A stretch of 64,000 nt of DNA from a bacterium (lineage in GTDB: Bacteria > Pseudomonadota > Alphaproteobacteria > Rhodobacterales > Rhodobacteraceae): assembly GCA_016124195.1 (NCBI GenBank), contig WGOE01000002.1, forward strand, positions 620,001 through 684,000. Reading direction: 5' to 3'. The notes under the pieces were generated by a model. It worked only from the letters and a program-made list of their open reading frames with translations. It made no database searches and was not told the origin of the DNA. A program made the position numbers and the translations under genes. This document shows positions 1 through 64,000 of this stretch, piece by piece (the stretch's first letter is position 1; each line of letters opens with the position of its first letter).

Positions 1-470
1 GCGGCATGTCGAGCCGGCTGTTCCAGAAGATCCGCGAAGAGCGCGGCCTGTGCTATTCGATCTTCGCCCAGGCCGGGGCCTATGAGGATGCCGGCCAGAT
101 CACGCTGTACGCCGGCACGTCGGGCGAGGAAATCGACGATCTGATGACGCTGACCATGGACGAGATGAAGCGCGCCGCCGATGACATGTCGGATGCCGAG
201 GTGGCGCGTGCCCGGGCGCAGATCAAGGCGGGGATGCTGATGGGCCTCGAAAGCCCCTCGTCGCGCGCCGAACGGATCGCGCGGCTTCTGGCGATCTATG
301 GCCGGGTGCCCGATGTCGAAGAGGTCGTGGCCAAGATCGACGCCGTCTCGACCGCCGATGTGCGCCGCTTTGGCGCGGGCTTGACCCAGGCCGGATCGGC
401 GTTGGCGCTTTATGGTCCGGTCGAGGCGGCGCCGGGGCTGGAGGCGATGCGGCTCAGGCTGCGCGGGTGA
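1..470 (+). CDS. M16 family zinc peptidase, C-terminal part (5' end outside window)
   Basis: The gene enters from the left edge already in frame, and about 155 residues of the C-terminal half remain. The stretch beginning GMSSRLFQKIREERGLCYS is the hallmark of the second (non-catalytic) lobe of M16 peptidases of the PqqL/processing-peptidase type, where it forms the substrate chamber. The HxxEH zinc site should lie in the missing upstream part. The first ATG visible (base 6) is internal, so it is not the start. The stop overlaps the ATG of the next gene by one base (TGATG), which suggests translational coupling with the acetyltransferase. In this order such genes often follow a second M16 peptidase, but that cannot be seen here. 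Confidence 0.9.
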   Translation, partial: GMSSRLFQKIREERGLCYSIFAQAGAYEDAGQITLYAGTSGEEIDDLMTLTMDEMKRAADDMSDAEVARARAQIKAGMLMGLESPSSRAERIARLLAIYGRVPDVEEVVAKIDAVSTADVRRFGAGLTQAGSALALYGPVEAAPGLEAMRLRLRG

Positions 471-1054
471 TGTTCGGACTGCGCAAGAAGCCGAGGATCG
501 AGGCGGAGCGGCTGACGCTGCGCCTGCCCGCCCATCACGATTACAAGCAATGGGCCGACCTGCGCGCGGGTTCGGCCGACCACCTGATCCCCTGGGAGCC
601 GGTGCGCGCCGCCGACCATCTGAGCCGGCGCGCCTTCACCAACCGGGTCTATTGGGCGGCGCGGGCCGAGGTGCAGGGCACGGCGCTGCCCTTGATGCTG
701 ATCCGGCGCGAGGACAATGCGCTTCTGGGCGCCATCACGCTGGACAATATCCGGCGCGGCCCGGTGCAGGCGGGAACGCTGGGCTACTGGATCGGCGCGC
801 CCTATGCCCGGCAGGGCTATATGCGCGAGGCGATCCAGGCGCTGGTCCATCACGCCTTTCAGGTCATGGACCTGAGCCGGATCGAGGCGGCCTGCCTGCC
901 GGAGAACACGCCCTCGCGCGGGGTGCTGGAGAAATGCGGCTTCAAATACGAAGGCGTCGCGCAAAGCTACCTGCAGATCAACGGGCGCTGGCGCAATCAT
1001 GTGCTTTATGCCAACCTGCGCTTTGACCGGCGCGGCAAGACCGAGGTCGGCTGA
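470..1054 (+). CDS. GNAT N-acetyltransferase, RimJ/RimL-like
   Basis: A 194-residue protein of the GNAT fold, similar in layout to ribosomal-protein-alanine N-acetyltransferases RimJ/RimL. It starts with a typical ERLTLRLP strand, has the acetyl-CoA pyrophosphate loop ARQGYMREA near residues 111-119, and ends with ENTPSRGVLEKCGFKYEG, the usual C-terminal GNAT motif of RimJ-like enzymes. ATG at 470 is chosen because it overlaps the stop of the M16 gene (TGATG). A GTG one codon earlier (467) is also possible. The acceptor cannot be read from sequence, so the ribosomal S5 or S18 N-terminus is a family guess. Confidence 0.88.
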   Translation: MFGLRKKPRIEAERLTLRLPAHHDYKQWADLRAGSADHLIPWEPVRAADHLSRRAFTNRVYWAARAEVQGTALPLMLIRREDNALLGAITLDNIRRGPVQAGTLGYWIGAPYARQGYMREAIQALVHHAFQVMDLSRIEAACLPENTPSRGVLEKCGFKYEGVAQSYLQINGRWRNHVLYANLRFDRRGKTEVG

Positions 1055-1056
1055 GC

Positions 1057-1563
1057 CTATTTCGAAAAGTCGATCGGCGGCAGGCCCCTGTGCTTGCGAT
1101 AGCCGTTGACCACGGCTTCGATATTGGCCTGATAGATCAGGCGGTCGCGGTCGTATTTCTGCGACTCTTCGAAGGTGACCGCGCGGGCCCGTTCATAGCT
1201 GCCCATCACGGTGCCAAGGAACAGCAGGATTGAGAAGGACACTACCGCGACCGCCGCCACCGACAGGTCGCGCTTGGGCTTGGTGAAGACATAAAGCGCC
1301 ACCGCCCCGATAAAGCCCAGACCCGCCGGCAGAACATCGCCCACCGCCGCCGTCCGGCTGGCCCCGGTCAACATGCCTGTCACCAGCGCCAGCGTGCCGA
1401 ACAAAAAGGCCACGAGGCACAGGAACGGGATGCGCTCGACCCTTGCCCCGCTGAGGGCGGCGTAAGAGGTCACCAGGAGGAAGACCAGAACCGCAAAGCC
1501 CGCCGCCAGCCCCGTCACAACGATGGTCATCTGCAACGCAGCCAGGACGTCGGACTGTTCCAT
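1057..1563 (-). CDS. hypothetical four-helix membrane protein
   Basis: I do not recognise the family. The 168-residue protein has four hydrophobic segments at about residues 11-33, 45-66, 75-95 and 99-121. A soluble C-terminal tail of about 45 residues follows, rich in charged residues (SYERARAVTFEESQKYDRD), probably helical. The start ATG overlaps the stop of the upstream gene by one base (ATGA), so the two are almost certainly translated from one mRNA. The tail after a compact four-helix core could face the cytoplasm and bind a partner. Confidence 0.65.
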   Translation of the reverse strand: MEQSDVLAALQMTIVVTGLAAGFAVLVFLLVTSYAALSGARVERIPFLCLVAFLFGTLALVTGMLTGASRTAAVGDVLPAGLGFIGAVALYVFTKPKRDLSVAAVAVVSFSILLFLGTVMGSYERARAVTFEESQKYDRDRLIYQANIEAVVNGYRKHRGLPPIDFSK

Positions 1564-1916
1564 CAGCTTTGCTGCCCGCTCCAGAGGATCCCGGGAACTT
1601 TCGTGAAATCGAACAGGTCGTAAAGGCTCGGCATCTCGGGCGCCTGAAAGGCCTGAAACGGGGGCGAGGTCGGCAGGCCCGGAAAGAGGCTTGATTTGCC
1701 GCAGGAGGGCAGCAGGTCATATTCCTCGCTGGTCAATTCCTGACCGGCCGCGGACTTGCGGTTGATCTCGTCGCAGGTGGGCGGTTTGGCGGCCGAGGAC
1801 TGGGCGGCGCTGGCAGGCGGGGCCGCGGTGTTCTGGGCGCGGACGGGCAGGCTCGACAAAAGCAGCGCAAGACAGAGCGGCGCGGACCTTGTAACCTGCA
1901 GACCGAAAACGCGCAT
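1563..1916 (-). CDS. hypothetical secreted protein, coupled to the membrane protein downstream
   Basis: A 117-residue protein with a probable signal peptide (hydrophobic SAPLCLALLLSSLPVRA near residues 11-27, likely cleavage after VRA). An Ala/Ser/Pro-rich linker and two cysteines (PTCDE and LPSCGKS) follow. No known family is recognised. Its stop overlaps the next gene's start (ATGA), making a two-gene unit with the four-helix membrane protein. Together they look like a periplasmic partner plus membrane anchor, but function is unknown. Confidence 0.6.
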   Translation of the reverse strand: MRVFGLQVTRSAPLCLALLLSSLPVRAQNTAAPPASAAQSSAAKPPTCDEINRKSAAGQELTSEEYDLLPSCGKSSLFPGLPTSPPFQAFQAPEMPSLYDLFDFTKVPGILWSGQQS

Positions 1917-2011
1917 CGCAAGACGCCTATGGCAGAACGACCGCGATCGTAGCAGGAAATGGCGCGATTTTCCACGTCAAAACGGGCTTTCGGGAAAAGC
2001 GGGGGGATGGG

Positions 2012-2548
2012 ATGGAGCCTTTGATCCTGATGCTGCGCGGGGTGAATGTCTCGGGTGCGAACCGGCTGCCGATGGCCGAGTTTCGCGCGATGCTGACGGA
2101 TCTGGGGCTCGACCGCGTGCAGACCCATGTGCAAAGCGGCAATGCGGTGTTTCTGGGCCTGCGCGAGGGGCTGGCGCCACGCATCGCCCTCGCCTTGCAG
2201 ACGCGCTTTGCCATTGCGACGCCGGTTTTCCTGCTGGGCCTGGACGAGATGGCGGCGGTTCTTGCGGCCAATCCCTTTACGGTTGAGGGCGAGGCGGATG
2301 GTGCCAAGGTCCACATCATCTTTCTGCAGGGGCCCGTCCGGTTCGACCCGGGGCTGGCCGAACATGCGACCGCGGGCGAGCGGTTTCATGTCACGGAGCG
2401 CGCCCTATATATTCATACGCCGCAGGGCTTTGGCACCTCGGCGCTGGCGGCCAGGCTGCCGCGATACCTGAAGGCCGAAATGACGGCGCGCAACCAGCGG
2501 TCGGCCTCGGCCATCCTCGCCCTGGCGCGGGGGCTGACAGGATCGTGA
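2012..2548 (+). CDS. DUF1697 domain protein
   Basis: A 178-residue cytoplasmic protein that begins MEPLILMLRGVNVSGANRLPM, the signature of the DUF1697 family, followed by the family's HVQSGNAVF motif. The family is widespread in bacteria and structurally characterised but has no assigned reaction. Length is normal for the family. The 3' end lies just before a GTG that could start the next gene, but the secreted hydrolase probably starts at 2584, so the two need not be coupled. Confidence 0.85.
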   Translation: MEPLILMLRGVNVSGANRLPMAEFRAMLTDLGLDRVQTHVQSGNAVFLGLREGLAPRIALALQTRFAIATPVFLLGLDEMAAVLAANPFTVEGEADGAKVHIIFLQGPVRFDPGLAEHATAGERFHVTERALYIHTPQGFGTSALAARLPRYLKAEMTARNQRSASAILALARGLTGS

Positions 2549-2583
2549 TCGCGGTGGGCGGGGTTCCGTGGCAGGCTGGTGCG

Positions 2584-3384
2584 ATGCGGTGGATCCTGGC
2601 GCTTTTGTTCTTGATGCCGATGCTGGCGCGGGCCGGCGATCTGCCCTCGGACTGCATCGCGCTGGCCGACCGGCAGGGGGAGGTGGTGCCGGTGCGCTAT
2701 GGCACGCCGCCGGCGGAGGGGGTGGTGCGCATCCGCTATGTCGATCACGCGATGTTCGCCATTGAAACGCCGGGCGGGCTGATGGCCATCACCGATTACA
2801 ACGGCCATATCGGCAACCCGGATGCGGTGCCCGACATCGTGACGATGAACAACTATCACGACACGCATTTCACCAATCACCCCGACCCGCGCATCCCGGT
2901 GGTGATCAAGGGCTGGGGCACGGTGGGCCATCCGGCGGCGGTCGACCTTGATCTGGGCGAGATGCGGATCCGCAACGTGACCTCGGACCTGCGCGGCCCC
3001 TTTGGCGAGGGTGCGCGGCAGGACGGCAATTCGATCTTCATCTTCGAGGTGGCGGGCCTGTGCATCGCACATCTGGGCCATCTGCATCAGATCCTGACGC
3101 CGCATCAGTTGGCCGCGATCGGGCGGGTCGATGTGCTGATGGTGCCGGTGGATGGCGAATTCACAATGTCGCAGGCGCAGATCGCCGGGGTGGTGCGCGC
3201 GCTCCATCCGCGCATCGTGCTGCCGATGCACTGGTTCACACCCGAGGTGCTGGCCCAATTCCTGACCGACATGAAAAGCGATCATGCCGTCAATGTGGTC
3301 GGCGGGCCGCAGATCGAGGTGTCGCGCAAGACGCTGCCCACCGCGCCCGAGGTCGATGTTCTGATGCCGCAACCTTTCCCCTGA
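2584..3384 (+). CDS. secreted MBL-fold metallohydrolase (UlaG-like)
   Basis: A 266-residue protein. The ATG at 2584 is chosen because it places a good signal peptide (MRWILALLFLMPMLARAG) at the N-terminus; an upstream GTG at 2545 would add an unlikely leader. The body resembles beta-lactamase-fold proteins of the UlaG group: an early strand containing YVDHAMFAIETPGG, then NNYHDTHF in place of the standard HxHxDH motif, IAHLGHLHQ, VPVDG, and a late LPMHW. The altered first motif suggests a variant metal site. The substrate is unknown and the location is probably periplasmic. Confidence 0.78.
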   Translation: MRWILALLFLMPMLARAGDLPSDCIALADRQGEVVPVRYGTPPAEGVVRIRYVDHAMFAIETPGGLMAITDYNGHIGNPDAVPDIVTMNNYHDTHFTNHPDPRIPVVIKGWGTVGHPAAVDLDLGEMRIRNVTSDLRGPFGEGARQDGNSIFIFEVAGLCIAHLGHLHQILTPHQLAAIGRVDVLMVPVDGEFTMSQAQIAGVVRALHPRIVLPMHWFTPEVLAQFLTDMKSDHAVNVVGGPQIEVSRKTLPTAPEVDVLMPQPFP

Positions 3385-3424
3385 GGCCGGGGCGCGCTAA
3401 GACCGGCTCAGCAGGAGATCCCAG

Positions 3425-4837
3425 ATGCTGAACCCCGCCGACCCCGAATTTCTGACCGCCCTTGCCACCCAACTGCCGCCGGGCACGCTGCGCGCCGCCG
3501 AGCCGCGCTATCTGGAAGAGCCGCGCGGCAAGTGGCATGGTCAGGCCGCCATGGTGGCTTGCCCCGGTTCTACCGAAGAGGTGGCCGTCATCGTGCGCGC
3601 CGCCGCCGCCGCGCGGGTCGGTCTGGTGCCCTGGGGCGGCGGCACGGGCCTCGTGGGCGGGCAGGTCATGGTCGCGGGGCCTGCGCCGCTCTTGATCTCG
3701 CTGGAACGGATGAACCGGATCCGGGCGGTCTATCCGGAGGAGAATGTCATCCTGGCCGAGGCGGGCGTGATCCTCGCCGATCTGCATCACGCGGCCGAGG
3801 CTGTGGGGCGGATCTTTCCTCTGACGCTGGCGAGCCAGGGCTCGTGCCGGATCGGCGGCAACCTTTCGACCAATGCCGGCGGGGTCAATGTGGTGCGTTA
3901 CGGCAATGCGCGCGATCTGTGCCTGGGGCTGGAGGCGGTTCTGCCGGATGGCACGGTCTGGCATGGCCTGCGCCGGCTCAGGAAGGACAACACCGGCTAT
4001 GACCTGCGCGGGCTGTTGATCGGGGCCGAGGGTACGCTGGGGGTGATCACCGCCGCGAGCCTGCGGCTGTTCCCGCAGCCCGCGGCCGTGGGGGCCGCGC
4101 TGATGGTGGTGCCCGACCCCGCGGCCGCGCTCAAGCTGCTGGCGCTGGCGCAGGGGCGGCTGGGCGGGGTTTCGGCCTTCGAGCTGATCTCGGGCATGGG
4201 GCTCGACTTTCTGGCCGAGACGCTGCCTCAGGTGCGAAGGCCCTTTGCCACGACGCCTGAATGGATGGTGCTGGTCGATGTGGGTCTGGCGATGGGGGCG
4301 CCGGAAGAGGCGCTGACCGATCTTTTCGCGCAGGGGCTTGAGGCCGGGCTCGTCACCGACGGGATCATCGCGCAATCGGGCGCGCAGCGCAGCGCCTTTT
4401 GGGAGATGCGCGAGACGATCCCCCTGGCCAATCGCGCGGTGGGGGCGGTGTCGAGCCATGACATCTCTCTGCCCCTGGGCGAGATTGCCGCCTTCATCAC
4501 CGAGGCGGGGGCCGCGCTGGCCCGGCTGGGGGACTGGCGGATCAACTGCTTTGGCCATCTGGGCGACGGCAACCTGCATTACAACGTCTTTCCGCCCTTT
4601 GGCAGAAAGCCCGCCGAGTTCAAGGCGCTGGCGGGGGCCGTGCAGGATCTGGTGCATGGCATGGTCGCGGCGCGCGGCGGGTCGATCAGCGCCGAACATG
4701 GCATCGGCCGGCTGAAGGTCGCCGATCTGGAGCGTTATGGCGATCCGGCCAAGCTCGCCGCGATGCGGGCGATCAAGGCGGCGCTGGATCCGTTGGGGAT
4801 CATGAACCCCGGTGCCGTGCTGCGACAGGCAGGGTAA
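3425..4837 (+). CDS. FAD-binding 2-hydroxyacid dehydrogenase (GlcD / D-2-hydroxyglutarate dehydrogenase type)
   Basis: A 470-residue flavoenzyme. The N-terminal PCMH FAD-binding domain shows PWGGGTGLVGG (about residues 68-78) and SQGSCRIGGNLSTNAGG (about 137-153). The C-terminal FAD-oxidase domain contains NCFGHLGDGNLHYNV and ends with ISAEHGIGRLK, the metal and substrate site motif of D-lactate, D-2-hydroxyglutarate and glycolate dehydrogenases. It should oxidise a D-2-hydroxyacid to the 2-keto acid and pass electrons to an electron carrier. It stands alone, without glcE or glcF, which favours a D-2-hydroxyglutarate or D-lactate dehydrogenase over a glycolate oxidase subunit. Confidence 0.88.
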   Translation: MLNPADPEFLTALATQLPPGTLRAAEPRYLEEPRGKWHGQAAMVACPGSTEEVAVIVRAAAAARVGLVPWGGGTGLVGGQVMVAGPAPLLISLERMNRIRAVYPEENVILAEAGVILADLHHAAEAVGRIFPLTLASQGSCRIGGNLSTNAGGVNVVRYGNARDLCLGLEAVLPDGTVWHGLRRLRKDNTGYDLRGLLIGAEGTLGVITAASLRLFPQPAAVGAALMVVPDPAAALKLLALAQGRLGGVSAFELISGMGLDFLAETLPQVRRPFATTPEWMVLVDVGLAMGAPEEALTDLFAQGLEAGLVTDGIIAQSGAQRSAFWEMRETIPLANRAVGAVSSHDISLPLGEIAAFITEAGAALARLGDWRINCFGHLGDGNLHYNVFPPFGRKPAEFKALAGAVQDLVHGMVAARGGSISAEHGIGRLKVADLERYGDPAKLAAMRAIKAALDPLGIMNPGAVLRQAG

Positions 4838-5211
4838 GGCGGGGCCGGCCCGCGACCGGTTCGGGCCCCTGCGCCCCGCGGCGCGGGCGTTTGAAAAACC
4901 GCACGCCCTGCCGGAGAACCGACAGGGCGCTGGGGTGGTAGGTGGGTCACGTGTTTGCAAGCAGCGCCCGTCCGGCTGGGTGAACCGGATGTCACAGGTC
5001 TAGTCCGATTCGGGTTAGCGAAACGTAAATGCCGCCGGGGTTTCGCCCCCGCCCTGGCCTATCAGACCCGGGCGCGCGCCCACGTTTTTGTGAACGCTGT
5101 GGCGAGCTTGGCCCGGGCGCGCAAGGGGTGCCATCGTGGGTGCGGGCTGGTGGCCTAGACGCTGCCGCTTCGGCCATCGCTCGGCGCCTTTGGCGGCATT
5201 ATGGGCCCGGA
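4838..5211. other. 374-base gap between convergent genes; possible small RNA region
   Basis: No credible protein gene is seen here. The gap holds a strong inverted repeat with a T-run on the minus side (listed separately), about 280 bases beyond the apt stop. That leaves a structured GC-rich segment (about 4930-5200) between apt and its likely terminator. The segment has a twice-repeated CCCGGGCGCGC block (about 5067 and 5112). It was compared by eye with SRP RNA, tmRNA, RNase P and 6S consensus blocks and none was recognised. A long apt 3' UTR or an unannotated small RNA are both possible. Confidence 0.4.
4891..4929 (-). terminator. putative rho-independent terminator facing apt (minus strand)
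   Basis: CGCCCTGCCGG (4904-4914), loop AGAA, CCGACAGGGCG (4919-4929): an 11-bp stem with one mismatch. Read on the minus strand the stem is followed by GTGCGGTTTTTC, a T-run suitable for intrinsic termination. On the plus strand no T-run follows, so it serves leftward transcription coming from mtnP-apt. Confidence 0.6.
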
Positions 5212-5775
5212 TCAGAGCCCGTCGAACTGGCAGAGCGCGTAGACTTCCATCCCCAAGGCCTCCAGCCGGGCGCGGCCGCCAAGGTCGGGCAGGTCGACCA
5301 CGAAGGCGCAGCCCACGACCTGCGCGCCCAGCCGCTCGATCAGCTTGATGCCGGCCTCGGCGGTGCCGCCGGTGGCCAGAAGGTCATCGACCAGCAGGAT
5401 CTTTTCGCCGGGCTGCATGGCGTCGTCATGCACCTCGACCACGGCCTCGCCATATTCCAGCTTGTAGGCCTGGGAAATCGTCTGACCCGGCAGCTTGCCC
5501 TTCTTGCGGATCGGCACGAAGCCGGTGGAAAGCTGATGCGCCACCGCCCCGCCGAGGATGAAGCCGCGCGCCTCGAGCCCCGCCACCTTGTCGATGCGCC
5601 GGCCGGCATAGGGGGCCAGAAGCTGGTCCACGCACATGCGAAACCCGCGCGGATCGGCGAAAAGCGTGGTGACGTCGCGAAACAGGATCCCCTCGTGCGG
5701 GAAATCGACGATGGTGCGGATGTAATCCTTGACGGTCCTGGCCTTGCCGGCATGCGCCGTGTCGATCGTGTTCAT
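5212..5775 (-). CDS. apt: adenine phosphoribosyltransferase
   Basis: 187 residues. It converts adenine and PRPP to AMP and pyrophosphate in the cytoplasm. The PRPP loop [14 protein letters not shown] lies at residues 126-139, and [12 protein letters not shown] and the KKGKLPG flexible loop are the normal APRT blocks. ATG at 5775 is used because GAGGCAG sits upstream of it and the homologous N-terminus begins near [12 protein letters not shown]. The reading frame is open 25 codons further upstream but without support. It lies 61 bases downstream of mtnP on the same strand. MtnP releases adenine from methylthioadenosine and Apt recycles it, so the pair is a logical salvage operon. Confidence 0.95.
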
Positions 5776-5836
5776 GAAGCTGCCTCGGGTAAGATCGGAT
5801 CTGGTTATCATGGGCCTCAAGCCCGCGACAAGCGGA

Positions 5837-6709
5837 TCAGCCGGAGGCACGCAGGACGCGGCTCGCCACGGCGTCCAGCCGGTCCAGAACGGCAGGATCG
5901 CGCCGGGCCGGGGCGGTGATCAGCGCCCAGGTCAGCGCGCGGTCGCAGCCGCAGGGGCAGGGCGCATCCCGCGCCGGCAGGTGCTGCGGCAGGCTGGCCA
6001 CAAGCCCGCGCGCCTGGGCGGCGTTGGCGGTCAGGGTGGCTATGACCTGCGCCACGTCGACGGCATCGTGGTCGGGGTGCCAGCAGTCGTAATCGGTGAC
6101 CATCGCGACCGAGGCATAACAAATCTCGGCCTCGCGGGCCAGTTTGGCCTCGGGCATGCCGGTCATGCCGATCACATCCGCGCCCCACTGCCGGTAGAGC
6201 CGGCTTTCGGCAAGGGTGGAAAACTGTGGCCCCTCCATCGCCAGATAGGTGGCGCCCTGATGCAGGGTGATGCCGGTGGCGGCCCGTGTCACCGCGGCCC
6301 CCAGCCGGGCGCAGGTCGGATGCGCCAGCGAGACATGGGCGACGCAGCCCGGCCCGAAGAACGAAGACTGCCGCGCCTGGGTCCGGTCGATGTACTGATC
6401 GACCAGCACGAAATCGCCCGGCTTGAAATCGGCACGCAGGCTGCCCACGGCCGAGACGGCCAGAATATCGGTGCAGCCCAGCCGCTTGAGCGCGTCGATG
6501 TTGGCACGGTAGGGCACCGAGGCGGGAGAGTGGACATGGCCGCGCCCGTGACGCGGCAGGAAGGCCATCTCGACCCCGTTCAGCGTGCCGGTCAGCACCT
6601 CGTCCGAGGGGGCGCCCCAGGGCGTCTGCACCGCCACCCAGCGCGCCGCTTCAAGCCCGCCCATCTCATAGACGCCGGACCCGCCGATCACGCCGATTTT
6701 GGGGTTCAT
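5837..6709 (-). CDS. mtnP: S-methyl-5'-thioadenosine phosphorylase
   Basis: 290 residues, the usual size for MTAP. The N-terminal [14 protein letters not shown] is the phosphate-binding loop. [19 protein letters not shown] and the long [19 protein letters not shown] block are typical of MTA phosphorylases, as is [20 protein letters not shown]. It cleaves methylthioadenosine (from polyamine or homoserine-lactone synthesis) with phosphate to adenine and methylthioribose-1-phosphate. Context supports this: apt follows directly and would convert the adenine to AMP. The start ATG has an AGGAGGCCC-type ribosome site upstream. Confidence 0.94.
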
Positions 6710-6894
6710 CTGGGCCTCCTTCTGGTTGCAGGAGCCAGACTAGGGGAGGGGTGCGGCAGAGTCTATCGGCGGCAGCGCGGCGGGTCCGGCCGCGATGACG
6801 TTCCGGGCGGGCGGCATGGCGGCAGGGCAGATGCTCAGGGTTTTGTCGCCCCGGGATTTGCGCTTAGGGTGTGGCCGGGCATATGGGGAATCAC

Positions 6895-7464
6895 ATGGCA
6901 TTCGAAGCGCTGTTGCGGCAGGTCAGGGCGGCGTTCGACGGGATAGCGGCGGCCCGGCCCTTTCTGGCGGACTGGCCCGAGGTGGGCCCGCACCGCGTGG
7001 TGCAGCCCTCCGGCCTGCCGGTCTGCCGCTGGCTTGACGGGATGGAGGGCGCAAGCCCCGCGCTGGCCGCGATCCGCGCCGCCGCCCCGACCTTGCGCTG
7101 GCAGCAGACCTATGGCGCGCAGGACTTCGGCGCGGACTTCCTGGCCGGCTATGGCTGGAGCGAGTTTGTCGGCCTGCGCGGCCCCTTCGCCTGTGACCGG
7201 ATGGCCTGCGGCGTCCTGTTGCTGGCGCCGGGCGTCGTCTATCCCGCCCATGCGCATGAGGCCGAAGAGGTCTATCTGCCGATTTCCGGCGTGGCCGAAT
7301 GGCAGCAGGGCGACGCGGATTTCGCCCCGGTGCCGGTGGGCCAGCCGATCCACCACGCGTCTTGGGTGCCCCATGCGATGCGGGTTGGGTCAGAGCCGCT
7401 GGCCGCGCTGTATCTTTGGCGCGGCGGCGATCTGGCGGCGAAATCGGTGATCCTGGGGCGGTAA
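6895..7464 (+). CDS. cupin of the dimethylsulfoniopropionate lyase (DddL/DddQ) type
   Basis: A 189-residue single-domain cupin. Residues Y116, H119, H121, E125, Y127 and H160 (motif YPAHAHEAEEVYLPISG, later VPHAMR) match in order and spacing the tyrosine and metal-ligand set that I recall for DddQ (Y120, H125, E129, Y131, H163). The N-terminal helical part and the terminal LYLWRGG strand also fit the DMSP-lyase family. If active it would cleave DMSP to dimethyl sulfide and acrylate. No dddD, acuI or DMSP transporter gene lies nearby, so it could instead be one of the DddL/Q-like cupins of unknown substrate. ATG 6895 is chosen for the GGGGA seven bases upstream; ATG 6883 and GTG 6871 are alternatives. 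Confidence 0.72.
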   Translation: MAFEALLRQVRAAFDGIAAARPFLADWPEVGPHRVVQPSGLPVCRWLDGMEGASPALAAIRAAAPTLRWQQTYGAQDFGADFLAGYGWSEFVGLRGPFACDRMACGVLLLAPGVVYPAHAHEAEEVYLPISGVAEWQQGDADFAPVPVGQPIHHASWVPHAMRVGSEPLAALYLWRGGDLAAKSVILGR

Positions 7465-7487
7465 GGGCGCCGCCTTGGAGCCTCGGG

Positions 7488-8063
7488 CTATTTCGGCCGG
7501 TCGAGCGGCATGAGGTCGGTGATCACGGCGTAATCCTTGTAGCCCAGCCGCGTCATCGGGCGCACCTTGGTCAGATCGAAGCGGCCCTCGGTCAGGTATT
7601 CGTCGCGGATATGCACGCCGGTCACCGTGCCGATCACGAGGAAGTCCGCGCCCCCTTCGAGCGTCACGATCTGTTGCAGGCGGCATTCCAGCGTGGCCGG
7701 CGACAGGGTGACGCGCGGGCAGTCGATCGTGGTGCATTCCGATTTGGCGATGCCGGCGTGGAGGAATTCATCCGTGCCGCGCGGCAGATGCGCCGAGGTT
7801 GCGTTCATCACTTGCCAGAGCGGTTCGGAGACGACATTGGTGGCAAAGACGCCGCTCTCCTGGATGTTGCGGATTGAATCCTTGAGGTCTCCGGCAAAGA
7901 TGACCTGCGGCGGCGTGTAGGCCACGGCGTTGAAGAAGGAATAGGGCGCAAGGTTGTCACCCATAGTCCCGCGGGTCGAGATCCACCCGATGGGCCGGGG
8001 CGCCACGATGGCGTTGAAGGGCGAATGGGGCAGGCCGTGACCGTCAGAAGGGCGGTAGAACAT
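7488..8063 (-). CDS. flavin reductase-like domain protein
   Basis: A 191-residue FMN-binding split-barrel protein (flavin reductase / flavoredoxin type). Blocks such as VAPRPIGWISTRG, LAPYSFFNAVAYTPP and the C-terminal VRPMTRLGYKDYAV are characteristic of this group, which binds FMN and reduces flavins or acts as an oxidoreductase component. ATG 8063 is used because homologues begin near MFYRPSDGHGLPHSPFNA; an upstream ATG would add 13 non-conserved residues. It is convergent with the cupin gene and on the same strand as the TetR gene, 57 bases downstream of it. Confidence 0.85.
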   Translation of the reverse strand: MFYRPSDGHGLPHSPFNAIVAPRPIGWISTRGTMGDNLAPYSFFNAVAYTPPQVIFAGDLKDSIRNIQESGVFATNVVSEPLWQVMNATSAHLPRGTDEFLHAGIAKSECTTIDCPRVTLSPATLECRLQQIVTLEGGADFLVIGTVTGVHIRDEYLTEGRFDLTKVRPMTRLGYKDYAVITDLMPLDRPK

Positions 8064-8120
8064 GGGGCGATATCCGGATTTCAGGGCAGGTTGGGAGGGC
8101 AAGATAGTTTGACGGGCGGG

Positions 8121-8747
8121 TCAGGCGACGTGACTTGTGACCATCAGGCAGACGAGGCGGCTGTGTTCGGCGATCAGGCTGTCACGGTCGGCCCAGGGAA
8201 AATCGGGCCGGGTGATCAGAAGGGCGATCAGCCCGTGCAGCGCCGCCCAGACGCATTGGGTCAGGCGGTCCTGCCCCGCCGCGTCGAGGTCAGGGCGCAG
8301 GCGCGCGATGATCCGCCGCAAGTGGCCCAAAGTGCGCGGCCCGGGATGGTCAAGCGCGGCAAAGGCCGCCGCGTTCCAGTCTTCGTCGGCCTTCTGGGGA
8401 GCCTTGGGATGTTCCAGCAGAAAGGCGATCCGGTAGGCCTCGGGGTGGGTCAGGCCAAAGTCGAAATAGCTCGCAACGGCCTGGCGCAACTGTTCTTGCG
8501 GGGCGGCTTCGGCCGAGACGGCAAAGCGCGCCTCCAAGAGGGCGAAGGCGCGCGTGCTGACCTCGTCCTGAATCTCCTGGATCGAGGCGAAATGGGCATA
8601 GAGCGAGGGCTGCGAAATGCCGACCCGGGCTGCGATCTGCCGCGTGGTGACGGCCTGCACGCCATGCTGGCTGAACAGGGCCGTGGCCGTGGCAAGGATA
8701 TCCTCGCGGCGGCCGGATTTCGGGAGCCCGGAGTTGGGTTTATGCAT
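8121..8747 (-). CDS. TetR-family repressor with a TetR-like recognition helix
   Basis: 208 residues. The HTH runs TTRQIAARVGISQPSLYAHF (residues 34-53). Its recognition helix QPSLYAHF is nearly that of the tetracycline repressor (QPTLYWHV), including the Gln, Pro, Tyr and His that contact tetO. This matches two tetO-like palindromes in the divergent promoter region (8806-8841). The C-terminal half is a standard ligand-binding and dimerisation domain. The divergent neighbour is an MDR-type oxidoreductase, the probable regulated gene together with the repressor itself. The inducer is unknown. ATG 8747 is taken as start; the frame is open upstream but enters the operator region. Confidence 0.88.
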   Translation of the reverse strand: MHKPNSGLPKSGRREDILATATALFSQHGVQAVTTRQIAARVGISQPSLYAHFASIQEIQDEVSTRAFALLEARFAVSAEAAPQEQLRQAVASYFDFGLTHPEAYRIAFLLEHPKAPQKADEDWNAAAFAALDHPGPRTLGHLRRIIARLRPDLDAAGQDRLTQCVWAALHGLIALLITRPDFPWADRDSLIAEHSRLVCLMVTSHVA

Positions 8748-8805
8748 GACGTGCCGCCTTTGCGCCGCTTTGCGCCAGGATGACGGTTCGGGCTTGCCAA
8801 TGCAA

Positions 8806-8820
8806 CCTATCAACGATAGG
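8806..8820. promoter_or_regulatory. tetO-like operator 1
   Basis: CCTATCAACGATAGG, perfect 6-bp arms around a 3-bp centre. It differs by one base from the tetO core CTATCA-N-TGATAG. It lies between the divergent TetR gene and oxidoreductase gene. Confidence 0.8.
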
Positions 8821-8826
8821 TACAAG

Positions 8827-8841
8827 CCTATCACTGATAGG
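8827..8841. promoter_or_regulatory. tetO-like operator 2
   Basis: CCTATCACTGATAGG, perfect 6-bp arms, containing the exact tetO core CTATCA-N-TGATAG. Its centre is 21 bp from that of operator 1 (two helical turns, same DNA face). It ends 9 bases before the oxidoreductase start codon, so bound repressor should block transcription or initiation. Confidence 0.85.
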
Positions 8842-8850
8842 AGACACGCG

Positions 8851-9981
8851 ATGACCCCCGATACCCTGACCAACCAGGCGGCCTGGGCCCGGGCGCCCTT
8901 CGCGGACCTGAGCCTTGGACCGGCACCCGTGACCGCACCCGGCCCGGGCGAGATCCTGGTGCGCAACCGCGCCGTGGCGATCAACCCGGTCGATCGCTAC
9001 AAGCAGAAGATGGGCAACCTGATGTTTGGCTGGATCAGATATCCCTTCATCTTCGGCTATGACCTGTCAGGCGAGGTGGTGGCAGTAGGCCCGGATGTGA
9101 CGCGCTTCAGGCCCGGCGACCGGGTGCTTGGCGTGGCGATCGGCATGGACAAGCCGCGCAACCGTGCCGCGGAAGGGGCGTTCCAGCAGTTCACCCTGGT
9201 GCAGGCGCGCATGGCCGCCCCGTTGCCCGAGGGCATGAGCCATGCCGAAGCCTGCGTGATGCCGCTGGCCCTGTCCACCGCCGCGACCGGCCTTTTCGCG
9301 CCGGAACATCTGGCGCTGAGCCCGCCCTTTGCCGACCCTGTCGATCAGGGCAAGACCGTGCTGATCTGGGGCGGCTCGACCAGCGTGGGCTGCAATGCCA
9401 TCCAGCTGGCGCGCGCTGCCGGCTATAGGGTGGTCACGACCGCATCGCCCGCCAATGCCGCACTGGTCAGACGGCTGGGCGCGGTCGAGGTCATCGACCA
9501 TTACAGCCCGACCGCGGTGGAGGCTGTGACCCAAGCCCTGCGCGGGGTCGAGGTCGCGGGCGCGCTGGCCATGGGCGCAGGATCGGCCGCCGCCTGCATC
9601 GCGGTGCTGCGCCACTGTCAGGGCCGGCGGCGGGTTGCGCTGGCGACCTTCCCGATCGACATCGACGGACTGCCGCCCCGCCCGGGGCCGGGCACCGCGC
9701 TCACCCGGGTCTTGCCCGCCATGATCGGGGCGGGGGCGGGCCTCTGGTGGCGGGCACGGCGGGGCGGCGTGACCTTCAGCGTGATCTACGGCACGGCGCT
9801 GGCCGAAACCGACCTCAGCCGCGTGATCTTTGAAGACTACCTGCCGGGGGCCCTGGCCTCGGCCCGCTTCGTGCCGGCGCCCGAGCCTCTGGTCGCGGGC
9901 CATGGGCTCGAGGCCGTACAGGCAGCGATCGACCGGCACCGTCAGGGCGTTTCGGCCCGCAAGGTCGTGGTCACCCTGTGA
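8851..9981 (+). CDS. zinc-independent MDR-family alcohol dehydrogenase / quinone oxidoreductase-like protein
   Basis: 376 residues. The N-terminal GroES-like domain has AINPVDRYKQKMG and FIFGYDLSGEVVAVG, followed by a Rossmann domain with VLIWGGSTSVGCNAIQLARAAG (NADPH-binding AxxGxxG variant). The structural and catalytic zinc cysteines of classical ADHs are absent, as in quinone-oxidoreductase and enoyl-reductase type MDRs. It should reduce a small activated carbonyl or alkene compound with NADPH. It is divergent from a TetR repressor and has two tetO-like operators immediately upstream, so it is probably induced by a small molecule, perhaps its substrate. Confidence 0.85.
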   Translation: MTPDTLTNQAAWARAPFADLSLGPAPVTAPGPGEILVRNRAVAINPVDRYKQKMGNLMFGWIRYPFIFGYDLSGEVVAVGPDVTRFRPGDRVLGVAIGMDKPRNRAAEGAFQQFTLVQARMAAPLPEGMSHAEACVMPLALSTAATGLFAPEHLALSPPFADPVDQGKTVLIWGGSTSVGCNAIQLARAAGYRVVTTASPANAALVRRLGAVEVIDHYSPTAVEAVTQALRGVEVAGALAMGAGSAAACIAVLRHCQGRRRVALATFPIDIDGLPPRPGPGTALTRVLPAMIGAGAGLWWRARRGGVTFSVIYGTALAETDLSRVIFEDYLPGALASARFVPAPEPLVAGHGLEAVQAAIDRHRQGVSARKVVVTL

Positions 9982-10001
9982 CGCGCCCGCGCTGGCCCGC
10001 A

Positions 10002-10054
10002 GTTCCGCCCGAACCGCCCGCCCAAATCGACGGGCGGAACCGACGGGCGGAACC
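10002..10054. terminator. complex inverted repeat after the oxidoreductase gene
   Basis: The left arm holds GTTCCGCCCG and CCGCCCG (10002-10020). The right arm holds CGGGCGGAAC twice (10031-10040 and 10044-10053), so two alternative stems are possible. The run GGTTTG follows. It lies 20 bases after the stop and probably ends transcription, though the T-run is weak. Confidence 0.45.
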
Positions 10055-10124
10055 GGTTTGATCCTGACAAGTCCTCATGTTACCCGCGTTTCCAGATGAT
10101 TCTGTCAGGCCCTGCGGAGACGCC

Positions 10125-10613
10125 GTGTACCAGCTGGAAGAAGAAGCCGAAGCCGATTGGTGGGAGGTCGAGGCGCTCTATGACCTGTGCTTCTCGCCCG
10201 GTCGGACGGCCCTGTCGTCCTACCGGCTGCGCGACGGCGTGCCGACGGTGGCCGCGCTCTGCCTGACGCTGCGCCAGGATGGCGAGATGGCGGCAGCGAT
10301 CCGTTATTGGCCGGTCGAGGTCGGGGGCGAGGACGCGTTGCTCCTCGGCCCGGTCGCTGTCCACCCGACCCATCAGGGCGAGGGGCTGGGTGGCCTCCTG
10401 ATCAACGAAAGCCTGGCCGAGGCGCGCCGCCTGGGCTGGGAACGCGTCATGCTGGTCGGCGACGAACCCTATTACCGCCGCTTCGGGTTCAAGAAACTTG
10501 ACGGCGTGGTGATGCCACCCCCGACCAACCCTGACCGCGTGCTGGGCCTGGCCCTCAAGGCCGGCGCCTGGGACAAGGTGAAAGGTCCGGTGACCAAGGC
10601 CACCGGCGCCTGA
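10125..10613 (+). CDS. GNAT N-acetyltransferase (YhbS-like)
   Basis: About 162 residues from GTG 10125, chosen because GGAG lies upstream and the homologous fold starts near DWWEVEALYDLCF. An ATG at 10077 would add 16 residues and has no visible ribosome site. The GNAT core is clear: LLLGPVAVHPTHQGEGLGGLLI is strand 4 plus the acetyl-CoA loop, and DEPYYRRFGFKK is the conserved C-terminal block of YhbS-type acetyltransferases. The substrate is unknown. A GC-rich intergenic region with repeats follows. Confidence 0.85.
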   Translation: MYQLEEEAEADWWEVEALYDLCFSPGRTALSSYRLRDGVPTVAALCLTLRQDGEMAAAIRYWPVEVGGEDALLLGPVAVHPTHQGEGLGGLLINESLAEARRLGWERVMLVGDEPYYRRFGFKKLDGVVMPPPTNPDRVLGLALKAGAWDKVKGPVTKATGA

Positions 10614-10684
10614 TCCTCCTCCGCCTCGATTACCTGAGCCCTGGTTCTGCACGCCGGCCCGCCCGAAGCAGAGCCGCCCGATGC

Positions 10685-10732
10685 CCGCCATCTGACACCC
10701 CCGCCATCTGACACCCCCGCCGTCTGCCCCCC
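10685..10732. repeat. 16-bp tandem repeat, three units
   Basis: Two identical copies of CCGCCATCTGACACCC (10685-10700 and 10701-10716), then a third diverged unit CCGCCGTCTGCCCCCC (10717-10732). Purely intergenic. Confidence 0.85.
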
Positions 10733-10860
10733 CTCCCAAGCTTGACTTCCGCCAGGTCTCAGGCGCTGCGGCAGGGGACAACCGCTGCCCTCCCCAGCCG
10801 CTCCACAGCCTCTGGCGTGACCTCGTCCCAAGGCTTGCAATTGTTTCCCCTACCCCCGTT

Positions 10861-10880
10861 GCGCTTTGTCCAAGTACTCC
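10861..10880 (-). repeat. GGAGTATT-type intergenic element, minus orientation
   Basis: On the minus strand this reads GGAGTACTTGGACAAAGCGC, preceded by GC-rich hairpin-forming sequence. It matches the cores found near 11861, 15449/15499, 21002, 21051, 23464 and 53109. Confidence 0.6.
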
Positions 10881-11018
10881 CCGCGGAGCGCGCCGAGCCG
10901 GTTGGCCGCAGGCCAGAGGCGAGATATGGTCCTGCGCCGCAGGCGCCCCTTCGAATTGACCCGCGGCGGCGCTGAGACGCCGCTTTGAATATCGTGCCGG
11001 CGCCCCCATATTCGGGGC

Positions 11019-11762
11019 ATGACGCAGCTTCCCGCCCCACTGTCGCATGATCTCGAGCTTGAAGCCGCGGCCCTGGCCCATGCGCAGGCGCAGGTCGACC
11101 GCTCTTTCGTGTCGCGCAGCCGAGCCCTCGGCGCCGGGATCGAGGCGCAATGGGCGCGCCTGCCGGCGCGGCTCAAGGCCGAGGTCGAGGCTCAGGTCGG
11201 TCACGCCCTGCGCGCCGGCCTTGGCATCGCCCGCGCCGCACCGCAATTGGGGCGGCGCGGTCAACGCTGGGCCGTCATCGCCTCGGGTGCGGCGGGAGGG
11301 GCGGTCGGGCTGGCCGGGGCCCTGGCCGAGATGCCCGTCGCACTGATGCTTTTCCTGCAGGCGATCCGGCAAGAGGCGCGCGACGCCGGGCTTGACCCCG
11401 ACCGCCCCGGCGTGCGGCTTGCCACGCTGGACATTCTGGCCAGCGGACGGGCGGTTGCGGCCTCTGAAGCGCTGGACCCGGCCTTCGTCTCGGGCCGGCT
11501 GGCGCTGGCCGGGCCGACGCTGTCGGGCTGGATCGCCCGGGCCGCGCCGCGTCTGGTGCCGGTGCTGGGGCAGCGGTTTGCGGCTTCGGCCGTGCCCTTG
11601 GTGGGCGCGCTGGGCGGTGCCGTTCTGAATGCCGCCTGGCTTGACCAGTACCGCAGGCTCGCCCGCATCCGGTTTCGACTGATGGTCCTGGCCGAACATC
11701 ACGGCACCGAGGCCGTCCTGTCGGCCTTTGCCCGGGCGCAGGCCCTGCCGATGCGGGACTGA
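11019..11762 (+). CDS. EcsC family protein
   Basis: 247 residues. The pattern of an acidic helical N-terminus, a glycine/alanine-rich AAGGAVGLAGALAEMPVALMLFLQAI segment (about residues 90-115) and a second hydrophobic segment near VPLVGALGGAVLNAAWLDQYRRLARIRFRL is typical of the EcsC family. Members associate with membranes. In Bacillus the namesake lies with the EcsAB ABC transporter, but here it is a single gene, as is common in Rhodobacterales. The molecular role is unknown. Confidence 0.8.
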   Translation: MTQLPAPLSHDLELEAAALAHAQAQVDRSFVSRSRALGAGIEAQWARLPARLKAEVEAQVGHALRAGLGIARAAPQLGRRGQRWAVIASGAAGGAVGLAGALAEMPVALMLFLQAIRQEARDAGLDPDRPGVRLATLDILASGRAVAASEALDPAFVSGRLALAGPTLSGWIARAAPRLVPVLGQRFAASAVPLVGALGGAVLNAAWLDQYRRLARIRFRLMVLAEHHGTEAVLSAFARAQALPMRD

Positions 11763-11827
11763 GCCGAAGGCCTTTTCCGAATCGGTTCCGGTAGGGGGCC
11801 ATGCGGGTGGATGGCTTGCGAGAACGG

Positions 11828-11885
11828 CTGGGAGGGCAGGCTGCCCTCCCAGACCCTCCTGCCGAGTATATTCACAAAGTGCAAG
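11828..11885 (+). repeat. GGAGTATT-type intergenic element with terminator-like hairpin
   Basis: Perfect 11-bp stem CTGGGAGGGCA / TGCCCTCCCAG (11828-11838, 11842-11852, loop GGC), followed by ACCCTCCTGCCGAGTATA and TTCACAAAGTGCAAG. It is the plus-orientation form of the element family and lies downstream of the EcsC gene, where it could end transcription. Confidence 0.65.
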
Positions 11886-11927
11886 ACCGGGTCGGCAAGG
11901 GCTAGGCAGCCGCGCCGCGCTGTGATA

Positions 11928-11945
11928 CTTAGCATTATGGCTAAG
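11928..11945. promoter_or_regulatory. palindrome across the ArsR start codon, likely autoregulatory operator
   Basis: CTTAGC-ATTATG-GCTAAG, perfect 6-bp arms with a 6-bp centre that contains the ATG at 11937. GATACT just upstream (11924-11929) could be a -10 box, which would give a leaderless or nearly leaderless transcript. An ArsR dimer bound here would block both. Confidence 0.55.
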
Positions 11946-12290
11946 CATGACGCGGATCTTTCCCTGATCTTCCAGGCGCTGTCGGACCCGACGCGGCGCG
12001 CGATGCTGGCGCGGATCGGGCGGGGGGCGATGGCGGTCAGCGACCTCGCGCAGCCGACCGGCCTCGCCCTGCCCACGGTGATGCGGCATCTGGCGGTGCT
12101 GGAAGGGGCGGCGCTGATCACCAGCGAAAAGACCGGACGGACGCGGCTGTGCCGGGCGGTGCCCCAGACGATTGAAGCCGCGATGGGATGGCTGGCCGAG
12201 CAGCAGGCCGTCTGGGAGGCGCGGGCCGACCGGCTTGAGGATTATGTAACCCAACTGATGGCGGAGCAGAAGAATGACGACAGATCTTGA
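11937..12290 (+). CDS. ArsR-family transcriptional regulator
   Basis: 117-residue winged helix protein. LIFQALSDPTRRAMLARI is the classic ArsR N-terminal block, followed by the HTH VSDLAQPTGLALPTVMRHLAVLEGAALI. The CxC metal site of arsenic-sensing members is absent, as in the subgroup that pairs with an AHSA1/SRPBCC gene. That partner follows with a 17-base overlap. A palindrome covers the start codon. The signal is unknown. Confidence 0.9.
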   Translation: MAKHDADLSLIFQALSDPTRRAMLARIGRGAMAVSDLAQPTGLALPTVMRHLAVLEGAALITSEKTGRTRLCRAVPQTIEAAMGWLAEQQAVWEARADRLEDYVTQLMAEQKNDDRS

Positions 12291-12771
12291 CCCCGAGCTT
12301 GACCTGGAACTGGTGCGCGACCTCAAGGCGCCGCGTTCCGTGCTGTGGACCTGCTGGACCGACCCGGAGCATTTGCCGAAATGGTTCGTGCCCAAGCCGC
12401 ACAAGGTGGTGGCCTGCGATCTGGACCTGCGCCCAGGCGGCGCCTGCAGCACGACCTTCGACGTCGACGGCACGCTGATGGAGAACAAGGGCGTCTATCT
12501 GGAGGTGATCCCCGGCGAGAAGCTGGTTTTCACCGACACCTATCAGGCCGGCTGGAAGCCTGCGCCCGACCCTTTCATGACCGCCATCATCACCTTCGAG
12601 GACGTGGCCCCCGGTGTCACCCGCTACCGCGCCGTGGTGCGCCATCGCAGCAAGGAGGCCGCAGCCTCGCACCGCGACATGGGGTTTTTCGACGGTTGGG
12701 GCACGGTGGCCGGCCAGTTGGAGGCCTATGCCCAGGACCTCGCGGCGCGCGGGGCCGTTTCACGGGTCTGA
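12274..12771 (+). CDS. SRPBCC / AHSA1-type protein
   Basis: 165 residues of the START-like SRPBCC fold. Blocks RDLKAPRSVLWTCWTDPEHLPKWF, LRPGGACSTTFDVDG and a late GFFDGWGTVAGQLEAYAQ are standard for AHSA1-domain proteins. These bind hydrophobic ligands. In the common ArsR-AHSA1 arrangement the role is unknown, sometimes linked to toxic-compound response. The 17-base overlap with the ArsR gene shows translational coupling. Confidence 0.88.
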   Translation: MTTDLDPELDLELVRDLKAPRSVLWTCWTDPEHLPKWFVPKPHKVVACDLDLRPGGACSTTFDVDGTLMENKGVYLEVIPGEKLVFTDTYQAGWKPAPDPFMTAIITFEDVAPGVTRYRAVVRHRSKEAAASHRDMGFFDGWGTVAGQLEAYAQDLAARGAVSRV

Positions 12772-12899
12772 CCCCGGGGGGCCCGCGCGGTGCTGCAAAC
12801 TGCCGCCAAACGGCCCATGCCGGTGGATTTTCCTGCGGTCTTCGCCTTTTCAAACCGCCATCGCGGGGCTAGCTTTCCCCGCAACAAAGGATGGCCCCG

Positions 12900-15443
12900 A
12901 TGAATGCCGAAAGCCCAAGGACGATCTATCTTTCCGACTACCAACCTTTCACCCATATCGTGCGGGGGGTCCATCTGACCTTCCGGCTGGCCCCCAAGAC
13001 GACGCGGGTGCTGGCGCGGCTGGAACTCGCGCCCAACCCTGCGCGGCCCGGGAGCCATGACCTGCGGCTCGATGGCGAGGGGCTGCGGCTGGTTGCGGCC
13101 TCGATCGGCGGGCGGGCCCTCGCCGTCACGCCCGATGACACCGGGCTGACCCTTGCCGCCAGCCTGCTTCCGCCGGGCGATTTCACGCTGGAAACCGAAG
13201 TCGAGATCGCCCCAGAAGGCAATTTCGCGCTCGAAGGGCTATATATGTCGAACGGCATGTATTGCACCCAATGCGAGGCGCAGGGCTTTCGCCACATCAC
13301 CTTTTATCCCGACCGGCCCGATGTGATGGCGCCCTTCAAGGTACGGATCGAGGCCGATCTGCCGGTCCTGTTGTCGAACGGCAATCCGGTGGGCCGGGGC
13401 CCGGGCTGGGCCGAATGGGACGATCCCTGGCCGAAGCCTGCCTATCTTTTCGCGCTGGTGGCAGGCGATCTGGTGGCGCATCCCGACCGCTTCACCACGA
13501 TGTCGGGCCGCGACGTGGAACTGAACATCTATGTCCGTCCCGGCGACGAGACGCGCTGCGCCTATGCGATGGACAGCCTCAAACGCTCGATGCGGTGGGA
13601 CGAAGAGGTCTATGGGCGCGAATACGACCTAGATATCTTCAACATCGTGGCCGTGGATGACTTCAACATGGGCGCGATGGAGAACAAGGGGCTGAACATC
13701 TTCAACTCCAAACTGGTGCTGGCCTCGCCCGAGACCGCGACCGACGACGACTACAACCGCATCGAAGGCGTGATCGCGCACGAGTATTTCCACAACTGGA
13801 CCGGCAACCGGATCACCTGCCGCGACTGGTTCCAGCTGTGCCTGAAAGAGGGCCTCACGGTGTTCCGCGACCAGCAGTTCACCGGCGACATGCGCAGCCA
13901 CGCGGTCAAGCGGATCGAAGACGTGCTGACATTGCGCGCCCGGCAGTTCCGCGAGGATGGCGGCCCGCTGGCGCATCCGGTGCGGCCCGAAAGCTTTGTC
14001 GAAATCAACAATTTCTACACTGCGACGGTCTATGAGAAGGGTTCGGAAGTAATCGGCATGCTCAAGCGGCTGGTGGGCGATGCGGGCTACAAGGCGGCGC
14101 TGGATCTGTATTTTGACCGGCACGACGGGCAGGCCGCCACGATCGAGGATTGGCTCAAGGTGTTCGAGGATGCCACGGGCCGCGACCTCGGCCAGTTCAA
14201 GCTGTGGTACAGTCAGGCCGGCACGCCCAAGGTGACGGTGACCGAGGATTGGCTGGCCGAAACCGGCACATTCCGCCTGACGTTGAGCCAGACCAATTCG
14301 CCGACGCCGGGCCAGCCGGACAAGGCGCCCAAGGTGATCCCCGTGGCGGTGGGGCTTTTGAACCCCAATGGCGACGAGGTGGTGCCGACCACGGTGCTGG
14401 AACTGACCCAACCGTCGCAGAGCTTCGATTTTCCGGGGCTCGCCAGCCGGCCCACCGCCTCGATCCTGCGCGGCTTCTCGGCGCCGGTCGTGTTGAACCG
14501 CACGGTGGCCGCCGCCGAGCGCGCCTTTCTTCTGGCGCATGACACCGACCCTTTCAACCGGTGGGAGGCGGGGCGTTCGCTGGCCAAGGAAGTGCTCATG
14601 GGGCAGGCGCCCGAGGCCTATCTGCTGGAGGGGCTGGCACGGGTGGCGCTGGACGACAGCCTCGATCCGGCGTTCCGCGCGCTGTGTCTGCGGTTGCCCA
14701 CCGATGACGACATGGCGGCGACGCTGGCCGCTGCGGGCCGGGTGCCGGATCCGCAGGCCATCCGTGACGCGCGGCGCGCGCTGCACAAGGCGCTGGCCGA
14801 CCATCTGGCGCCCAACCTCGCGCGGCTGGCGGCGCCGCTGACCCAAGGCTTCAGCCCCGATGCGGCGCAGGCCGGGCAACGTGCCTTGCGGCTGGCGGCG
14901 TTGTCCCTGCTGGCGCGGCGCGATCTGGCGCCGGTCGTGGCGGCCAATGCCAGCGCCACCAACATGACCGAAGAGATCGGCACGCTGGCCATCCTGCAGG
15001 AAAACGGCGCCGGTGCTGCGCAGGTCGCGGCCTTCGAGGCGCGCTGGAAGGACGAAAGGCTGGTGATGGACAAGTGGTTCGCGCTGCAGATCCTGTGCGC
15101 AGAGCCCGACCGGACCGCCGCGATGACCGAGGCGCTGACCCGCCACCCGCAGTTCGACTGGAAGAACCCCAACAGGTTCCGCGCGGTCATCGGCGCCTTG
15201 TCGGGCAATCATGCGGGCTTTCACCACGCCTCGGGCGGGGGCTATCGGCTCCTGGCGGACTGGCTGATCAGGCTCGACCCGCTCAACCCGCAGACGGCGG
15301 CGCGGATGTCGACCGCCTTCGAGACCTGGGGCCGCTATGACGCCAGCCGGCAGGCGCTGGTCCGGGCGCAACTGGCGCGCATCGCCGCCGCCCCCGGCCT
15401 CAGCCGCGATCTGGGCGAAATGGTCGACCGCATGCTGGGGTGA
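12900..15443 (+). CDS. pepN: aminopeptidase N
   Basis: 847 residues from ATG 12900, chosen because AAAGG lies 9 bases upstream; ATG 12891 lies directly on that site. M1 metallopeptidase of the gammaproteobacterial/alphaproteobacterial PepN type. The exopeptidase motif GAMEN is at 258-262 and the zinc site is HEYFH (294-298) with E317. These remove N-terminal residues from peptides in the cytoplasm. The C-terminal alpha-helical domain is complete and length is normal (E. coli 870). It stands alone between the SRPBCC gene and a convergent SLT gene. Confidence 0.96.
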   Translation: MNAESPRTIYLSDYQPFTHIVRGVHLTFRLAPKTTRVLARLELAPNPARPGSHDLRLDGEGLRLVAASIGGRALAVTPDDTGLTLAASLLPPGDFTLETEVEIAPEGNFALEGLYMSNGMYCTQCEAQGFRHITFYPDRPDVMAPFKVRIEADLPVLLSNGNPVGRGPGWAEWDDPWPKPAYLFALVAGDLVAHPDRFTTMSGRDVELNIYVRPGDETRCAYAMDSLKRSMRWDEEVYGREYDLDIFNIVAVDDFNMGAMENKGLNIFNSKLVLASPETATDDDYNRIEGVIAHEYFHNWTGNRITCRDWFQLCLKEGLTVFRDQQFTGDMRSHAVKRIEDVLTLRARQFREDGGPLAHPVRPESFVEINNFYTATVYEKGSEVIGMLKRLVGDAGYKAALDLYFDRHDGQAATIEDWLKVFEDATGRDLGQFKLWYSQAGTPKVTVTEDWLAETGTFRLTLSQTNSPTPGQPDKAPKVIPVAVGLLNPNGDEVVPTTVLELTQPSQSFDFPGLASRPTASILRGFSAPVVLNRTVAAAERAFLLAHDTDPFNRWEAGRSLAKEVLMGQAPEAYLLEGLARVALDDSLDPAFRALCLRLPTDDDMAATLAAAGRVPDPQAIRDARRALHKALADHLAPNLARLAAPLTQGFSPDAAQAGQRALRLAALSLLARRDLAPVVAANASATNMTEEIGTLAILQENGAGAAQVAAFEARWKDERLVMDKWFALQILCAEPDRTAAMTEALTRHPQFDWKNPNRFRAVIGALSGNHAGFHHASGGGYRLLADWLIRLDPLNPQTAARMSTAFETWGRYDASRQALVRAQLARIAAAPGLSRDLGEMVDRMLG

Positions 15444-15448
15444 CCGAT

Positions 15449-15519
15449 TTCATCCAGGTTCAAATACTCATCTTTCTTTGGGCCAATGCCGCAAGGGGGA
15501 GTATTTGGACCTGGATGAA
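15449..15519. repeat. inverted pair of GGAGTATT-type elements
   Basis: The arms TTCATCCAGGTTCAAATACTC (15449-15469) and its near-perfect reverse complement (15499-15519, one mismatch over 21 bp) flank 29 bases. It sits between convergent genes (pepN and the SLT gene). It could form a long hairpin and serve as a two-way terminator. Confidence 0.7.
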
Positions 15520-15540
15520 TTGGAAAGGATGCGCCCGGGG

Positions 15541-16125
15541 TCAGGGCTGGCAATAGCTTTGGCTGCGGGTCCAGGCGGCCATGGCGGCGCGGTTTCTGGA
15601 CGATGACCACGGGCCCCAGTCGCGCGCGATGCCGCGGTTGCCCTTGCCGGCCACCATGCCGTCGCTGGCCACATGCGGCGCGATGATGTCGACGGCACAG
15701 GACAGGTTGGCCACGCCGTCCTTCAGATCGGCCGCCGAGGTCGCCTCGCAGCCGTAGAGCCGGGCGGTCGGGACCGAGATCTGCATGAGCCCGACATAGC
15801 GTCCCTTGCCGCCAACTGCCGCCTGATTGAAGCCGCTTTCGTATTTCGCCGTGGCCGACATCAGCCCGACCCAGAAGGCGCGCCGCTCGTCCTTGGAGGC
15901 CGAAGCATAGCCCGGGCAATAGACGTCGATATCGGCGGGCACCGTGCCGGTCAGTTCGGCGTCATGTTCGGCCACCTGCAGCAGGGCCTTTTGCGTCCAT
16001 TCCGAGGCGCGGGGCGCCGCGTCCCACCGCATCGCGGGCAGAACGGTTTTCTTGGTCTTCGCCTCTAGCGGGGCCGAAGCGAGGGCCATCGAAAGGGCCA
16101 GCAGGAGGAAAACAGTGCGTCGCAT
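15541..16125 (-). CDS. secreted SLT-domain (lytic transglycosylase-like) protein
   Basis: 194 residues with a clear signal peptide (MRRTVFLLLALSMALASAPLEA). The lysozyme-like SLT motif SATAKYESGFN carries the catalytic Glu at position 96, and GLMQIS (112-117) is the second SLT motif. Two cysteines (YGCE and LSCAVDII) and a late YCQP could form disulfides. It should cleave peptidoglycan between MurNAc and GlcNAc in the periplasm. It is smaller than MltC/Slt70 and has no binding domain. ATG 16125 places the signal peptide at the N-terminus. Confidence 0.85.
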   Translation of the reverse strand: MRRTVFLLLALSMALASAPLEAKTKKTVLPAMRWDAAPRASEWTQKALLQVAEHDAELTGTVPADIDVYCPGYASASKDERRAFWVGLMSATAKYESGFNQAAVGGKGRYVGLMQISVPTARLYGCEATSAADLKDGVANLSCAVDIIAPHVASDGMVAGKGNRGIARDWGPWSSSRNRAAMAAWTRSQSYCQP

Positions 16126-16299
16126 TGAACCGTCAGGCAGCCGTCGCACCCTGCGCGACCTGTGGTGTGTGAGGCCAAGAATCGATTCCGCCAACCTGTG
16201 GTGTGGCCGAACCCCGCTTTCTAGGCAGCTTTCCGCCGCCTTGGGCCTTGAACCGTCCGGCTGGCCTGCCTAAAAGACCATGAAAATCCGGAGGCTTTC

Positions 16300-17811
16300 A
16301 TGCTTGATCTGACCTATGCCACCCCCGCGCCCAAGGTGATCGCCGGGGCGAAATCGGACTGGGAACTGGTGATCGGCATGGAGATTCATGCCCAGGTCGC
16401 CAGCAATTCCAAGCTGTTCTCGGGCGCCTCGACCCAGGTCGGGGCCGAACCCAACGCCAATGTCAGCTTCGTGGATTGCGCCATGCCGGGGATGCTGCCG
16501 GTCATCAACGAATTCTGCGTCGAACAGGCGGTGCGCACCGGGCTGGGGCTGAAGGCCGCGATCCATCTGCGTTCCGCCTTCGACCGCAAGAACTATTTCT
16601 ACCCCGACCTGCCGCAGGGTTATCAGATCAGCCAGCTTTACCATCCCATCGTGGGCGAGGGCGAAGTGCTGGTGGAAATGGGGCCGGGGGTTGCCCGGAA
16701 GGTCAGGATCGAGCGCATCCATCTGGAACAGGACGCCGGCAAGTCGATCCATGACATGGACCCCGCCATGTCCTTCGTCGATTTCAACCGCACCGGTGTC
16801 GCGCTGATGGAAATCGTCTCGCGCCCCGACATCCGCGGGCCGGAGGAGGCCGCGGCCTATGTCGCCAAGCTGCGCCAGATCCTGCGCTATCTGGGCACTT
16901 GCGATGGCAACATGCAGAACGGCAATCTGCGCGCCGATGTCAACGTTTCGGTCTGCCGGCCCGGCCAGTACGAGAAATATCAGGCCAGCGGCGATTTCAG
17001 CCATCTGGGCACGCGCTGCGAGATCAAGAACATGAACTCGCTGCGGTTCATCCAGCAGGCGATCGACTACGAGGCGCGCCGTCAGATCGCCATCGTCGAG
17101 GATGGCGGCACCGTCACGCAGGAGACCCGGCTTTACGACCCCGACAAGGGCGAGACCCGCTCGATGCGGTCCAAGGAAGAGGCGCATGATTACCGCTACT
17201 TCCCCGACCCCGACCTGCTGCCCCTGGAGATCGAGCAGGCCTGGGTCGACGGCATCGCCGCCACGATGCCTGAACTGCCCGATGCCAAGAAGGCGCGCTT
17301 CATGGCCGATTATGGCCTGACCGACTATGACGCCAATGTGCTGACGGCCGAACTCGACTCTGGCGCCTTTTTCGAGGCCGTGGCCAAGGGGCGCGATGGC
17401 AAGATCGCCGCGAACTGGGTGATCAACGAGCTGTTCGGCCGGCTGAACCGCGAGGGGCAGAGTGTTGCGACCTCGCCCGTTTCGGCGGCGCAACTGGGCG
17501 GCGTGCTGGACCTGATCGCCAAGGGCGAGATTTCGGGCAAGATGGCCAAGGACCTGTTCGAGATCCTGTGGACCGAGGGCGGCGATCCGGCCGAACAGGC
17601 GGCCAGGCACGGCATGAAGCAGGTCACCGACATGGGCGCCATCGAGGCCGCGCTGGATGCGCTGATCGCAGCCAACCCCGATCAGGTCGCCAAGGCCAAG
17701 GTCAATGCCAAGCTGGCCGGCTGGTTCACCGGGCAAGTGCTGAAAGCCACCGGAGGCAAGGCCAATCCGGCGGCGGTCAATGCGCTCGTGGCGCAGAAAC
17801 TCGGGCTGTAA
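16300..17811 (+). CDS. gatB: aspartyl/glutamyl-tRNA(Asn/Gln) amidotransferase subunit B
   Basis: 503 residues, full length. [22 protein letters not shown], the [11 protein letters not shown] segment, [16 protein letters not shown] and [18 protein letters not shown] are signature blocks of the GatB/E cradle that binds the misacylated tRNA. The C-terminal YqeY-like tail domain ends [17 protein letters not shown]. With GatA and GatC it turns Glu-tRNA(Gln) and/or Asp-tRNA(Asn) into the correct amide forms. gatA and gatC are not adjacent here. GGAGG lies 7 bases upstream of the ATG. Confidence 0.97.
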
Positions 17812-17842
17812 GGCGCGGATTGGCCGGCAGCGGCGCTGCGGC

Positions 17843-18727
17843 TCAGGCCGGCTGGCGCCGCTGGTGGATCAGGGCCGAGGTGTAGATCGCCAGCGCGGCC
17901 CAGATCAGCGGGAAGGCAATGGTCTGGGCTGCTCCGAAGGGTTCGTGGAAGGCCAGCACCGCGATAAGCAGGATCATGGTCGGCGCCACATATTGCAGGA
18001 TGCCGATTGTGGACAACCGCAGCCCCTTGGCCCCGTTGGCATAGATCATCAAGGGCACCGCCGTCACAAGGCCACAGCAGGCCAAGAGGACCGTGTCCGA
18101 GGTGGTGCCGCCGAAATGCCCCGTGCCCTGCACCCACAGCCAGATCACATAGGCCGCTGCAAAAGGCGTCAGGATCAGGATCTCCAGCAGGAAGCCCTCG
18201 TTGGCGCCCAGCGGCAGGCGGCGCTTGAGATAGGCGTAAAAGCCCCAGGTCACGGTCAGGCCAAGCGCCACGACGGGCAGGCGTCCCGCCTCGACCGTCA
18301 AGAGCAGCACGGCCGCGGCGGCAAGGCCGATGGCGGTGATCTGGCGGGGGGAGAGTTTCTCGCCCAACAGGACCGCGCCCAGGAAGACACTGAACAGCGG
18401 GTTGATGTAATAGCCCAGGGCCGCGTCGAGCGCATGGCCGGAGCCGATCGCCCAGACATAAAGCCCCCAGTTGACCGAGATCAGCGCCGCCGTGGCACCC
18501 GCCATGGCCAGAACCCGCGGCTGCCGGGCCAGCGCCATCAGGCCGCGCAATTCGCCGCGCCAGACCAGCACGGCGCAGGCGATCGGCACGCTCCACAGCA
18601 CGCGGTGCGCGATGACCTCGGCCGGCGAGATATGGGCGACGGCCTTCATGAAGATCGGCAGGAACCCCCAGAGCACATAGGCCGTCAGGGCAAAGGCGAA
18701 ACCGCGGGATGTGTCTTGCGAAGTCAT
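17843..18727 (-). CDS. rarD: RarD-type EamA/DMT transporter
   Basis: 294 residues, ten predicted membrane helices. FALTAYVLWGFLPIFMKAVAHISPAEVIAHRVLWS is the strongly conserved RarD N-terminus (chloramphenicol-sensitive protein family). The later LACCGLVTAVPLMIYANGAKGLRLSTIGILQYVAPT block is also specific to RarD. It is an inner-membrane drug/metabolite transporter whose physiological substrate is not established. Convergent with gatB. Confidence 0.9.
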   Translation of the reverse strand: MTSQDTSRGFAFALTAYVLWGFLPIFMKAVAHISPAEVIAHRVLWSVPIACAVLVWRGELRGLMALARQPRVLAMAGATAALISVNWGLYVWAIGSGHALDAALGYYINPLFSVFLGAVLLGEKLSPRQITAIGLAAAAVLLLTVEAGRLPVVALGLTVTWGFYAYLKRRLPLGANEGFLLEILILTPFAAAYVIWLWVQGTGHFGGTTSDTVLLACCGLVTAVPLMIYANGAKGLRLSTIGILQYVAPTMILLIAVLAFHEPFGAAQTIAFPLIWAALAIYTSALIHQRRQPA

Positions 18728-18799
18728 GGCGGTGGACTAGCCGAAAGGCAGACGCCGGGCCATTTCAAACTTGTAACCGGAACAATCTCCGGGGGGGGC

Positions 18800-19696
18800 T
18801 CAGCCGCGGCGGCGGGCCAGATAGTCGCGGCTGAAGCGGGCATAGCCTTGTGCGGTCACCTGCAGATGCCCGCGCATCCGGTCGTGCAGGGCCGGCAGGC
18901 GGTGGAAGGGCACGGCGGGATAGGCGTGGTGCTCGACATGATAGGGCATGTTCCAGGCCAGAAACCGCACGATGCGATTGGTGAAGGTGGTGCGGGTGTT
19001 CTCCAGCATGTTGGCGACCATCGGGCAGTCGCCATGCTCGGCCAGAAGGTAGAGCCGCAGGAAGGGCTGCCCCAGCACGACCGGTACGATCCAGAGCCAC
19101 AACAGAACCGGCGTGACGAAAAGGCTGCCAAGCGCCAGCGCGTAAAGCGCCAACATGACCTGGGCCTCGCGCTGCATGCCGGGCAGGGCCCGGGCGGGCA
19201 GATAGGCCGCCTGCACGTTCCCGCGCGCCAGCCCCAGAAGCAGACCGGCCTCGGCGATCCAATAGGGAATGCCAGAGACGTGCCAGAGCCATTGGCGCAG
19301 GGTCTGCGGCTTGGCGCCGGCCAGTTCGGGGTCAAGGCCGGGCAAGTTGGTGTGGCGGTGATGGGCAAGATGGAAATAGCGAAACCACGCGAAGGGCAGC
19401 AGCAGGACCAGACCGCAGGCGCGCCCGACCCAGTCGTTCAGGCCGGCATGGGCAAAGGGGGTGCGATGGGTCGTCTCGTGTTCCAGCGTGAAGAGAAAGA
19501 TCAAAAGGATGCCCTGCAGCGGCAGGGCCAGCGGCCAGAACGGCGTGAAGAGGATCAGCGTACTGGTCACGGCGATCGCCGCAAGATGCCCCGCCAGATG
19601 CCGCAGGCCAGCCGCGGTCGAAGGCTGCGCGAGGCTCTCGCGCAGGTCTGCGGGCAGGGCGGCGATCACGGCCTTGTGGTCGGGCTTGGGGCTCAT
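18800..19696 (-). CDS. membrane fatty acid desaturase
   Basis: 298 residues from ATG 19696 (an ATG at 19756 would add 20 unlikely residues). The three histidine boxes of di-iron desaturases are present: HETTH (73-77), HLAHHRH (109-115) and HVEHH (252-256), separated by paired membrane helices. It belongs to the fatty acid desaturase / beta-carotene hydroxylase-like superfamily and uses O2 to introduce a double bond or hydroxyl in a lipid. The exact substrate cannot be read; acyl lipids or ornithine lipids are possible. Confidence 0.88.
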   Translation of the reverse strand: MSPKPDHKAVIAALPADLRESLAQPSTAAGLRHLAGHLAAIAVTSTLILFTPFWPLALPLQGILLIFLFTLEHETTHRTPFAHAGLNDWVGRACGLVLLLPFAWFRYFHLAHHRHTNLPGLDPELAGAKPQTLRQWLWHVSGIPYWIAEAGLLLGLARGNVQAAYLPARALPGMQREAQVMLALYALALGSLFVTPVLLWLWIVPVVLGQPFLRLYLLAEHGDCPMVANMLENTRTTFTNRIVRFLAWNMPYHVEHHAYPAVPFHRLPALHDRMRGHLQVTAQGYARFSRDYLARRRG

Positions 19697-19860
19697 GTCG
19701 GGCAGGCTATCTTGCGGACCGGCCTGGGGCAAGAGGGATGGCGCCTGGGGGTGCATTCGAGATTACTGTTTTGAAATAGGGTATTGCGTGGCGAAGCTCA
19801 ACCGGCGTCGCAAGGCCGTGTGGCCTCGACAGGCGCCGGGGCGCATGCCAGAATGGCGCC

Positions 19861-20949
19861 ATGCAGCGGATCGTGATCATCGGAGCAGGGCTGGTCGGTG
19901 CGGCTTTGGCCTTCCGTCTGGCGGAGGCGGGGGCAGAGGTCACCGTGCTTGAGGCGGGGATGCAGCCGGCGGCAGAGGCCTCGGGGCGGTCCTTTGGCTG
20001 GATCAACGCGAGCTTCTTTCTGAACGAGGCGCACCATCACCTGCGCGTGGCCGGGATGGCGGCACATCGCCGTATGGCGCGCGATCTGATGGGGGGCGGG
20101 ATGGCCGGTCTCTGGCACTGGTCGGGCTGCCTGTGGTGGGAGGACGAGGATGCCGCCTTCGAAGGTCAGGCGCAGGATCTGGCCAGGCTCGGCTACCCGC
20201 TGCGCGAGGTGACCGGTTCAGAAGTTGCGGCGCTTGAGCCAGCCCTGGCCGCCGCGCCGCGCCGCGCGCTGTTCCTTCCGCAGGAAGGCGCTGTCGACGC
20301 CGCGGCGCTGACGCGGGCGCTGTTGCAGGCGGCGGCGGACCGGGGAGCCGCGCTGTGGTTTGGAATGGGTGCCACCGGGGTTCTGATGCGCGGTGGTGCG
20401 GTCTGCGGCGTGCGGATGGGGGCGGCGAGCCTGGCAGCGGATCAGGTCATCGTGGCGGCGGGTACGGCTGCGCCGGCCCTGCTTGAGCCGCTTGGCTATC
20501 CCTTGCCCATGTTGCCTCGGCCCGGTCTCATCCTGCGCACCCGGCCGGTGGCGCCGCTGCTGAGGCATATCCTGGCCATGCCGGGGCAGGACCTGCGTCA
20601 GGACGCCGCCGGACGCCTGATCGCACCCCTTGCGGCGCATCATCAGGCCGATCGGGGCGAAACCGCGCCGCAAGACCCAGCGGCCCTGGTCGCGGCGGCG
20701 ATCGCGCGGCTTGAGGCACTGTTTGCTGGCGTGGCGCTAAGGCCGGATGCGACCGCCTTGGCCTGGCGCCCGGTGCCGGGCGACGGCCTTCCCGCGGTCG
20801 GGCCGCTGGGGCCGGGTCTATGGGCCGCGGTCATGCATTCGGGGGTAACCCTCGCCGCCATCGTGGCCGAGGCCCTGACGGCTGCGGTGCTGGAGCGGGG
20901 CGCCGAACCCATGCTGGCGCCGTTTGATCCGGCGCGGTTCCGGATCTGA
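19861..20949 (+). CDS. DAO-family FAD-dependent oxidoreductase
   Basis: 362 residues. The N-terminal Rossmann motif IVIIGAGLVGAALAFRLAEAG binds FAD. SGRSFGWINASFF lies near residue 41 and the C-terminal GDGLPAVGPLGPGLWAAVMHSGVTLAAIVAE block, which closes over the flavin, is typical of glycine/D-amino acid oxidases. It should oxidise an amine or D-amino acid. It has no operon partner and is convergent with eno, separated by two facing intergenic elements. Confidence 0.88.
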   Translation: MQRIVIIGAGLVGAALAFRLAEAGAEVTVLEAGMQPAAEASGRSFGWINASFFLNEAHHHLRVAGMAAHRRMARDLMGGGMAGLWHWSGCLWWEDEDAAFEGQAQDLARLGYPLREVTGSEVAALEPALAAAPRRALFLPQEGAVDAAALTRALLQAAADRGAALWFGMGATGVLMRGGAVCGVRMGAASLAADQVIVAAGTAAPALLEPLGYPLPMLPRPGLILRTRPVAPLLRHILAMPGQDLRQDAAGRLIAPLAAHHQADRGETAPQDPAALVAAAIARLEALFAGVALRPDATALAWRPVPGDGLPAVGPLGPGLWAAVMHSGVTLAAIVAEALTAAVLERGAEPMLAPFDPARFRI

Positions 20950-20971
20950 GCCCCCGCTCTGGCGGAGAGCG

Positions 20972-21028
20972 CTGGAGGGTTTCACACCCTCCAGACCTCC
21001 CGTGGAGTAGTGCGGCAAAGAGCAATGG
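20972..21028 (+). repeat. GGAGTATT-type intergenic element with hairpin, plus orientation
   Basis: Perfect 9-bp stem CTGGAGGGT / ACCCTCCAG (20972-20980, 20986-20994, loop TTCAC), then ACCTCCCGTGGAGTAGTG and GCAAAGAGCAATGG. It follows the DAO-type oxidase gene and is the likely end of its transcript. Confidence 0.65.
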
Positions 21029-21050
21029 AAAGATCGGGCGTCCTTGCGAT

Positions 21051-21159
21051 TTGCGCTTTGGCACAATACTCCCGCCGGAGGCCTCTGCAGCGGCCGCAAG
21101 CGCAGGGTTTGCCGGCCGGGGGCGGGCGGAGGGCGCGCCCCCCGGGGTGGCGCGCCTGA
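21051..21159 (-). repeat. GGAGTATT-type intergenic element, minus orientation, after eno
   Basis: On the minus strand, downstream of eno, a GC stem built on two GGCGCGCC blocks (about 21133-21157) is followed further on by CTCCGGCGGGAGTATTGTG and CCAAAGCGCAA (21051-21079). It mirrors the element that follows the convergent gene. Confidence 0.55.
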
Positions 21160-21162
21160 GGG

Positions 21163-22494
<1,332 letters not shown>

Positions 22495-22516
22495 CTAGGG
22501 AAAGAGTTCTGAGGCC

Positions 22517-23443
22517 TCAGGCGGATTTTGCGCGGGCCTCGGCCGCGCTGCGGGCTAGATTGCGGCTGCGGGCAAGGTTGCGGCTGCGGGCACGTTCGCG
22601 CGCAAAGGCATAGAGGCCCGAGCCGATGATCAGTGCCGCACCCAGAAGCGTCAGGCCATCGGGGTATTCGGCGAAGACCAGGGCGCCGATGACGATGGCA
22701 AAGACAAGGCGCGTGTAGCGGAAGGGTGAGACGACCGAGACCTCGCCGGTGCGGGTGGCCGAGGTGATGGCCCAATAACCGGCGGTGCCGAAGACCAGCG
22801 CGCCCAAGAGCATCATGGCTTGCCAGGTGCCGGGCATCACGGCGGCCTGAAACGGCATCATGGCAAGCCCCAGCACCGCGACCGAGGCCACGCCCCAGGC
22901 CGAGACCTGCGTAGTGGAAATCTCGCGCGGGATGCCGCGCGAGGCCAGATCGCGCAGGCCAAGGCCCGCCACCGTGACCAGTACCCAAAGTGCCGCGGGG
23001 CGAAAGCCGTCCAGACCCGGGCGGATCACCAGAAGGACGCCGGCAAAGCCCACCGCAATGGCGCTCCACCTCCGCCAGCCGACCTTTTCGCCCATGAAAA
23101 GCGCCGCGCCCATCGTCACCGCGAGCGGCATGGCCTGCAGGACGGCCGAGACCGTGGCGAGCGGGATGGCGGCAAGCGCCGTGATATAGGCGAAGGTGCC
23201 GACCATCTCGCCGGCGTTGCGCGCCAGAACCCAAGGGTGCAGGGCGGCGCGGGTCAGGGTGCGCCTGCCCTCGGCGCGGGCAAGGGCGGCGAAGAAGGCC
23301 CAGCCGCACAGGCAGGTCAGGGCCAGGATCTCGCCGGTCGGCAGGCCCTGGGCTGCGAATTTGAGGAACATGTCCTCGATCGCGAACAGCGCCATCGAGC
23401 CCGCCATCAGGCCGATGCCGCGCAGGTTTTCGGCGGCTGTCAT
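22517..23443 (-). CDS. EamA/DMT-family transporter
   Basis: 308 residues with about ten membrane helices in two EamA repeats (GIGLMAGSMALFAIEDMFLKF starts the first). The second half contains FAEYPDGLTLLGAALIIGSGLYAFARE. The C-terminal tail has a short repeat rich in Arg, Ala and Ser (RARSRNLARSRNLARS), encoded by a direct DNA repeat near 22560-22600. The exported or imported metabolite is unknown. ATG 23443 is preferred; the frame is open upstream into an intergenic repeat element. Confidence 0.85.
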   Translation of the reverse strand: MTAAENLRGIGLMAGSMALFAIEDMFLKFAAQGLPTGEILALTCLCGWAFFAALARAEGRRTLTRAALHPWVLARNAGEMVGTFAYITALAAIPLATVSAVLQAMPLAVTMGAALFMGEKVGWRRWSAIAVGFAGVLLVIRPGLDGFRPAALWVLVTVAGLGLRDLASRGIPREISTTQVSAWGVASVAVLGLAMMPFQAAVMPGTWQAMMLLGALVFGTAGYWAITSATRTGEVSVVSPFRYTRLVFAIVIGALVFAEYPDGLTLLGAALIIGSGLYAFARERARSRNLARSRNLARSAAEARAKSA

Positions 23444-23463
23444 CGGGGCAGGGCGGTCCAGGT

Positions 23464-23485
23464 GAGTATTTCTGCCCGGATGAAG
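23464..23485 (+). repeat. GGAGTATT-type intergenic element between fur and the EamA gene
   Basis: GAGTATTTCTGCCCGGATGA followed by AG, the same core as at 15499-15519 (GAGTATTTGGACCTGGATGA). No adjacent strong hairpin. Confidence 0.55.
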
Positions 23486-23501
23486 CCGCAAGGACCTTGC
23501 A

Positions 23502-23924
23502 TCATTTGGACCCCGGGTCCTTGCGGATCGGCACGCCGAGAAGTTCCAGCCTGTGGCCGATCAGCCGGTAGCCCAGGCGGGCGGCGATCCTTTCCTGCAG
23601 GGCCTCGATCTCGGGGTCGACGAATTCGAAGACCTGGCCCGAATTCACGTCGATCAGGTGGTCGTGGTGATCGCGTTCGGCATCCTCATAGCGGGCGCGG
23701 CCGTCGCCGAATTCGAGCCGGTCGAGGATGCCCGCCTCTTCAAACAGCTTGACCGTGCGGTAGACCGTGGCCAGCGAGATGCGCGGGTCAAGCCTGGCCG
23801 CGCGCTGGTGGAGTTCCTCGACATCGGGATGATCCTCGGCCTCGGCCACCACGCGGGCGACGGTGCGGCGCTGATCGGTCATGCGCAGGCCCTTGGCGAC
23901 GCTGCGGGCGATGATGTCGGCCAT
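23502..23924 (-). CDS. fur: Fur-family metal regulator (alphaproteobacterial Fur/Mur type)
   Basis: 140-residue Fur-fold repressor. Winged helix with ISLATVYRTVKLFEEAGIL (residues 49-67) and the metal motif HHDH at 86-89 followed by LIDVNSGQVFEF. The CxxC zinc-structural cysteines of E. coli Fur are absent and the protein has no cysteine at all, as in alphaproteobacterial Fur/Mur proteins that often respond to manganese. It may control iron or manganese uptake. AGGAGGA lies just before the start codon. Irr or Zur are less likely because their distinctive motifs are not present. Confidence 0.88.
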   Translation of the reverse strand: MADIIARSVAKGLRMTDQRRTVARVVAEAEDHPDVEELHQRAARLDPRISLATVYRTVKLFEEAGILDRLEFGDGRARYEDAERDHHDHLIDVNSGQVFEFVDPEIEALQERIAARLGYRLIGHRLELLGVPIRKDPGSK

Positions 23925-24005
23925 GATGATCCTCCTTCCTGCGCTTTAGCCTTAGCCGGTGCGCTTTGAAAGGGGGCAGAGGGGCCGGCAAGGCCCGGTC
24001 GGCGG

Positions 24006-25034
24006 TCAGAGGCGCGGCTTGAGCGATTGCGCGGCGTCCTTGATGCCCCAGCCGGATTGGCCGGCGGGGCGCTGGCCGTCGTCGTTCAGCCAAAGCCCGC
24101 GCGGCCCCAGGTTGCGGCTGGGAATGGCGTTGCGGTCGATGGCGCCCTCCAGCGTCAGGGCGAGGTCGAGCCCGAAGCGCGGGTCGCTGAAATGCCAGGA
24201 ATGACAATAGGCAAAGCCCGCGTCGGGGCCGGGGCGCAGCGTGTTGAAATGGGCGGTGCAATCGACATTGACCGCCTTGGAGTCGGCATCCGGTGGCAGG
24301 CCCACGCGGCCGACGCGGGGCGAGACGCCAAGCCGCTTGGCGTTCGACACTGCCAGCACTGCGTCATTGCCGTTGGAATAGTTGGTCAGGCGGTTGATCC
24401 GGCCGAACATGGGCTGCGACCAGGCCGATGTGGTGCGCAGGCTTTCGGCAGAGATGTCGCCCGCGATCAGCGCCACCTGGCCAATGCGCCAATCGCTCTT
24501 GAACAGGGTGCCGTCCTTTTGCGCCTGGGCAAAGGCCTCGAGCACGACATAGGCGCCGGTCGAATGGGCCAGCAGATGCACATTGGTGATGCAACCGGCC
24601 TTCTGCCCCTGCATCAGAAGGACGAGGCATTTGTCGACCAGTTGCCGGGCCACCGCCGAGGCATCGGTGCGGTCCTCGACATAGTTCAGCACATTGTTGC
24701 CCGAGGGCCAGTCGAAGGAGACGATCTCGCCCCGCCAGCCTTGACCGCGCAAGTTGGCGCGAAGGGTATCGAGCGTGGCAATGGCCGCGCCGATGGTCGT
24801 GTTGTAGCCGTGCACCAGCACGAGGACATCGCCGGTGGGCGAGATGGAATTGGGGTTCTCGTCGCCGTCGGCCAGACCCTGGACCTGCGTGACCCAGGCC
24901 TTGGCGGGAATGACATGCGAGGGGTCATAGGCCGCGGCCCCGCGCGGCACCCGGATGAACTGCACAGGTCCCGGTTCGGCGATGAAGGCGTTGCCCTGAC
25001 GTTTGCGGGCGGAAATCATGTAATCATAAAGCAT
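24006..25034 (-). CDS. alpha/beta hydrolase of the DUF900 type
   Basis: 342 residues. VLVLVHGYNTTIGAA (about residues 70-84) is the oxyanion region of DUF900 hydrolases, and LLAHSTGAY carries the nucleophile Ser158. A later CHSWHF segment may supply the histidine. No signal peptide is seen, so it is cytoplasmic. ATG 25034 has GCAGGA six bases upstream; ATG 25040 directly abuts that site. The substrate is unknown, though the family includes lipase/esterase-like proteins. Confidence 0.8.
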   Translation of the reverse strand: MLYDYMISARKRQGNAFIAEPGPVQFIRVPRGAAAYDPSHVIPAKAWVTQVQGLADGDENPNSISPTGDVLVLVHGYNTTIGAAIATLDTLRANLRGQGWRGEIVSFDWPSGNNVLNYVEDRTDASAVARQLVDKCLVLLMQGQKAGCITNVHLLAHSTGAYVVLEAFAQAQKDGTLFKSDWRIGQVALIAGDISAESLRTTSAWSQPMFGRINRLTNYSNGNDAVLAVSNAKRLGVSPRVGRVGLPPDADSKAVNVDCTAHFNTLRPGPDAGFAYCHSWHFSDPRFGLDLALTLEGAIDRNAIPSRNLGPRGLWLNDDGQRPAGQSGWGIKDAAQSLKPRL

Positions 25035-25247
25035 GGCCATTCCTGCGATACAGGAGAAAACATCACAGTCTAAAATGATCGGACCCAGATCCGCGCGCCG
25101 GGAAAAACGGACGTCACGTGTGGAATGGGGGTCTTGCCGCACAAATCTGCCATATCATGCCCGAAAATGCTCTGAAAAGCAACGGGTTCATGGCTTGACC
25201 CTGCGCGGGCGACGCGAAAGGGTGGCGGCGCAGAAACGGGGGCGGCG

Positions 25248-26135
25248 ATGCGCAAGGACAGGTTGGACGGGTTTGGCTTTGCCGCATTGCTGGGGGTCGC
25301 GGCGATCCTCGCTGTCAACCAGATCGTCATCAAACTGGTCGACAGGGGCCTGCAGCCGGTATTCCTCGCCGGTGCGCGCTCGGCGCTGGCCGCAGTCTTT
25401 GTCGGCGTGCTCTTGTGGCGTCGCGGATTGTGGAACCGGGTGCGGCGGGCCGATCTGGGGCCGGGGCTGCTGATCGGCACAGTCTTCGCGGTCGAGTTCC
25501 TCGGTCTGTTCACCGCGCTCGATCTGACTACGGTCGGCCATGCCTCGCTCATCATGTATTCGATGCCGGTCTGGATGGGGATCCTGGCGCATTTCTTCCT
25601 GCCCGGAGAGCGGGCGACGCCCGTCAAGGCGGTGGGCCTTGTGCTGGCCTTTGCCGGAACCGGCTGGGCCATCGCCTCGCGCAGCGGGGCGCAGGCGGGT
25701 CAGGTCAGCTGGCTCGGCGATTTCTGCGCGCTGATCGGGGCCTGGGGCTGGGCTGGCACCGCCTTTCTTGCACGTGCCACACGCCTGCGCGAGGCGGGAC
25801 CGGAGGCGCAGCTGTTCTGGATGGTACTGGTTTCGGCGCCGATCCTGCTGGCCGTCGCGCCGCTGTTCGGCCCGCTGATCCGCGATGTCTCGGCGATGGA
25901 CTGGGTCTGGCTGCTGTTTCAGGCCGGGGTGGTGGTGACGGGCGGCTTTGTCACCTGGATGTGGCTTTTGTCCGTCTATCCGACCTCGACCGTGGCCTCC
26001 TTTGCCTTCCTGACGCCGATCATGGCCATCCTCCTGGGCCATCTGGTTTTTGGTGAGTCGCTGTCGCTGACCCTCCTGGGGGCGGCGGGTCTTGTGTCGG
26101 TGGGCATCGCGGTTATCAACCGCAAGGCGAGTTGA
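25248..26135 (+). CDS. EamA/DMT-family transporter
   Basis: 295 residues, ten hydrophobic helices in two EamA repeats (AALLGVAAILAVNQIVIKLVD begins the first; VYPTSTVASFAFLTPIMAILLGHLVFGE lies in the second). Charge pattern and length are standard for the family. The substrate is unknown. It is divergent from the DUF900 hydrolase gene and followed by a long region before nrdJ. Confidence 0.87.
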   Translation: MRKDRLDGFGFAALLGVAAILAVNQIVIKLVDRGLQPVFLAGARSALAAVFVGVLLWRRGLWNRVRRADLGPGLLIGTVFAVEFLGLFTALDLTTVGHASLIMYSMPVWMGILAHFFLPGERATPVKAVGLVLAFAGTGWAIASRSGAQAGQVSWLGDFCALIGAWGWAGTAFLARATRLREAGPEAQLFWMVLVSAPILLAVAPLFGPLIRDVSAMDWVWLLFQAGVVVTGGFVTWMWLLSVYPTSTVASFAFLTPIMAILLGHLVFGESLSLTLLGAAGLVSVGIAVINRKAS

Positions 26136-26543
26136 ACGGACAGAATCAACGCTGCCTTGTAAGGCGGGCTTGCGAGCGAAACTTATCCTATCCCGCCAAG
26201 CCCCGCCATTTCATGGGAAATCGCGGTCCCATCCACAGGGCGGACCGCTTCATCCACCCCCTTGTCCACAGCCCTCCGCATAGCGACCTAAACGCCACAG
26301 CTAGACAGTCATTCCGGGTCAAGCACAAAATCTAGCGCGGATATGTAAAAAATTCGTTGCTGATCCCCAGATCTTGCGTCAGTTTGAAGAGGTCGGGGCC
26401 AAGCCGGGAAACAGGGCGCGCGCTGACGGGGACAGGACTGGCAACATACGAAACCTCCTGAAAGGAGAACGCGCTCCGCAGCGGGCGTGGCTCGTGTTGT
26501 GCTGCCCGTCTCCGGGATGGCAAAACATGGAGTTACGGGGCAG
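26136..26543. other. 408-base leader region upstream of nrdJ
   Basis: No protein gene is seen. TTGTCCACA (26262-26270) is one base from the DnaA box TTATCCACA. A small stem CTCCT-GAA-AGGAG occupies 26455-26467. I looked for a cobalamin riboswitch, expected for some B12-enzyme genes, and did not find its B12-box. A canonical NrdR box pair was also not recognised. The region probably holds the nrdJ promoter and a long 5' UTR. Confidence 0.5.
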
Positions 26544-29500
26544 ATGAAGATCGAGCGGAAATTCACTTCGGCAGAGACCGGAGCCTATGGCGCGTTGGCG
26601 TTTCAGCTGACCACATCCGAAATTCGCAATCCTGACGGCAAGATCGTCTTCCGCAACGAGGCGGTCGAGGTGCCCGAGGGGTGGAGTCAGGTCGCAGCCG
26701 ACGTGCTGGCGCAGAAGTATTTCCGCAAGGCCGGCGTGCCTGCGATCACCAAGCGCGTGCAGGAAAAGGGCGTGCCGCGCTTCCTGTGGCGCCACGTTCC
26801 CGATCTGGAGGCGCTGGAGCAACTGCCCGCCGACAAGCGCTATGTCGGTGAAACCTCGGCCAAGCAGGTCTTTGACCGTCTGGTCGGCGCCTGGGCCTAT
26901 TGGGGCTGGAAGGGCGGCTATTTCACCACCGAGGCCGATGCCAAGACCTATTACGACGAAATGCGCTTCATGCTGGCCCGCCAGATGGCCGCGCCGAACT
27001 CGCCGCAATGGTTCAACACCGGGCTGCATTGGGCTTACGGAATCGACGGCCCGAGCCAGGGGCACTACTACGTCGATTATCAGTCCAAGGTGCTGACCAA
27101 GTCGAATTCGGCCTATGAACATCCCCAGCCGCATGCCTGCTTCATCCAGTCGGTGCGCGACGATCTGGTGGGCGACGGCGGGATCATGGACCTGTGGGTG
27201 CGCGAGGCGCGTCTGTTCAAATATGGCTCGGGCACCGGCACCAACTTTTCCTCGCTGCGGGGCGAGGGCGAAAAGCTTTCGGGTGGCGGCAAGTCCTCGG
27301 GCCTGATGGGGTTCCTCAAGATCGGCGACCGGGCGGCCGGGGCCATCAAATCGGGCGGCACAACGCGGCGCGCGGCCAAGATGGTGATCTGCGACATGGA
27401 TCACCCCGATGTCGAGGCCTTCATCAACTGGAAGGTGATCGAGGAACAGAAGGTCGCCTCGCTGGTGGCCGGTTCCAAGGCGCATGAAGCGCGGCTGAAC
27501 GAGATCTTTGCCGCGATCCGCACCTGGGACGGCTCGTCCGAGGATTCGGTCGATCCGGCCAAGAACCCCGCGCTCAAGGCCGCCATCAGGGCCGCCAAGA
27601 AGGCGTTGATCCCCGACACCTATACGTTCCGCATCCTGCAATATGCCAAGCAGGGCTTCACCTCGATCGAATTCCCGACCTATGACACCGATTGGGATTC
27701 CGAGGCCTATATGACGGTGTCGGGCCAGAATTCGAACAACTCGGTCCGTGTGACCGACGCTTTCCTGAAGGCGGTCAGGAATGACGAACCCTGGGAACTG
27801 ATCCGCCGCACCGATGGCAAGGTCGCCAAGACCGTCAAGGCGCGCGAGCTGTGGGACCAGATCGGCCATGCCGCCTGGGCCTGCGCCGATCCCGGCATCC
27901 AGTTCCACGACACGGTCAACGCCTGGCACACCTGCCCGGAGGATGGCCCGATCCGCGGGTCCAACCCATGCTCGGAATACATGTTCCTTGATGACACGGC
28001 CTGCAACCTGGCCTCGATGAACCTCTTGACCTTCTACAAGGGCGGCAAGTTCGATGCCGAGGCCTATATCCACGCCACGCGGCTCTGGACGCTGACGCTG
28101 GAAATCTCGGTGATGATGGCGCAGTTCCCGTCCAAGGAAATCGCGCAGTTGTCCTATGACTTCCGCACCCTGGGTCTGGGCTATGCCAATATCGGCGGGC
28201 TCCTGATGAACATGGGGATGGGCTATGACAGCAAGGAAGGCCGCGCGCTCTGCGGCGCTTTGACCGCGCTGATGACCGGGATTTCCTATGCCACCTCGGC
28301 CGAGATGGCCAAGGAACTGGGCGCCTTCCCGTCCTATGACCGCAACGCAGCCCATATGCTGCGCGTGATCCGCAACCACCGCGCCGCGGCGCATGGTTCG
28401 GGCGCTTATGAGGGTCTGAACGTGGATCCGGTCACGCTGGATCATCGCAACTGCCCGGACCAGACGCTGGTGGCGCTGGCCCGATCGGCCTGGGACGAGG
28501 CGTTGGCCTTGGGCGAGGCGCATGGCTTCCGCAACGCGCAGACCACCGTCATCGCCCCCACCGGCACCATCGGCCTGGTGATGGATTGCGACACGACCGG
28601 GATCGAGCCCGACTTCGCGCTGGTCAAGTTCAAGAAGCTGGCCGGCGGCGGTTATTTCAAGATCATCAACCAGTCGGTGCCCGCCGCCCTGGAGACGCTG
28701 GGCTACCCCAGCCACCAGATCGCCGAGATCGTGGCCCATGCGGTCGGCCACGGCTCGATCGCGCAGGCGCCGGCGATCAACCACACCTCGCTGATCGGCC
28801 ACGGCTTCGGCCCGCGCGAGATCGAAAAGATCGAAGCCGCGCTGCCCACGGCCTTCGACATCCGCTTCGTCTTCAACCAGTGGACGCTGGGCGAGGATTT
28901 CTGCAAGGGCACGTTGGGTATCCCCGCCGACAAGTTGGCCGATGCCTCGTTTGACCTTCTGCGCCACCTTGGCTTCACCAAGGCGCAGATCGACGCGGCC
29001 AACGATCATGTGTGCGGTACGATGACGCTGGAAGGCGCGCCGTTCCTGAAACAGCACCACTACTCGGTGTTTGATTGCGCCAATCCCTGCGGCAAGACCG
29101 GCAAGCGCTATCTGTCGGTCGAAAGCCACATCCACATGATGGCCGCGGCGCAAAGCTTCATCTCGGGCGCGATTTCCAAGACGATCAACATGCCGAATTC
29201 GGCCACCATCGCCGAGACGCTGGCGGCTTACGAATTGTCGCACAGCCTCGGGATCAAGGCCAACGCGCTGTACCGCGACGGATCGAAACTCAGCCAGCCG
29301 CTCGCCTCGGCGCTGATCGAGGATGACGAGGCGGCCGAAGAGGTTCTGGCCACCGGCTCCAACCAGGAAAAGGCCGCGGTCCTGGCCGAGAAGATCGTGG
29401 AAAAGCTGATCATCAAGGAAGTGATCCGCACCAACCGCGAAAAGCTGCCGGAACGCCGCAAGGGCTATACGCAAAAGGCCATCGTCGGCGGCCACAAGGT

Positions 29501-30224
29501 CTATCTGCGGACCGGCGAATATGGGGACGGCCGTCTGGGCGAGATCTTCATCGACATGCACAAGGAAGGTGCGGGCTTCCGCGCCATGATGAACAACTTC
29601 GCCATCGCGATCTCGGTCGGCCTGCAATACGGCGTGCCCTTGGAGGAATATGTCGAGGCCTTCACCTTCACCCGGTTCGAGCCCGCGGGCATGGTGCAGG
29701 GCAATGACAGCGTGAAGAACGCGACCTCGATCCTCGACTACATCTTCCGGGAACTGGCGATTTCCTACCTCGACCGCACCGATCTGGCCCATGTCAAGCC
29801 GCAGGGCCATTCCTTCGACGACCTCGGCCGCGGCGACGAGGAGGGCAAGCGCAACATCTCGGAGGTCAGCGACGCCGCCGCCAACCGCGGGCTGGAGGTG
29901 ATCAAGCAGATCTCCTCGACCGGCTATCTGAGGAAGCGCGTGCCGCAGGAACTGGTGGTCCTGCAGGGTGGCATGGGGATGACGGGCTTTTCCGGCATGG
30001 GAGGTGATGCGGCCACGGCGCTGAACCTCATGGTGCCCGAAACCGCCCGCTCGGCCGGGGCCACGGCGCTGGCATCGGGCACGGTGACGGTTGATCTGCG
30101 GGTCAAGGCCAAGATGCAGGGCTACGAAGGCGACCCCTGCGGCGAGTGCGGCAACTACACGCTGGTGCGCAACGGCACCTGCATGAAGTGCAACACCTGC
30201 GGCGGCACGAGCGGGTGTAGCTGA
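26544..30224 (+). CDS. nrdJ: adenosylcobalamin-dependent ribonucleotide reductase (class II)
   Basis: 1226 residues from ATG 26544 (GGGG upstream; ATG 26520 and earlier starts give non-conserved leaders). It reduces ribonucleotides to deoxyribonucleotides using coenzyme B12, without oxygen dependence. [21 protein letters not shown] is the active-site and specificity region, and [20 protein letters not shown] is the catalytic loop of the long NrdJ type. The C-terminus ends in a Cys-rich zinc-ribbon-like tail ([21 protein letters not shown]) that carries the redox cysteines. The last 83 bases including the stop are repeated exactly at 30621-30703, so the gene's 3' end has been copied. nrdA/nrdB are not in the window. 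Confidence 0.97.
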
Positions 30225-30226
30225 AG
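30144..30226 (+). repeat. 83-bp direct repeat, copy 1 (3' end of nrdJ)
   Basis: Identical over all 83 bases to 30621-30703. It encodes the last 26 residues of NrdJ (ECGNY to SGCS), the stop, and two to three bases beyond. The match breaks sharply on both sides. Confidence 0.97.
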
Positions 30227-30620
30227 GAATTGAGGTTGGAGCGGATGGGTACCAGCCATCCGCCCCTGCCTACCCGCGTAACAGTGCACGTTGCGGGGCA
30301 TGCGGTCTCGACCATGTAAGGCCGACGGTTCAGGTGGCCATCGGCTCGGGCCGTGCGCAATGGCGTGTTCGACTATACAGGATTTTTCCCCAAGGTATTG
30401 GGCTTTCCTGTGGATATCGAGGTGTTTTCATGGCGACGAACCCCCCCAAAGGTGATGGGCATCGGAATGGTCCGGTCAAAGGCCGTACTCAGGTCTTCAA
30501 CCCGAAGACTGAGACGTGGACGAAGCGAGACTCCGATTCTGGACGTTTTATGGACGGAAAGAAGGACGGCACTCCTTTCAAAGGAGTGACAAAGGAAAAG
30601 TGAAGAGCAAAACTGACAGT
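30227..30620. mobile_element. 394-base lower-GC insert between the two copies of the nrdJ end
   Basis: This segment separates the two 83-bp repeats and carries one 57-residue gene. It is less GC-rich than its surroundings and begins with a hairpin GCGGATGG / CCATCCGC (30241-30248, 30256-30263). No integrase or transposase is present. The arrangement is what remains if an element integrated at the nrdJ 3' end and brought its own copy of that end, but the mechanism is inferred. Confidence 0.45.
30430..30603 (+). CDS. 57-residue conserved small protein of unknown function
   Basis: ATG 30430 has GAGG seven bases upstream. The protein is short, basic and hydrophilic, with the segments NPPKGDGHRNGPVKGRTQVF, NPKTETWTKRD and GRFMDGKKDGTPFKGVTKEK. 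I recall small proteins of this pattern (NPKTGxWxKRDxxxGRFMD) scattered across Proteobacteria without assigned function. It has no membrane or signal segment. It is the only gene in the insert at the end of nrdJ, which hints that it belongs to a mobile or horizontally acquired unit. Confidence 0.7.
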   Translation: MATNPPKGDGHRNGPVKGRTQVFNPKTETWTKRDSDSGRFMDGKKDGTPFKGVTKEK

Positions 30621-30703
30621 GAGTGCGGCAACTACACGCTGGTGCGCAACGGCACCTGCATGAAGTGCAACACCTGCGGCGGCACGAGCGGGTGTAGCTG
30701 AAG
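30621..30703 (+). repeat. 83-bp direct repeat, copy 2 (duplicated nrdJ end)
   Basis: Exact copy of 30144-30226. An open frame from 30516 runs into it in the NrdJ frame and would give a 61-residue protein ending in the NrdJ zinc-ribbon tail, but this frame overlaps the 57-residue gene and is probably not real. A strong terminator follows 85 bases later. Confidence 0.97.
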
Positions 30704-30788
30704 TTGCACGCTCCGGCTGTGGCTGCCTGCAAGTAGCCCCACCCGGCGTGTGACGGATGTGTCCGGCGCGTCAAGTTCTGGATATGAC

Positions 30789-30824
30789 AAGCCGGCGCAG
30801 GTCAGCCTGCGCCGGCTTTTGATT
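30789..30824 (+). terminator. strong rho-independent terminator (original nrdJ terminator)
   Basis: Perfect 13-bp stem AAGCCGGCGCAGG / CCTGCGCCGGCTT (30789-30801, 30806-30818) with loop TCAG, then TTGATT. It lies 85 bases after copy 2 of the nrdJ end, suggesting that copy 2 marks the ancestral end of nrdJ. Confidence 0.9.
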
Positions 30825-31032
30825 GGGCCTGGCGCGTCTTTGACTGTGCCGGCCCGGTGGGGCCGCGACCGCATGGGTCTTGCCGTTCGGCATCCGCCAC
30901 GGCACTCTGCGCCGCAGTTTGACAGAGGGCAGCCCGCCTGGACGGGAATTCAACGGGAATTAACTTGCCCGATGTAACGTGAGGCTCCTTGCGTTCTGGG
31001 TGTTGGGGATGATTGGGGCTTTTGTGCAGAAT

Positions 31033-32364
31033 ATGAGCGTCCAGTTTGACGAGTCCGATGAATATTGGCGTGCTGTCGTCGAATCTGCAGGTCTTGGTGT
31101 CTGGGATTACGATACGGTGACCGGTGCAAAGCGCTATTCGCAGCGCTGGCGCGAGATCCGCAAGCTGGGGCCGGACGATCCCTTGCCCGCCACGGACGAG
31201 GCATGGCTGGCGCTGGTCCATCCCGATGACGTGGCCACCGCCTGGCGCCATACCGAACTGATCAACTCTGGCCAGGCCGACGAGGTGGCCTTCGAATATC
31301 GCGAAAAGTGCAAGACCGGCCACTGGATCTGGATCATGTGCCGGGGCCGCGCCATTGCCCGCGATGCCTCGGGCCGTGCCACGCGGTTCGTCGGGGTCGA
31401 TGCCGACATCAGCGAGATGAAGGCCGCCGAAGAGGCGCAGGCGCTTTACGCCAAACAGGTCGATATTGCCGTGACCCTCGCGCGGATCGGGATCAGGCGC
31501 TTCAACCTCGCCACCGAAACGGTGACCTGGAACGCGCGGATGCACGCGATCTACGGCGTGCCGCAGGCAGAAGGACCCCTGCCGCGCGACATCTGGGAAC
31601 GATTCGTGCATCCTCACGATCTTGAGCGGGTCTTGCGTGAAACCGCGCAGGGTGACCTGCGGCACGAGGATTACAACCTCGATTACCGCATCATCCGCGC
31701 CGATGGCGAGGTGCGCCATATCCGCAGCCGGATCAGCTATGTGCCGGACGGTCTTGACGGTCCCAGCTTTGTCGGCGTCGATTGGGACATGACGGACGAT
31801 GTGCAGCAGGCCATGCTGCTGGAACAGGCGATCGATGTCGCCGATCAGCGGCTGGCTCAGCTGGCGCAGGCGCAGGAAGAGCTGGAGCATCTGTCGCGGC
31901 ACGACCCCCTGACCGGCCTGCCCAACCGACGCTCGCTGGATGAATATGTGCAGCGCATCGCGCCGGATGACACGCCGATCGAGGGGTGCACCTTCATGCT
32001 GATCGACGTGGACGAATTCAAGCAAGTCAACGACACGCGCGGCCATGTCTTTGGCGACAAGCTGTTGCAGGTCGTCTCGAAGGCTCTGGCGCGCCAGTTC
32101 AAGCCCTGGGGCATGCTGGTGCGAACGGGGGGCGATGAGTTCCTGGCCGTGCTGCAGGGCGATCTGGGCGGGCAGGCGATCATGGAGATTGCCGATGCCG
32201 CCATTCATGCGGTGCGTATGGCCTCGCGCGCCTTTGGTCATGAGGTGACGCTGAGCATCGGGATCGAGGGGCAGCCGGGCACGGCGGAAGAGCTGTTCTC
32301 GAACGCCGACAGGGCGATGTACCGGGCGAAACTGCTGGGCGGCGCCCGGGCCATGCTGGCCTGA
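31033..32364 (+). CDS. PAS-PAS-GGDEF diguanylate cyclase
   Basis: 443 residues from ATG 31033 (an upstream ATG at 30979 would add a hydrophobic leader). Two PAS domains of the PAS_3 type (about 10-130 and 140-260) each end in the usual GVDxDxxD motif, followed by a coiled linker and a GGDEF domain. DPLTGLPNRRSLDEY opens the catalytic domain and GGDEF is intact at 366-370, so it should make cyclic di-GMP. The inhibitory RxxD site expected five residues before GGDEF reads KPWG, so product inhibition is probably lost. No transmembrane segment, so a cytoplasmic sensor. Confidence 0.9.
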   Translation: MSVQFDESDEYWRAVVESAGLGVWDYDTVTGAKRYSQRWREIRKLGPDDPLPATDEAWLALVHPDDVATAWRHTELINSGQADEVAFEYREKCKTGHWIWIMCRGRAIARDASGRATRFVGVDADISEMKAAEEAQALYAKQVDIAVTLARIGIRRFNLATETVTWNARMHAIYGVPQAEGPLPRDIWERFVHPHDLERVLRETAQGDLRHEDYNLDYRIIRADGEVRHIRSRISYVPDGLDGPSFVGVDWDMTDDVQQAMLLEQAIDVADQRLAQLAQAQEELEHLSRHDPLTGLPNRRSLDEYVQRIAPDDTPIEGCTFMLIDVDEFKQVNDTRGHVFGDKLLQVVSKALARQFKPWGMLVRTGGDEFLAVLQGDLGGQAIMEIADAAIHAVRMASRAFGHEVTLSIGIEGQPGTAEELFSNADRAMYRAKLLGGARAMLA

Positions 32365-32380
32365 GGCCAAGGGCGATGCG

Positions 32381-33136
32381 TCAGAACGGCCGCGTCGGCA
32401 GGGCGGCCCTGCCGGTGGCATCGCCCGGCCCGAAGGCATCCTGCAGGCGTACGAAGGTCACGCCGCGCGCCTGAAGCTGCAGGATACCGTCCACCACGCC
32501 GGCGCCGGCGGGACGCCTGGGCTGGTTGATATGCGACAGAATGACGTCGCCGTCGCGGGCCGTGGCGATCTGCCGGGCGGTCTTGGCCCGCGAAAACGTC
32601 GCCCCGCCATCGCCGCTCAGCGAATATCCGGCGACCTGCAGGCCCAGCCCGTTGATTTCAGCGATGGAGGAGGTGTCGTATTTCGCCGTGGCACCGCGGA
32701 ACCAGTGCGGCGCAGGTCCCCCCGCCGCCGTGATGGCGGCGGCCCCGCCCGAGACCTCTTGCACGACCGCCCCGGGCGAGCCGGCAGCCTTGATGCCATA
32801 GACCAGGGTCGGAAAATCGACGGCAGGCAGGTGGCGCGCGCCGTGATCCTCGATCTCGAACAGGTCGGGGCGGGCGCGCATCCGGGCAAAGGCCTCGGCA
32901 TTCCGCGCGAGCCAGCGGCCGGTCACAAAGACCGTGGCGGGGATGTCATGCGCAATCAGGGCGTCCAGGATGCGCGGATCGGTGACGCCCTCGCAGGCGT
33001 CGAAGGTCAGGGCCACCCGCACCTGTCCGGGCGGGCCGGCGGGAAGGCGCAGGGCGGGCTCGACCAGCCTCGGCGGGGTTGCGGCGGCCAGCGGGCTGGC
33101 GAGCAGGGCGCACAGGATCAGGGGCAAAACGCGCAT
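32381..33136 (-). CDS. secreted polysaccharide deacetylase (NodB homology)
   Basis: 251 residues with a signal peptide (MRVLPLILCALLASPLAA). NodB-fold motifs: VALTFDACEG (Asp46, with the second Asp replaced by Ala47), EDHGARH (His98, His102) and WFRGATAKYD. This set fits a metal-dependent carbohydrate esterase family 4 enzyme, possibly with altered metal binding because motif 1 is TFDAC rather than TFDDG. It probably acts on cell-wall or exopolysaccharide N-acetyl groups in the periplasm. It is convergent with the GGDEF gene. Confidence 0.85.
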   Translation of the reverse strand: MRVLPLILCALLASPLAAATPPRLVEPALRLPAGPPGQVRVALTFDACEGVTDPRILDALIAHDIPATVFVTGRWLARNAEAFARMRARPDLFEIEDHGARHLPAVDFPTLVYGIKAAGSPGAVVQEVSGGAAAITAAGGPAPHWFRGATAKYDTSSIAEINGLGLQVAGYSLSGDGGATFSRAKTARQIATARDGDVILSHINQPRRPAGAGVVDGILQLQARGVTFVRLQDAFGPGDATGRAALPTRPF

Positions 33137-33311
33137 CTCGGCTCTCGGCCGGACCATCCGGCAGGCTCGCTATAGGCGCTTTGGCTGGCGCAGGCCAATC
33201 ACCAGCCCGTGCGGCGCCCCCCTTCGGCGCAAACGCGCGGCGGCGGGCGCGCTGGCCCTCTTGGCTTTCCGGCCGGTCTGACGCAGAAGGGCGCGTCTGC
33301 AGGAGGGTCCC

Positions 33312-34442
33312 ATGGCCGAACGCTTTGCTTTCCAGATCAGCGCCACCGATGGCCGCGCCCGAACCGGCGTCATCTCGACCCCGCGCGGCGAGATTCGCAC
33401 CCCGGCCTTCATGCCGGTGGGCACGGCTGCGACCGTCAAGGCGATGCTCCCGGACAGCGTACGCGCCACCGGGGCCGATATCCTTCTGGGCAACACCTAT
33501 CACCTGATGCTGCGCCCCACGGCCGAGCGGATCGCCCGGCTGGGTGGGTTGCACAAGTTCATGAACTGGGACCGCCCGATCCTGACCGACTCGGGCGGGT
33601 TTCAGGTGATGAGCCTTGCCGCCCTGCGCAAGATGTCGGAGGAGGGGGTGCGGTTCTCCTCGCATATCGACGGGTCAAAACACATGCTGTCGCCCGAACG
33701 CAGCATGGAGATCCAGCGGCTTCTGGGCTCTGACATCGTGATGTGTTTCGACGAATGCCCGGCGCTGCCCGCGACGGACGAGGTGGTGGCCAAGTCGATG
33801 CGCCTGTCGATGCGATGGGCAGAGCGGTCGCGCGATGCATTTGGCGACCGGCCGGGCCATGCGCTGTTCGGCATTCAGCAGGGCGGCGTGAACCGCGACC
33901 TGCGCGGCGAAAGCGCCGAGGCCCTGCGCGCCATCGGCTTTGACGGCTATGCGGTGGGCGGCCTTGCGGTGGGCGAGGGACAGGAGGCGATGTTCTCCGT
34001 TCTCGACTATGCGCCCGGGATGCTGCCCGAAGACAAGCCGCGCTACCTGATGGGCGTGGGCAAGCCCGATGACATCGTCGGCGCGGTCGAACGCGGCATC
34101 GACATGATGGATTGCGTGCTGCCCTCGCGGTCGGGCCGAACGGGGCAGGTCTGGACCCGGCGCGGGTCGGTGGCGATCAAGAACGCGCGGCATCAGGACG
34201 ATCCGCGCCCGATCGACGAGGCCTGCACCTGCCCCTGTTGCCGCAGCTACAGCCGCGCCTATCTGCACCATGTCTTCAAGGCGCAGGAAATCATCGCCTC
34301 GATGTTGATGACCTGGCACAACCTGCATTACTTTCAGGAGCTGATGCAGGGCCTGCGCGATGCCATCGCGGCGGGCCGGCTGTCCGCCTTCGTGGCCGAG
34401 TTCCATGCACTGAGGGCCGAGGGAGATATCGAGCCGCTATGA
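33312..34442 (+). CDS. tgt: tRNA-guanine(34) transglycosylase
   Basis: 376 residues. It exchanges G34 for preQ1 in tRNAs with GUN anticodons as a step in queuosine synthesis. [31 protein letters not shown] and the C-terminal zinc site ([16 protein letters not shown]) are canonical. AGGAGGG precedes the ATG. The stop overlaps the ATG of the next gene (ATGA). Confidence 0.98.
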
Positions 34443-34984
34443 CACGACTGGCGTTTCTGCTTGGCCTTCTGACTGCCGGCCCGGCGCTTGCGGCGGATTA
34501 CTGCGCGCTCGGCGCCGAGGATGCCAAGGCCGTGCCGGAACAGATCTCCGGCAGTTGGGAGGGCAGCTTTCGCGGCGGCATCGTGGTGCAGAACGGCAAG
34601 CCGCAGGCGCTGCCCCCCGAGGCCGAGGTACAAAAGATCGTCCTGACGGCCGAGGCGGGCAAGCTGGCGCTGGCGGATCCGGGCGGCTTCTTCCCCCGCA
34701 TCGACCTCGATCCGGCCGGTGATGTGCCGGACTATGCGCTGCCCGGCGAATCCCCCCTTGCGGCGGCGGAGTTCTTTCAGCCCGAGACGGCGGAAACCGG
34801 CATTGCTTGCGATCCGGCCGGCCTGCCGCAGTTCAAGGGGCAGGTGGCGCTGGACGGGGACGCCAGATCGACCTTTCGCATCCTTGCCCTGACGCCCGAC
34901 CGCCTGGCGCTGGTGATCCGCGCCGAGGGGCAGGGTCAGGCGGCGCGCGTGGTCTTCGATCTGCGCCGCGCGGGACAGCCCTGA
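34439..34984 (+). CDS. hypothetical secreted protein coupled to tgt
   Basis: 181 residues with a signal peptide ([19 protein letters not shown]). No known family is recognised. The mature part is acidic, with two cysteines (YCALG and IACDPAG), beta-rich in appearance, and ends in [20 protein letters not shown]. It overlaps tgt by four bases (ATGA), so translation is coupled. It is found downstream of tgt in my recollection of some Rhodobacterales, but its role is unknown. Confidence 0.7.
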
Positions 34985-35025
34985 TCCAGGCCAGATGGCA
35001 GGACGACAAAAATCCGACGGAAAGA

Positions 35026-35052
35026 CGACTTGCCCCCGCGCGAGGCAAGTCG
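35026..35052. terminator. inverted repeat upstream of the lon promoter
   Basis: Perfect 9-bp stem CGACTTGCC / GGCAAGTCG with a 9-base loop. It probably ends transcription from tgt and its partner, but no T-run follows on the plus strand. T-rich sequence lies on the minus side. Confidence 0.4.
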
Positions 35053-35084
35053 CATGATGGGTGAAATCGTGAAGGGGCCCCTGG

Positions 35085-35114
35085 TTGACTTGGGGCTTTG
35101 CCACCACCAGATAA
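35085..35114 (+). promoter_or_regulatory. putative lon promoter
   Basis: TTGACT (35085-35090) and AGATAA (35109-35114) separated by 18 bases, about 75 bases before the lon ATG. A heat-shock sigma-32 promoter was considered because lon is often heat-induced, but only a weak CTTG is seen, so assignment stays open. Confidence 0.5.
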
Positions 35115-35189
35115 CGTATCCGAACAGGGGAAGACCCCAAGGGTTGCCGAAGTACGGGACCGCGGTCTTCCTGCCAGAAAGGAACCAAG

Positions 35190-37598
<2,409 letters not shown>

Positions 37599-37612
37599 CC
37601 ACGACAGACCAG

Positions 37613-37640
37613 AAGGCGCTCCCGATCGGGGGCGCCTTTT
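37613..37640 (+). terminator. rho-independent terminator after lon
   Basis: Stem AAGGCGCTCCC / GGGGGCGCCTT (one G-U pair), loop GATC, then TTTT. It begins 14 bases after the lon stop. Confidence 0.85.
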
Positions 37641-37744
37641 GCATTCGGGTATCAGGTTCGCGCAAGCCTTTTGCCAGCTAGGCAAAGGTCCGTTTAGGGG
37701 CTAGGTTGGCCGCCAAAGTTCCTTTTCACTTGGATAAATCCGCC

Positions 37745-38185
37745 ATGGCCACGAAGCCAACCTCTGCCAAGACCGCGAAACCCGCTTCCAGGCCAGCCGG
37801 CGCCAAGGCCGCCAGACCGAAGGCGCAAACCCCCGAAGAGATGCCCGCCGAAGCGGCGGCCCCTGCGGCCAAGGCGAATGCGGCGCTCAAGCTTAAGGCG
37901 CTGATCGACCGGGTGACCGAGACCTCCGGCGCCAAGCGCAAGGACGTCAAGACCGTCGTCGAGGCCACGTTGATCCAGCTGGGCGAGGCTCTGGCGCGCG
38001 GCGAGGCGATGAACCTGCCCGGTCTGGGCCATCTGCGCGTGGCGCGCAAGGCCACGCCCGAAATGCCGACCATGACGCTGAAACTGCGCCAGGGCGAGGC
38101 GGGCAAGGGCAAATCCGGCGAAACCGATGATTCTGCCTCGGACGATGAAAAAGAGCCTCTTGCGGCGGATTCCGATCAAGGCTAA
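37745..38185 (+). CDS. HU-family DNA-binding protein with long basic and acidic tails
   Basis: 146 residues from ATG 37745. The central part (LKALIDRVTETSGAKRKDVK to MTLKLRQGE) is the HU/IHF fold, with the central beta-arm region MNLPGLGHLRVARKATPEMP. Unlike the usual 90-residue HU, it has an N-terminal Lys/Ala/Pro-rich tail of about 50 residues and an acidic C-terminal tail (DDSASDDEKEPLAADSDQ). The basic tail resembles histone H1-like extensions and may bind or compact DNA. It is placed after lon, as hupB is in many genomes, and stops 12 bases before tRNA-Val. Confidence 0.82.
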   Translation: MATKPTSAKTAKPASRPAGAKAARPKAQTPEEMPAEAAAPAAKANAALKLKALIDRVTETSGAKRKDVKTVVEATLIQLGEALARGEAMNLPGLGHLRVARKATPEMPTMTLKLRQGEAGKGKSGETDDSASDDEKEPLAADSDQG

Positions 38186-38197
38186 AAGCCCCACATA

Positions 38198-38272
38198 GGG
38201 CGATTAGCTCAGCGGTAGAGCGCTTCGTTCACATCGAAGATGTCAGCGGTTCAAATCCGTTATCGCCCACCA
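38198..38272 (+). tRNA. tRNA-Val (anticodon CAC)
   Basis: Complete cloverleaf with encoded CCA. Acceptor GGGCGAT pairs with ATCGCCC. The anticodon stem CTTCG/CGAAG encloses the loop TTCACAT, giving CAC (Val, GUG codons). The T-loop GGTTCAAATCC is canonical. A low-GC segment begins directly downstream. Confidence 0.97.
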
Positions 38273-38483
38273 TATCTATACTCGCAAGGCGGCTCTACGC
38301 TAAATGTGGTTGTATGATGTGAAGTCGTATACTCTAGATAACCGATTATGCTGCGCAAAAAAAGAGAAGTCTGGGTTTCAACGTCAATGGTCAGCGCGAT
38401 CACCTTGGCTTGGTAAAACGAGCGGGTAGCCATTGGAACAGGCGCAAAAAGTGCGTCATAATTTCCTTAAATTGAGTAGGTCA

Positions 38484-39701
38484 ATGTCTACCAGAGACGA
38501 CCCTGTTTCGCACAGACTGGCGCTTCGGCCTGCTGTTTCACTAAATAGAAAACCGGAACAAACGTTAGCGGTTGCAGGCATGCCACGGATGCGCATATTT
38601 TACGATGTGCCCGTTATGCCGACCCACAGGCTTTTTGAGCGTGCTCAACTGTCCGACGGCGGGCCGATCTGGCCTGATTTTAAGCTACGCTTGCCGATTC
38701 GCCACAAGCGCAGGGGCAAGGTAGCTGATAGTAAGCCAAAGCTTTTGACGGTTCCGACCATAACCCTCACTGCGCCCTGCGTATGGGGCGGTTATGTGAC
38801 TAATCATTTCGGCCATCTAATTGCCGAACATATGACACGCGTGTTGCAGTCTGTGACGGAACGTCCAGACGACACATTCTTGTTCGTTGGTCGTCCTGGG
38901 TGCGGCGCCGACGCGGCACCTGGATTTTTCTGGACGGTGATGGAATGGTACGGGCTAAGACGTGAAAATATAACGTTCGTGACGGAGCCGCTGAAGGTCA
39001 AAACGCTGCGCGTCGTCCCGGAAGCGGAGCAATGGGACTTCGGTGAACCGCTAGATGCCTATCTCGATTTGCTGGATCGCTTACCCCAAAGAAATCGGCT
39101 TGTCCCGATTCAATCCGACGTTCTTTACGTTTCCCGGGTTGGATTGCTGCAAGATCTCAAGGGTGGGCACGCTGGTGAAAGTTATCTTGTGTCACGACTT
39201 GAGGCTCTAGGCATCCGCGTTCTGGACCCTGCCAAAGCGCCACTAATTGAACAACTGGCGCTGTACGCTGGCGCAAAGACGATACTCTTCGCGGAGGGCT
39301 CTGCGATCCACGGAAGACAGTTGCTGGGTCGGATACCCCAAAAGATCGTGGTCCTTGTTCGGCGCCCTGGTTGGACTTCTGGCTTAGGTATTCTGAAGAA
39401 GCGTTGCGATATGCTGACATACGCAGAGGTTTCAGGGCAATTTGTCAGCATAAGCGCTGAAAATGGGCAGAATTTTCCTGCTCTCGGTATTTCATTTTAC
39501 GATGTCGAGGCTTTGCATAATTCTTTCGCGGAAATTGGGATTAATCTTGCGCAAGGTTGGTCGCAAGCGGCGTATATTTCTGCGCGTGATAAAGATGCGC
39601 GGGACTGGCTCGCCGCTGTTAAGGCCTCGTCCATCCGCGTAACGACGCAGTCATATGCAGACATCGAAACCGTCTTCGAATATGAGGGCGTGCCGCGTTG
39701 A
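38484..39701 (+). CDS. GT61-family (DUF563-like) glycosyltransferase, low GC
   Basis: 405 residues from ATG 38484 (AGTAGG four to five bases upstream; a TTG at 38433 would add 17 residues). Motifs VTNHFGHLIAEHM, ILYV-type VLYVSR and ILFAEGSAIHG match the GT61/DUF563 fold, which transfers sugars to glycans or proteins. Base composition and codon choice are much less GC-rich than the neighbours (many AT-ending codons), and the segment follows tRNA-Val directly, so horizontal transfer is likely. It could modify a surface polysaccharide; the capsule genes lie 5 kb away. Confidence 0.82.
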   Translation: MSTRDDPVSHRLALRPAVSLNRKPEQTLAVAGMPRMRIFYDVPVMPTHRLFERAQLSDGGPIWPDFKLRLPIRHKRRGKVADSKPKLLTVPTITLTAPCVWGGYVTNHFGHLIAEHMTRVLQSVTERPDDTFLFVGRPGCGADAAPGFFWTVMEWYGLRRENITFVTEPLKVKTLRVVPEAEQWDFGEPLDAYLDLLDRLPQRNRLVPIQSDVLYVSRVGLLQDLKGGHAGESYLVSRLEALGIRVLDPAKAPLIEQLALYAGAKTILFAEGSAIHGRQLLGRIPQKIVVLVRRPGWTSGLGILKKRCDMLTYAEVSGQFVSISAENGQNFPALGISFYDVEALHNSFAEIGINLAQGWSQAAYISARDKDARDWLAAVKASSIRVTTQSYADIETVFEYEGVPR

Positions 39702-39832
39702 AAATTGGCGCGGCACTGCACGTCGGTCTGTAGTGTGAGGCGGTCTAACGACAAGGATCCGGCACTGTGCAGCGCGTATAGGACAGGACAGTTGTACCGC
39801 AGCGTCGGCCGGATTGGAGGTACGTGCGGAAC

Positions 39833-40489
39833 TTACGCCGGTTCTGCGCTGCGTTTGGCCCACATGTCCTGAAAGGCCGGGCGCGCCTGGCAGCGGTCGA
39901 GCCAGGCCTTCACGGCGGGGAACTCGGCGATCAGCGTGGGATGGCCCTGGGCATAGCGCAGGCACTCGGCCGTGTTGATGTCGGCCACGCTGAAGCGCGA
40001 CCCCATCAGCCACTCGGCCCCTTCGAGGTGCCTTTGCAGCCGGGCGAGCGGACGGCGCAGCTTTTCGGCGCAGATGGCGATGTGGCTTTGCGCTTCGGGC
40101 GTGTCGCCGCCTTTGGTCAGCGTGGTCTGGATGTTGAGGGCCGCATCCTCGATGGCGGTGGCGGCGAACAGCGCCCACTGCTCCATCAGCGCGGTTTCGG
40201 CATCCGATTGCGGCCCAAGCGCGCCGCCATAGCGCCGCGCGATGTAAAGCGTGATGGCAAGGCTTTCGGTCAGGGTCAGGTCATCCTCGACCAGAACCGG
40301 AACCTGGCCGATCGGATTGATGGCCAGGAAGGCGGGCGAGGCGGTGTTGAGCGGCGCATCCGCCGCCTTGGGGTGATCGAGCCGGTAGGATTGGATCACC
40401 GGAACATGGGTGAACGGCACCCCGCATTCGGCCAAAAGCCAGAGGGGGCGCGTGGCGCGCGACCGGTAGACGCCGTAAAGAGTGATCAT
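39833..40489 (-). CDS. glutathione S-transferase
   Basis: 218 residues. The N-terminal thioredoxin-like domain begins LYGVYRSRATRPLWLLAECGVPF with PxL and the cis-Pro region GQVPVLVEDDLTLTESLAI, which binds glutathione. The C-terminal helical domain follows (EWLMGSRFSVADINTAECLRYAQ). It conjugates glutathione to electrophiles or reduces peroxides. It is divergent from the MATE transporter, a possible detoxification pairing. Confidence 0.9.
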   Translation of the reverse strand: MITLYGVYRSRATRPLWLLAECGVPFTHVPVIQSYRLDHPKAADAPLNTASPAFLAINPIGQVPVLVEDDLTLTESLAITLYIARRYGGALGPQSDAETALMEQWALFAATAIEDAALNIQTTLTKGGDTPEAQSHIAICAEKLRRPLARLQRHLEGAEWLMGSRFSVADINTAECLRYAQGHPTLIAEFPAVKAWLDRCQARPAFQDMWAKRSAEPA

Positions 40490-40592
40490 GCTGGATTCCT
40501 TCGGGACAGAGCCGGCGGCGAGCCTAACCCTGCCCGCAACGAAGGAAAAGGGGTGGGCTTGCTGCCCGTCTTTTCAGCAGATATGAAACGTC

Positions 40593-41954
40593 ATGGCCCG
40601 CAATTTCACCCTGCATGCCCGCGCGATATTGGCGTTGGGGCTTCCCTTGGTTGGCAGTCATCTGGCGCAGATGGCGCTGAATGTCACCGACACCGTCCTT
40701 TTGGGGCGCTACGGCGTCAACGAACTGGCGTCGGTGACGATCGCGGGCACGTGCTTCTTCATCATCTTCATCTTCGGGTCGGGATTTGCGCAGGCGATCA
40801 TGCCGCTGATCGCCGCCGCCGTGGGCCGGGGCGACGAGACCGAGGTGCGCCGCGACGCCCGGATGGGGCTGTGGCTGTCGCTGGGCTATGGCCTGCTGAC
40901 CTATCCCCTGTTCTGGACCTCGGGCCGCTGGCTGCTGGCCCTGGGCCAAGAGCCGGAGGTGGCGGGGCTGGCCCAACAGTTTTTGCGTATCGCGGGGCCG
41001 GGCATGGTGCCGGCGCTTCTGGTCATGGCGCTGAAATCCTACCTTTCCGCGCTGGGGCGCACGCAGGTCGTGCTTTGGGTGACGCTGGCGGCGGTGCTGT
41101 TGAACCTCGGCATTGGCTGGACGCTGATCTTTGGCCAGTTCGGCCTGCCCGCGCTGGGGGTCAGGGGGGCTGCCATCGCGACCCTGACCGTGCAATGGGT
41201 AACCTTCGTGATCCTGGCGCTTTACGCGCAGTTCCAGCCGAGCCTGCGCCGGTTTCACCTGTTCAGCCGCTTCTGGCGCGCCGATCCGGCAGCACTTGGC
41301 CGGGTGTTCCGGCTTGGCTGGCCGATCAGCGTGACGGGACTGGCCGAAAGCGGGCTGTTCTCGGCCGCCTCGGTGATGATGGGCTGGGTGGGCACGGTGC
41401 CGCTGGCCGCCCATGGCATTGCCATGCAGGTGGCGGGGCTGGCCTTCATGATCCACCTTGGCCTGTCCAATGCCGCCACGGTCCTGGCCGGCCGGGCCGA
41501 GGGGGCGGGCGATGCGCGCCGCCTGCGCGAGATTGCGCAGGCTGCCATCATCCTGTCGGTCTGCTTCGGGATGGTTGTCATTCTTGGCCTGCTGACCCTG
41601 CCCGCAGCCATCATTGGCCTGTTTCTGGACACATCGCACCCCGAGGCGCCGCAGATCCTGGCCACCGGCACCGGCCTTCTGGCGCTGGCGGCGCTGTTTC
41701 AGATGGGCGATGCGATGCAGGTCATGGCCCTGGGCCTGTTGCGCGCCATCCGCGAGACGCGGGTGCCGATGTGGGCGGCGGCGGTCAGCTATTGGGTGAT
41801 CGGCATCCCGTCCAGCTATGCCTTGGGCTTTCCGATGGGGCTGGGCGGCAACGGCATATGGCTGGGGCTCTGCGTGGGGCTGGCCTTTGCCTCGACCAGC
41901 CTGATGGCGCGGTTCTGGATCATGGCGCCGCAGGTTCCCGCGGCGCCGGTCTGA
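40593..41954 (+). CDS. MATE-family multidrug efflux transporter
   Basis: 453 residues with twelve predicted membrane helices. ILALGLPLVGSHLAQMALNVTDTVLLG is the strong MATE N-terminal block and a second, homologous block starts FRLGWPISVTGLAESGLFSAASVMMGWVG. It should export cationic compounds using Na+ or H+ in the inner membrane. Its stop abuts the stop of the convergent gene with no gap. Confidence 0.9.
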   Translation: MARNFTLHARAILALGLPLVGSHLAQMALNVTDTVLLGRYGVNELASVTIAGTCFFIIFIFGSGFAQAIMPLIAAAVGRGDETEVRRDARMGLWLSLGYGLLTYPLFWTSGRWLLALGQEPEVAGLAQQFLRIAGPGMVPALLVMALKSYLSALGRTQVVLWVTLAAVLLNLGIGWTLIFGQFGLPALGVRGAAIATLTVQWVTFVILALYAQFQPSLRRFHLFSRFWRADPAALGRVFRLGWPISVTGLAESGLFSAASVMMGWVGTVPLAAHGIAMQVAGLAFMIHLGLSNAATVLAGRAEGAGDARRLREIAQAAIILSVCFGMVVILGLLTLPAAIIGLFLDTSHPEAPQILATGTGLLALAALFQMGDAMQVMALGLLRAIRETRVPMWAAAVSYWVIGIPSSYALGFPMGLGGNGIWLGLCVGLAFASTSLMARFWIMAPQVPAAPV

Positions 41955-42365
41955 TCACTCGGCCGCCCCCTTGGTCAGCCGGTCGGACTTGCGCCGCACC
42001 AGAACGCTGCGCAGGTCATGCATGGCAAGGAGCAGATCGTCCGTCACCCGTTCCAGCTGCGCGTCGCTGGCCTTGGTTTGCGCCCATTGCGTGGTCAGGT
42101 TGAGGTAATCCACCGCGCGCAGGATGTCGTCGATGTCCCGTTCGGCCAGAAGGGCGGTGCGGGCGGCGAGCCAGCGGTTGATCTCGGCCAGGTCGTCCGG
42201 CCTCAGCGGCTCGGCGCCATGCGCCTTGATCGTGCCGTTCTTGACGTTGACGGTAGCAATCTCGATCAGTTCGATCCGGCGTTGGCGGTTTTCGGTATCG
42301 ACCCGAAACACCACCGCGCCGTTGTCACGGATGCGAAAGTAGTAATCCGGCAGATCGCCCGGCAT
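41955..42365 (-). CDS. conserved hypothetical protein
   Basis: 136 residues from ATG 42365. YYFRIRDNGAVVFRVDTENRQRRIELIEIATVNVKNGTIKAHG is an all-beta-looking N-terminal half; the second half is helical with LVRRKSDRLTKGAAE at the end. It is recognised only as a conserved Rhodobacterales protein. The aminotransferase gene lies upstream on the same strand (8-base gap), so the two are probably cotranscribed. Confidence 0.65.
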   Translation of the reverse strand: MPGDLPDYYFRIRDNGAVVFRVDTENRQRRIELIEIATVNVKNGTIKAHGAEPLRPDDLAEINRWLAARTALLAERDIDDILRAVDYLNLTTQWAQTKASDAQLERVTDDLLLAMHDLRSVLVRRKSDRLTKGAAE

Positions 42366-42373
42366 GGCCCCCC

Positions 42374-43633
<1,260 letters not shown>

Positions 43634-43684
43634 CTATGAGTACCCTTCCATGCAATCAAGCGATATCACAAAAGGAGAGGCAAG

Positions 43685-44101
43685 ATGGCAACGAAGATCG
43701 CGGTGAAACCGGCGACGCAGGACTGGTTTGACGAGGGTGTGGCGACGTTTGGCGACCGGCTGGAAGCCGCGCGCGAGGCGGCCGGGTTGACGCAAAAGGC
43801 GCTCGCCGCGCGGCTGGGTGTCCGCGACAGCACTGTCAAGGCCTGGGAGGCCGACCAGTCCGAACCGCGCGCGAACCGGATGCAGATGCTGGCCGGGATG
43901 CTGAATGTCTCGCTCGGCTGGCTGATGGCCGGGGTCGGCGAGGGCATCGCCGCGCCGGCGGATCGGACCGACGATGCGCAGGCGCTTGCCGCGACGCTGG
44001 AAGATGTGGCGCGGCTGAAATGGCAGATGCGGGCGCTGACCGAAACGGTCGCGCGGGTCGAACGGCGCATCGGCGGTCAAATCGGAGGCGCCGCAGAGTG
44101 A
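43685..44101 (+). CDS. XRE-family transcriptional regulator
   Basis: 138 residues. The HTH FGDRLEAAREAAGLTQKALAARLGVRDSTVKAWE (residues 19-52) is followed by an alanine-rich C-terminal helix (about 95-130) likely to dimerise. It is strictly linked to sdhE here: its stop overlaps the sdhE GTG (GTGA). It is divergent from the aminotransferase gene and may regulate the promoter region between them or its own operon. Confidence 0.88.
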   Translation: MATKIAVKPATQDWFDEGVATFGDRLEAAREAAGLTQKALAARLGVRDSTVKAWEADQSEPRANRMQMLAGMLNVSLGWLMAGVGEGIAAPADRTDDAQALAATLEDVARLKWQMRALTETVARVERRIGGQIGGAAE

Positions 44102-44370
44102 CCGAAACCCATGAAGCCCGGCTGAAACGCATGGCCATGCGCGCCTGGCGGCGCGGCACCAAGGAGATGGACCTGGTGCTTGGCCCCTATGCCGATGCGC
44201 GGCTGGCCCAGATGTCGGAGGCGGACCTGTCCGCCTTCGATGCGCTTCTGGCCGAGAACGATCAGGACCTGATGGCGTGGCTGCTGGGGCAAACCCCGGC
44301 GCCCGAAGGGCATGCCGATCTGATCCGGGTGCTGTCCGACTTTGCCACCCGGCGGATGAGGGCGATTTAA
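44098..44370 (+). CDS. sdhE: succinate dehydrogenase assembly factor SdhE
   Basis: 90 residues from GTG 44098, which overlaps the stop of the XRE gene. The conserved helix block RMAMRAWRRGTKEMDLVLG contains the RGxxEMD motif that carries FAD to SdhA. It is a small cytoplasmic helical protein needed for flavinylation of succinate dehydrogenase. The length (80-95 residues) is right for the family. Confidence 0.9.
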   Translation: MTETHEARLKRMAMRAWRRGTKEMDLVLGPYADARLAQMSEADLSAFDALLAENDQDLMAWLLGQTPAPEGHADLIRVLSDFATRRMRAI

Positions 44371-44466
44371 AAGCTGAAATTTGGTGCGAATCTGGCGTTA
44401 GTTTACGTTATGTTTGCGTTTTGTGCTGATTCTGTCCGTAACCCTTCGGGATAACGGAGACTTTGG

Positions 44467-44964
44467 ATGACGCTGCAGACACCTCTCTTGGATGGATCGC
44501 AAAAGGCCCTTTTGGCTGGATATCTGGACAATCTTTCGATGCTGGAACGGCTGCATCGTTTGCTTCTGGATGTGATCAAGGACGAATTCGAACGTCTGGG
44601 CATTCTGGAGATCAACTCGGTTCAGGCCCTGTTGCTGTTCAACATCGCGGAAAACGAGGTGACGGCCGGCGAATTGAAATCGCGCGGCTACTATCAGGGC
44701 TCCAACGTCAGCTACAACCTCAAGAAACTGGTGGAACTGGGCTACATGCACCATCAGCGATCAGAGATTGATCGCCGGTCGGTGCGGGTTCGGCTGACCG
44801 AAAAGGGGCGCCGGGTGCGCGGCCTGATCGGCGAACTCTTCGGCCGCCATGCCGAGGTGTTGAGCAAGCGCGGCGTGATCGATGCCGAGGTGATGGAGAC
44901 GATCAATTCCTCGCTCAAGCGCATGGAGCGGTTCTGGACCGAACAGATCCGCTATATCTACTGA
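44467..44964 (+). CDS. MarR-family winged helix regulator, LdtR-like
   Basis: 165 residues. LLLFNIAENEVTAGELKSRGYYQGSNVSYNLKKLVELGYMHH is the winged-helix DNA-binding core, with wing residues DRRSVRVRLTEKG. The pattern GYYQGSNVSYNLKKLVELGY resembles the alphaproteobacterial regulator group that includes LdtR of Liberibacter, known for stress and cell-wall control, but this relation is recalled and not tested. The 96 bases before it are AT-rich compared with the surroundings and probably hold the promoter. Confidence 0.8.
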   Translation: MTLQTPLLDGSQKALLAGYLDNLSMLERLHRLLLDVIKDEFERLGILEINSVQALLLFNIAENEVTAGELKSRGYYQGSNVSYNLKKLVELGYMHHQRSEIDRRSVRVRLTEKGRRVRGLIGELFGRHAEVLSKRGVIDAEVMETINSSLKRMERFWTEQIRYIY

Positions 44965-44970
44965 CCTGCC

Positions 44971-47022
44971 CTAGCGCCACAGATGCGCCTGACTTGCGAA
45001 GGCGCCCTGCAGCTTGGCCAGAAGCCGCAGCGGCAGCCCCGGTCGCGGCAAGGCGCCAGAGGCCAACCGCTCGACCGCCACTTCGGGCGGGCAGGGGCGC
45101 AGGCTGATCGGATCGAAATAGCGCGGATAGGCGATCAGGGCGGCATGGATCAGGGCCTCCAGCGTGGGGCGCGGCAGCGGATGGCCGTCATGCGCCTGCC
45201 TGCGGCGCGCGGGGACCGGGCCCAGATCGCGCGTCAACCCCCAACCGGCATAGAAGGGCGTTCCAAGACAGGTTACCGGCTTGGTCCGCAGCAGCGCCTC
45301 GAACCCCAGGAGAGAGGTCATGGTCCAGACCGCGTCACAGGCCTCGATCAGGGCCACCGGATCGGAGTGGCTGGCGACGACATCGGCGAGGCCAGCCAGT
45401 TCATCGGCGTCCAGGGCGCCCCGGCGCAGGCCCGCCTCCACATCGGGATGCGGCTTGTAGACGATGACCGCCGTGGGATGGGCCGCACGCACCCTTTGCA
45501 GCAGGCCGAGGTTGGTCGAAACCTCAAGGCTGCCGAGCCGGATCGAGGCATCATCCTCAACCTGGCCCGGCACCAGGATCCTGTGCCCCGCGGGCAGATC
45601 GGGCAGCGGCCCGGCGAGGTTGTATTTGGTCAGGCGCGTGGCGATCAGCCGGCGCAGCAGCGCCTCGGCCCGCAGCGCGCCGCCCGGCGGCAGGGGCGCG
45701 CGGATCAAATGCTCCAGCCGGCTTTCGCGGCCCGGATCGTAATAGATTCCAAGGTCGTCGGTCACGAGGCTCAGGGGCGGCACGAGGGCCGCGCCTAGAC
45801 CGCGCGAGCGCAGAAAGCCGTCCTCGACCCGCAGGCAAGGCAGGGCCTCTGGCGCCTTGCCGGCCCAGACGATCAGGCCGCGTCCGGTCTTTGTCGCCAG
45901 GGCTGCGGCCTCGGCCGGGTCGTCGCGAAAGATCAGCGGTTTGTGCCTGCCGAAGAACTGCTGCAACCGCCGCCGCTTCCACAGCCGCATGCCGCCCGCC
46001 ACATGGCCCCGGCGGTCGGCACGATAGGCGCGGGTTTCGGCTTCCAGTTGATCGATAACTTCTTCGATCTCGCACAGGCGGTCGCGGCAGGGGTCGTACC
46101 AGGTCGGCGCAAGGATCGCAGCGCCGGCAAAAAGCTGCGCCCGGGTCAGGCTGCGGCGCCGGCGGTCCAGGGGAAAGCGGTCGTCGCTCAACCCCCAGCC
46201 GGCGTAAAACGGCTGGCCCATCACGATCGGACGATGCCCTGCCAGGATCGCCTCGAAGCCAAGCTGCGAGGACACGGTATAGACGGCGATGGCCCCCTCC
46301 ATGAGGCGCCAGGGCGAGACGGGCCGATCGCAAAGCGTGATGTTGCCGGGGACCTCGTCCCGGGTCGAGTAATGGCCCGGGCGCAGTCCGGATTGGGTTT
46401 CCGGATGGGTCTTGATCACGAGGCGGGCATTCGGATGTTCGGTCCGGGCGAGGGCCAGCATCTCGGCAAAGCGGGCGGCGTTGGCCCCGGCATGGCGGAT
46501 CGAGGCATCGCCGCGCAGCTGGTCGACGATCAGGACGTAACCCGGAGGCGGCGGTGCAAGGTCCGGGTCGTGCATGTTGTATTTCGACAGATCCAGCGCC
46601 TGAATACGTGCAATTGCGTCGCGACTGCGGGCCAGAAGGTTCGAATCGTCCAAGGCCGACCGTGCGAGGATTTGTTCGGTCAGCGACGGTCCGCTGCTGT
46701 CGAAATGGACTCCGAACGGGTCGATGACCAGGCCCAGCGGCGCATCGCCCATCCGGCCTGGCCGTAAGGAGCGCAAGACCGTGTCCTCGACGCGGACCAA
46801 GGGAACGCCGCGGCGCGCCGCGATCTTCTCGCCGCGCCAGGCGTAGGGCGAGCGGCCCCAGACCACCACGCCATCCTCGGGCCCGGGCAGGCCAAGGCGC
46901 AGTTCGTGCCCCGCGAGTGTCAGGATGCGGCGCAGGCGGGGCTGGGTCAGAAATCCGGCCGAATATGGAAAAAGCCGCCGGGGCAGGGTCCCGGCGGCCT
47001 TTGGGTCGAAGTCTTGCGCCAT
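44971..47022 (-). CDS. kpsC: capsule polysaccharide biosynthesis protein KpsC
   Basis: 683 residues with an internal repeat: both halves contain a block like GRSPYAWRGEKIAARRGVPLVRVED (about residues 50-75) and, later, WAGKAPEALPCLRVEDGFLRSRG. KpsC makes the beta-Kdo linker on the lipid acceptor of group 2 capsules, with two catalytic domains, which fits the duplication. It lies last in a three-gene row with the export lipoprotein and KpsS. Seven bases separate its stop from the convergent regulator gene. The neighbours needed for export (kpsM, kpsT, kpsE) are not in the window. Confidence 0.93.
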   Translation of the reverse strand: MAQDFDPKAAGTLPRRLFPYSAGFLTQPRLRRILTLAGHELRLGLPGPEDGVVVWGRSPYAWRGEKIAARRGVPLVRVEDTVLRSLRPGRMGDAPLGLVIDPFGVHFDSSGPSLTEQILARSALDDSNLLARSRDAIARIQALDLSKYNMHDPDLAPPPPGYVLIVDQLRGDASIRHAGANAARFAEMLALARTEHPNARLVIKTHPETQSGLRPGHYSTRDEVPGNITLCDRPVSPWRLMEGAIAVYTVSSQLGFEAILAGHRPIVMGQPFYAGWGLSDDRFPLDRRRRSLTRAQLFAGAAILAPTWYDPCRDRLCEIEEVIDQLEAETRAYRADRRGHVAGGMRLWKRRRLQQFFGRHKPLIFRDDPAEAAALATKTGRGLIVWAGKAPEALPCLRVEDGFLRSRGLGAALVPPLSLVTDDLGIYYDPGRESRLEHLIRAPLPPGGALRAEALLRRLIATRLTKYNLAGPLPDLPAGHRILVPGQVEDDASIRLGSLEVSTNLGLLQRVRAAHPTAVIVYKPHPDVEAGLRRGALDADELAGLADVVASHSDPVALIEACDAVWTMTSLLGFEALLRTKPVTCLGTPFYAGWGLTRDLGPVPARRRQAHDGHPLPRPTLEALIHAALIAYPRYFDPISLRPCPPEVAVERLASGALPRPGLPLRLLAKLQGAFASQAHLWR

Positions 47023-47028
47023 CGCGGC

Positions 47029-48180
47029 TCAGAGGCCGGTGGCAGAGCGGACGTTGTTGGCCGCGTTGGTCGTCGTGCTGGCCGCGCTGGCACTGCCGGT
47101 GATGGCGGCGATGGTCTTGCTCCACTGCACGAAGGGGGCTTCGGTCACATAGACCGTGTCGCCGGCGCGGATCAGGAAATCGCGCGCCTCGAACATGCCG
47201 GTCGGCCGCGTCAGGTCCAGCACATAGACCATGCGCTGGTCACCGATCAGGTCGGTGCGGCCCAGGACGGCATTGGCGATCTCGGCCGGTTCGTTGCGCA
47301 GAACGAAGACGCCCTTTGGATCGGCGATGTTGGAGTTGAGCCCACCCACCGTGGCGATGGCCTCCAGCGCGGAGAGGGTCTGCGTCTGGAAAGGCACCTT
47401 GTTCTGCACGCCCGTCGCCCCCAGCGCCACGAAAGAGCGGGTGTCCTGTTCGATCACGACCTGATCGCCCGGGCGCAGCGCAATGTCGAGTTTGGGGTTG
47501 GAATAAAGATCCTGCAGCCAGACCTTCTCGGACCGGCCAGCGCGGGTGACGCGCACCACGGCCACCGGCAGCGGGATCGTGGCGCCGCCGGCCCTGGCGA
47601 TCATTGCGGTCAGGGTGCGGGTCGGCGCGTCGATCGGATAGTTGCCCTGGGCGCCGACCGATCCCGCCACCGTCACGGTCGAGCCATTGCCCGCGACGCG
47701 CTGCACGATGACCTGCGGGTCAGGCGTTTGTGGGTCGAGCTTGCGGGTGATCACGTCGCGCAAGGCATCCGGCGTCAGGCCCGCGGCCTTGATCCGCCCG
47801 GCATAGGGCACGAAGATGAAGCCTTTGCTGTCGACCTGCAACTGGGTCAGGGCCGAGACGCGCTGCCCGGTGTTGCCCAAAAGCGGATCGTCCTTGACGT
47901 TTTCATAGATGGTCATGCCCAGCGTATCGCCGGGCGATATCACGTCAGAGGCCAGGACCCCGGCATTGAGGAAGCCTGAGGAGAAGCCCAGGGCCGGCAT
48001 CACAGACGTGGCCCGTGTCACGCGGGGGTTGACCGACACGACAAAGGCATCGCCGCCCTCGAGCACCGATCCGGCGAAGATTTCTTTCCTCGTCGGTCCG
48101 GATCGCGGCAAACCGCAACTGGCCAAAAGGACCGCAACAAGGGTCAGGGCCAGCGCCCCCCTCGATCTCATGACTTTCAC
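47029..48180 (-). CDS. outer-membrane polysaccharide export lipoprotein (Wza/KpsD-like)
   Basis: 383 residues with a lipobox (LLASC, Cys about residue 22). It starts at GTG 48180, where AAAGGAG lies eight bases upstream; ATG 48171 is an alternative. The N-terminal poly-export domain (VISPGDTLGMTIYENVKDDPLLG) is followed by SLBB-type beta-grasp repeats (TVTVAGSVGAQGNYPID and RPGDQVVIEQDT), the pattern of polysaccharide exporters that cross the outer membrane. Its place between kpsC and kpsS suggests capsule export. Confidence 0.9.
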   Translation of the reverse strand: MKVMRSRGALALTLVAVLLASCGLPRSGPTRKEIFAGSVLEGGDAFVVSVNPRVTRATSVMPALGFSSGFLNAGVLASDVISPGDTLGMTIYENVKDDPLLGNTGQRVSALTQLQVDSKGFIFVPYAGRIKAAGLTPDALRDVITRKLDPQTPDPQVIVQRVAGNGSTVTVAGSVGAQGNYPIDAPTRTLTAMIARAGGATIPLPVAVVRVTRAGRSEKVWLQDLYSNPKLDIALRPGDQVVIEQDTRSFVALGATGVQNKVPFQTQTLSALEAIATVGGLNSNIADPKGVFVLRNEPAEIANAVLGRTDLIGDQRMVYVLDLTRPTGMFEARDFLIRAGDTVYVTEAPFVQWSKTIAAITGSASAASTTTNAANNVRSATGL

Positions 48181-48281
48181 TGCCCGGGCTCCTTTGGTGG
48201 AGTTTGCCTCAAGTTTTGCCCGTAACGCTACAGAACCACGGGGTAAAATGAAAGTGCCGAGTGCAGGGGCGGGTCCTGTCG

Positions 48282-49583
48282 CTAGTTTACCAGCCGCAAC
48301 TGTTGCCGTGGTGCCGCGGTTCCTGACACCAGCGCATCATAGGGGTCCTCGGGTTGCAGCATCATGTCGACGACCTGGCGCAACAGCTCGCGCCTGCCCC
48401 TGGTGGAATAGAAGCCGCCTGGGATCTGGCTGGTCTCCAGCAGATAGTGCCGGTAATCGCGGTAGGCGCGGCTGTCGGGGCGGGTCGGATGGGCAAAGAA
48501 GTCGGGCAAGCTTTGGCTCGAGACGAACTCCGGCTTGGCATAGACGGCCGCACCGAAGACCTTGAGAGGCAGGCCGCGCCACAGCACCTGTTGGGCTGCC
48601 GTGGAATTGACGGTGACGGCGGATCGCGCGTGGTTCAAGAGCCGGGCGAGCTTGCCGCCGCGGACGAAATGCACGCGGTCGGCCACGCCATGCAGGGCGG
48701 CGAGGCGGGCAATCTCACGCGCGACAGGGACGCGGCCATCCTCCAGCGGGTGGGCCTTGAAGACCAGGTGATGATGGCCCGGCGCGCCCTTGGCGAAGCC
48801 CTCGACCACCAGCGTCAGAAACTCGGTCATGGTGCGGAACGGCGAATGCATCTGGAAGCTGCTGTCATGTTCCAGCTGCATCAGAACCAGATGATAGGGG
48901 AAACCGCCGTACTGGATGCGCCAGGTGGCCGCCAGCCGTTCGGCGCGGTGCAAGGGCAAAAGCATCAGGCGGCGGCAATAAAGCAGGAACTCTTGCCCCA
49001 CGGTCATGGCACGGTGCGGGCGGAAGTTGCGATAGTCCCAAAAGCCGGTCAGCACGAACCAGTGGTACAGCGCGCCCCAGAACATGTGCTGGCGCATGTC
49101 GCCCCAGCGGGCCGGCGCGTCGGGCAGTTCCATGTCCGATTGCGCCAGCGCGGCCTTCATCTGGGCGATGCTCATCTGCATCAGGCGCGAGTGGCCGTTG
49201 GCGCCGCCGCGTTCGTAGGTCACCCAATGCGGGCGCAGATAGCCCTCCTCGAACACATGAACGGTCAGGCCGAGGTCCTTGGCGATGCGGACGGCTTCGG
49301 CGTGGATCGGCCGCGTGTCGCCATAGAGCACGATGTCGGTGATCCGCCTTTCGGTGAGGATCTGCCGCAACGTCGCAGCCCAATCCTCTGGCCTGCCCTT
49401 GAAGGCGATGTAGCTGGCGGTGAGCGGCCAGAAGGCGCGGTCGCCCCGGTTGAAGCCGACCCGCCAGATCTCTGCCCCGGCGGCGGCGAGCATGCGGCCA
49501 AGCCGATGGAAGAAGGGCCCATGCGGACCCTGCAGAAACAAGAAGCGATGTCCCTTGGCCAAAGCCTGCATAACCGACGCCAT
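48282..49583 (-). CDS. kpsS: capsule polysaccharide export protein KpsS
   Basis: 433 residues from ATG 49583, which has AAGGAGG just upstream; ATG 49613 and ATG 49571 are alternatives. HRFLFLQGPHGPFFHRLGRML at the N-terminus and PHWVTYERGGANGHS with HPLEDGR further on are hallmarks of KpsS, the enzyme that adds the first Kdo to the lipid acceptor. It is transcribed first, then the export lipoprotein and kpsC. Ordinary length. Confidence 0.92.
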   Translation of the reverse strand: MASVMQALAKGHRFLFLQGPHGPFFHRLGRMLAAAGAEIWRVGFNRGDRAFWPLTASYIAFKGRPEDWAATLRQILTERRITDIVLYGDTRPIHAEAVRIAKDLGLTVHVFEEGYLRPHWVTYERGGANGHSRLMQMSIAQMKAALAQSDMELPDAPARWGDMRQHMFWGALYHWFVLTGFWDYRNFRPHRAMTVGQEFLLYCRRLMLLPLHRAERLAATWRIQYGGFPYHLVLMQLEHDSSFQMHSPFRTMTEFLTLVVEGFAKGAPGHHHLVFKAHPLEDGRVPVAREIARLAALHGVADRVHFVRGGKLARLLNHARSAVTVNSTAAQQVLWRGLPLKVFGAAVYAKPEFVSSQSLPDFFAHPTRPDSRAYRDYRHYLLETSQIPGGFYSTRGRRELLRQVVDMMLQPEDPYDALVSGTAAPRQQLRLVN

Positions 49584-49737
49584 CCCCTCCTTCCGGATTG
49601 GCGAAATCTTCATCAAGGTAAAGAGGCAAACCTTTCCAAATCGTCACCTTGACCGCATAGCGCGGCAAATTTGAGGCAAAGCCCGCACTTGCGGCAAGGG
49701 CCTTGCGGCGTTACCTGATGGGAAAACGGAGGCTTTG

Positions 49738-50334
49738 ATGTTCACCGGCATCGTGACGGACATGGGCGAGGTTCTGAGCCTGCGCCAGGAGGGCGATCTG
49801 CGCGCCCGGATTGCCACAGGATATGACATTGGCGGCATCGACATCGGTGCCTCGATCGCCTGCGAGGGGGTTTGCCTGACCGTGGTCGATCTTGGTGCCA
49901 CGCCGCGCGGCTGGTTCGATGTGCAGATCTCGGCCGAGACGGTGTCGAAGACCAACCTGTCGGGCTGGAAGCCGGGCACACGGATCAATCTGGAACGCGC
50001 GCTGAAGGTGGGCGATGAACTGGGCGGTCATATCGTGTCGGGCCATGTCGATGGCGTGGCCGAGGTGGTGGGCATGACCCCCGAGGGCGACAGTCTGCGC
50101 GTGACTTTCCGCGCGCCGGATGCCTTGGCAAAGTTCATCGCGCCCAAGGGCTCTGTCGCGCTGAACGGCACGTCGCTGACCGTGAACGAGGTCGAGGGCG
50201 CCACCTTCGGCATCAACTTCATACCGCATACCCGGGCGGTGACGACCTGGGGGCAGGTGGCTTTGGGCGACAAGGTCAACCTCGAGGTCGACACCATGGC
50301 ACGCTATGTGGCACGGCTGCGCGAATGGGGCTGA
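49738..50334 (+). CDS. ribE: riboflavin synthase alpha subunit
   Basis: 198 residues, two homologous lumazine-binding domains of about 90 residues (MFTGIVTDMGEVLSL and a second one starting near GHIVSGHVDGVAEV). It catalyses the last step of riboflavin synthesis, dismutation of two lumazines. CEGVCLTVVD and NGTSLTVNEV are the expected repeats. GGAGG lies six bases before the ATG. It heads a rib operon and overlaps the next gene by 10 bases. No FMN riboswitch is seen upstream. Confidence 0.97.
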   Translation: MFTGIVTDMGEVLSLRQEGDLRARIATGYDIGGIDIGASIACEGVCLTVVDLGATPRGWFDVQISAETVSKTNLSGWKPGTRINLERALKVGDELGGHIVSGHVDGVAEVVGMTPEGDSLRVTFRAPDALAKFIAPKGSVALNGTSLTVNEVEGATFGINFIPHTRAVTTWGQVALGDKVNLEVDTMARYVARLREWG

Positions 50335-50882
50335 TCGGGCACAACGGCGGGCCTTCGGTGGCGCCGGGCGAAAGCTGGCGGCGCCATTGCTGGACCGCGG
50401 CGCGGGCGGCGCTTTTGCCGACGCTGCCCATCGAGGTCTTGCGCAGCCGCGTAAGCCGGGCAAGGGATCTGGGGCTGGATTACAAGACCTATGCCTCGGT
50501 CCGGGCGGCGACGGGGCATGACGTGGTGGCCTTCCTCTTTTCGTCGAATGCGCTGCGCATCGCGCCGAACCGGCCGACCATGGCCCCGGACCGGGCGGAG
50601 AAACTGGCCCGGCTGACCGCCTGCCAGCGCCTTGGGCTGGCGCAGGGGCTTGCGCCTGGACTGATCCTTGCGGCGAACGCCGAGGTGCTGGACGCGGCCC
50701 ACCCCGCGCCGTCCCCCTTCGCCAGTTTCCGGCAAAGCCACGCCGCCCTGCGCGCTGCCCTGGCCCATATTCCGGGCGACCGCGTGCTTCTGGTCGGGGA
50801 CACCGGGCTCGAACGCGAATGGTGTGCGGCCGGGCGTCTGGCCGGATATCTGCCGGCCGAGCGGTATTTCTCTGCGAATTGA
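50325..50882 (+). CDS. conserved hypothetical protein in the rib operon
   Basis: 185 residues, no recognised domain. It begins with MGLIGHNGGPSVAPGESWRRH, a GHNGGP motif I have seen at the start of several alphaproteobacterial proteins, and is otherwise helical with an alanine/arginine-rich middle. It overlaps ribE by 10 bases and precedes ribB by 89 bases. The operon position suggests a link to riboflavin or flavin use, but the protein itself gives no evidence. Confidence 0.65.
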   Translation: MGLIGHNGGPSVAPGESWRRHCWTAARAALLPTLPIEVLRSRVSRARDLGLDYKTYASVRAATGHDVVAFLFSSNALRIAPNRPTMAPDRAEKLARLTACQRLGLAQGLAPGLILAANAEVLDAAHPAPSPFASFRQSHAALRAALAHIPGDRVLLVGDTGLEREWCAAGRLAGYLPAERYFSAN

Positions 50883-50971
50883 GTCTCGGGCGGCCTTGTG
50901 ACCGGGCAGCGCATCTGGCGCAGCCCCCCGCTTTTCGCTAAAGCACCCCGCAAGCGCAGCGGGAGCCAGCC

Positions 50972-52072
50972 ATGACCCAGACCAAAACCGAATTTTCCGA
51001 CGCCATCTCTTCGGTCGAAGACATCATCGAGGATGCCCGACAAGGCCGCATGTTCATTCTGGTCGACCATGAGGACCGCGAAAATGAAGGCGATCTGGTG
51101 ATCCCGGCCGAAAAATGCACCGCGGCGGCGATCAACTTCATGGCGACTCACGGGCGCGGGCTGATCTGCCTGACCCTGACGGGCGAGCGGATCGACCAGC
51201 TGGGCCTGCCCTTGATGGCCTCGAAAAATTCGTCGCGGCATGAGACCGCCTTCACCGTGTCGATCGAGGCGCGCGAAGGGGTGGATACCGGCATCTCGGC
51301 CGCCGACCGGGCGCTGACCGTTGCCGTGGCGATCGACAAGACCAAGGGCAAGGCTGACATCGCGACGCCGGGCCACGTCTTTCCGCTGCGCGCCCGCGAC
51401 GGCGGTGTGCTGGTGCGTGCCGGCCATACCGAGGCGGCGGTCGATGTCAGCCGTCTGGCCGGGCTCGATCCGTCGGGCGTCATCTGCGAGGTGATGAACG
51501 ATGACGGCACGATGGCGCGCCTGCCCGACCTGATTGCCTTCGGCCAGAAGCATGGCATCAAGATCGGCACGATTTCGGACCTGATCGCCTATCGCCGCCG
51601 CCATGACAACATGATCAAGGAGCGCGCGACCAAGCGCGTCCATTCGGTCTATGGCGGCGATTGGCTGATGCGGGTCTTTACCGACGGGGCACATGGCGAT
51701 GAACATATCGTGCTGTCCAAGGGCGATCTGGCGGGCGATGCGCCGGTTCTGACGCGGATCCACCAGCTGAACCCGCTGGAAGACGTGCTGGGCATCGGCG
51801 GCACCCATGTCGGCGATCTGCAGGGGGCTATGAAGGTCATCGCCGCCGAGGGGCGCGGCGTTGTGGTTCTGTTGCGCGACACCACGATGAAGGTCGTGCT
51901 GGAGGGTGAGGTCTCGCCCCAGACGCTGCGGCTTTACGGCTTGGGCGCGCAGATCCTGTCCTCGCTGGGCCTGTCCAACATCACGCTGGTGTCCAACTCC
52001 GCCGCGCCGCGCGTCGTGGGGCTGGAGGCTTACGGGCTGACCATCGCGGGCACCCGCCCGATCAAGGAGTAA
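50972..52072 (+). CDS. ribB: 3,4-dihydroxy-2-butanone-4-phosphate synthase with degenerate GTP cyclohydrolase II domain
   Basis: 366 residues. The N-terminal DHBP synthase domain has the metal/substrate block DHEDRENEGDLVIPAEK and THGRGLICL. The C-terminal domain aligns with RibA, but the three zinc Cys of GTP cyclohydrolase II (usually in an HSECLTGD...RCDCG context) are missing: the region reads RIHQLNPLEDVLGIGGTHVG. So the second half should not open GTP, and a separate RibA is expected elsewhere. This form occurs in other alphaproteobacteria. It precedes ribH by three bases. Confidence 0.93.
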   Translation: MTQTKTEFSDAISSVEDIIEDARQGRMFILVDHEDRENEGDLVIPAEKCTAAAINFMATHGRGLICLTLTGERIDQLGLPLMASKNSSRHETAFTVSIEAREGVDTGISAADRALTVAVAIDKTKGKADIATPGHVFPLRARDGGVLVRAGHTEAAVDVSRLAGLDPSGVICEVMNDDGTMARLPDLIAFGQKHGIKIGTISDLIAYRRRHDNMIKERATKRVHSVYGGDWLMRVFTDGAHGDEHIVLSKGDLAGDAPVLTRIHQLNPLEDVLGIGGTHVGDLQGAMKVIAAEGRGVVVLLRDTTMKVVLEGEVSPQTLRLYGLGAQILSSLGLSNITLVSNSAAPRVVGLEAYGLTIAGTRPIKE

Positions 52073-52075
52073 GTC

Positions 52076-52576
52076 ATGGCCGCCAGTGAAATCCACTACT
52101 CCCTGCCGCTGCCCTCCTTCACCAAGCCGGTCAAGCTGCTGATCGTGGTAGCCCCCTATTACAAGGACATCACCGACAATCTGGTCGCCGGTGCCAGGAC
52201 CAAGGCGGCGCTCGTCGGCGCCGAGGTCGAAGTGCTGGAAGTGCCCGGCGCGCTCGAAGTGCCCACTGCCATCGGTCTGGCCGAACGGCTGGCCGAGTTC
52301 GATGGCTATGTGGCGCTTGGCTGCATCATCCGGGGCGAGACGACGCATTACGACACGGTCTGCAACGATTCGAGCCGGGGTCTCATGATGCTGGGACTGA
52401 GCGGGGCCTGCATCGGCAACGGCATCCTGACGGTGGAGAACCGCGATCAGGCCGTGGTGCGCGCCGACCCCGCCGGGCAAGACAAGGGCGGCGGGGCTGC
52501 GGCCGCGGCCTTGCACCTGATCGCGATCTCGCGCAAATGGGCGGGCCAGACCAAGGGGATCGGGTTCCGCGCATGA
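52076..52576 (+). CDS. ribH: 6,7-dimethyl-8-ribityllumazine synthase
   Basis: 166 residues. It condenses the RibB product with 5-amino-6-ribitylaminouracil. VAPYYKDITDNLVAGA, EVPGALEVPTAIGLAE and LGCIIRGETTHYD are the substrate-binding blocks, and NRDQAVVRA covers the end. The AAGGAG before the ATG lies in the ribB end. Its stop overlaps the nusB start (ATGA). Confidence 0.96.
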   Translation: MAASEIHYSLPLPSFTKPVKLLIVVAPYYKDITDNLVAGARTKAALVGAEVEVLEVPGALEVPTAIGLAERLAEFDGYVALGCIIRGETTHYDTVCNDSSRGLMMLGLSGACIGNGILTVENRDQAVVRADPAGQDKGGGAAAAALHLIAISRKWAGQTKGIGFRA

Positions 52577-53055
52577 GCGACGACAAGAAGGCCGACAAGC
52601 GGGCCGAAAAGAAACAGATGAAATCCGCGTCCCGGCTTTATGCCGTTCAGGCGCTGTTTCAGATGGAAGCCTCCGGCCAGACCGTCGAAGCCGTGACGCG
52701 CGAGTTTGAAACGCACCGATTCGGTGCCGTCTATGACGAGGACGAGATGGCCGAGGGCGATGTCGATCACTTTCGTGCCGTGGTCGATCATGCGGTGAAC
52801 CTGCAGGCGCGCATCGACCAGATGACCGACCGCGCCCTTGTGGCGAAATGGCCGATCGCGCGGATCGACCCGGTGATCCGGGCCCTGTTCCGTGCGGCGG
52901 GGGCTGAACTGACCTCGATGCCGACGCCGCCGCGTGTGGCCATCACCGAATATGTCGATGTGGCCAAGGCCTTCTTTCCCGACGGCAAGGAGCCCAAGTT
53001 CGTCAATGCCGTGCTTGACCACATGGCACACGAGATCAAGCCGGACGGCTTCTGA
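52573..53055 (+). CDS. nusB: transcription antitermination protein NusB
   Basis: 160 residues from ATG 52573, overlapping the ribH stop. A charged N-terminal stretch (DDKKADKRAEKK) is followed by the helical NusB fold: SASRLYAVQALFQME, LVAKWPIARIDPVIRALFRAAGAE and VAITEYVDVAKAFFPDGKEPKFVNAVLD. It binds boxA RNA with NusE in rRNA antitermination. The ribH-nusB link is very common. Confidence 0.97.
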   Translation: MSDDKKADKRAEKKQMKSASRLYAVQALFQMEASGQTVEAVTREFETHRFGAVYDEDEMAEGDVDHFRAVVDHAVNLQARIDQMTDRALVAKWPIARIDPVIRALFRAAGAELTSMPTPPRVAITEYVDVAKAFFPDGKEPKFVNAVLDHMAHEIKPDGF

Positions 53056-53078
53056 GGCGCTGCGCCTGCGGCGGCCCA

Positions 53079-53136
53079 GCGGGGTGTTTCACACCCCCCG
53101 CGCCCCCCGTGGAGTATCTCCTGCTGGAAGAAGCGG
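53079..53136 (+). repeat. GGAGTATT-type intergenic element with hairpin, after nusB
   Basis: Hairpin GCGGGGTGT / ACACCCCCCGC with loop TTC (53079-53101), then GTGGAGTATCTCCTGCTGGA and AGAAGCGG (53109-53136). It would end the rib-nusB transcript. Confidence 0.65.
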
Positions 53137-53309
53137 GAAGGGGCGTCCTCCCGGGCGCGGGGAGGCGTGACCGCCACGGATTTGGGCAGGGCGCTGTCGG
53201 ATTGGGCGGAATTTGGCCCTGCGTTCCCCATGCAGGTATTTGCGCTCGGCACTTGTAACCGGCGCGTGTTAGCATCATGGTCAAATTAAGGTCTTGCGAG
53301 GGAGGAATC

Positions 53310-53606
53310 ATGCCGCAACTCATCCGCCTTTATATTACCAATGTCGCCATCGGTTTTGGTCTGGCGGCCGCTTTCGTCGCCTTGTTGATCTGGCAGGATG
53401 TGGCGGGCGTGGGTCATCTGGTGATGCAGTCGGACATGGGGATCGTGGCGGCGCTGATGCTCTGGGTTTTTCACGGCGTGCTGTTCGCAGGTGTGCAATT
53501 CGCCATCGCGGTGATGGCAATGGCCGATGACGATGCGCCGCGCGGTGGACGGCTTATTCCGATCCGGGTCGAGGCGGGGTCGAAGGCTGCCAAACCGCGT
53601 CGCTAG
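53310..53606 (+). CDS. hypothetical small membrane protein
   Basis: 98 residues from ATG 53310 (GGAGGAA six bases upstream). Two hydrophobic segments (about 7-27 IRLYITNVAIGFGLAAAFV and 44-66 AALMLWVFHGVLFAGVQFAI) and a basic C-terminal tail (RGGRLIPIRVEAGSKAAKPRR). The family is not known; I recall similar small proteins in Rhodobacterales. A good terminator follows 22 bases after the stop. Confidence 0.65.
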   Translation: MPQLIRLYITNVAIGFGLAAAFVALLIWQDVAGVGHLVMQSDMGIVAALMLWVFHGVLFAGVQFAIAVMAMADDDAPRGGRLIPIRVEAGSKAAKPRR

Positions 53607-53628
53607 AATTTCGTAGTCTGGCTGATTG

Positions 53629-53654
53629 GCCCGGGGCTTCGCCTCGGGCTTTTT
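53629..53654 (+). terminator. rho-independent terminator
   Basis: Stem GCCCGGGGC / GCCTCGGGC (one G-U pair) with loop TTC, then TTTTT. It ends the small membrane protein gene. Confidence 0.8.
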
Positions 53655-53880
53655 GCTGCCGGCTTGTCCGAGGGGAAGGGTGGCGGGCCCGCAGCGACCG
53701 TGGAGACGGTGTTTTCCCGAGAGCCAGAGGTCTCAGGTGGGCGCCAGGTAGCAGGACCAGGATCCTGTCAGAGCCAGCTCCCATTCGGTTGCTTATCGGC
53801 CACTGGAAAAGTTGCCTCGCACGTGAAGAGCAGCACCCGCCACCCTCATAGATAGGCGCACGCGGGCCGCGCCGCAAGGC

Positions 53881-53909
53881 TTGCCTGATGTTCACCTTTG
53901 GTTCATATT
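53881..53909 (+). promoter_or_regulatory. mmcB promoter
   Basis: TTGCCT (53881-53886) and CATATT (53904-53909), 17 bases apart. Initiation would fall at about 53916, exactly at the ATG of mmcB, so the mRNA is probably leaderless. Confidence 0.55.
53890..53904. promoter_or_regulatory. LexA box (GTTC-N7-GTTC)
   Basis: GTTCACCTTTGGTTC is an exact match to the alphaproteobacterial LexA consensus and lies between the -35 and -10 of the promoter. It predicts SOS induction of mmcB. Confidence 0.82.
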
Positions 53910-53915
53910 TGGGGG

Positions 53916-54377
53916 ATGGATCATACCCTCGCCCCGCTTCCATCCTTGCCCGGCCAGCGCCTTGCCCGTGGCGTGGCGCGGGCGCTGCGCGCGCTGGATT
54001 TCGTGACAGTGGAAGAAATGGTGCCCAGCCCCGGCCTGCGGGTCGATCTGATGGCGCTGGGGCCCAAGGGCGAATTGTGGGTGATCGAATGCAAGTCGGG
54101 CCGCGCCGATTTTCGGGCCGATCAGAAGTGGCACTTCTATCTCGGCTTCTGCGACCGGTTCTTCTGGGCGGTCGATGCCGATTTTCCGACCGGACTTTTG
54201 CCCGAGGAGACCGGTTTGATCCTTGCGGATGCCTATGACGCCGAGATCATCCGCATGCCGCCCGAGACGCCTCTGGCCGGGGCGCGTCGCAGGGCCCTGA
54301 CGCATAAATTTGCCCGCCACGCCGCGACGCGCCTGCACGCCTTGCGCGATCCGGGTCTTGGTGCGGGGCCCGGCTAA
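53916..54377 (+). CDS. mmcB: MmcB-family DNA repair protein
   Basis: 153 residues from ATG 53916. LWVIECKSGRADFRADQKWHFYLGFCDRFFWAV is the core of the MmcB family (alphaproteobacterial, endonuclease-like fold with an ExK pair), first described as a damage-inducible Caulobacter gene for mitomycin C survival. The preceding LexA box fits. Its activity is not known in detail, but the ECKSG...DFRADQ motif suggests a nuclease-like site. No operon partner. Confidence 0.9.
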   Translation: MDHTLAPLPSLPGQRLARGVARALRALDFVTVEEMVPSPGLRVDLMALGPKGELWVIECKSGRADFRADQKWHFYLGFCDRFFWAVDADFPTGLLPEETGLILADAYDAEIIRMPPETPLAGARRRALTHKFARHAATRLHALRDPGLGAGPG

Positions 54378-54400
54378 GGTAGGATGGGCAATCTGCCCAT

Positions 54401-54616
54401 CTATCTTTTCTTCTTGGGCTGAGGCCGCTCACCCAGGGCCCGCGCCGCCTCGGCGGCCACGCGCAGTTCCTCGGCGATGTCGAGCGCCTCGTCCGGGTCG
54501 AAGTCCATCGGCAGTTCGGTGCCGTCGTCCGCCTCGATATAGATGCGCACCATGCCCTGATCGGTCGGCCCGATCTGGATATTGGCGGACACGTCGCTTT
54601 GCTTGTCGATCCCCAT
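54401..54616 (-). CDS. small conserved protein (DUF6324-like)
   Basis: 71 residues. Acidic, one beta strand region (VRIYIEADDGTELPMDFDPDE) and a helix (ALDIAEELRVAAEAARAL), ending in a basic PQPKKKR tail. I recall it as a Rhodobacterales-specific family, DUF6324. The ATG 54616 has a GGAGAT-type ribosome site. Convergent with mmcB. Function unknown. Confidence 0.7.
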   Translation of the reverse strand: MGIDKQSDVSANIQIGPTDQGMVRIYIEADDGTELPMDFDPDEALDIAEELRVAAEAARALGERPQPKKKR

Positions 54617-54713
54617 GGCGATCTCCTGTTGACCTGCCTGCGGTGTGGGCGAGGTGCGGGGCGCTGTCAAGCCAGCGGCCCGGGGCGCCCCGCGGCCAGT
54701 GTGATTTTCCGGG

Positions 54714-54742
54714 TTGACCCTTTGGCGGCAAGTGCCTAAATC
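54714..54742 (+). promoter_or_regulatory. promoter of tRNA-His
   Basis: TTGACC (54714-54719) and TAAATC (54737-54742), separated by 17 bases. Transcription would begin near 54750, and an 8-bp hairpin (54751-54770) lies in the 5' leader before the mature tRNA end at 54778. Confidence 0.65.
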
Positions 54743-54777
54743 AGCCTCCAGCCGCACCGCCTGGTGCGGCGAGGTGT

Positions 54778-54854
54778 GCCGCCTTAGCTCAGTTGGTTAG
54801 AGCACTAGATTGTGGATCTAGGGGTCTCCCGTTCAAGTCGGGAAGGCGGTACCA
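54778..54854 (+). tRNA. tRNA-His (anticodon GTG), lacking encoded G-1
   Basis: Cloverleaf complete with CCA. The acceptor GCCGCCT pairs with AGGCGGT, giving G1-U72 and discriminator A73. The anticodon stem CTAGA/TCTAG encloses the loop TTGTGGA (GTG). A normal bacterial tRNA-His would have G-1 opposite C73; the form here is the known alphaproteobacterial variant. Confidence 0.96.
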
Positions 54855-55047
54855 TCTTCCCCTCAATATGATCGTTGCGGCTGCGGGCCAGAGGATTTGT
54901 CGCCATGGCGCGAAATCCGGGAAACCTGCCCGAATTCTGCGGTAGCCTATTGTCGGGCCGGGAGAATAGCGGCAGGTTGCGCCGCACCAAGGCCCGGGCC
55001 CGTGTCGCGCCCGGGTCATGCCATAGCGACAGCACCCCGAGGATCCG

Positions 55048-57120
55048 ATGAACGCCCCATTGCGCATGGATGATGGCCAGCAGACGCTGGTGCTTGCCCC
55101 GACCGAGGGGCTGCCGGTTCTGGCCTATTGGGGCCCGAGCCTGCCCCTGACCGAGGATCTGGCGCAATTCGCGTTGTCCGCGCAAAGCGACATGACGGGC
55201 GGGATGCTCGACCGGCTGGCCCCGCTGACCCTCTGCCCCGTGGCGGATGGCGTCTTTCAGGGGCAGCCGGCGCTGGAACTGGCCGACGCCGAGGGCCGCC
55301 CGCTCAGCCCCCGTTTCGGCGCGGCTGCCATTTCCCTGGCCGACAGCGCCTTTGTGGTCGAAGCGGTGGATGCGGCACTTGGCCTGACCTACCGCGCGCG
55401 GATTGCCTTGGCCGGGGGCGTGGTCGAATTGTCCAGCGCGCTGGTCTCGGCCCGGCCGGTGCGCCTGCGCTGGCTGGCCGCGCCCGTGGTGCAGGTGCCG
55501 GCCGGCCTGTCGGATCTGATCGAGTTTTCCGGCAAATGGACGGCAGAACTGCACGCGAGCCGACAATCCTTTTCCCCCGGCGCGCGCCTGCGCGAGGCGC
55601 GGGGCGGCAGGTCGGGGCAAGAGGTGCCGCCCTTTGCCATTCTGGCCGAACCCGGCACGACGAACACCCGGGGGCAGGCCATGTCATTGGCCTATGGCTG
55701 GCCCGCCGGTCACCGGATGATTGCCGAGGAATTGCCCTGCGGTCGGCGGCAGATCCAGTTCGGCCATGTGGCGGGATCAGAGCCCGTTGGCACCGAGTTT
55801 GCCAGCGCCACCCTGACCGCCGCAAGGTCCGATGCGGGCCTGAACGGCTGCGCGGTCAAGATGCAGGCCCATGTCCGCGATCGGCTGGTGCCCTGGCCCG
55901 ATGCTGCCCGCCCGCGCCCGGTGCATTACAACTGCTGGGAGGCGGTCTATTTACAGCATGACCTCGCCACCCTGTCCGACATGGCGCGCCGCGCTGCCCG
56001 CATCGGGGCCGAACGTTTCGTGCTGGATGACGGCTGGTTCGGACGTCGCGACAATGACCGGTCGAGCCTCGGCGACTGGACCGTCGATGCCGTCAAATGG
56101 CCCCACGGCCTGCAACCCCTGATCGACGTGGTCAAGGCCGAGGGCATGACCTTTGGCCTCTGGTTCGAACCCGAGATGGTCAACCCCGACAGCGACCTTT
56201 ACCGCGCCCATCCCGAATGGGCTTTGGGCGCGCCCGATCAGGTGACGGGGCGCCACCAATTCGTGCTGGACCTGAGTCAGGCGGTGGTCCGCGATTACCT
56301 CTTCGCCAAGGTCAGCGCGATTCTGGGCGCCTATGACATCGACTATGTCAAATGGGATCACAACCGCCTTGTGCCGGTTCTGGATGCCGCGCAGGGCAGG
56401 GGTGTGCTGGATCTGATGGCACGGCTGCGTCAGGCCCATCCCCGGGTCGAGATCGAAAGCTGCGCCTCGGGCGGCGGACGGATCGACTATGGCATCCTGA
56501 CCCAGACCTGCCGGGTCTGGCTTTCGGATTGCATCGACGCGGTGGAGCGGCTGCGGATGCAGCACACGGCGGCGCTGTTCCTGCCCTCGGCCATCACCGG
56601 CAGCCATGTCGGCGCCTTCCGGTCGCATACCACCGGCCGCAGCCTGCCGATGTCGTTTCGTGCCTGGACCGCCGCCGCCCGCCATATGGGCTTTGAGATG
56701 GACCTGCGTGACCTGACCGCCGAAGAGGCCGAGGTTCTGACCCGCGTCACCGCCTGGTACAAGGCGAACCGCGGCTGGATGATGGGCGGCGCGATCCATC
56801 TTCTGGATGCCGAGGATCCCGCCGTCACTGCCGAAATCCAGATCGCCGCCGATGGCCACCGCTTTGTCAGCTTTGTCGGGCAGGGCGCCATGTCGCGTCA
56901 GATCCTGCCGCTGCCCTTGCGCCTGACCGGGCTTGAGCCGCAGGCACTGTACCGGGTGCGCCTTCGCAACCCCGAGGATGTGCCGCCCCAGTCGCGCGGG
57001 CCGAATGCGCTCAAATCCGGGCCGGTGACACTGTCTGGTCAGGCGCTGATGAACCGGGGGCTGATGCTGCCCGTGGCCTGGCCCGCGACGGTCTGGGTGG
57101 TCGAGGGGGAGCGGCTTTAG
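55048..57120 (+). CDS. alpha-galactosidase, GH36 family
   Basis: 690 residues. The N-terminal beta-supersandwich is followed by a TIM barrel with FVLDDGWFGRRDND, the nucleophile Asp437 in YVKWDHNR, the substrate block EIESCASGGGRIDYGI, and the acid/base Asp494 in LSDCID; a C-terminal beta domain ends the protein. It removes terminal alpha-galactose from oligosaccharides such as raffinose or melibiose. No signal peptide, so cytoplasmic. No transporter is adjacent, so uptake is not shown here. Confidence 0.95.
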   Translation: MNAPLRMDDGQQTLVLAPTEGLPVLAYWGPSLPLTEDLAQFALSAQSDMTGGMLDRLAPLTLCPVADGVFQGQPALELADAEGRPLSPRFGAAAISLADSAFVVEAVDAALGLTYRARIALAGGVVELSSALVSARPVRLRWLAAPVVQVPAGLSDLIEFSGKWTAELHASRQSFSPGARLREARGGRSGQEVPPFAILAEPGTTNTRGQAMSLAYGWPAGHRMIAEELPCGRRQIQFGHVAGSEPVGTEFASATLTAARSDAGLNGCAVKMQAHVRDRLVPWPDAARPRPVHYNCWEAVYLQHDLATLSDMARRAARIGAERFVLDDGWFGRRDNDRSSLGDWTVDAVKWPHGLQPLIDVVKAEGMTFGLWFEPEMVNPDSDLYRAHPEWALGAPDQVTGRHQFVLDLSQAVVRDYLFAKVSAILGAYDIDYVKWDHNRLVPVLDAAQGRGVLDLMARLRQAHPRVEIESCASGGGRIDYGILTQTCRVWLSDCIDAVERLRMQHTAALFLPSAITGSHVGAFRSHTTGRSLPMSFRAWTAAARHMGFEMDLRDLTAEEAEVLTRVTAWYKANRGWMMGGAIHLLDAEDPAVTAEIQIAADGHRFVSFVGQGAMSRQILPLPLRLTGLEPQALYRVRLRNPEDVPPQSRGPNALKSGPVTLSGQALMNRGLMLPVAWPATVWVVEGERL

Positions 57121-57282
57121 CCCCACCCTCTGCCTGACTGCCCCCCCCCCGCGTGGCGCGGCCAGCCGCCCATGCCGCACTTGCGCGGGGAGGGGCTGGT
57201 CCGGTCCAGGCAGGCCCTCAATTTGTTGCGGCGCGGCATTTCTGTCCTTGAAAGGTAGCCATGCTTATTATATGTGAGGCTC

Positions 57283-57735
57283 ATGGAAACCAGATCCCTC
57301 GGCCTTCTTCTGCATGACGCCTCCCGCGCGGTGCGCAAACGCTTTGAGACGCGGTCGGCCTCGTTCGGTCTGACCTCGGCGCAGTGGCGCATGCTGGTCC
57401 ACGTCTGCAAGACCGAAGGTGGCGCGCCGCAAAGCCATTTCGCCGAACTGCTGGAGATCGAGCCGATCTCTGTCTCGCGTCTACTTGACCGGATGGAGGC
57501 GATGGGCTGGGTGGTGCGTCAAAGCGATCCGAACGATCGCCGGGTGCGCCGGGTGCTGCCTACCGCCAAGGCGCTGGAAGTCCACAAATATATCAAAACC
57601 ATAGCGGATGATGTCTATGCCGAGGCGCTGGCCGGCCTGACGGCCGAACAGCGCGGCGCCCTGTTGGATGCCCTGGGCAGCATCATTGCCAACCTCGCCA
57701 GGGCCGAATGTGTCGGCCAGAAGGAATTGTCATGA
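57283..57735 (+). CDS. MarR-family regulator of the emrAB operon
   Basis: 150 residues from ATG 57283 (GTG 57274 is an alternative). Winged helix: GLTSAQWRMLVHVCK then HFAELLEIEPISVSRLLDRMEAMGWVVRQ and wing DPNDRRVRRVLPTAKA. MarR/EmrR proteins repress efflux genes and release DNA on binding phenolics or drugs. Its stop overlaps the ATG of the emrA-like gene, so it is the first gene of the efflux operon and probably regulates it. Confidence 0.92.
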   Translation: METRSLGLLLHDASRAVRKRFETRSASFGLTSAQWRMLVHVCKTEGGAPQSHFAELLEIEPISVSRLLDRMEAMGWVVRQSDPNDRRVRRVLPTAKALEVHKYIKTIADDVYAEALAGLTAEQRGALLDALGSIIANLARAECVGQKELS

Positions 57736-58841
57736 ACGCCCAATCCCCCGCCTCGCTTGCCGCCGACATGGGCGCCGATGCCGTCATCAAGGCCAAACCG
57801 CGCAACCGTCGCCGGCTGCTGATGCTGTCGCTGCCGGTCGCACTCGTGGTCGGGGCTGGCGTCTACTGGATCAACGGCGGCCGCTATGAGTCGACCGACA
57901 ATTCGTATTTCCATCAGGCGCGCCTCGCGATTGCCTCGGATCTGTCCGGGCGGCTGGTCTCGGTCAACGTCACCGATGGCCAGATGGTCAAGAAGGACGC
58001 GGTGATGTTCACCGTGGACCCCGAACCCTACAAACTCGCTTTGCAGCAGGCCAATATCGCGGTCGATTCCGCGCGGTTGCAGGTCGAACAGCTCAAGGGC
58101 GCCTATCAGGCCGCTTTGGCTCAGGAAAAGGTGGCCGAGGACGACGCGCAGTATCAGGACGCCCAGTTCGCCAAGCAGCAGGCGCTGGCGGCGCGCGGCG
58201 TCAGCACCGGGTCGGATCTGGATGACGCGCGCAACACCGCGCGGCGCGCCGAAGAGACGGCCGCCGTGGCCAAGGTCGCGGTGGAAAACGCCCGCATCGC
58301 GATGGGCGGCGACCCGAGCATCGCGACCGATTCCCACCCGACCGTGGCCGCAGCCATCGCCGCGCGCGATCAGGCTGCCTATCAGCTGTCGCTGACCGAG
58401 GTGAAGGCGCCGGCGGATGGCATGGTCTATCAGGCGACCTCGTTCAAGCCGGGGCGCTACGTCAACACGGGCGAATCTCTTTTCTCCTTCATGCCCAGCG
58501 GCCAGATCTGGGTCGAGGCGAATTTCAAGGAAACCCAACTGACCCATATCGCGCCCGGCCAGCCTGCCACCGTCACCTTCGACGGCGATCCGGGCCATCC
58601 GGTGCAGGGCCATGTCGATGCCGTGGGCGCCGGAACCGGGTCCGAGTTCTCGTTGATCCCGGCGCAGAATGCCACGGGTAACTGGGTCAAGGTCACCCAG
58701 CGCGTGCCGGTGCGCATCGTGCTGGACCACCCGGACACCGACGCCCCGATCGTGTCGGGGATGAGCGCCTCTGTCTCGGTCGATACCGGCCAGACCCGGT
58801 CGTGGAGCGATCTGGTCCCGCCGATCCTGTCGGGCAAGTAA
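57732..58841 (+). CDS. emrA: membrane fusion protein of an EmrAB-type efflux pump
   Basis: 369 residues from ATG 57732 (ATGA overlap with the regulator). A single N-terminal membrane helix (LLMLSLPVALVVGAGVYWI, about 33-51), then barrel-sandwich and lipoyl parts (AIASDLSGRLVSVNVTDGQMVKKDAVMFTVD), a long alpha-helical hairpin and a beta domain. It bridges the inner-membrane MFS partner toward the outer membrane. The downstream emrB gene begins one base after its stop. Confidence 0.92.
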   Translation: MNAQSPASLAADMGADAVIKAKPRNRRRLLMLSLPVALVVGAGVYWINGGRYESTDNSYFHQARLAIASDLSGRLVSVNVTDGQMVKKDAVMFTVDPEPYKLALQQANIAVDSARLQVEQLKGAYQAALAQEKVAEDDAQYQDAQFAKQQALAARGVSTGSDLDDARNTARRAEETAAVAKVAVENARIAMGGDPSIATDSHPTVAAAIAARDQAAYQLSLTEVKAPADGMVYQATSFKPGRYVNTGESLFSFMPSGQIWVEANFKETQLTHIAPGQPATVTFDGDPGHPVQGHVDAVGAGTGSEFSLIPAQNATGNWVKVTQRVPVRIVLDHPDTDAPIVSGMSASVSVDTGQTRSWSDLVPPILSGK

Positions 58842-58842
58842 G

Positions 58843-60378
58843 ATGAGCCAGCTGGGTCCGAACGGCGAATACCCGAACCGCGGGCTGATCACGGTCATGA
58901 TCATGCTGGCCACGATCATGCAGGTCCTGGACACGACCATCGCTAATGTGGCGCTGCCGTCGATGACGGGCGATCTGGGTGCCAGTCAGGACACGATCAC
59001 CTGGGTTCTGACCTCGTATATCGTGGCGGCGGCGATCATGACGCCGGTCACGGGCTGGCTCGCCGACCGGATCGGCAAGCGCGAGTTGTTCCTCGTGTCG
59101 ATCGTGGGCTTCGTCGTGGCCTCGCTGATGTGCGGGCTGGCGTGGAACCTGTCGGCCATGGTGTTGTTCCGCCTCGTGCAGGGCATCTTCGGCGCGGCTA
59201 TCGTGCCCCTGAGCCAGACCTTTCTTCTGGACATCAACCCGCGCGAAAAGGCCGGTTCGGCCATGGCGATGTGGGGGGCGGGCATCATGGTCGGGCCGAT
59301 CATCGGGCCGACCTTGGGCGGCTGGCTGACCGAAAGCTACAACTGGCGCTGGGTCTTCCTGATCAACCTGCCGGTCGGGATTCTGGCTTTCCTCGGCTGC
59401 GTGGCCTATCTGCCCAAATCCGTGCTGCGCCGGCGCCGCTTTGACTTCTTCGGCTTTGCCATGCTGTCGATGGGCATCGGGGCCCTGCAGATGATCCTTG
59501 ACCGGGGGGGAGAGGTGGACTGGTTCGCCTCGACCGAGATCGTGATCTATGCCGGGCTGGCGCTGACCGGGTTCTGGGTCTTCATCATCCAGATCAACAC
59601 CTCGCCCATGCCGTTCCTGGAGCCTGTGATGTTCCGCGACCGCAATTTCCGCATCGGGCTGATGTTCATCTTCATCATCGGGATCATCCTTCTGGCCTCG
59701 CTGGCGCTGTTGCCACCGATGCTGTCCAAGATCTTTGGCTATCCGACCATCACCACCGGCCTTGTGATGGGGCCGCGCGGGGTGGGCACGATGATCTCGA
59801 TGCTGCTGGTGGGCAAGCTGGTGCGGACGGTGGATGCGCGCTTCCTCGTGATCTTCGGCCTGATCCTGACGGCCGCCTCACTCTATTACATGACCGGATT
59901 CTCGCCCATGATGGGGGCGGGGCCGGTGATCTGGACGGGCGTCTTGCAGGGGCTGGGGCTGGGGCTGGTTTTCGTGCCGCTTTCGACCATCGCCTTTTCG
60001 ACCATCGACGCGCGGTTTCGCGCCGATGCGACGAGCCTCTTTTCGCTGGTGCGCAACATCGGATCGTCGATCGGGATTTCCATCGTCTCGACCATGCTGG
60101 CGCGCAACATCCAGGTGAACCATGTCGATCTGGGGGCCGCGATCAACCCCTATAACGAGGTGCTGGCTCAGGTCTCGCCCGCTGCGGTATCGGGCAATTC
60201 CCTGGCGTTGAGCCAGCTTGACGGCCTCGTCAACCTTCAGGCGGCGATGGTGTCCTACATCGACGACTTCTACCTGATGATGCTGGTGACCCTGGCGGCC
60301 ATCCCGCTTGCCATGATCCTGCGCAAGCCCGAGATGATGGCCAAGACCGGCACGCCGGTGACGGTCCACGCCGACTGA
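58843..60378 (+). CDS. emrB: EmrB/QacA-type MFS efflux transporter (DHA2, 14 helices)
   Basis: 511 residues with about 14 hydrophobic helices. MIMLATIMQVLDTTIANVALP is the family-specific helix 1, and VTGWLADRIGKRELFL and GPTLGGWLTESYNWRW carry motifs A and C of drug antiporters. It should export hydrophobic drugs with protons together with the membrane fusion protein encoded just upstream (one-base gap). An outer-membrane TolC partner is not in the window. Confidence 0.94.
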   Translation: MSQLGPNGEYPNRGLITVMIMLATIMQVLDTTIANVALPSMTGDLGASQDTITWVLTSYIVAAAIMTPVTGWLADRIGKRELFLVSIVGFVVASLMCGLAWNLSAMVLFRLVQGIFGAAIVPLSQTFLLDINPREKAGSAMAMWGAGIMVGPIIGPTLGGWLTESYNWRWVFLINLPVGILAFLGCVAYLPKSVLRRRRFDFFGFAMLSMGIGALQMILDRGGEVDWFASTEIVIYAGLALTGFWVFIIQINTSPMPFLEPVMFRDRNFRIGLMFIFIIGIILLASLALLPPMLSKIFGYPTITTGLVMGPRGVGTMISMLLVGKLVRTVDARFLVIFGLILTAASLYYMTGFSPMMGAGPVIWTGVLQGLGLGLVFVPLSTIAFSTIDARFRADATSLFSLVRNIGSSIGISIVSTMLARNIQVNHVDLGAAINPYNEVLAQVSPAAVSGNSLALSQLDGLVNLQAAMVSYIDDFYLMMLVTLAAIPLAMILRKPEMMAKTGTPVTVHAD

Positions 60379-60391
60379 TCTGCCGGGCCGG

Positions 60392-61537
60392 CTAGAGAAA
60401 GCCGCGCCCGGCCAGGTTGCGCATCAGGGCCGCGGTGCCAAAGGTCCAGGCCGGGGCCTCGGTCGACAGGCGCACGGTGTTGGCCAGCGCGCCCAGAGCC
60501 GGGGTCTCGATCGTCACCTTGTCGCCGATGTGATGGGTGAAGCCCTGGCCCGGACCGTCGCGGTCCTGCACCGGGGCGAACATCGTGCCGCAGTAAAGCA
60601 TGAAGCCGTCGGGATACTGGTGGTGGCGCCCGATGGTCTGGGCCACCAGATCGGCGGGATCGCGGCTGATCTCTGCCATCGAGGACCCTCCCTCCAGCGC
60701 AAAGCCGTCTTCGCCCGTGACCGTCAGGGTCAGCGTCATCCGCCGCACGTCATCCAGGCTGAAACCGTCATCGAAGAGCCGGATCATCGGGCCGATGGCG
60801 GCAGAGGCGTTGTTGTCCTTGGCCTTGCCCAGCAGCAGGGCCGACCGGCCCTCGACATCGCGCAGGTTCACGTCATTGCCCAGCGTCACACCGCAGATGC
60901 GGCCCTGCGAATTGACCGCCAACACGACTTCGGGTTCGGGATTGTTCCATTTCGACACCGGGTGCAGGCCGATGGCCGCGCCATGCCCGACCGAGGACAT
61001 CGGCGGCGCCTTGGTGAAGACTTCGGCATCCGGGCCGATGCCCACCTCCAGATATTGCGACCAAAGCCCCTCGGCGATCAGCAGGTGCTTGACCTTTGCG
61101 GCCTCGGGCGATCCGGGGCGCAGGTTGCGCAGCGAGGTGCCGAGGATTTCGGCAATTCTTGCGCGGATGCCATTGGCGCGCGAGGCATCGCCTGCGGCAC
61201 GTTCTTCGATCACCCGTTCGATCATCGAACGGGCGAAGGTCACGCCGCAAGCCTTGATTGCCTGCAGGTCGGCGGGCGACAGAAGCCGTGTCACCTCGGC
61301 CGCAGGTTCGACCGAGGCCGCCGCCAGCGCGGCCAGTTCGCCAATCGGGCGGGCCTCGACCCGTGCCAGATGGGCCGCGATGTCGGGCAGTTCCAGAAGG
61401 TCGCGCATGGTCGGTGCGGCCTTCGAGGTGATGTCGTACAGCACGCCATCGCGCAGATGGGCGAGGGCCGGCCCCGTGCCGGCAAGCCAGACTCGGGTGA
61501 CAAAGCTGCCGGTAAGCGGCGCTGCGGCTTGGGGCAT
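60392..61537 (-). CDS. fumarylacetoacetate hydrolase (FAH)-family protein
   Basis: 381 residues from ATG 61537, six bases after GGAG; ATG 61543 abuts that site. The C-terminal FAH fold is clear: NNPEPEVVLAVNSQG (metal-binding Glu pair), GVTLGNDVNLRDVEG and LVAQTIGRHHQYPDGFMLYCGTMFAP. Length and domain layout resemble the roughly 385-residue FAH-superfamily sugar-acid dehydratases such as Caulobacter XylX (2-keto-3-deoxyxylonate dehydratase), a plausible alternative to a C-C hydrolase. No sugar-acid genes lie beside it, so the reaction stays open. It is divergent from the TetR gene. Confidence 0.85.
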   Translation of the reverse strand: MPQAAAPLTGSFVTRVWLAGTGPALAHLRDGVLYDITSKAAPTMRDLLELPDIAAHLARVEARPIGELAALAAASVEPAAEVTRLLSPADLQAIKACGVTFARSMIERVIEERAAGDASRANGIRARIAEILGTSLRNLRPGSPEAAKVKHLLIAEGLWSQYLEVGIGPDAEVFTKAPPMSSVGHGAAIGLHPVSKWNNPEPEVVLAVNSQGRICGVTLGNDVNLRDVEGRSALLLGKAKDNNASAAIGPMIRLFDDGFSLDDVRRMTLTLTVTGEDGFALEGGSSMAEISRDPADLVAQTIGRHHQYPDGFMLYCGTMFAPVQDRDGPGQGFTHHIGDKVTIETPALGALANTVRLSTEAPAWTFGTAALMRNLAGRGFL

Positions 61538-61624
61538 GGGCATCTCCTTGCGATACGGGCACCACGCTATGCCGGCCGTGCGGGCTTGGAAAGGGGCGCT
61601 CGCGCAATGGATATTGCAAATAAG

Positions 61625-61634
61625 TGACCAGTCA
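61625..61634. promoter_or_regulatory. possible TetR operator
   Basis: TGACCAGTCA has 4-bp palindromic arms (TGAC/GTCA) around CA. It lies in the 111-base divergent region, 15 bases before the TetR gene start at 61649. Short, so confidence is moderate. Confidence 0.4.
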
Positions 61635-61648
61635 GTTAGTAGTAAAGA

Positions 61649-62305
61649 ATGGCACCAGTGCAGACCAAGGAGACCAGGGTTCCCAAGTTCCGCCGCCGGG
61701 CCGAGGCGCGGCCGGACGAGGTGCTTGACGCCGCCTTGCAGCTTTTTGCGGCGCAGGGTTTCGCGCATACCACGGTCGAACAGGTGGCGCGGGCGGCCGG
61801 GCTGTCGAAGGCGGCGGTCTATCTGTACTTTCCCTCCAAGACGGCGCTGCTGGCCGGGTTGATCAAGCGGGCCGTGGCGCCGGTGGCCGATCTGGCGCTG
61901 GGGCAGATCGCCCAGTCTGACGCAGCGCCTTTGGTGCTGATCGCCCAGATGTTGCGGATGGCCGTGCGCCGGTTGGCGGCGCCGGGGGTCATGGCCATTC
62001 CGGCGCTGGTCCTGCGCGAGGCGGCAGCCGTGCCAGAGATCGTGCAGGTTTACCGGGCCGAGGTGCTCGACCGGGTGCTGCCGGCCCTGACCACCCTGAT
62101 TGCGCGCGGCGTGGCCTTGGGGCAGATCCGCCCGGTGGACCCCGAACTGACGCTGCGCAGCCTCGTCGGCCCGGTTCTGGCGCATGTGCTTCTGGCCGAG
62201 GTCTTCGGCCTGCACCCCGAGGGCGGATTGGCATTGGACCGGCTGGTGGAAAACCACCTGACCATCCTGTTGGCGGGCCTCGCCCCGGAAAGGACCACGG
62301 CATGA
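61649..62305 (+). CDS. TetR-family repressor of an HlyD-ABC efflux operon
   Basis: 218 residues. The HTH AALQLFAAQGFAHTTVEQVARAAGLSKAAVYLYFPSKTALL (about residues 31-70) is standard for TetR regulators of transporters. The C-terminal ligand domain is alanine/leucine-rich. Its stop overlaps the ATG of the HlyD-like gene (ATGA), so it leads the operon TetR-HlyD-ABC and probably controls it. It differs from the TetR gene at 8121, whose recognition helix is tetO-like. Confidence 0.92.
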   Translation: MAPVQTKETRVPKFRRRAEARPDEVLDAALQLFAAQGFAHTTVEQVARAAGLSKAAVYLYFPSKTALLAGLIKRAVAPVADLALGQIAQSDAAPLVLIAQMLRMAVRRLAAPGVMAIPALVLREAAAVPEIVQVYRAEVLDRVLPALTTLIARGVALGQIRPVDPELTLRSLVGPVLAHVLLAEVFGLHPEGGLALDRLVENHLTILLAGLAPERTTA

Positions 62306-63237
62306 CGGTATGGGGCCAGGTTCTGGCATTTTTTGCAGCCTTGCTGCCGGGGACGGCGCCTACAGGGTTCAACGGCTATCTCGAGGCCGATTATGTCTAT
62401 CTGGCGCCGCTCAGCGCCGGGCGGATCACCGAGATCGACGCGGCCGAGGGCGATCCGGTGCGGGAGGGGCAGGTGCTGGCCCGGCTGGACGATCAGGCGC
62501 AGGTGGCGGCTCTGTCCGGGGCCGAGGCGGCGGTGGCCCAAGCCAAGGCCAATCTGGAAAACCTGTCGACCGGCAGCCGCGAGGCCGAAATCGCCGTGAT
62601 CCGCGCCAGCCTGCACAAGGCGCAGGCCGACCGCGATCTGGCAGAGGCCACGCTGGAGCGCACGCTGCAACTGTCGGGCCAGGGCCAGGTTTCGGCGGCC
62701 AAGGTCGATCAGGACCGCGCGGCGGCGCAAGCGGCGGGGGCACAGGTCGAACAACTGTCCGCGCAATTGAATGTGGCGCAACTGCCGGCCCGCGATGCGC
62801 AGCGCACCGCGGCCGAGGCGGCGCTGGCCGTGGTGCAGGCCCAGGCTGATGCCGCGCGTATCGCATTGGCCGACCGGGTGCTGAAGGCGCCGATCTCGGG
62901 CGTGCTGGACCGCAGTTTCTATCAGGTGGGCGAGGTTGCGGCCTCGGGCGCGCCGGTGCTGGCGCTGTTCGATCCCGGCAAGATCAAGGCGATCTTTTTC
63001 GTGCCCGAAGCCGCGCGGGCGCAGATCGCCCCCGGCAAGCGCTTTGCCGTGACCTGCGATGGCTGTGCGGGCGGGCTTGCCACCGTCACCCGGCTTGCCT
63101 CGGAACCGCAATACACCCCGCCCATCCTTTACAGCCGCGACGAACGCGGTCGTCTGGTGTTTCGTGCCGAGGCGCTGGTCGAAGGCGTCAGCGGCCTGCA
63201 ACCGGGCCAGCCTGTGACGCTGGAGCCCCTGCCGTGA
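62302..63237 (+). CDS. HlyD/YbhG-type membrane fusion protein
   Basis: 311 residues, starting at the ATG that overlaps the TetR stop. After a short hydrophobic N-terminus, AGRITEIDAAEGDPVREGQVLARLDD is the biotinyl-lipoyl half, a long coiled hairpin of about 80 residues follows (AEIAVIRASLHKAQADRDLAEATLERTLQ), then APISGVLDRSFYQVGEVAASGAPVLALFD. It connects an ABC exporter to the outer envelope. The ABC ATPase gene overlaps by four bases (GTGA). Confidence 0.92.
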   Translation: MTVWGQVLAFFAALLPGTAPTGFNGYLEADYVYLAPLSAGRITEIDAAEGDPVREGQVLARLDDQAQVAALSGAEAAVAQAKANLENLSTGSREAEIAVIRASLHKAQADRDLAEATLERTLQLSGQGQVSAAKVDQDRAAAQAAGAQVEQLSAQLNVAQLPARDAQRTAAEAALAVVQAQADAARIALADRVLKAPISGVLDRSFYQVGEVAASGAPVLALFDPGKIKAIFFVPEAARAQIAPGKRFAVTCDGCAGGLATVTRLASEPQYTPPILYSRDERGRLVFRAEALVEGVSGLQPGQPVTLEPLP

Positions 63238-64000
63238 GCGATCTGGCCATCTCGGTCCGCGGGCTGACCAAGGTCTTTGGCGGGCGCCGGGTGGTTGATG
63301 GTTTTGACATGGATGTGCCCAAGGGGGCGATCTATGGCTTCCTTGGGCCGAACGGGTCGGGCAAGACCACGACGATCCGCATGATGTGCGGCCTGCTGAC
63401 GCCGGAGGCGGGCGACGGCACCTGTCTTGGCTTTGACATCCTGCGCCAGAGCCAGGAGATCAAGGGGCGCGTGGGCTACATGACCCAGCGCTTCTCGCTT
63501 TACGAGGATCTGACGATCCGCGAGAACCTCGATTTCATCGGGCGCATGTACCGCATGAAGGACCGTGGCGCCCGCGTGGACCGCGCACTGGTCGATCTGG
63601 GCCTTGCGGAACGCGCGGGCCAACTGGCGGGCAGCCTGTCGGGCGGCTGGAAGCAGCGCCTGAGCCTTGCAGCCTGCATGCTCCACGAGCCCGAACTTCT
63701 GATGCTGGATGAACCAACCGCCGGCGTCGACCCCAAGGCGCGCCGCGATTTCTGGGACGAAATCCGCCGGCTGAGCGCGCGCGGCGTCACGGTTCTGGTC
63801 TCGACCCATTACATGGACGAGGCGGTGCAATGCGATTTCATCGCCTATATCGCCTATGGCAGGAAGCTGATCTCTGGCACGCCCAAGGACATTCCGCGCC
63901 TGGTGGGCCTGCAGACCTGGGTGGTGGAGGCGGGCGAGGTCGGCACGCTCGAGGCCGCGCTGAAGGCCGATCCCGACGTGGCGCAGGTCGCGCGCTTTGG
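63234..64000 (+). CDS. ABC transporter ATP-binding protein, partial (3' end outside window)
   Basis: Starts at GTG 63234 overlapping the HlyD stop. It runs off the right edge after 255 codons, so no stop is seen. Walker A GPNGSGKTT (about residues 40-48), signature LSGGWKQRLSLA (about residue 131) and Walker B ELLMLDEPTAGVDP are intact, and the H-loop reads STHYMDE. The pattern (TetR, HlyD, ABC) matches YbhF/YbhS/YbhR-type exporters, where the next gene would encode a permease. The YbhF proteins often carry two ATPase domains in one chain, and the remainder may contain a second. Confidence 0.92.
   Translation, partial: MSDLAISVRGLTKVFGGRRVVDGFDMDVPKGAIYGFLGPNGSGKTTTIRMMCGLLTPEAGDGTCLGFDILRQSQEIKGRVGYMTQRFSLYEDLTIRENLDFIGRMYRMKDRGARVDRALVDLGLAERAGQLAGSLSGGWKQRLSLAACMLHEPELLMLDEPTAGVDPKARRDFWDEIRRLSARGVTVLVSTHYMDEAVQCDFIAYIAYGRKLISGTPKDIPRLVGLQTWVVEAGEVGTLEAALKADPDVAQVARF

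Follow-up and report, generated by a model that had tools for sequence, protein, structure and literature searches.

We analysed a window of 64,000 nucleotides from a draft genome (18 contigs) of the Rhodobacteraceae, in which nrdJ, the gene for a class II (B12-dependent) ribonucleotide reductase, occupies positions 26487 to 30224 of the forward strand, its start codon being putative. The open reading frame (ORF) was assigned by Pfam matches to Ribonuc_red_lgC, Ribonuc_red_2_N and TSCPD. All further features described here for the window are on the same strand. The end of nrdJ is part of an 83-bp direct repeat (D1), whose copies at 30144-30226 and 30621-30703 are 100% identical and spaced 477 bp start to start. 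By repeat and flank comparison, the inner copy is the coding end of the gene: it is in frame with nrdJ, encodes its Cys-rich (zinc-ribbon-like) tail and overshoots the stop codon by 2 nt. The outer copy, an orphan nrdJ 3' end, lies 394 bp downstream. The 394-bp insert between them (30227-30620) begins 2 nt 3' of the nrdJ stop codon and consists of a first noncoding part of ca. 205 nt, belonging to a structured leader RNA (30222-30432), followed by a 57-aa ORF (P0001, 30430-30603) that was missing from the initial annotation of this DNA. A terminator-like inverted repeat (I1, 30784-30823, 89% complementary) starts about 80 nt after the outer copy, where a strong terminator had been proposed; judged from the sequence, this arrangement would put the insert's gene within the nrdJ transcription unit.

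The exact duplication reported in the initial annotation was borne out by our repeat search and by the genome record, where the same two-copy layout is found at G000:C5:650144-650703, and the sequences beyond both copies differ as described there. The repeat reached a local score of 162 compared with a maximum of 27 in 60 shuffles, which excludes chance. Within the genome, the whole duplicated stretch is present once and the insert is continuous and coding. The copies need not be recent despite their 100% identity, as nrdJ varies little between species over its last 81 nt: among 57 tails, including the window's own, median identity to the window was 92.6% and the best other tail reached 98.8%. 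The median for the preceding 81 nt was 72.8% in an ungapped comparison, which becomes meaningless farther upstream. All 12 other genomes of the genus that were tested carry a single nrdJ tail with nothing resembling the insert behind it, and no genus relative shares the sequence after the outer copy above shuffles by a clear margin.

The 57-aa ORF matched the PADLOC profile PDC-S38 over its full length (residues 1-57 of 57, E 1.9e-32) and PHROG 12550, which has no function assigned in PHROG (E 1.8e-17), while Pfam and NCBIfam returned no match. According to the available part of the source, PDC denotes a phage defence candidate in PADLOC (PMC11514479). On the strength of this profile match, we regard the ORF as a candidate phage-defence gene. 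Its predicted fold is small and three-stranded, of moderate confidence (pLDDT 79, pTM 0.54), and had no match in the PDB at E 0.001; our literature search found no paper naming PDC-S38. Using tblastn with the 57-aa protein, matches were found in 60 of 72,556 plasmid records and 16 of 50,697 phage records. In genome contigs, at least 590 relatives were confirmed, and the best 80 of them, which were kept, come from several phyla as indicated by their titles. Neighbouring genes in the five records inspected encode TIR, SIR2, RloB and retron-HNH proteins, multiubiquitin/E2/ThiF systems, WYL and Abi proteins or phage lysogeny functions. PDC-S38 thus appears to be a widespread small gene, often located near defence genes in these five records. 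Separately, we observed by eye that in 15 of the best 80 loci (L049, L056, L061 and L070 among them) PDC-S38 lies at most 1.5 kb behind the end of an HsdS-like (type I restriction) gene; these loci are mostly from Bacillota and Bacteroidota. On the 11-kb Serratia plasmid pSmN45 (L031), a WYL regulator and PDC-S38 occur as repeated blocks in three places with the same protein accessions.

A profile search of 394 genomes of the family detected PDC-S38 in 15. It is found behind nrdJ in four of these (G000, the window genome, G023, G285 and G292) and behind carB in six (G063, G108, G135, G221, G250 and G342), and a decayed remnant with a stop codon sits directly behind carB in G088. The other four occurrences are between convergent genes (G219), in multiubiquitin-type operons (G034 and G332) and, as a weak match, beside rpsO (G247). 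A genus search added one further case behind nrdJ (G298). Of the best 80 among the at least 590 relatives, 12 have nrdJ upstream, comprising 11 with an alphaproteobacterial tail and one Nevskiaceae locus (L099) whose upstream protein was assigned to nrdJ by blastp clustering. Since nrdJ precedes PDC-S38 in this many relatives, the association with the nrdJ 3' end is not peculiar to the window genome. Two of the loci (L050 and L062) have the order nrdJ, an ORF with a HEIGH motif (M78-like by eye), PDC-S38. None of the 11 nrdJ-PDC-S38 loci (L099 left out) contains a second tail.

Counterparts of the insert's noncoding part follow nrdJ in G285, in G298 and in a contig from the virus collection that starts inside an nrdJ tail. 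We built a covariance model (R1) of this leader. In an alignment of 13 sequences, which was itself fitted to the model, 27 of 42 base pairs had changed on both sides and 88.8% of cells were paired. None of 500 shuffles, which do not keep relatedness, reached any of five measures, and sliding the pair partners by one to three columns left at most 12 pairs changed on both sides. The first hairpin (helix 1, 30234-30271), with arms at 30234-30248 and 30257-30271, shows compensatory changes in relatives. No Rfam family (4227 searched, with sources covering 8 of the 13 leaders) matched the leader; the only two matches listed, both to miRNA families, scored far under the threshold and did not lie in the leaders. 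A literature search likewise found no paper joining nrdJ with the term "RNA motif" in Rhodobacterales. Five kinds of small ORF follow the leader, members without a Pfam run being grouped by eye: PDC-S38 (window, G285 and G298), a 45-aa lysine-alanine-rich protein (L230, G047 and G159), a family of ca. 70 aa ending in SNP(N/D)GS...NLG (G067, G206 and G184), an Mrr_N-type ORF (G126 and G204, Pfam run on G204 only) and a GrlR-type ORF (G182 and G191, Pfam run on G182 only). A second tail was absent from 10 of 12 leader loci tested (L230 left out), so that it is either not a constant part of these loci or has decayed. Model R1 was also run on the loci of 11 nrdJ-PDC-S38 relatives and four others and matched only the window. 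There is no such leader in G023, G292, G376 and G642, where 6-12 nt separate the nrdJ stop codon from the start of the cargo. As a separate observation, the loci L169, L181, L044, L192 and L196 share, with variants, a conserved stretch before the nrdJ terminator (GCGGGTGCGCTCGCCC ... CGCAGGC ... GAGCGGTA ... GAGCCTGATCAGCGAAAC), which may be another structured RNA of nrdJ; Rfam gave no match to it in L169 and L181.

A search of related genomes, which the initial annotation had proposed as a check, turned up both further nrdJ-tail repeats and sites with a single copy. Using a 37-aa nrdJ tail as query, 364 of the 394 family genomes, which are mostly drafts, gave a match and nine gave two. Inspection identified adjacent second tails in the window genome, G376, G037 and G401. 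A further one of 38 bp in G047 is visible at the DNA level only. Since such short remnants escape the protein search, our counts are lower bounds. Across the wider class, the query matched 242 of 387 genomes, four of them twice, and besides the window genome this search found an adjacent second tail in G642, a member of another family. Several candidates were not counted: a 55-bp repeat in G032 whose copies flank a run of N and which is a probable scaffolding artefact, weak second matches (41-47% identity) in other ORFs of G171 and G189, the latter on another contig, and an 18-bp tail-like stretch in L169 with a score of 26, where shuffles reached up to 24. We also left out G464 and G648, whose contigs end or start inside nrdJ tails, perhaps through the same event. 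In a more sensitive test, 6 of 58 nrdJ loci (window, G376, G037, G401, G642 and G047) had second tails well above shuffles, all six being known beforehand and five included for that reason. Each of the six second tails ends exactly at the stop codon. For carB, a 108-bp second tail with 84% identity was found in G108, where the two tails frame a Cys-rich ORF of ca. 70 aa and PDC-S38. Flanking repeats were detected in 6 of 92 PDC-S38 loci, lying at a gene end only in the window and in G108. To gauge the background, we examined 1,088 gene ends across 1.92 Mb of loci. Repeats ending at a gene end were limited to the four nrdJ cases selected in advance, carB of G108 and a single 22-bp case, and four further short repeats did not end at one. 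This control is only rough because the longest overlapping frames were chosen and shadow ORFs displaced some true genes, an effect by which the list omits the window's own nrdJ repeat.

The recurrence of this layout in relatives, with repeats of ca. 40-120 bp and about 0.35-1.0 kb of cargo, bears out one suggestion of the initial annotation, a tiny mobile unit. The cargo in G376, G037, G401 and G642 consists of HExxH proteins, which Pfam identified as Peptidase_M78 in the last three, the G376 protein scoring below any cut-off.

The origin of the inner tail is best seen in G642. Its nrdJ has a GC3 of 67-100% (12-codon windows) up to codon -76 and of 17-50% from there through the stop codon, the switch falling at codons about -70 to -64. 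The outer tail is open from codon -65, aligns to nrdJ of G464, a member of the same family, from codon -55 and has a GC3 of 75-92% over most of its length and 50-67% in its last codons. The tails are 74.6% identical over 134 bp aligned by BLAST, and 39 of 64 differences within 60 codons are at third positions. This switch lies no more than about ten codons from where the outer tail begins. The cargo and a 3' end with foreign codon usage would thus have entered the native gene at more or less a single position, which indicates that in G642 the inner end was imported with the cargo and the native end left behind it. A point to the contrary is that, at the protein level, the inner tail is closer to the G464 tail than the outer one, for which decay of the orphan may account. 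Relatives, with G642 as the best case, thereby support the proposal that insertions at nrdJ 3' ends bring a replacement end, and such an end would account for nrdJ staying intact. The window does not discriminate between origins of the inner tail since its two copies are identical; the same holds for G401. That the outer copy is the original end, as the initial annotation had favoured, is likewise supported in G642 by codon usage and in G376 by 3' sequence common to G171 and G032 (compared by eye), not by the window itself. By analogy with these two, the outer copy in the window is probably the original end.

We propose that the insert is a homology-guided tail cassette that entered without an integrase and now separates the main part of nrdJ from the gene's former 3' end, a reading based on sequence comparison to which we assign a probability of about one half. 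Such a cassette would supply nrdJ with a replacement 3' end and bring along a structured leader RNA and one small cargo gene, which in the window is PDC-S38. The unit would have come in as DNA of another bacterium in which cargo was already attached to nrdJ, with the nrdJ 3' end serving as docking site. Because the nrdJ tail is well conserved, homology could guide the left junction, and the right junction would be formed by non-homologous joining at the same break. The layout fits such a pair of junctions, the event itself being read from the layout. This could happen if a double-strand break were mended by one-sided invasion followed by end joining, or if a fragment were taken up, for instance via a gene transfer agent. 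Gene transfer agents occur in Rhodobacterales and would be a natural vehicle for tail cassettes. The outcome would be an intact nrdJ with the cargo ahead of its terminator and an orphaned old end, leaving the essential gene unharmed. Cargo would consist of small, swappable accessory genes, several of defence type. A donor molecule carrying an nrdJ tail with cargo was not found in the plasmid, phage and virus collections. Plasmid and phage matches to the tail were ribonucleotide reductase genes or unannotated places, and the sole match in the virus collection, the contig that starts inside an nrdJ tail, has the leader, a small ORF and a bacterial-looking flank.

The layout might alternatively result from site-specific integration, with the gene tail as attachment site and a recombinase that acted in trans or has since been lost. 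An integrase would produce what is seen in G642, insertion at about one point with a replacement 3' end, and nrdJ has been used repeatedly. However, as the initial annotation had noted for the window, there is no integrase, and no recombinase was found among the insert ORFs of the window, G376, G037, G401, G642 and carB of G108 either. Pfam was run on the main ORFs of the first five and the Cys-rich ORF of G108 was judged via its G221 relative; the main ORFs gave PDC-S38, M78-type peptidases or no Pfam match. The repeats also start at different distances from the stop codon, namely ca. 12 codons in G047, 19 in G401, 27 in the window, 28 in G037, 41 in G376 and 55-65 in G642, and no shared core was seen when the insertion points were compared by eye. 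This speaks against the single site-specific attachment site that the initial annotation had assumed. Its other suggestion, the core of a larger decayed element, found no support either: at the sensitivity of the 37-aa search, none of the 364 tail-matching family genomes has a larger element between two tails on one contig, a result that does not extend to G110 and G319, whose second tails sit on another contig. Site-specific integration therefore seems unlikely to us, if still a serious contender. Variable insertion points and the lack of an integrase fit homology-guided break repair better than an attachment site, and the argument for insertion at a point draws on one clear case, G642.

Alternatively, the host's own tail may have been copied on entry of the gene, giving a long target duplication as for restriction-modification units. 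Variable repeats of ca. 40-120 bp without a recombinase and the exact identity of the copies in the window and in G401 are compatible with this, and published target duplications are, in the part of the literature available to us, long, variable and of the order of 100 bp (PMC3874152). For G642 it is contradicted by tails that are only 74.6% identical and differ in codon usage over most of their length. For the same reason we set back local duplication followed by decay as a general account. In G376, G037 and carB of G108, 14 of 17 differences between the copies are at third positions (4/4, 3/3 and 7/10, respectively, the last after removing the first eight non-homologous bases by hand), so the copies were probably not identical at the start. 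When the two carB tails of G108 were compared with 13 relatives, the inner one was closer in 11 and tied in two, a comparison biased by the eight non-homologous bases within the outer sequence and therefore left out of account. Altogether, we judge a long target duplication rather improbable as the common origin of these repeats.

It could also be argued that leader and cargo are an old, vertically inherited extension of the nrdJ operon and that the outer tail stems from an unrelated later rearrangement. Consistent with this, all ten leaders that model R1 found in 243 family genomes lie directly behind the nrdJ stop codon, and G285 and G298, the latter of the same genus as the window, carry the leader without a second tail. 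Yet only these ten of 243 genomes gave the leader, with search filters that lose weak matches, and five kinds of cargo follow it. The PDC-S38 of the window is moreover only 42-55% identical to the nrdJ-linked ones of its family (G292, G285, G298 and G023) and as much as 86% identical to relatives from other bacteria among the matches listed, so that leader and cargo seem to have different histories. We therefore give this explanation little weight. An assembly artefact, that is, a contig-end overlap kept twice, might be invoked for a draft genome and probably accounts for the repeat in G032, but it is very improbable here given a continuous, coding insert within a stretch present once in the genome and the same layout in G642 (a 4.79-Mb contig, 3 contigs in total) and G376 (2 contigs).

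Returning to the tail cassettes, those of the carB type carry a different conserved leader with some covarying pairs. In an alignment of six sequences (five from behind carB plus G219, with G135 left out) and with no shuffle control, 16 of 25 pairs had both partners altered in one or more of the sequences. A mixed alignment of this second leader type (A5) was too poor to use. The carB end also yielded several observations in their own right. The Cys-rich ORF (..NGDHEVH....CHTR) precedes PDC-S38 in carB-type cassettes, for example at 9749-9958 of L041 and in G219. It gave no match in Pfam (G221 protein) or in PADLOC (two references, of which the one from L037 may be off since that locus was read on the other strand). 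In L035 (G108), an ORF at ca. 10800-12600 behind the outer carB tail has a start that resembles a DNA-cytosine methyltransferase by eye, possibly a second cassette, of restriction-modification type, in tandem at this end. In L214 (G106), a 217-aa ORF begins 9 nt behind the carB stop codon and matches a PADLOC TIR effector (E 4.6e-10), making it a candidate for further defence cargo; an open frame occupies the corresponding position in G119. In G049 (L207/L208), a second carB 3' part lies within a 305-aa ORF 2.1 Mb from the full gene and is followed by similar post-stop sequence, and G111 also has a second carB match.

More tentatively, the 3' ends of nrdJ and carB may serve as docking sites shared by a new class of mobile cassettes that need no integrase and use a gene tail as homology handle. 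Each would bring a replacement tail, often with a structured RNA, of one family behind nrdJ and of another in the carB type, and one or two swappable mini-genes, several of them of defence type. The RNA would belong to what makes the unit work, by controlling the cargo during infection or by forming an RNA-protein defence with the small basic PDC-S38. We consider this wider proposal possible, if doubtful. It bears on the open question of how tiny single-gene defence systems move without a recombinase. If true, the tail of an essential gene would serve as homology handle and the incoming piece would repair the gene it enters, which is a simple and testable route. Reading what follows nrdJ and carB would then be a way to find unknown defence genes. 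The leader itself is a structured RNA that matches no Rfam family and has interchangeable genes behind it. Our literature search on small cassettes and integration at nrdJ found no title on point; the position of PDC-S38 behind nrdJ and carB and the leader RNAs emerged from the present analysis.

In comparison with known systems, tail cassettes share features with several and would coincide with none. SCC elements at rlmH are integrative islands that target the 3' end of a gene and bring a replacement end. Tail cassettes resemble such islands in the replacement end, the intact gene and the old end at the far side, whereas they are about 0.35-1.0 kb in size, show no integrase and have no fixed insertion point. 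Integron gene cassettes pair a constant noncoding element with small genes that are exchanged at a single location. The same combination is seen here, although tail cassettes would dock by a gene tail. Restriction-modification units, according to the accessible parts of later accounts, can insert with long and variable target duplication (Nobusato et al. 2000, via PMC3874152 and PMC3031569). As far as these accounts go, both cases have a small defence-type gene, no recombinase and long, variable direct repeats; in contrast, the repeats of tail cassettes are gene 3' ends including the stop codon, and the inner copy keeps the gene intact. Foreign codon usage (G642), an optional structured leader RNA and exchanged cargo further set tail cassettes apart. 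Finally, homology-facilitated illegitimate recombination, as described in the portion of the source at hand, combines homology at one end with illegitimate joining at the other (PMC3240628). The junctions proposed here would follow the same principle but differ from that description in that the joint lies at about the same point of the recipient and the old tail is left behind the cargo.
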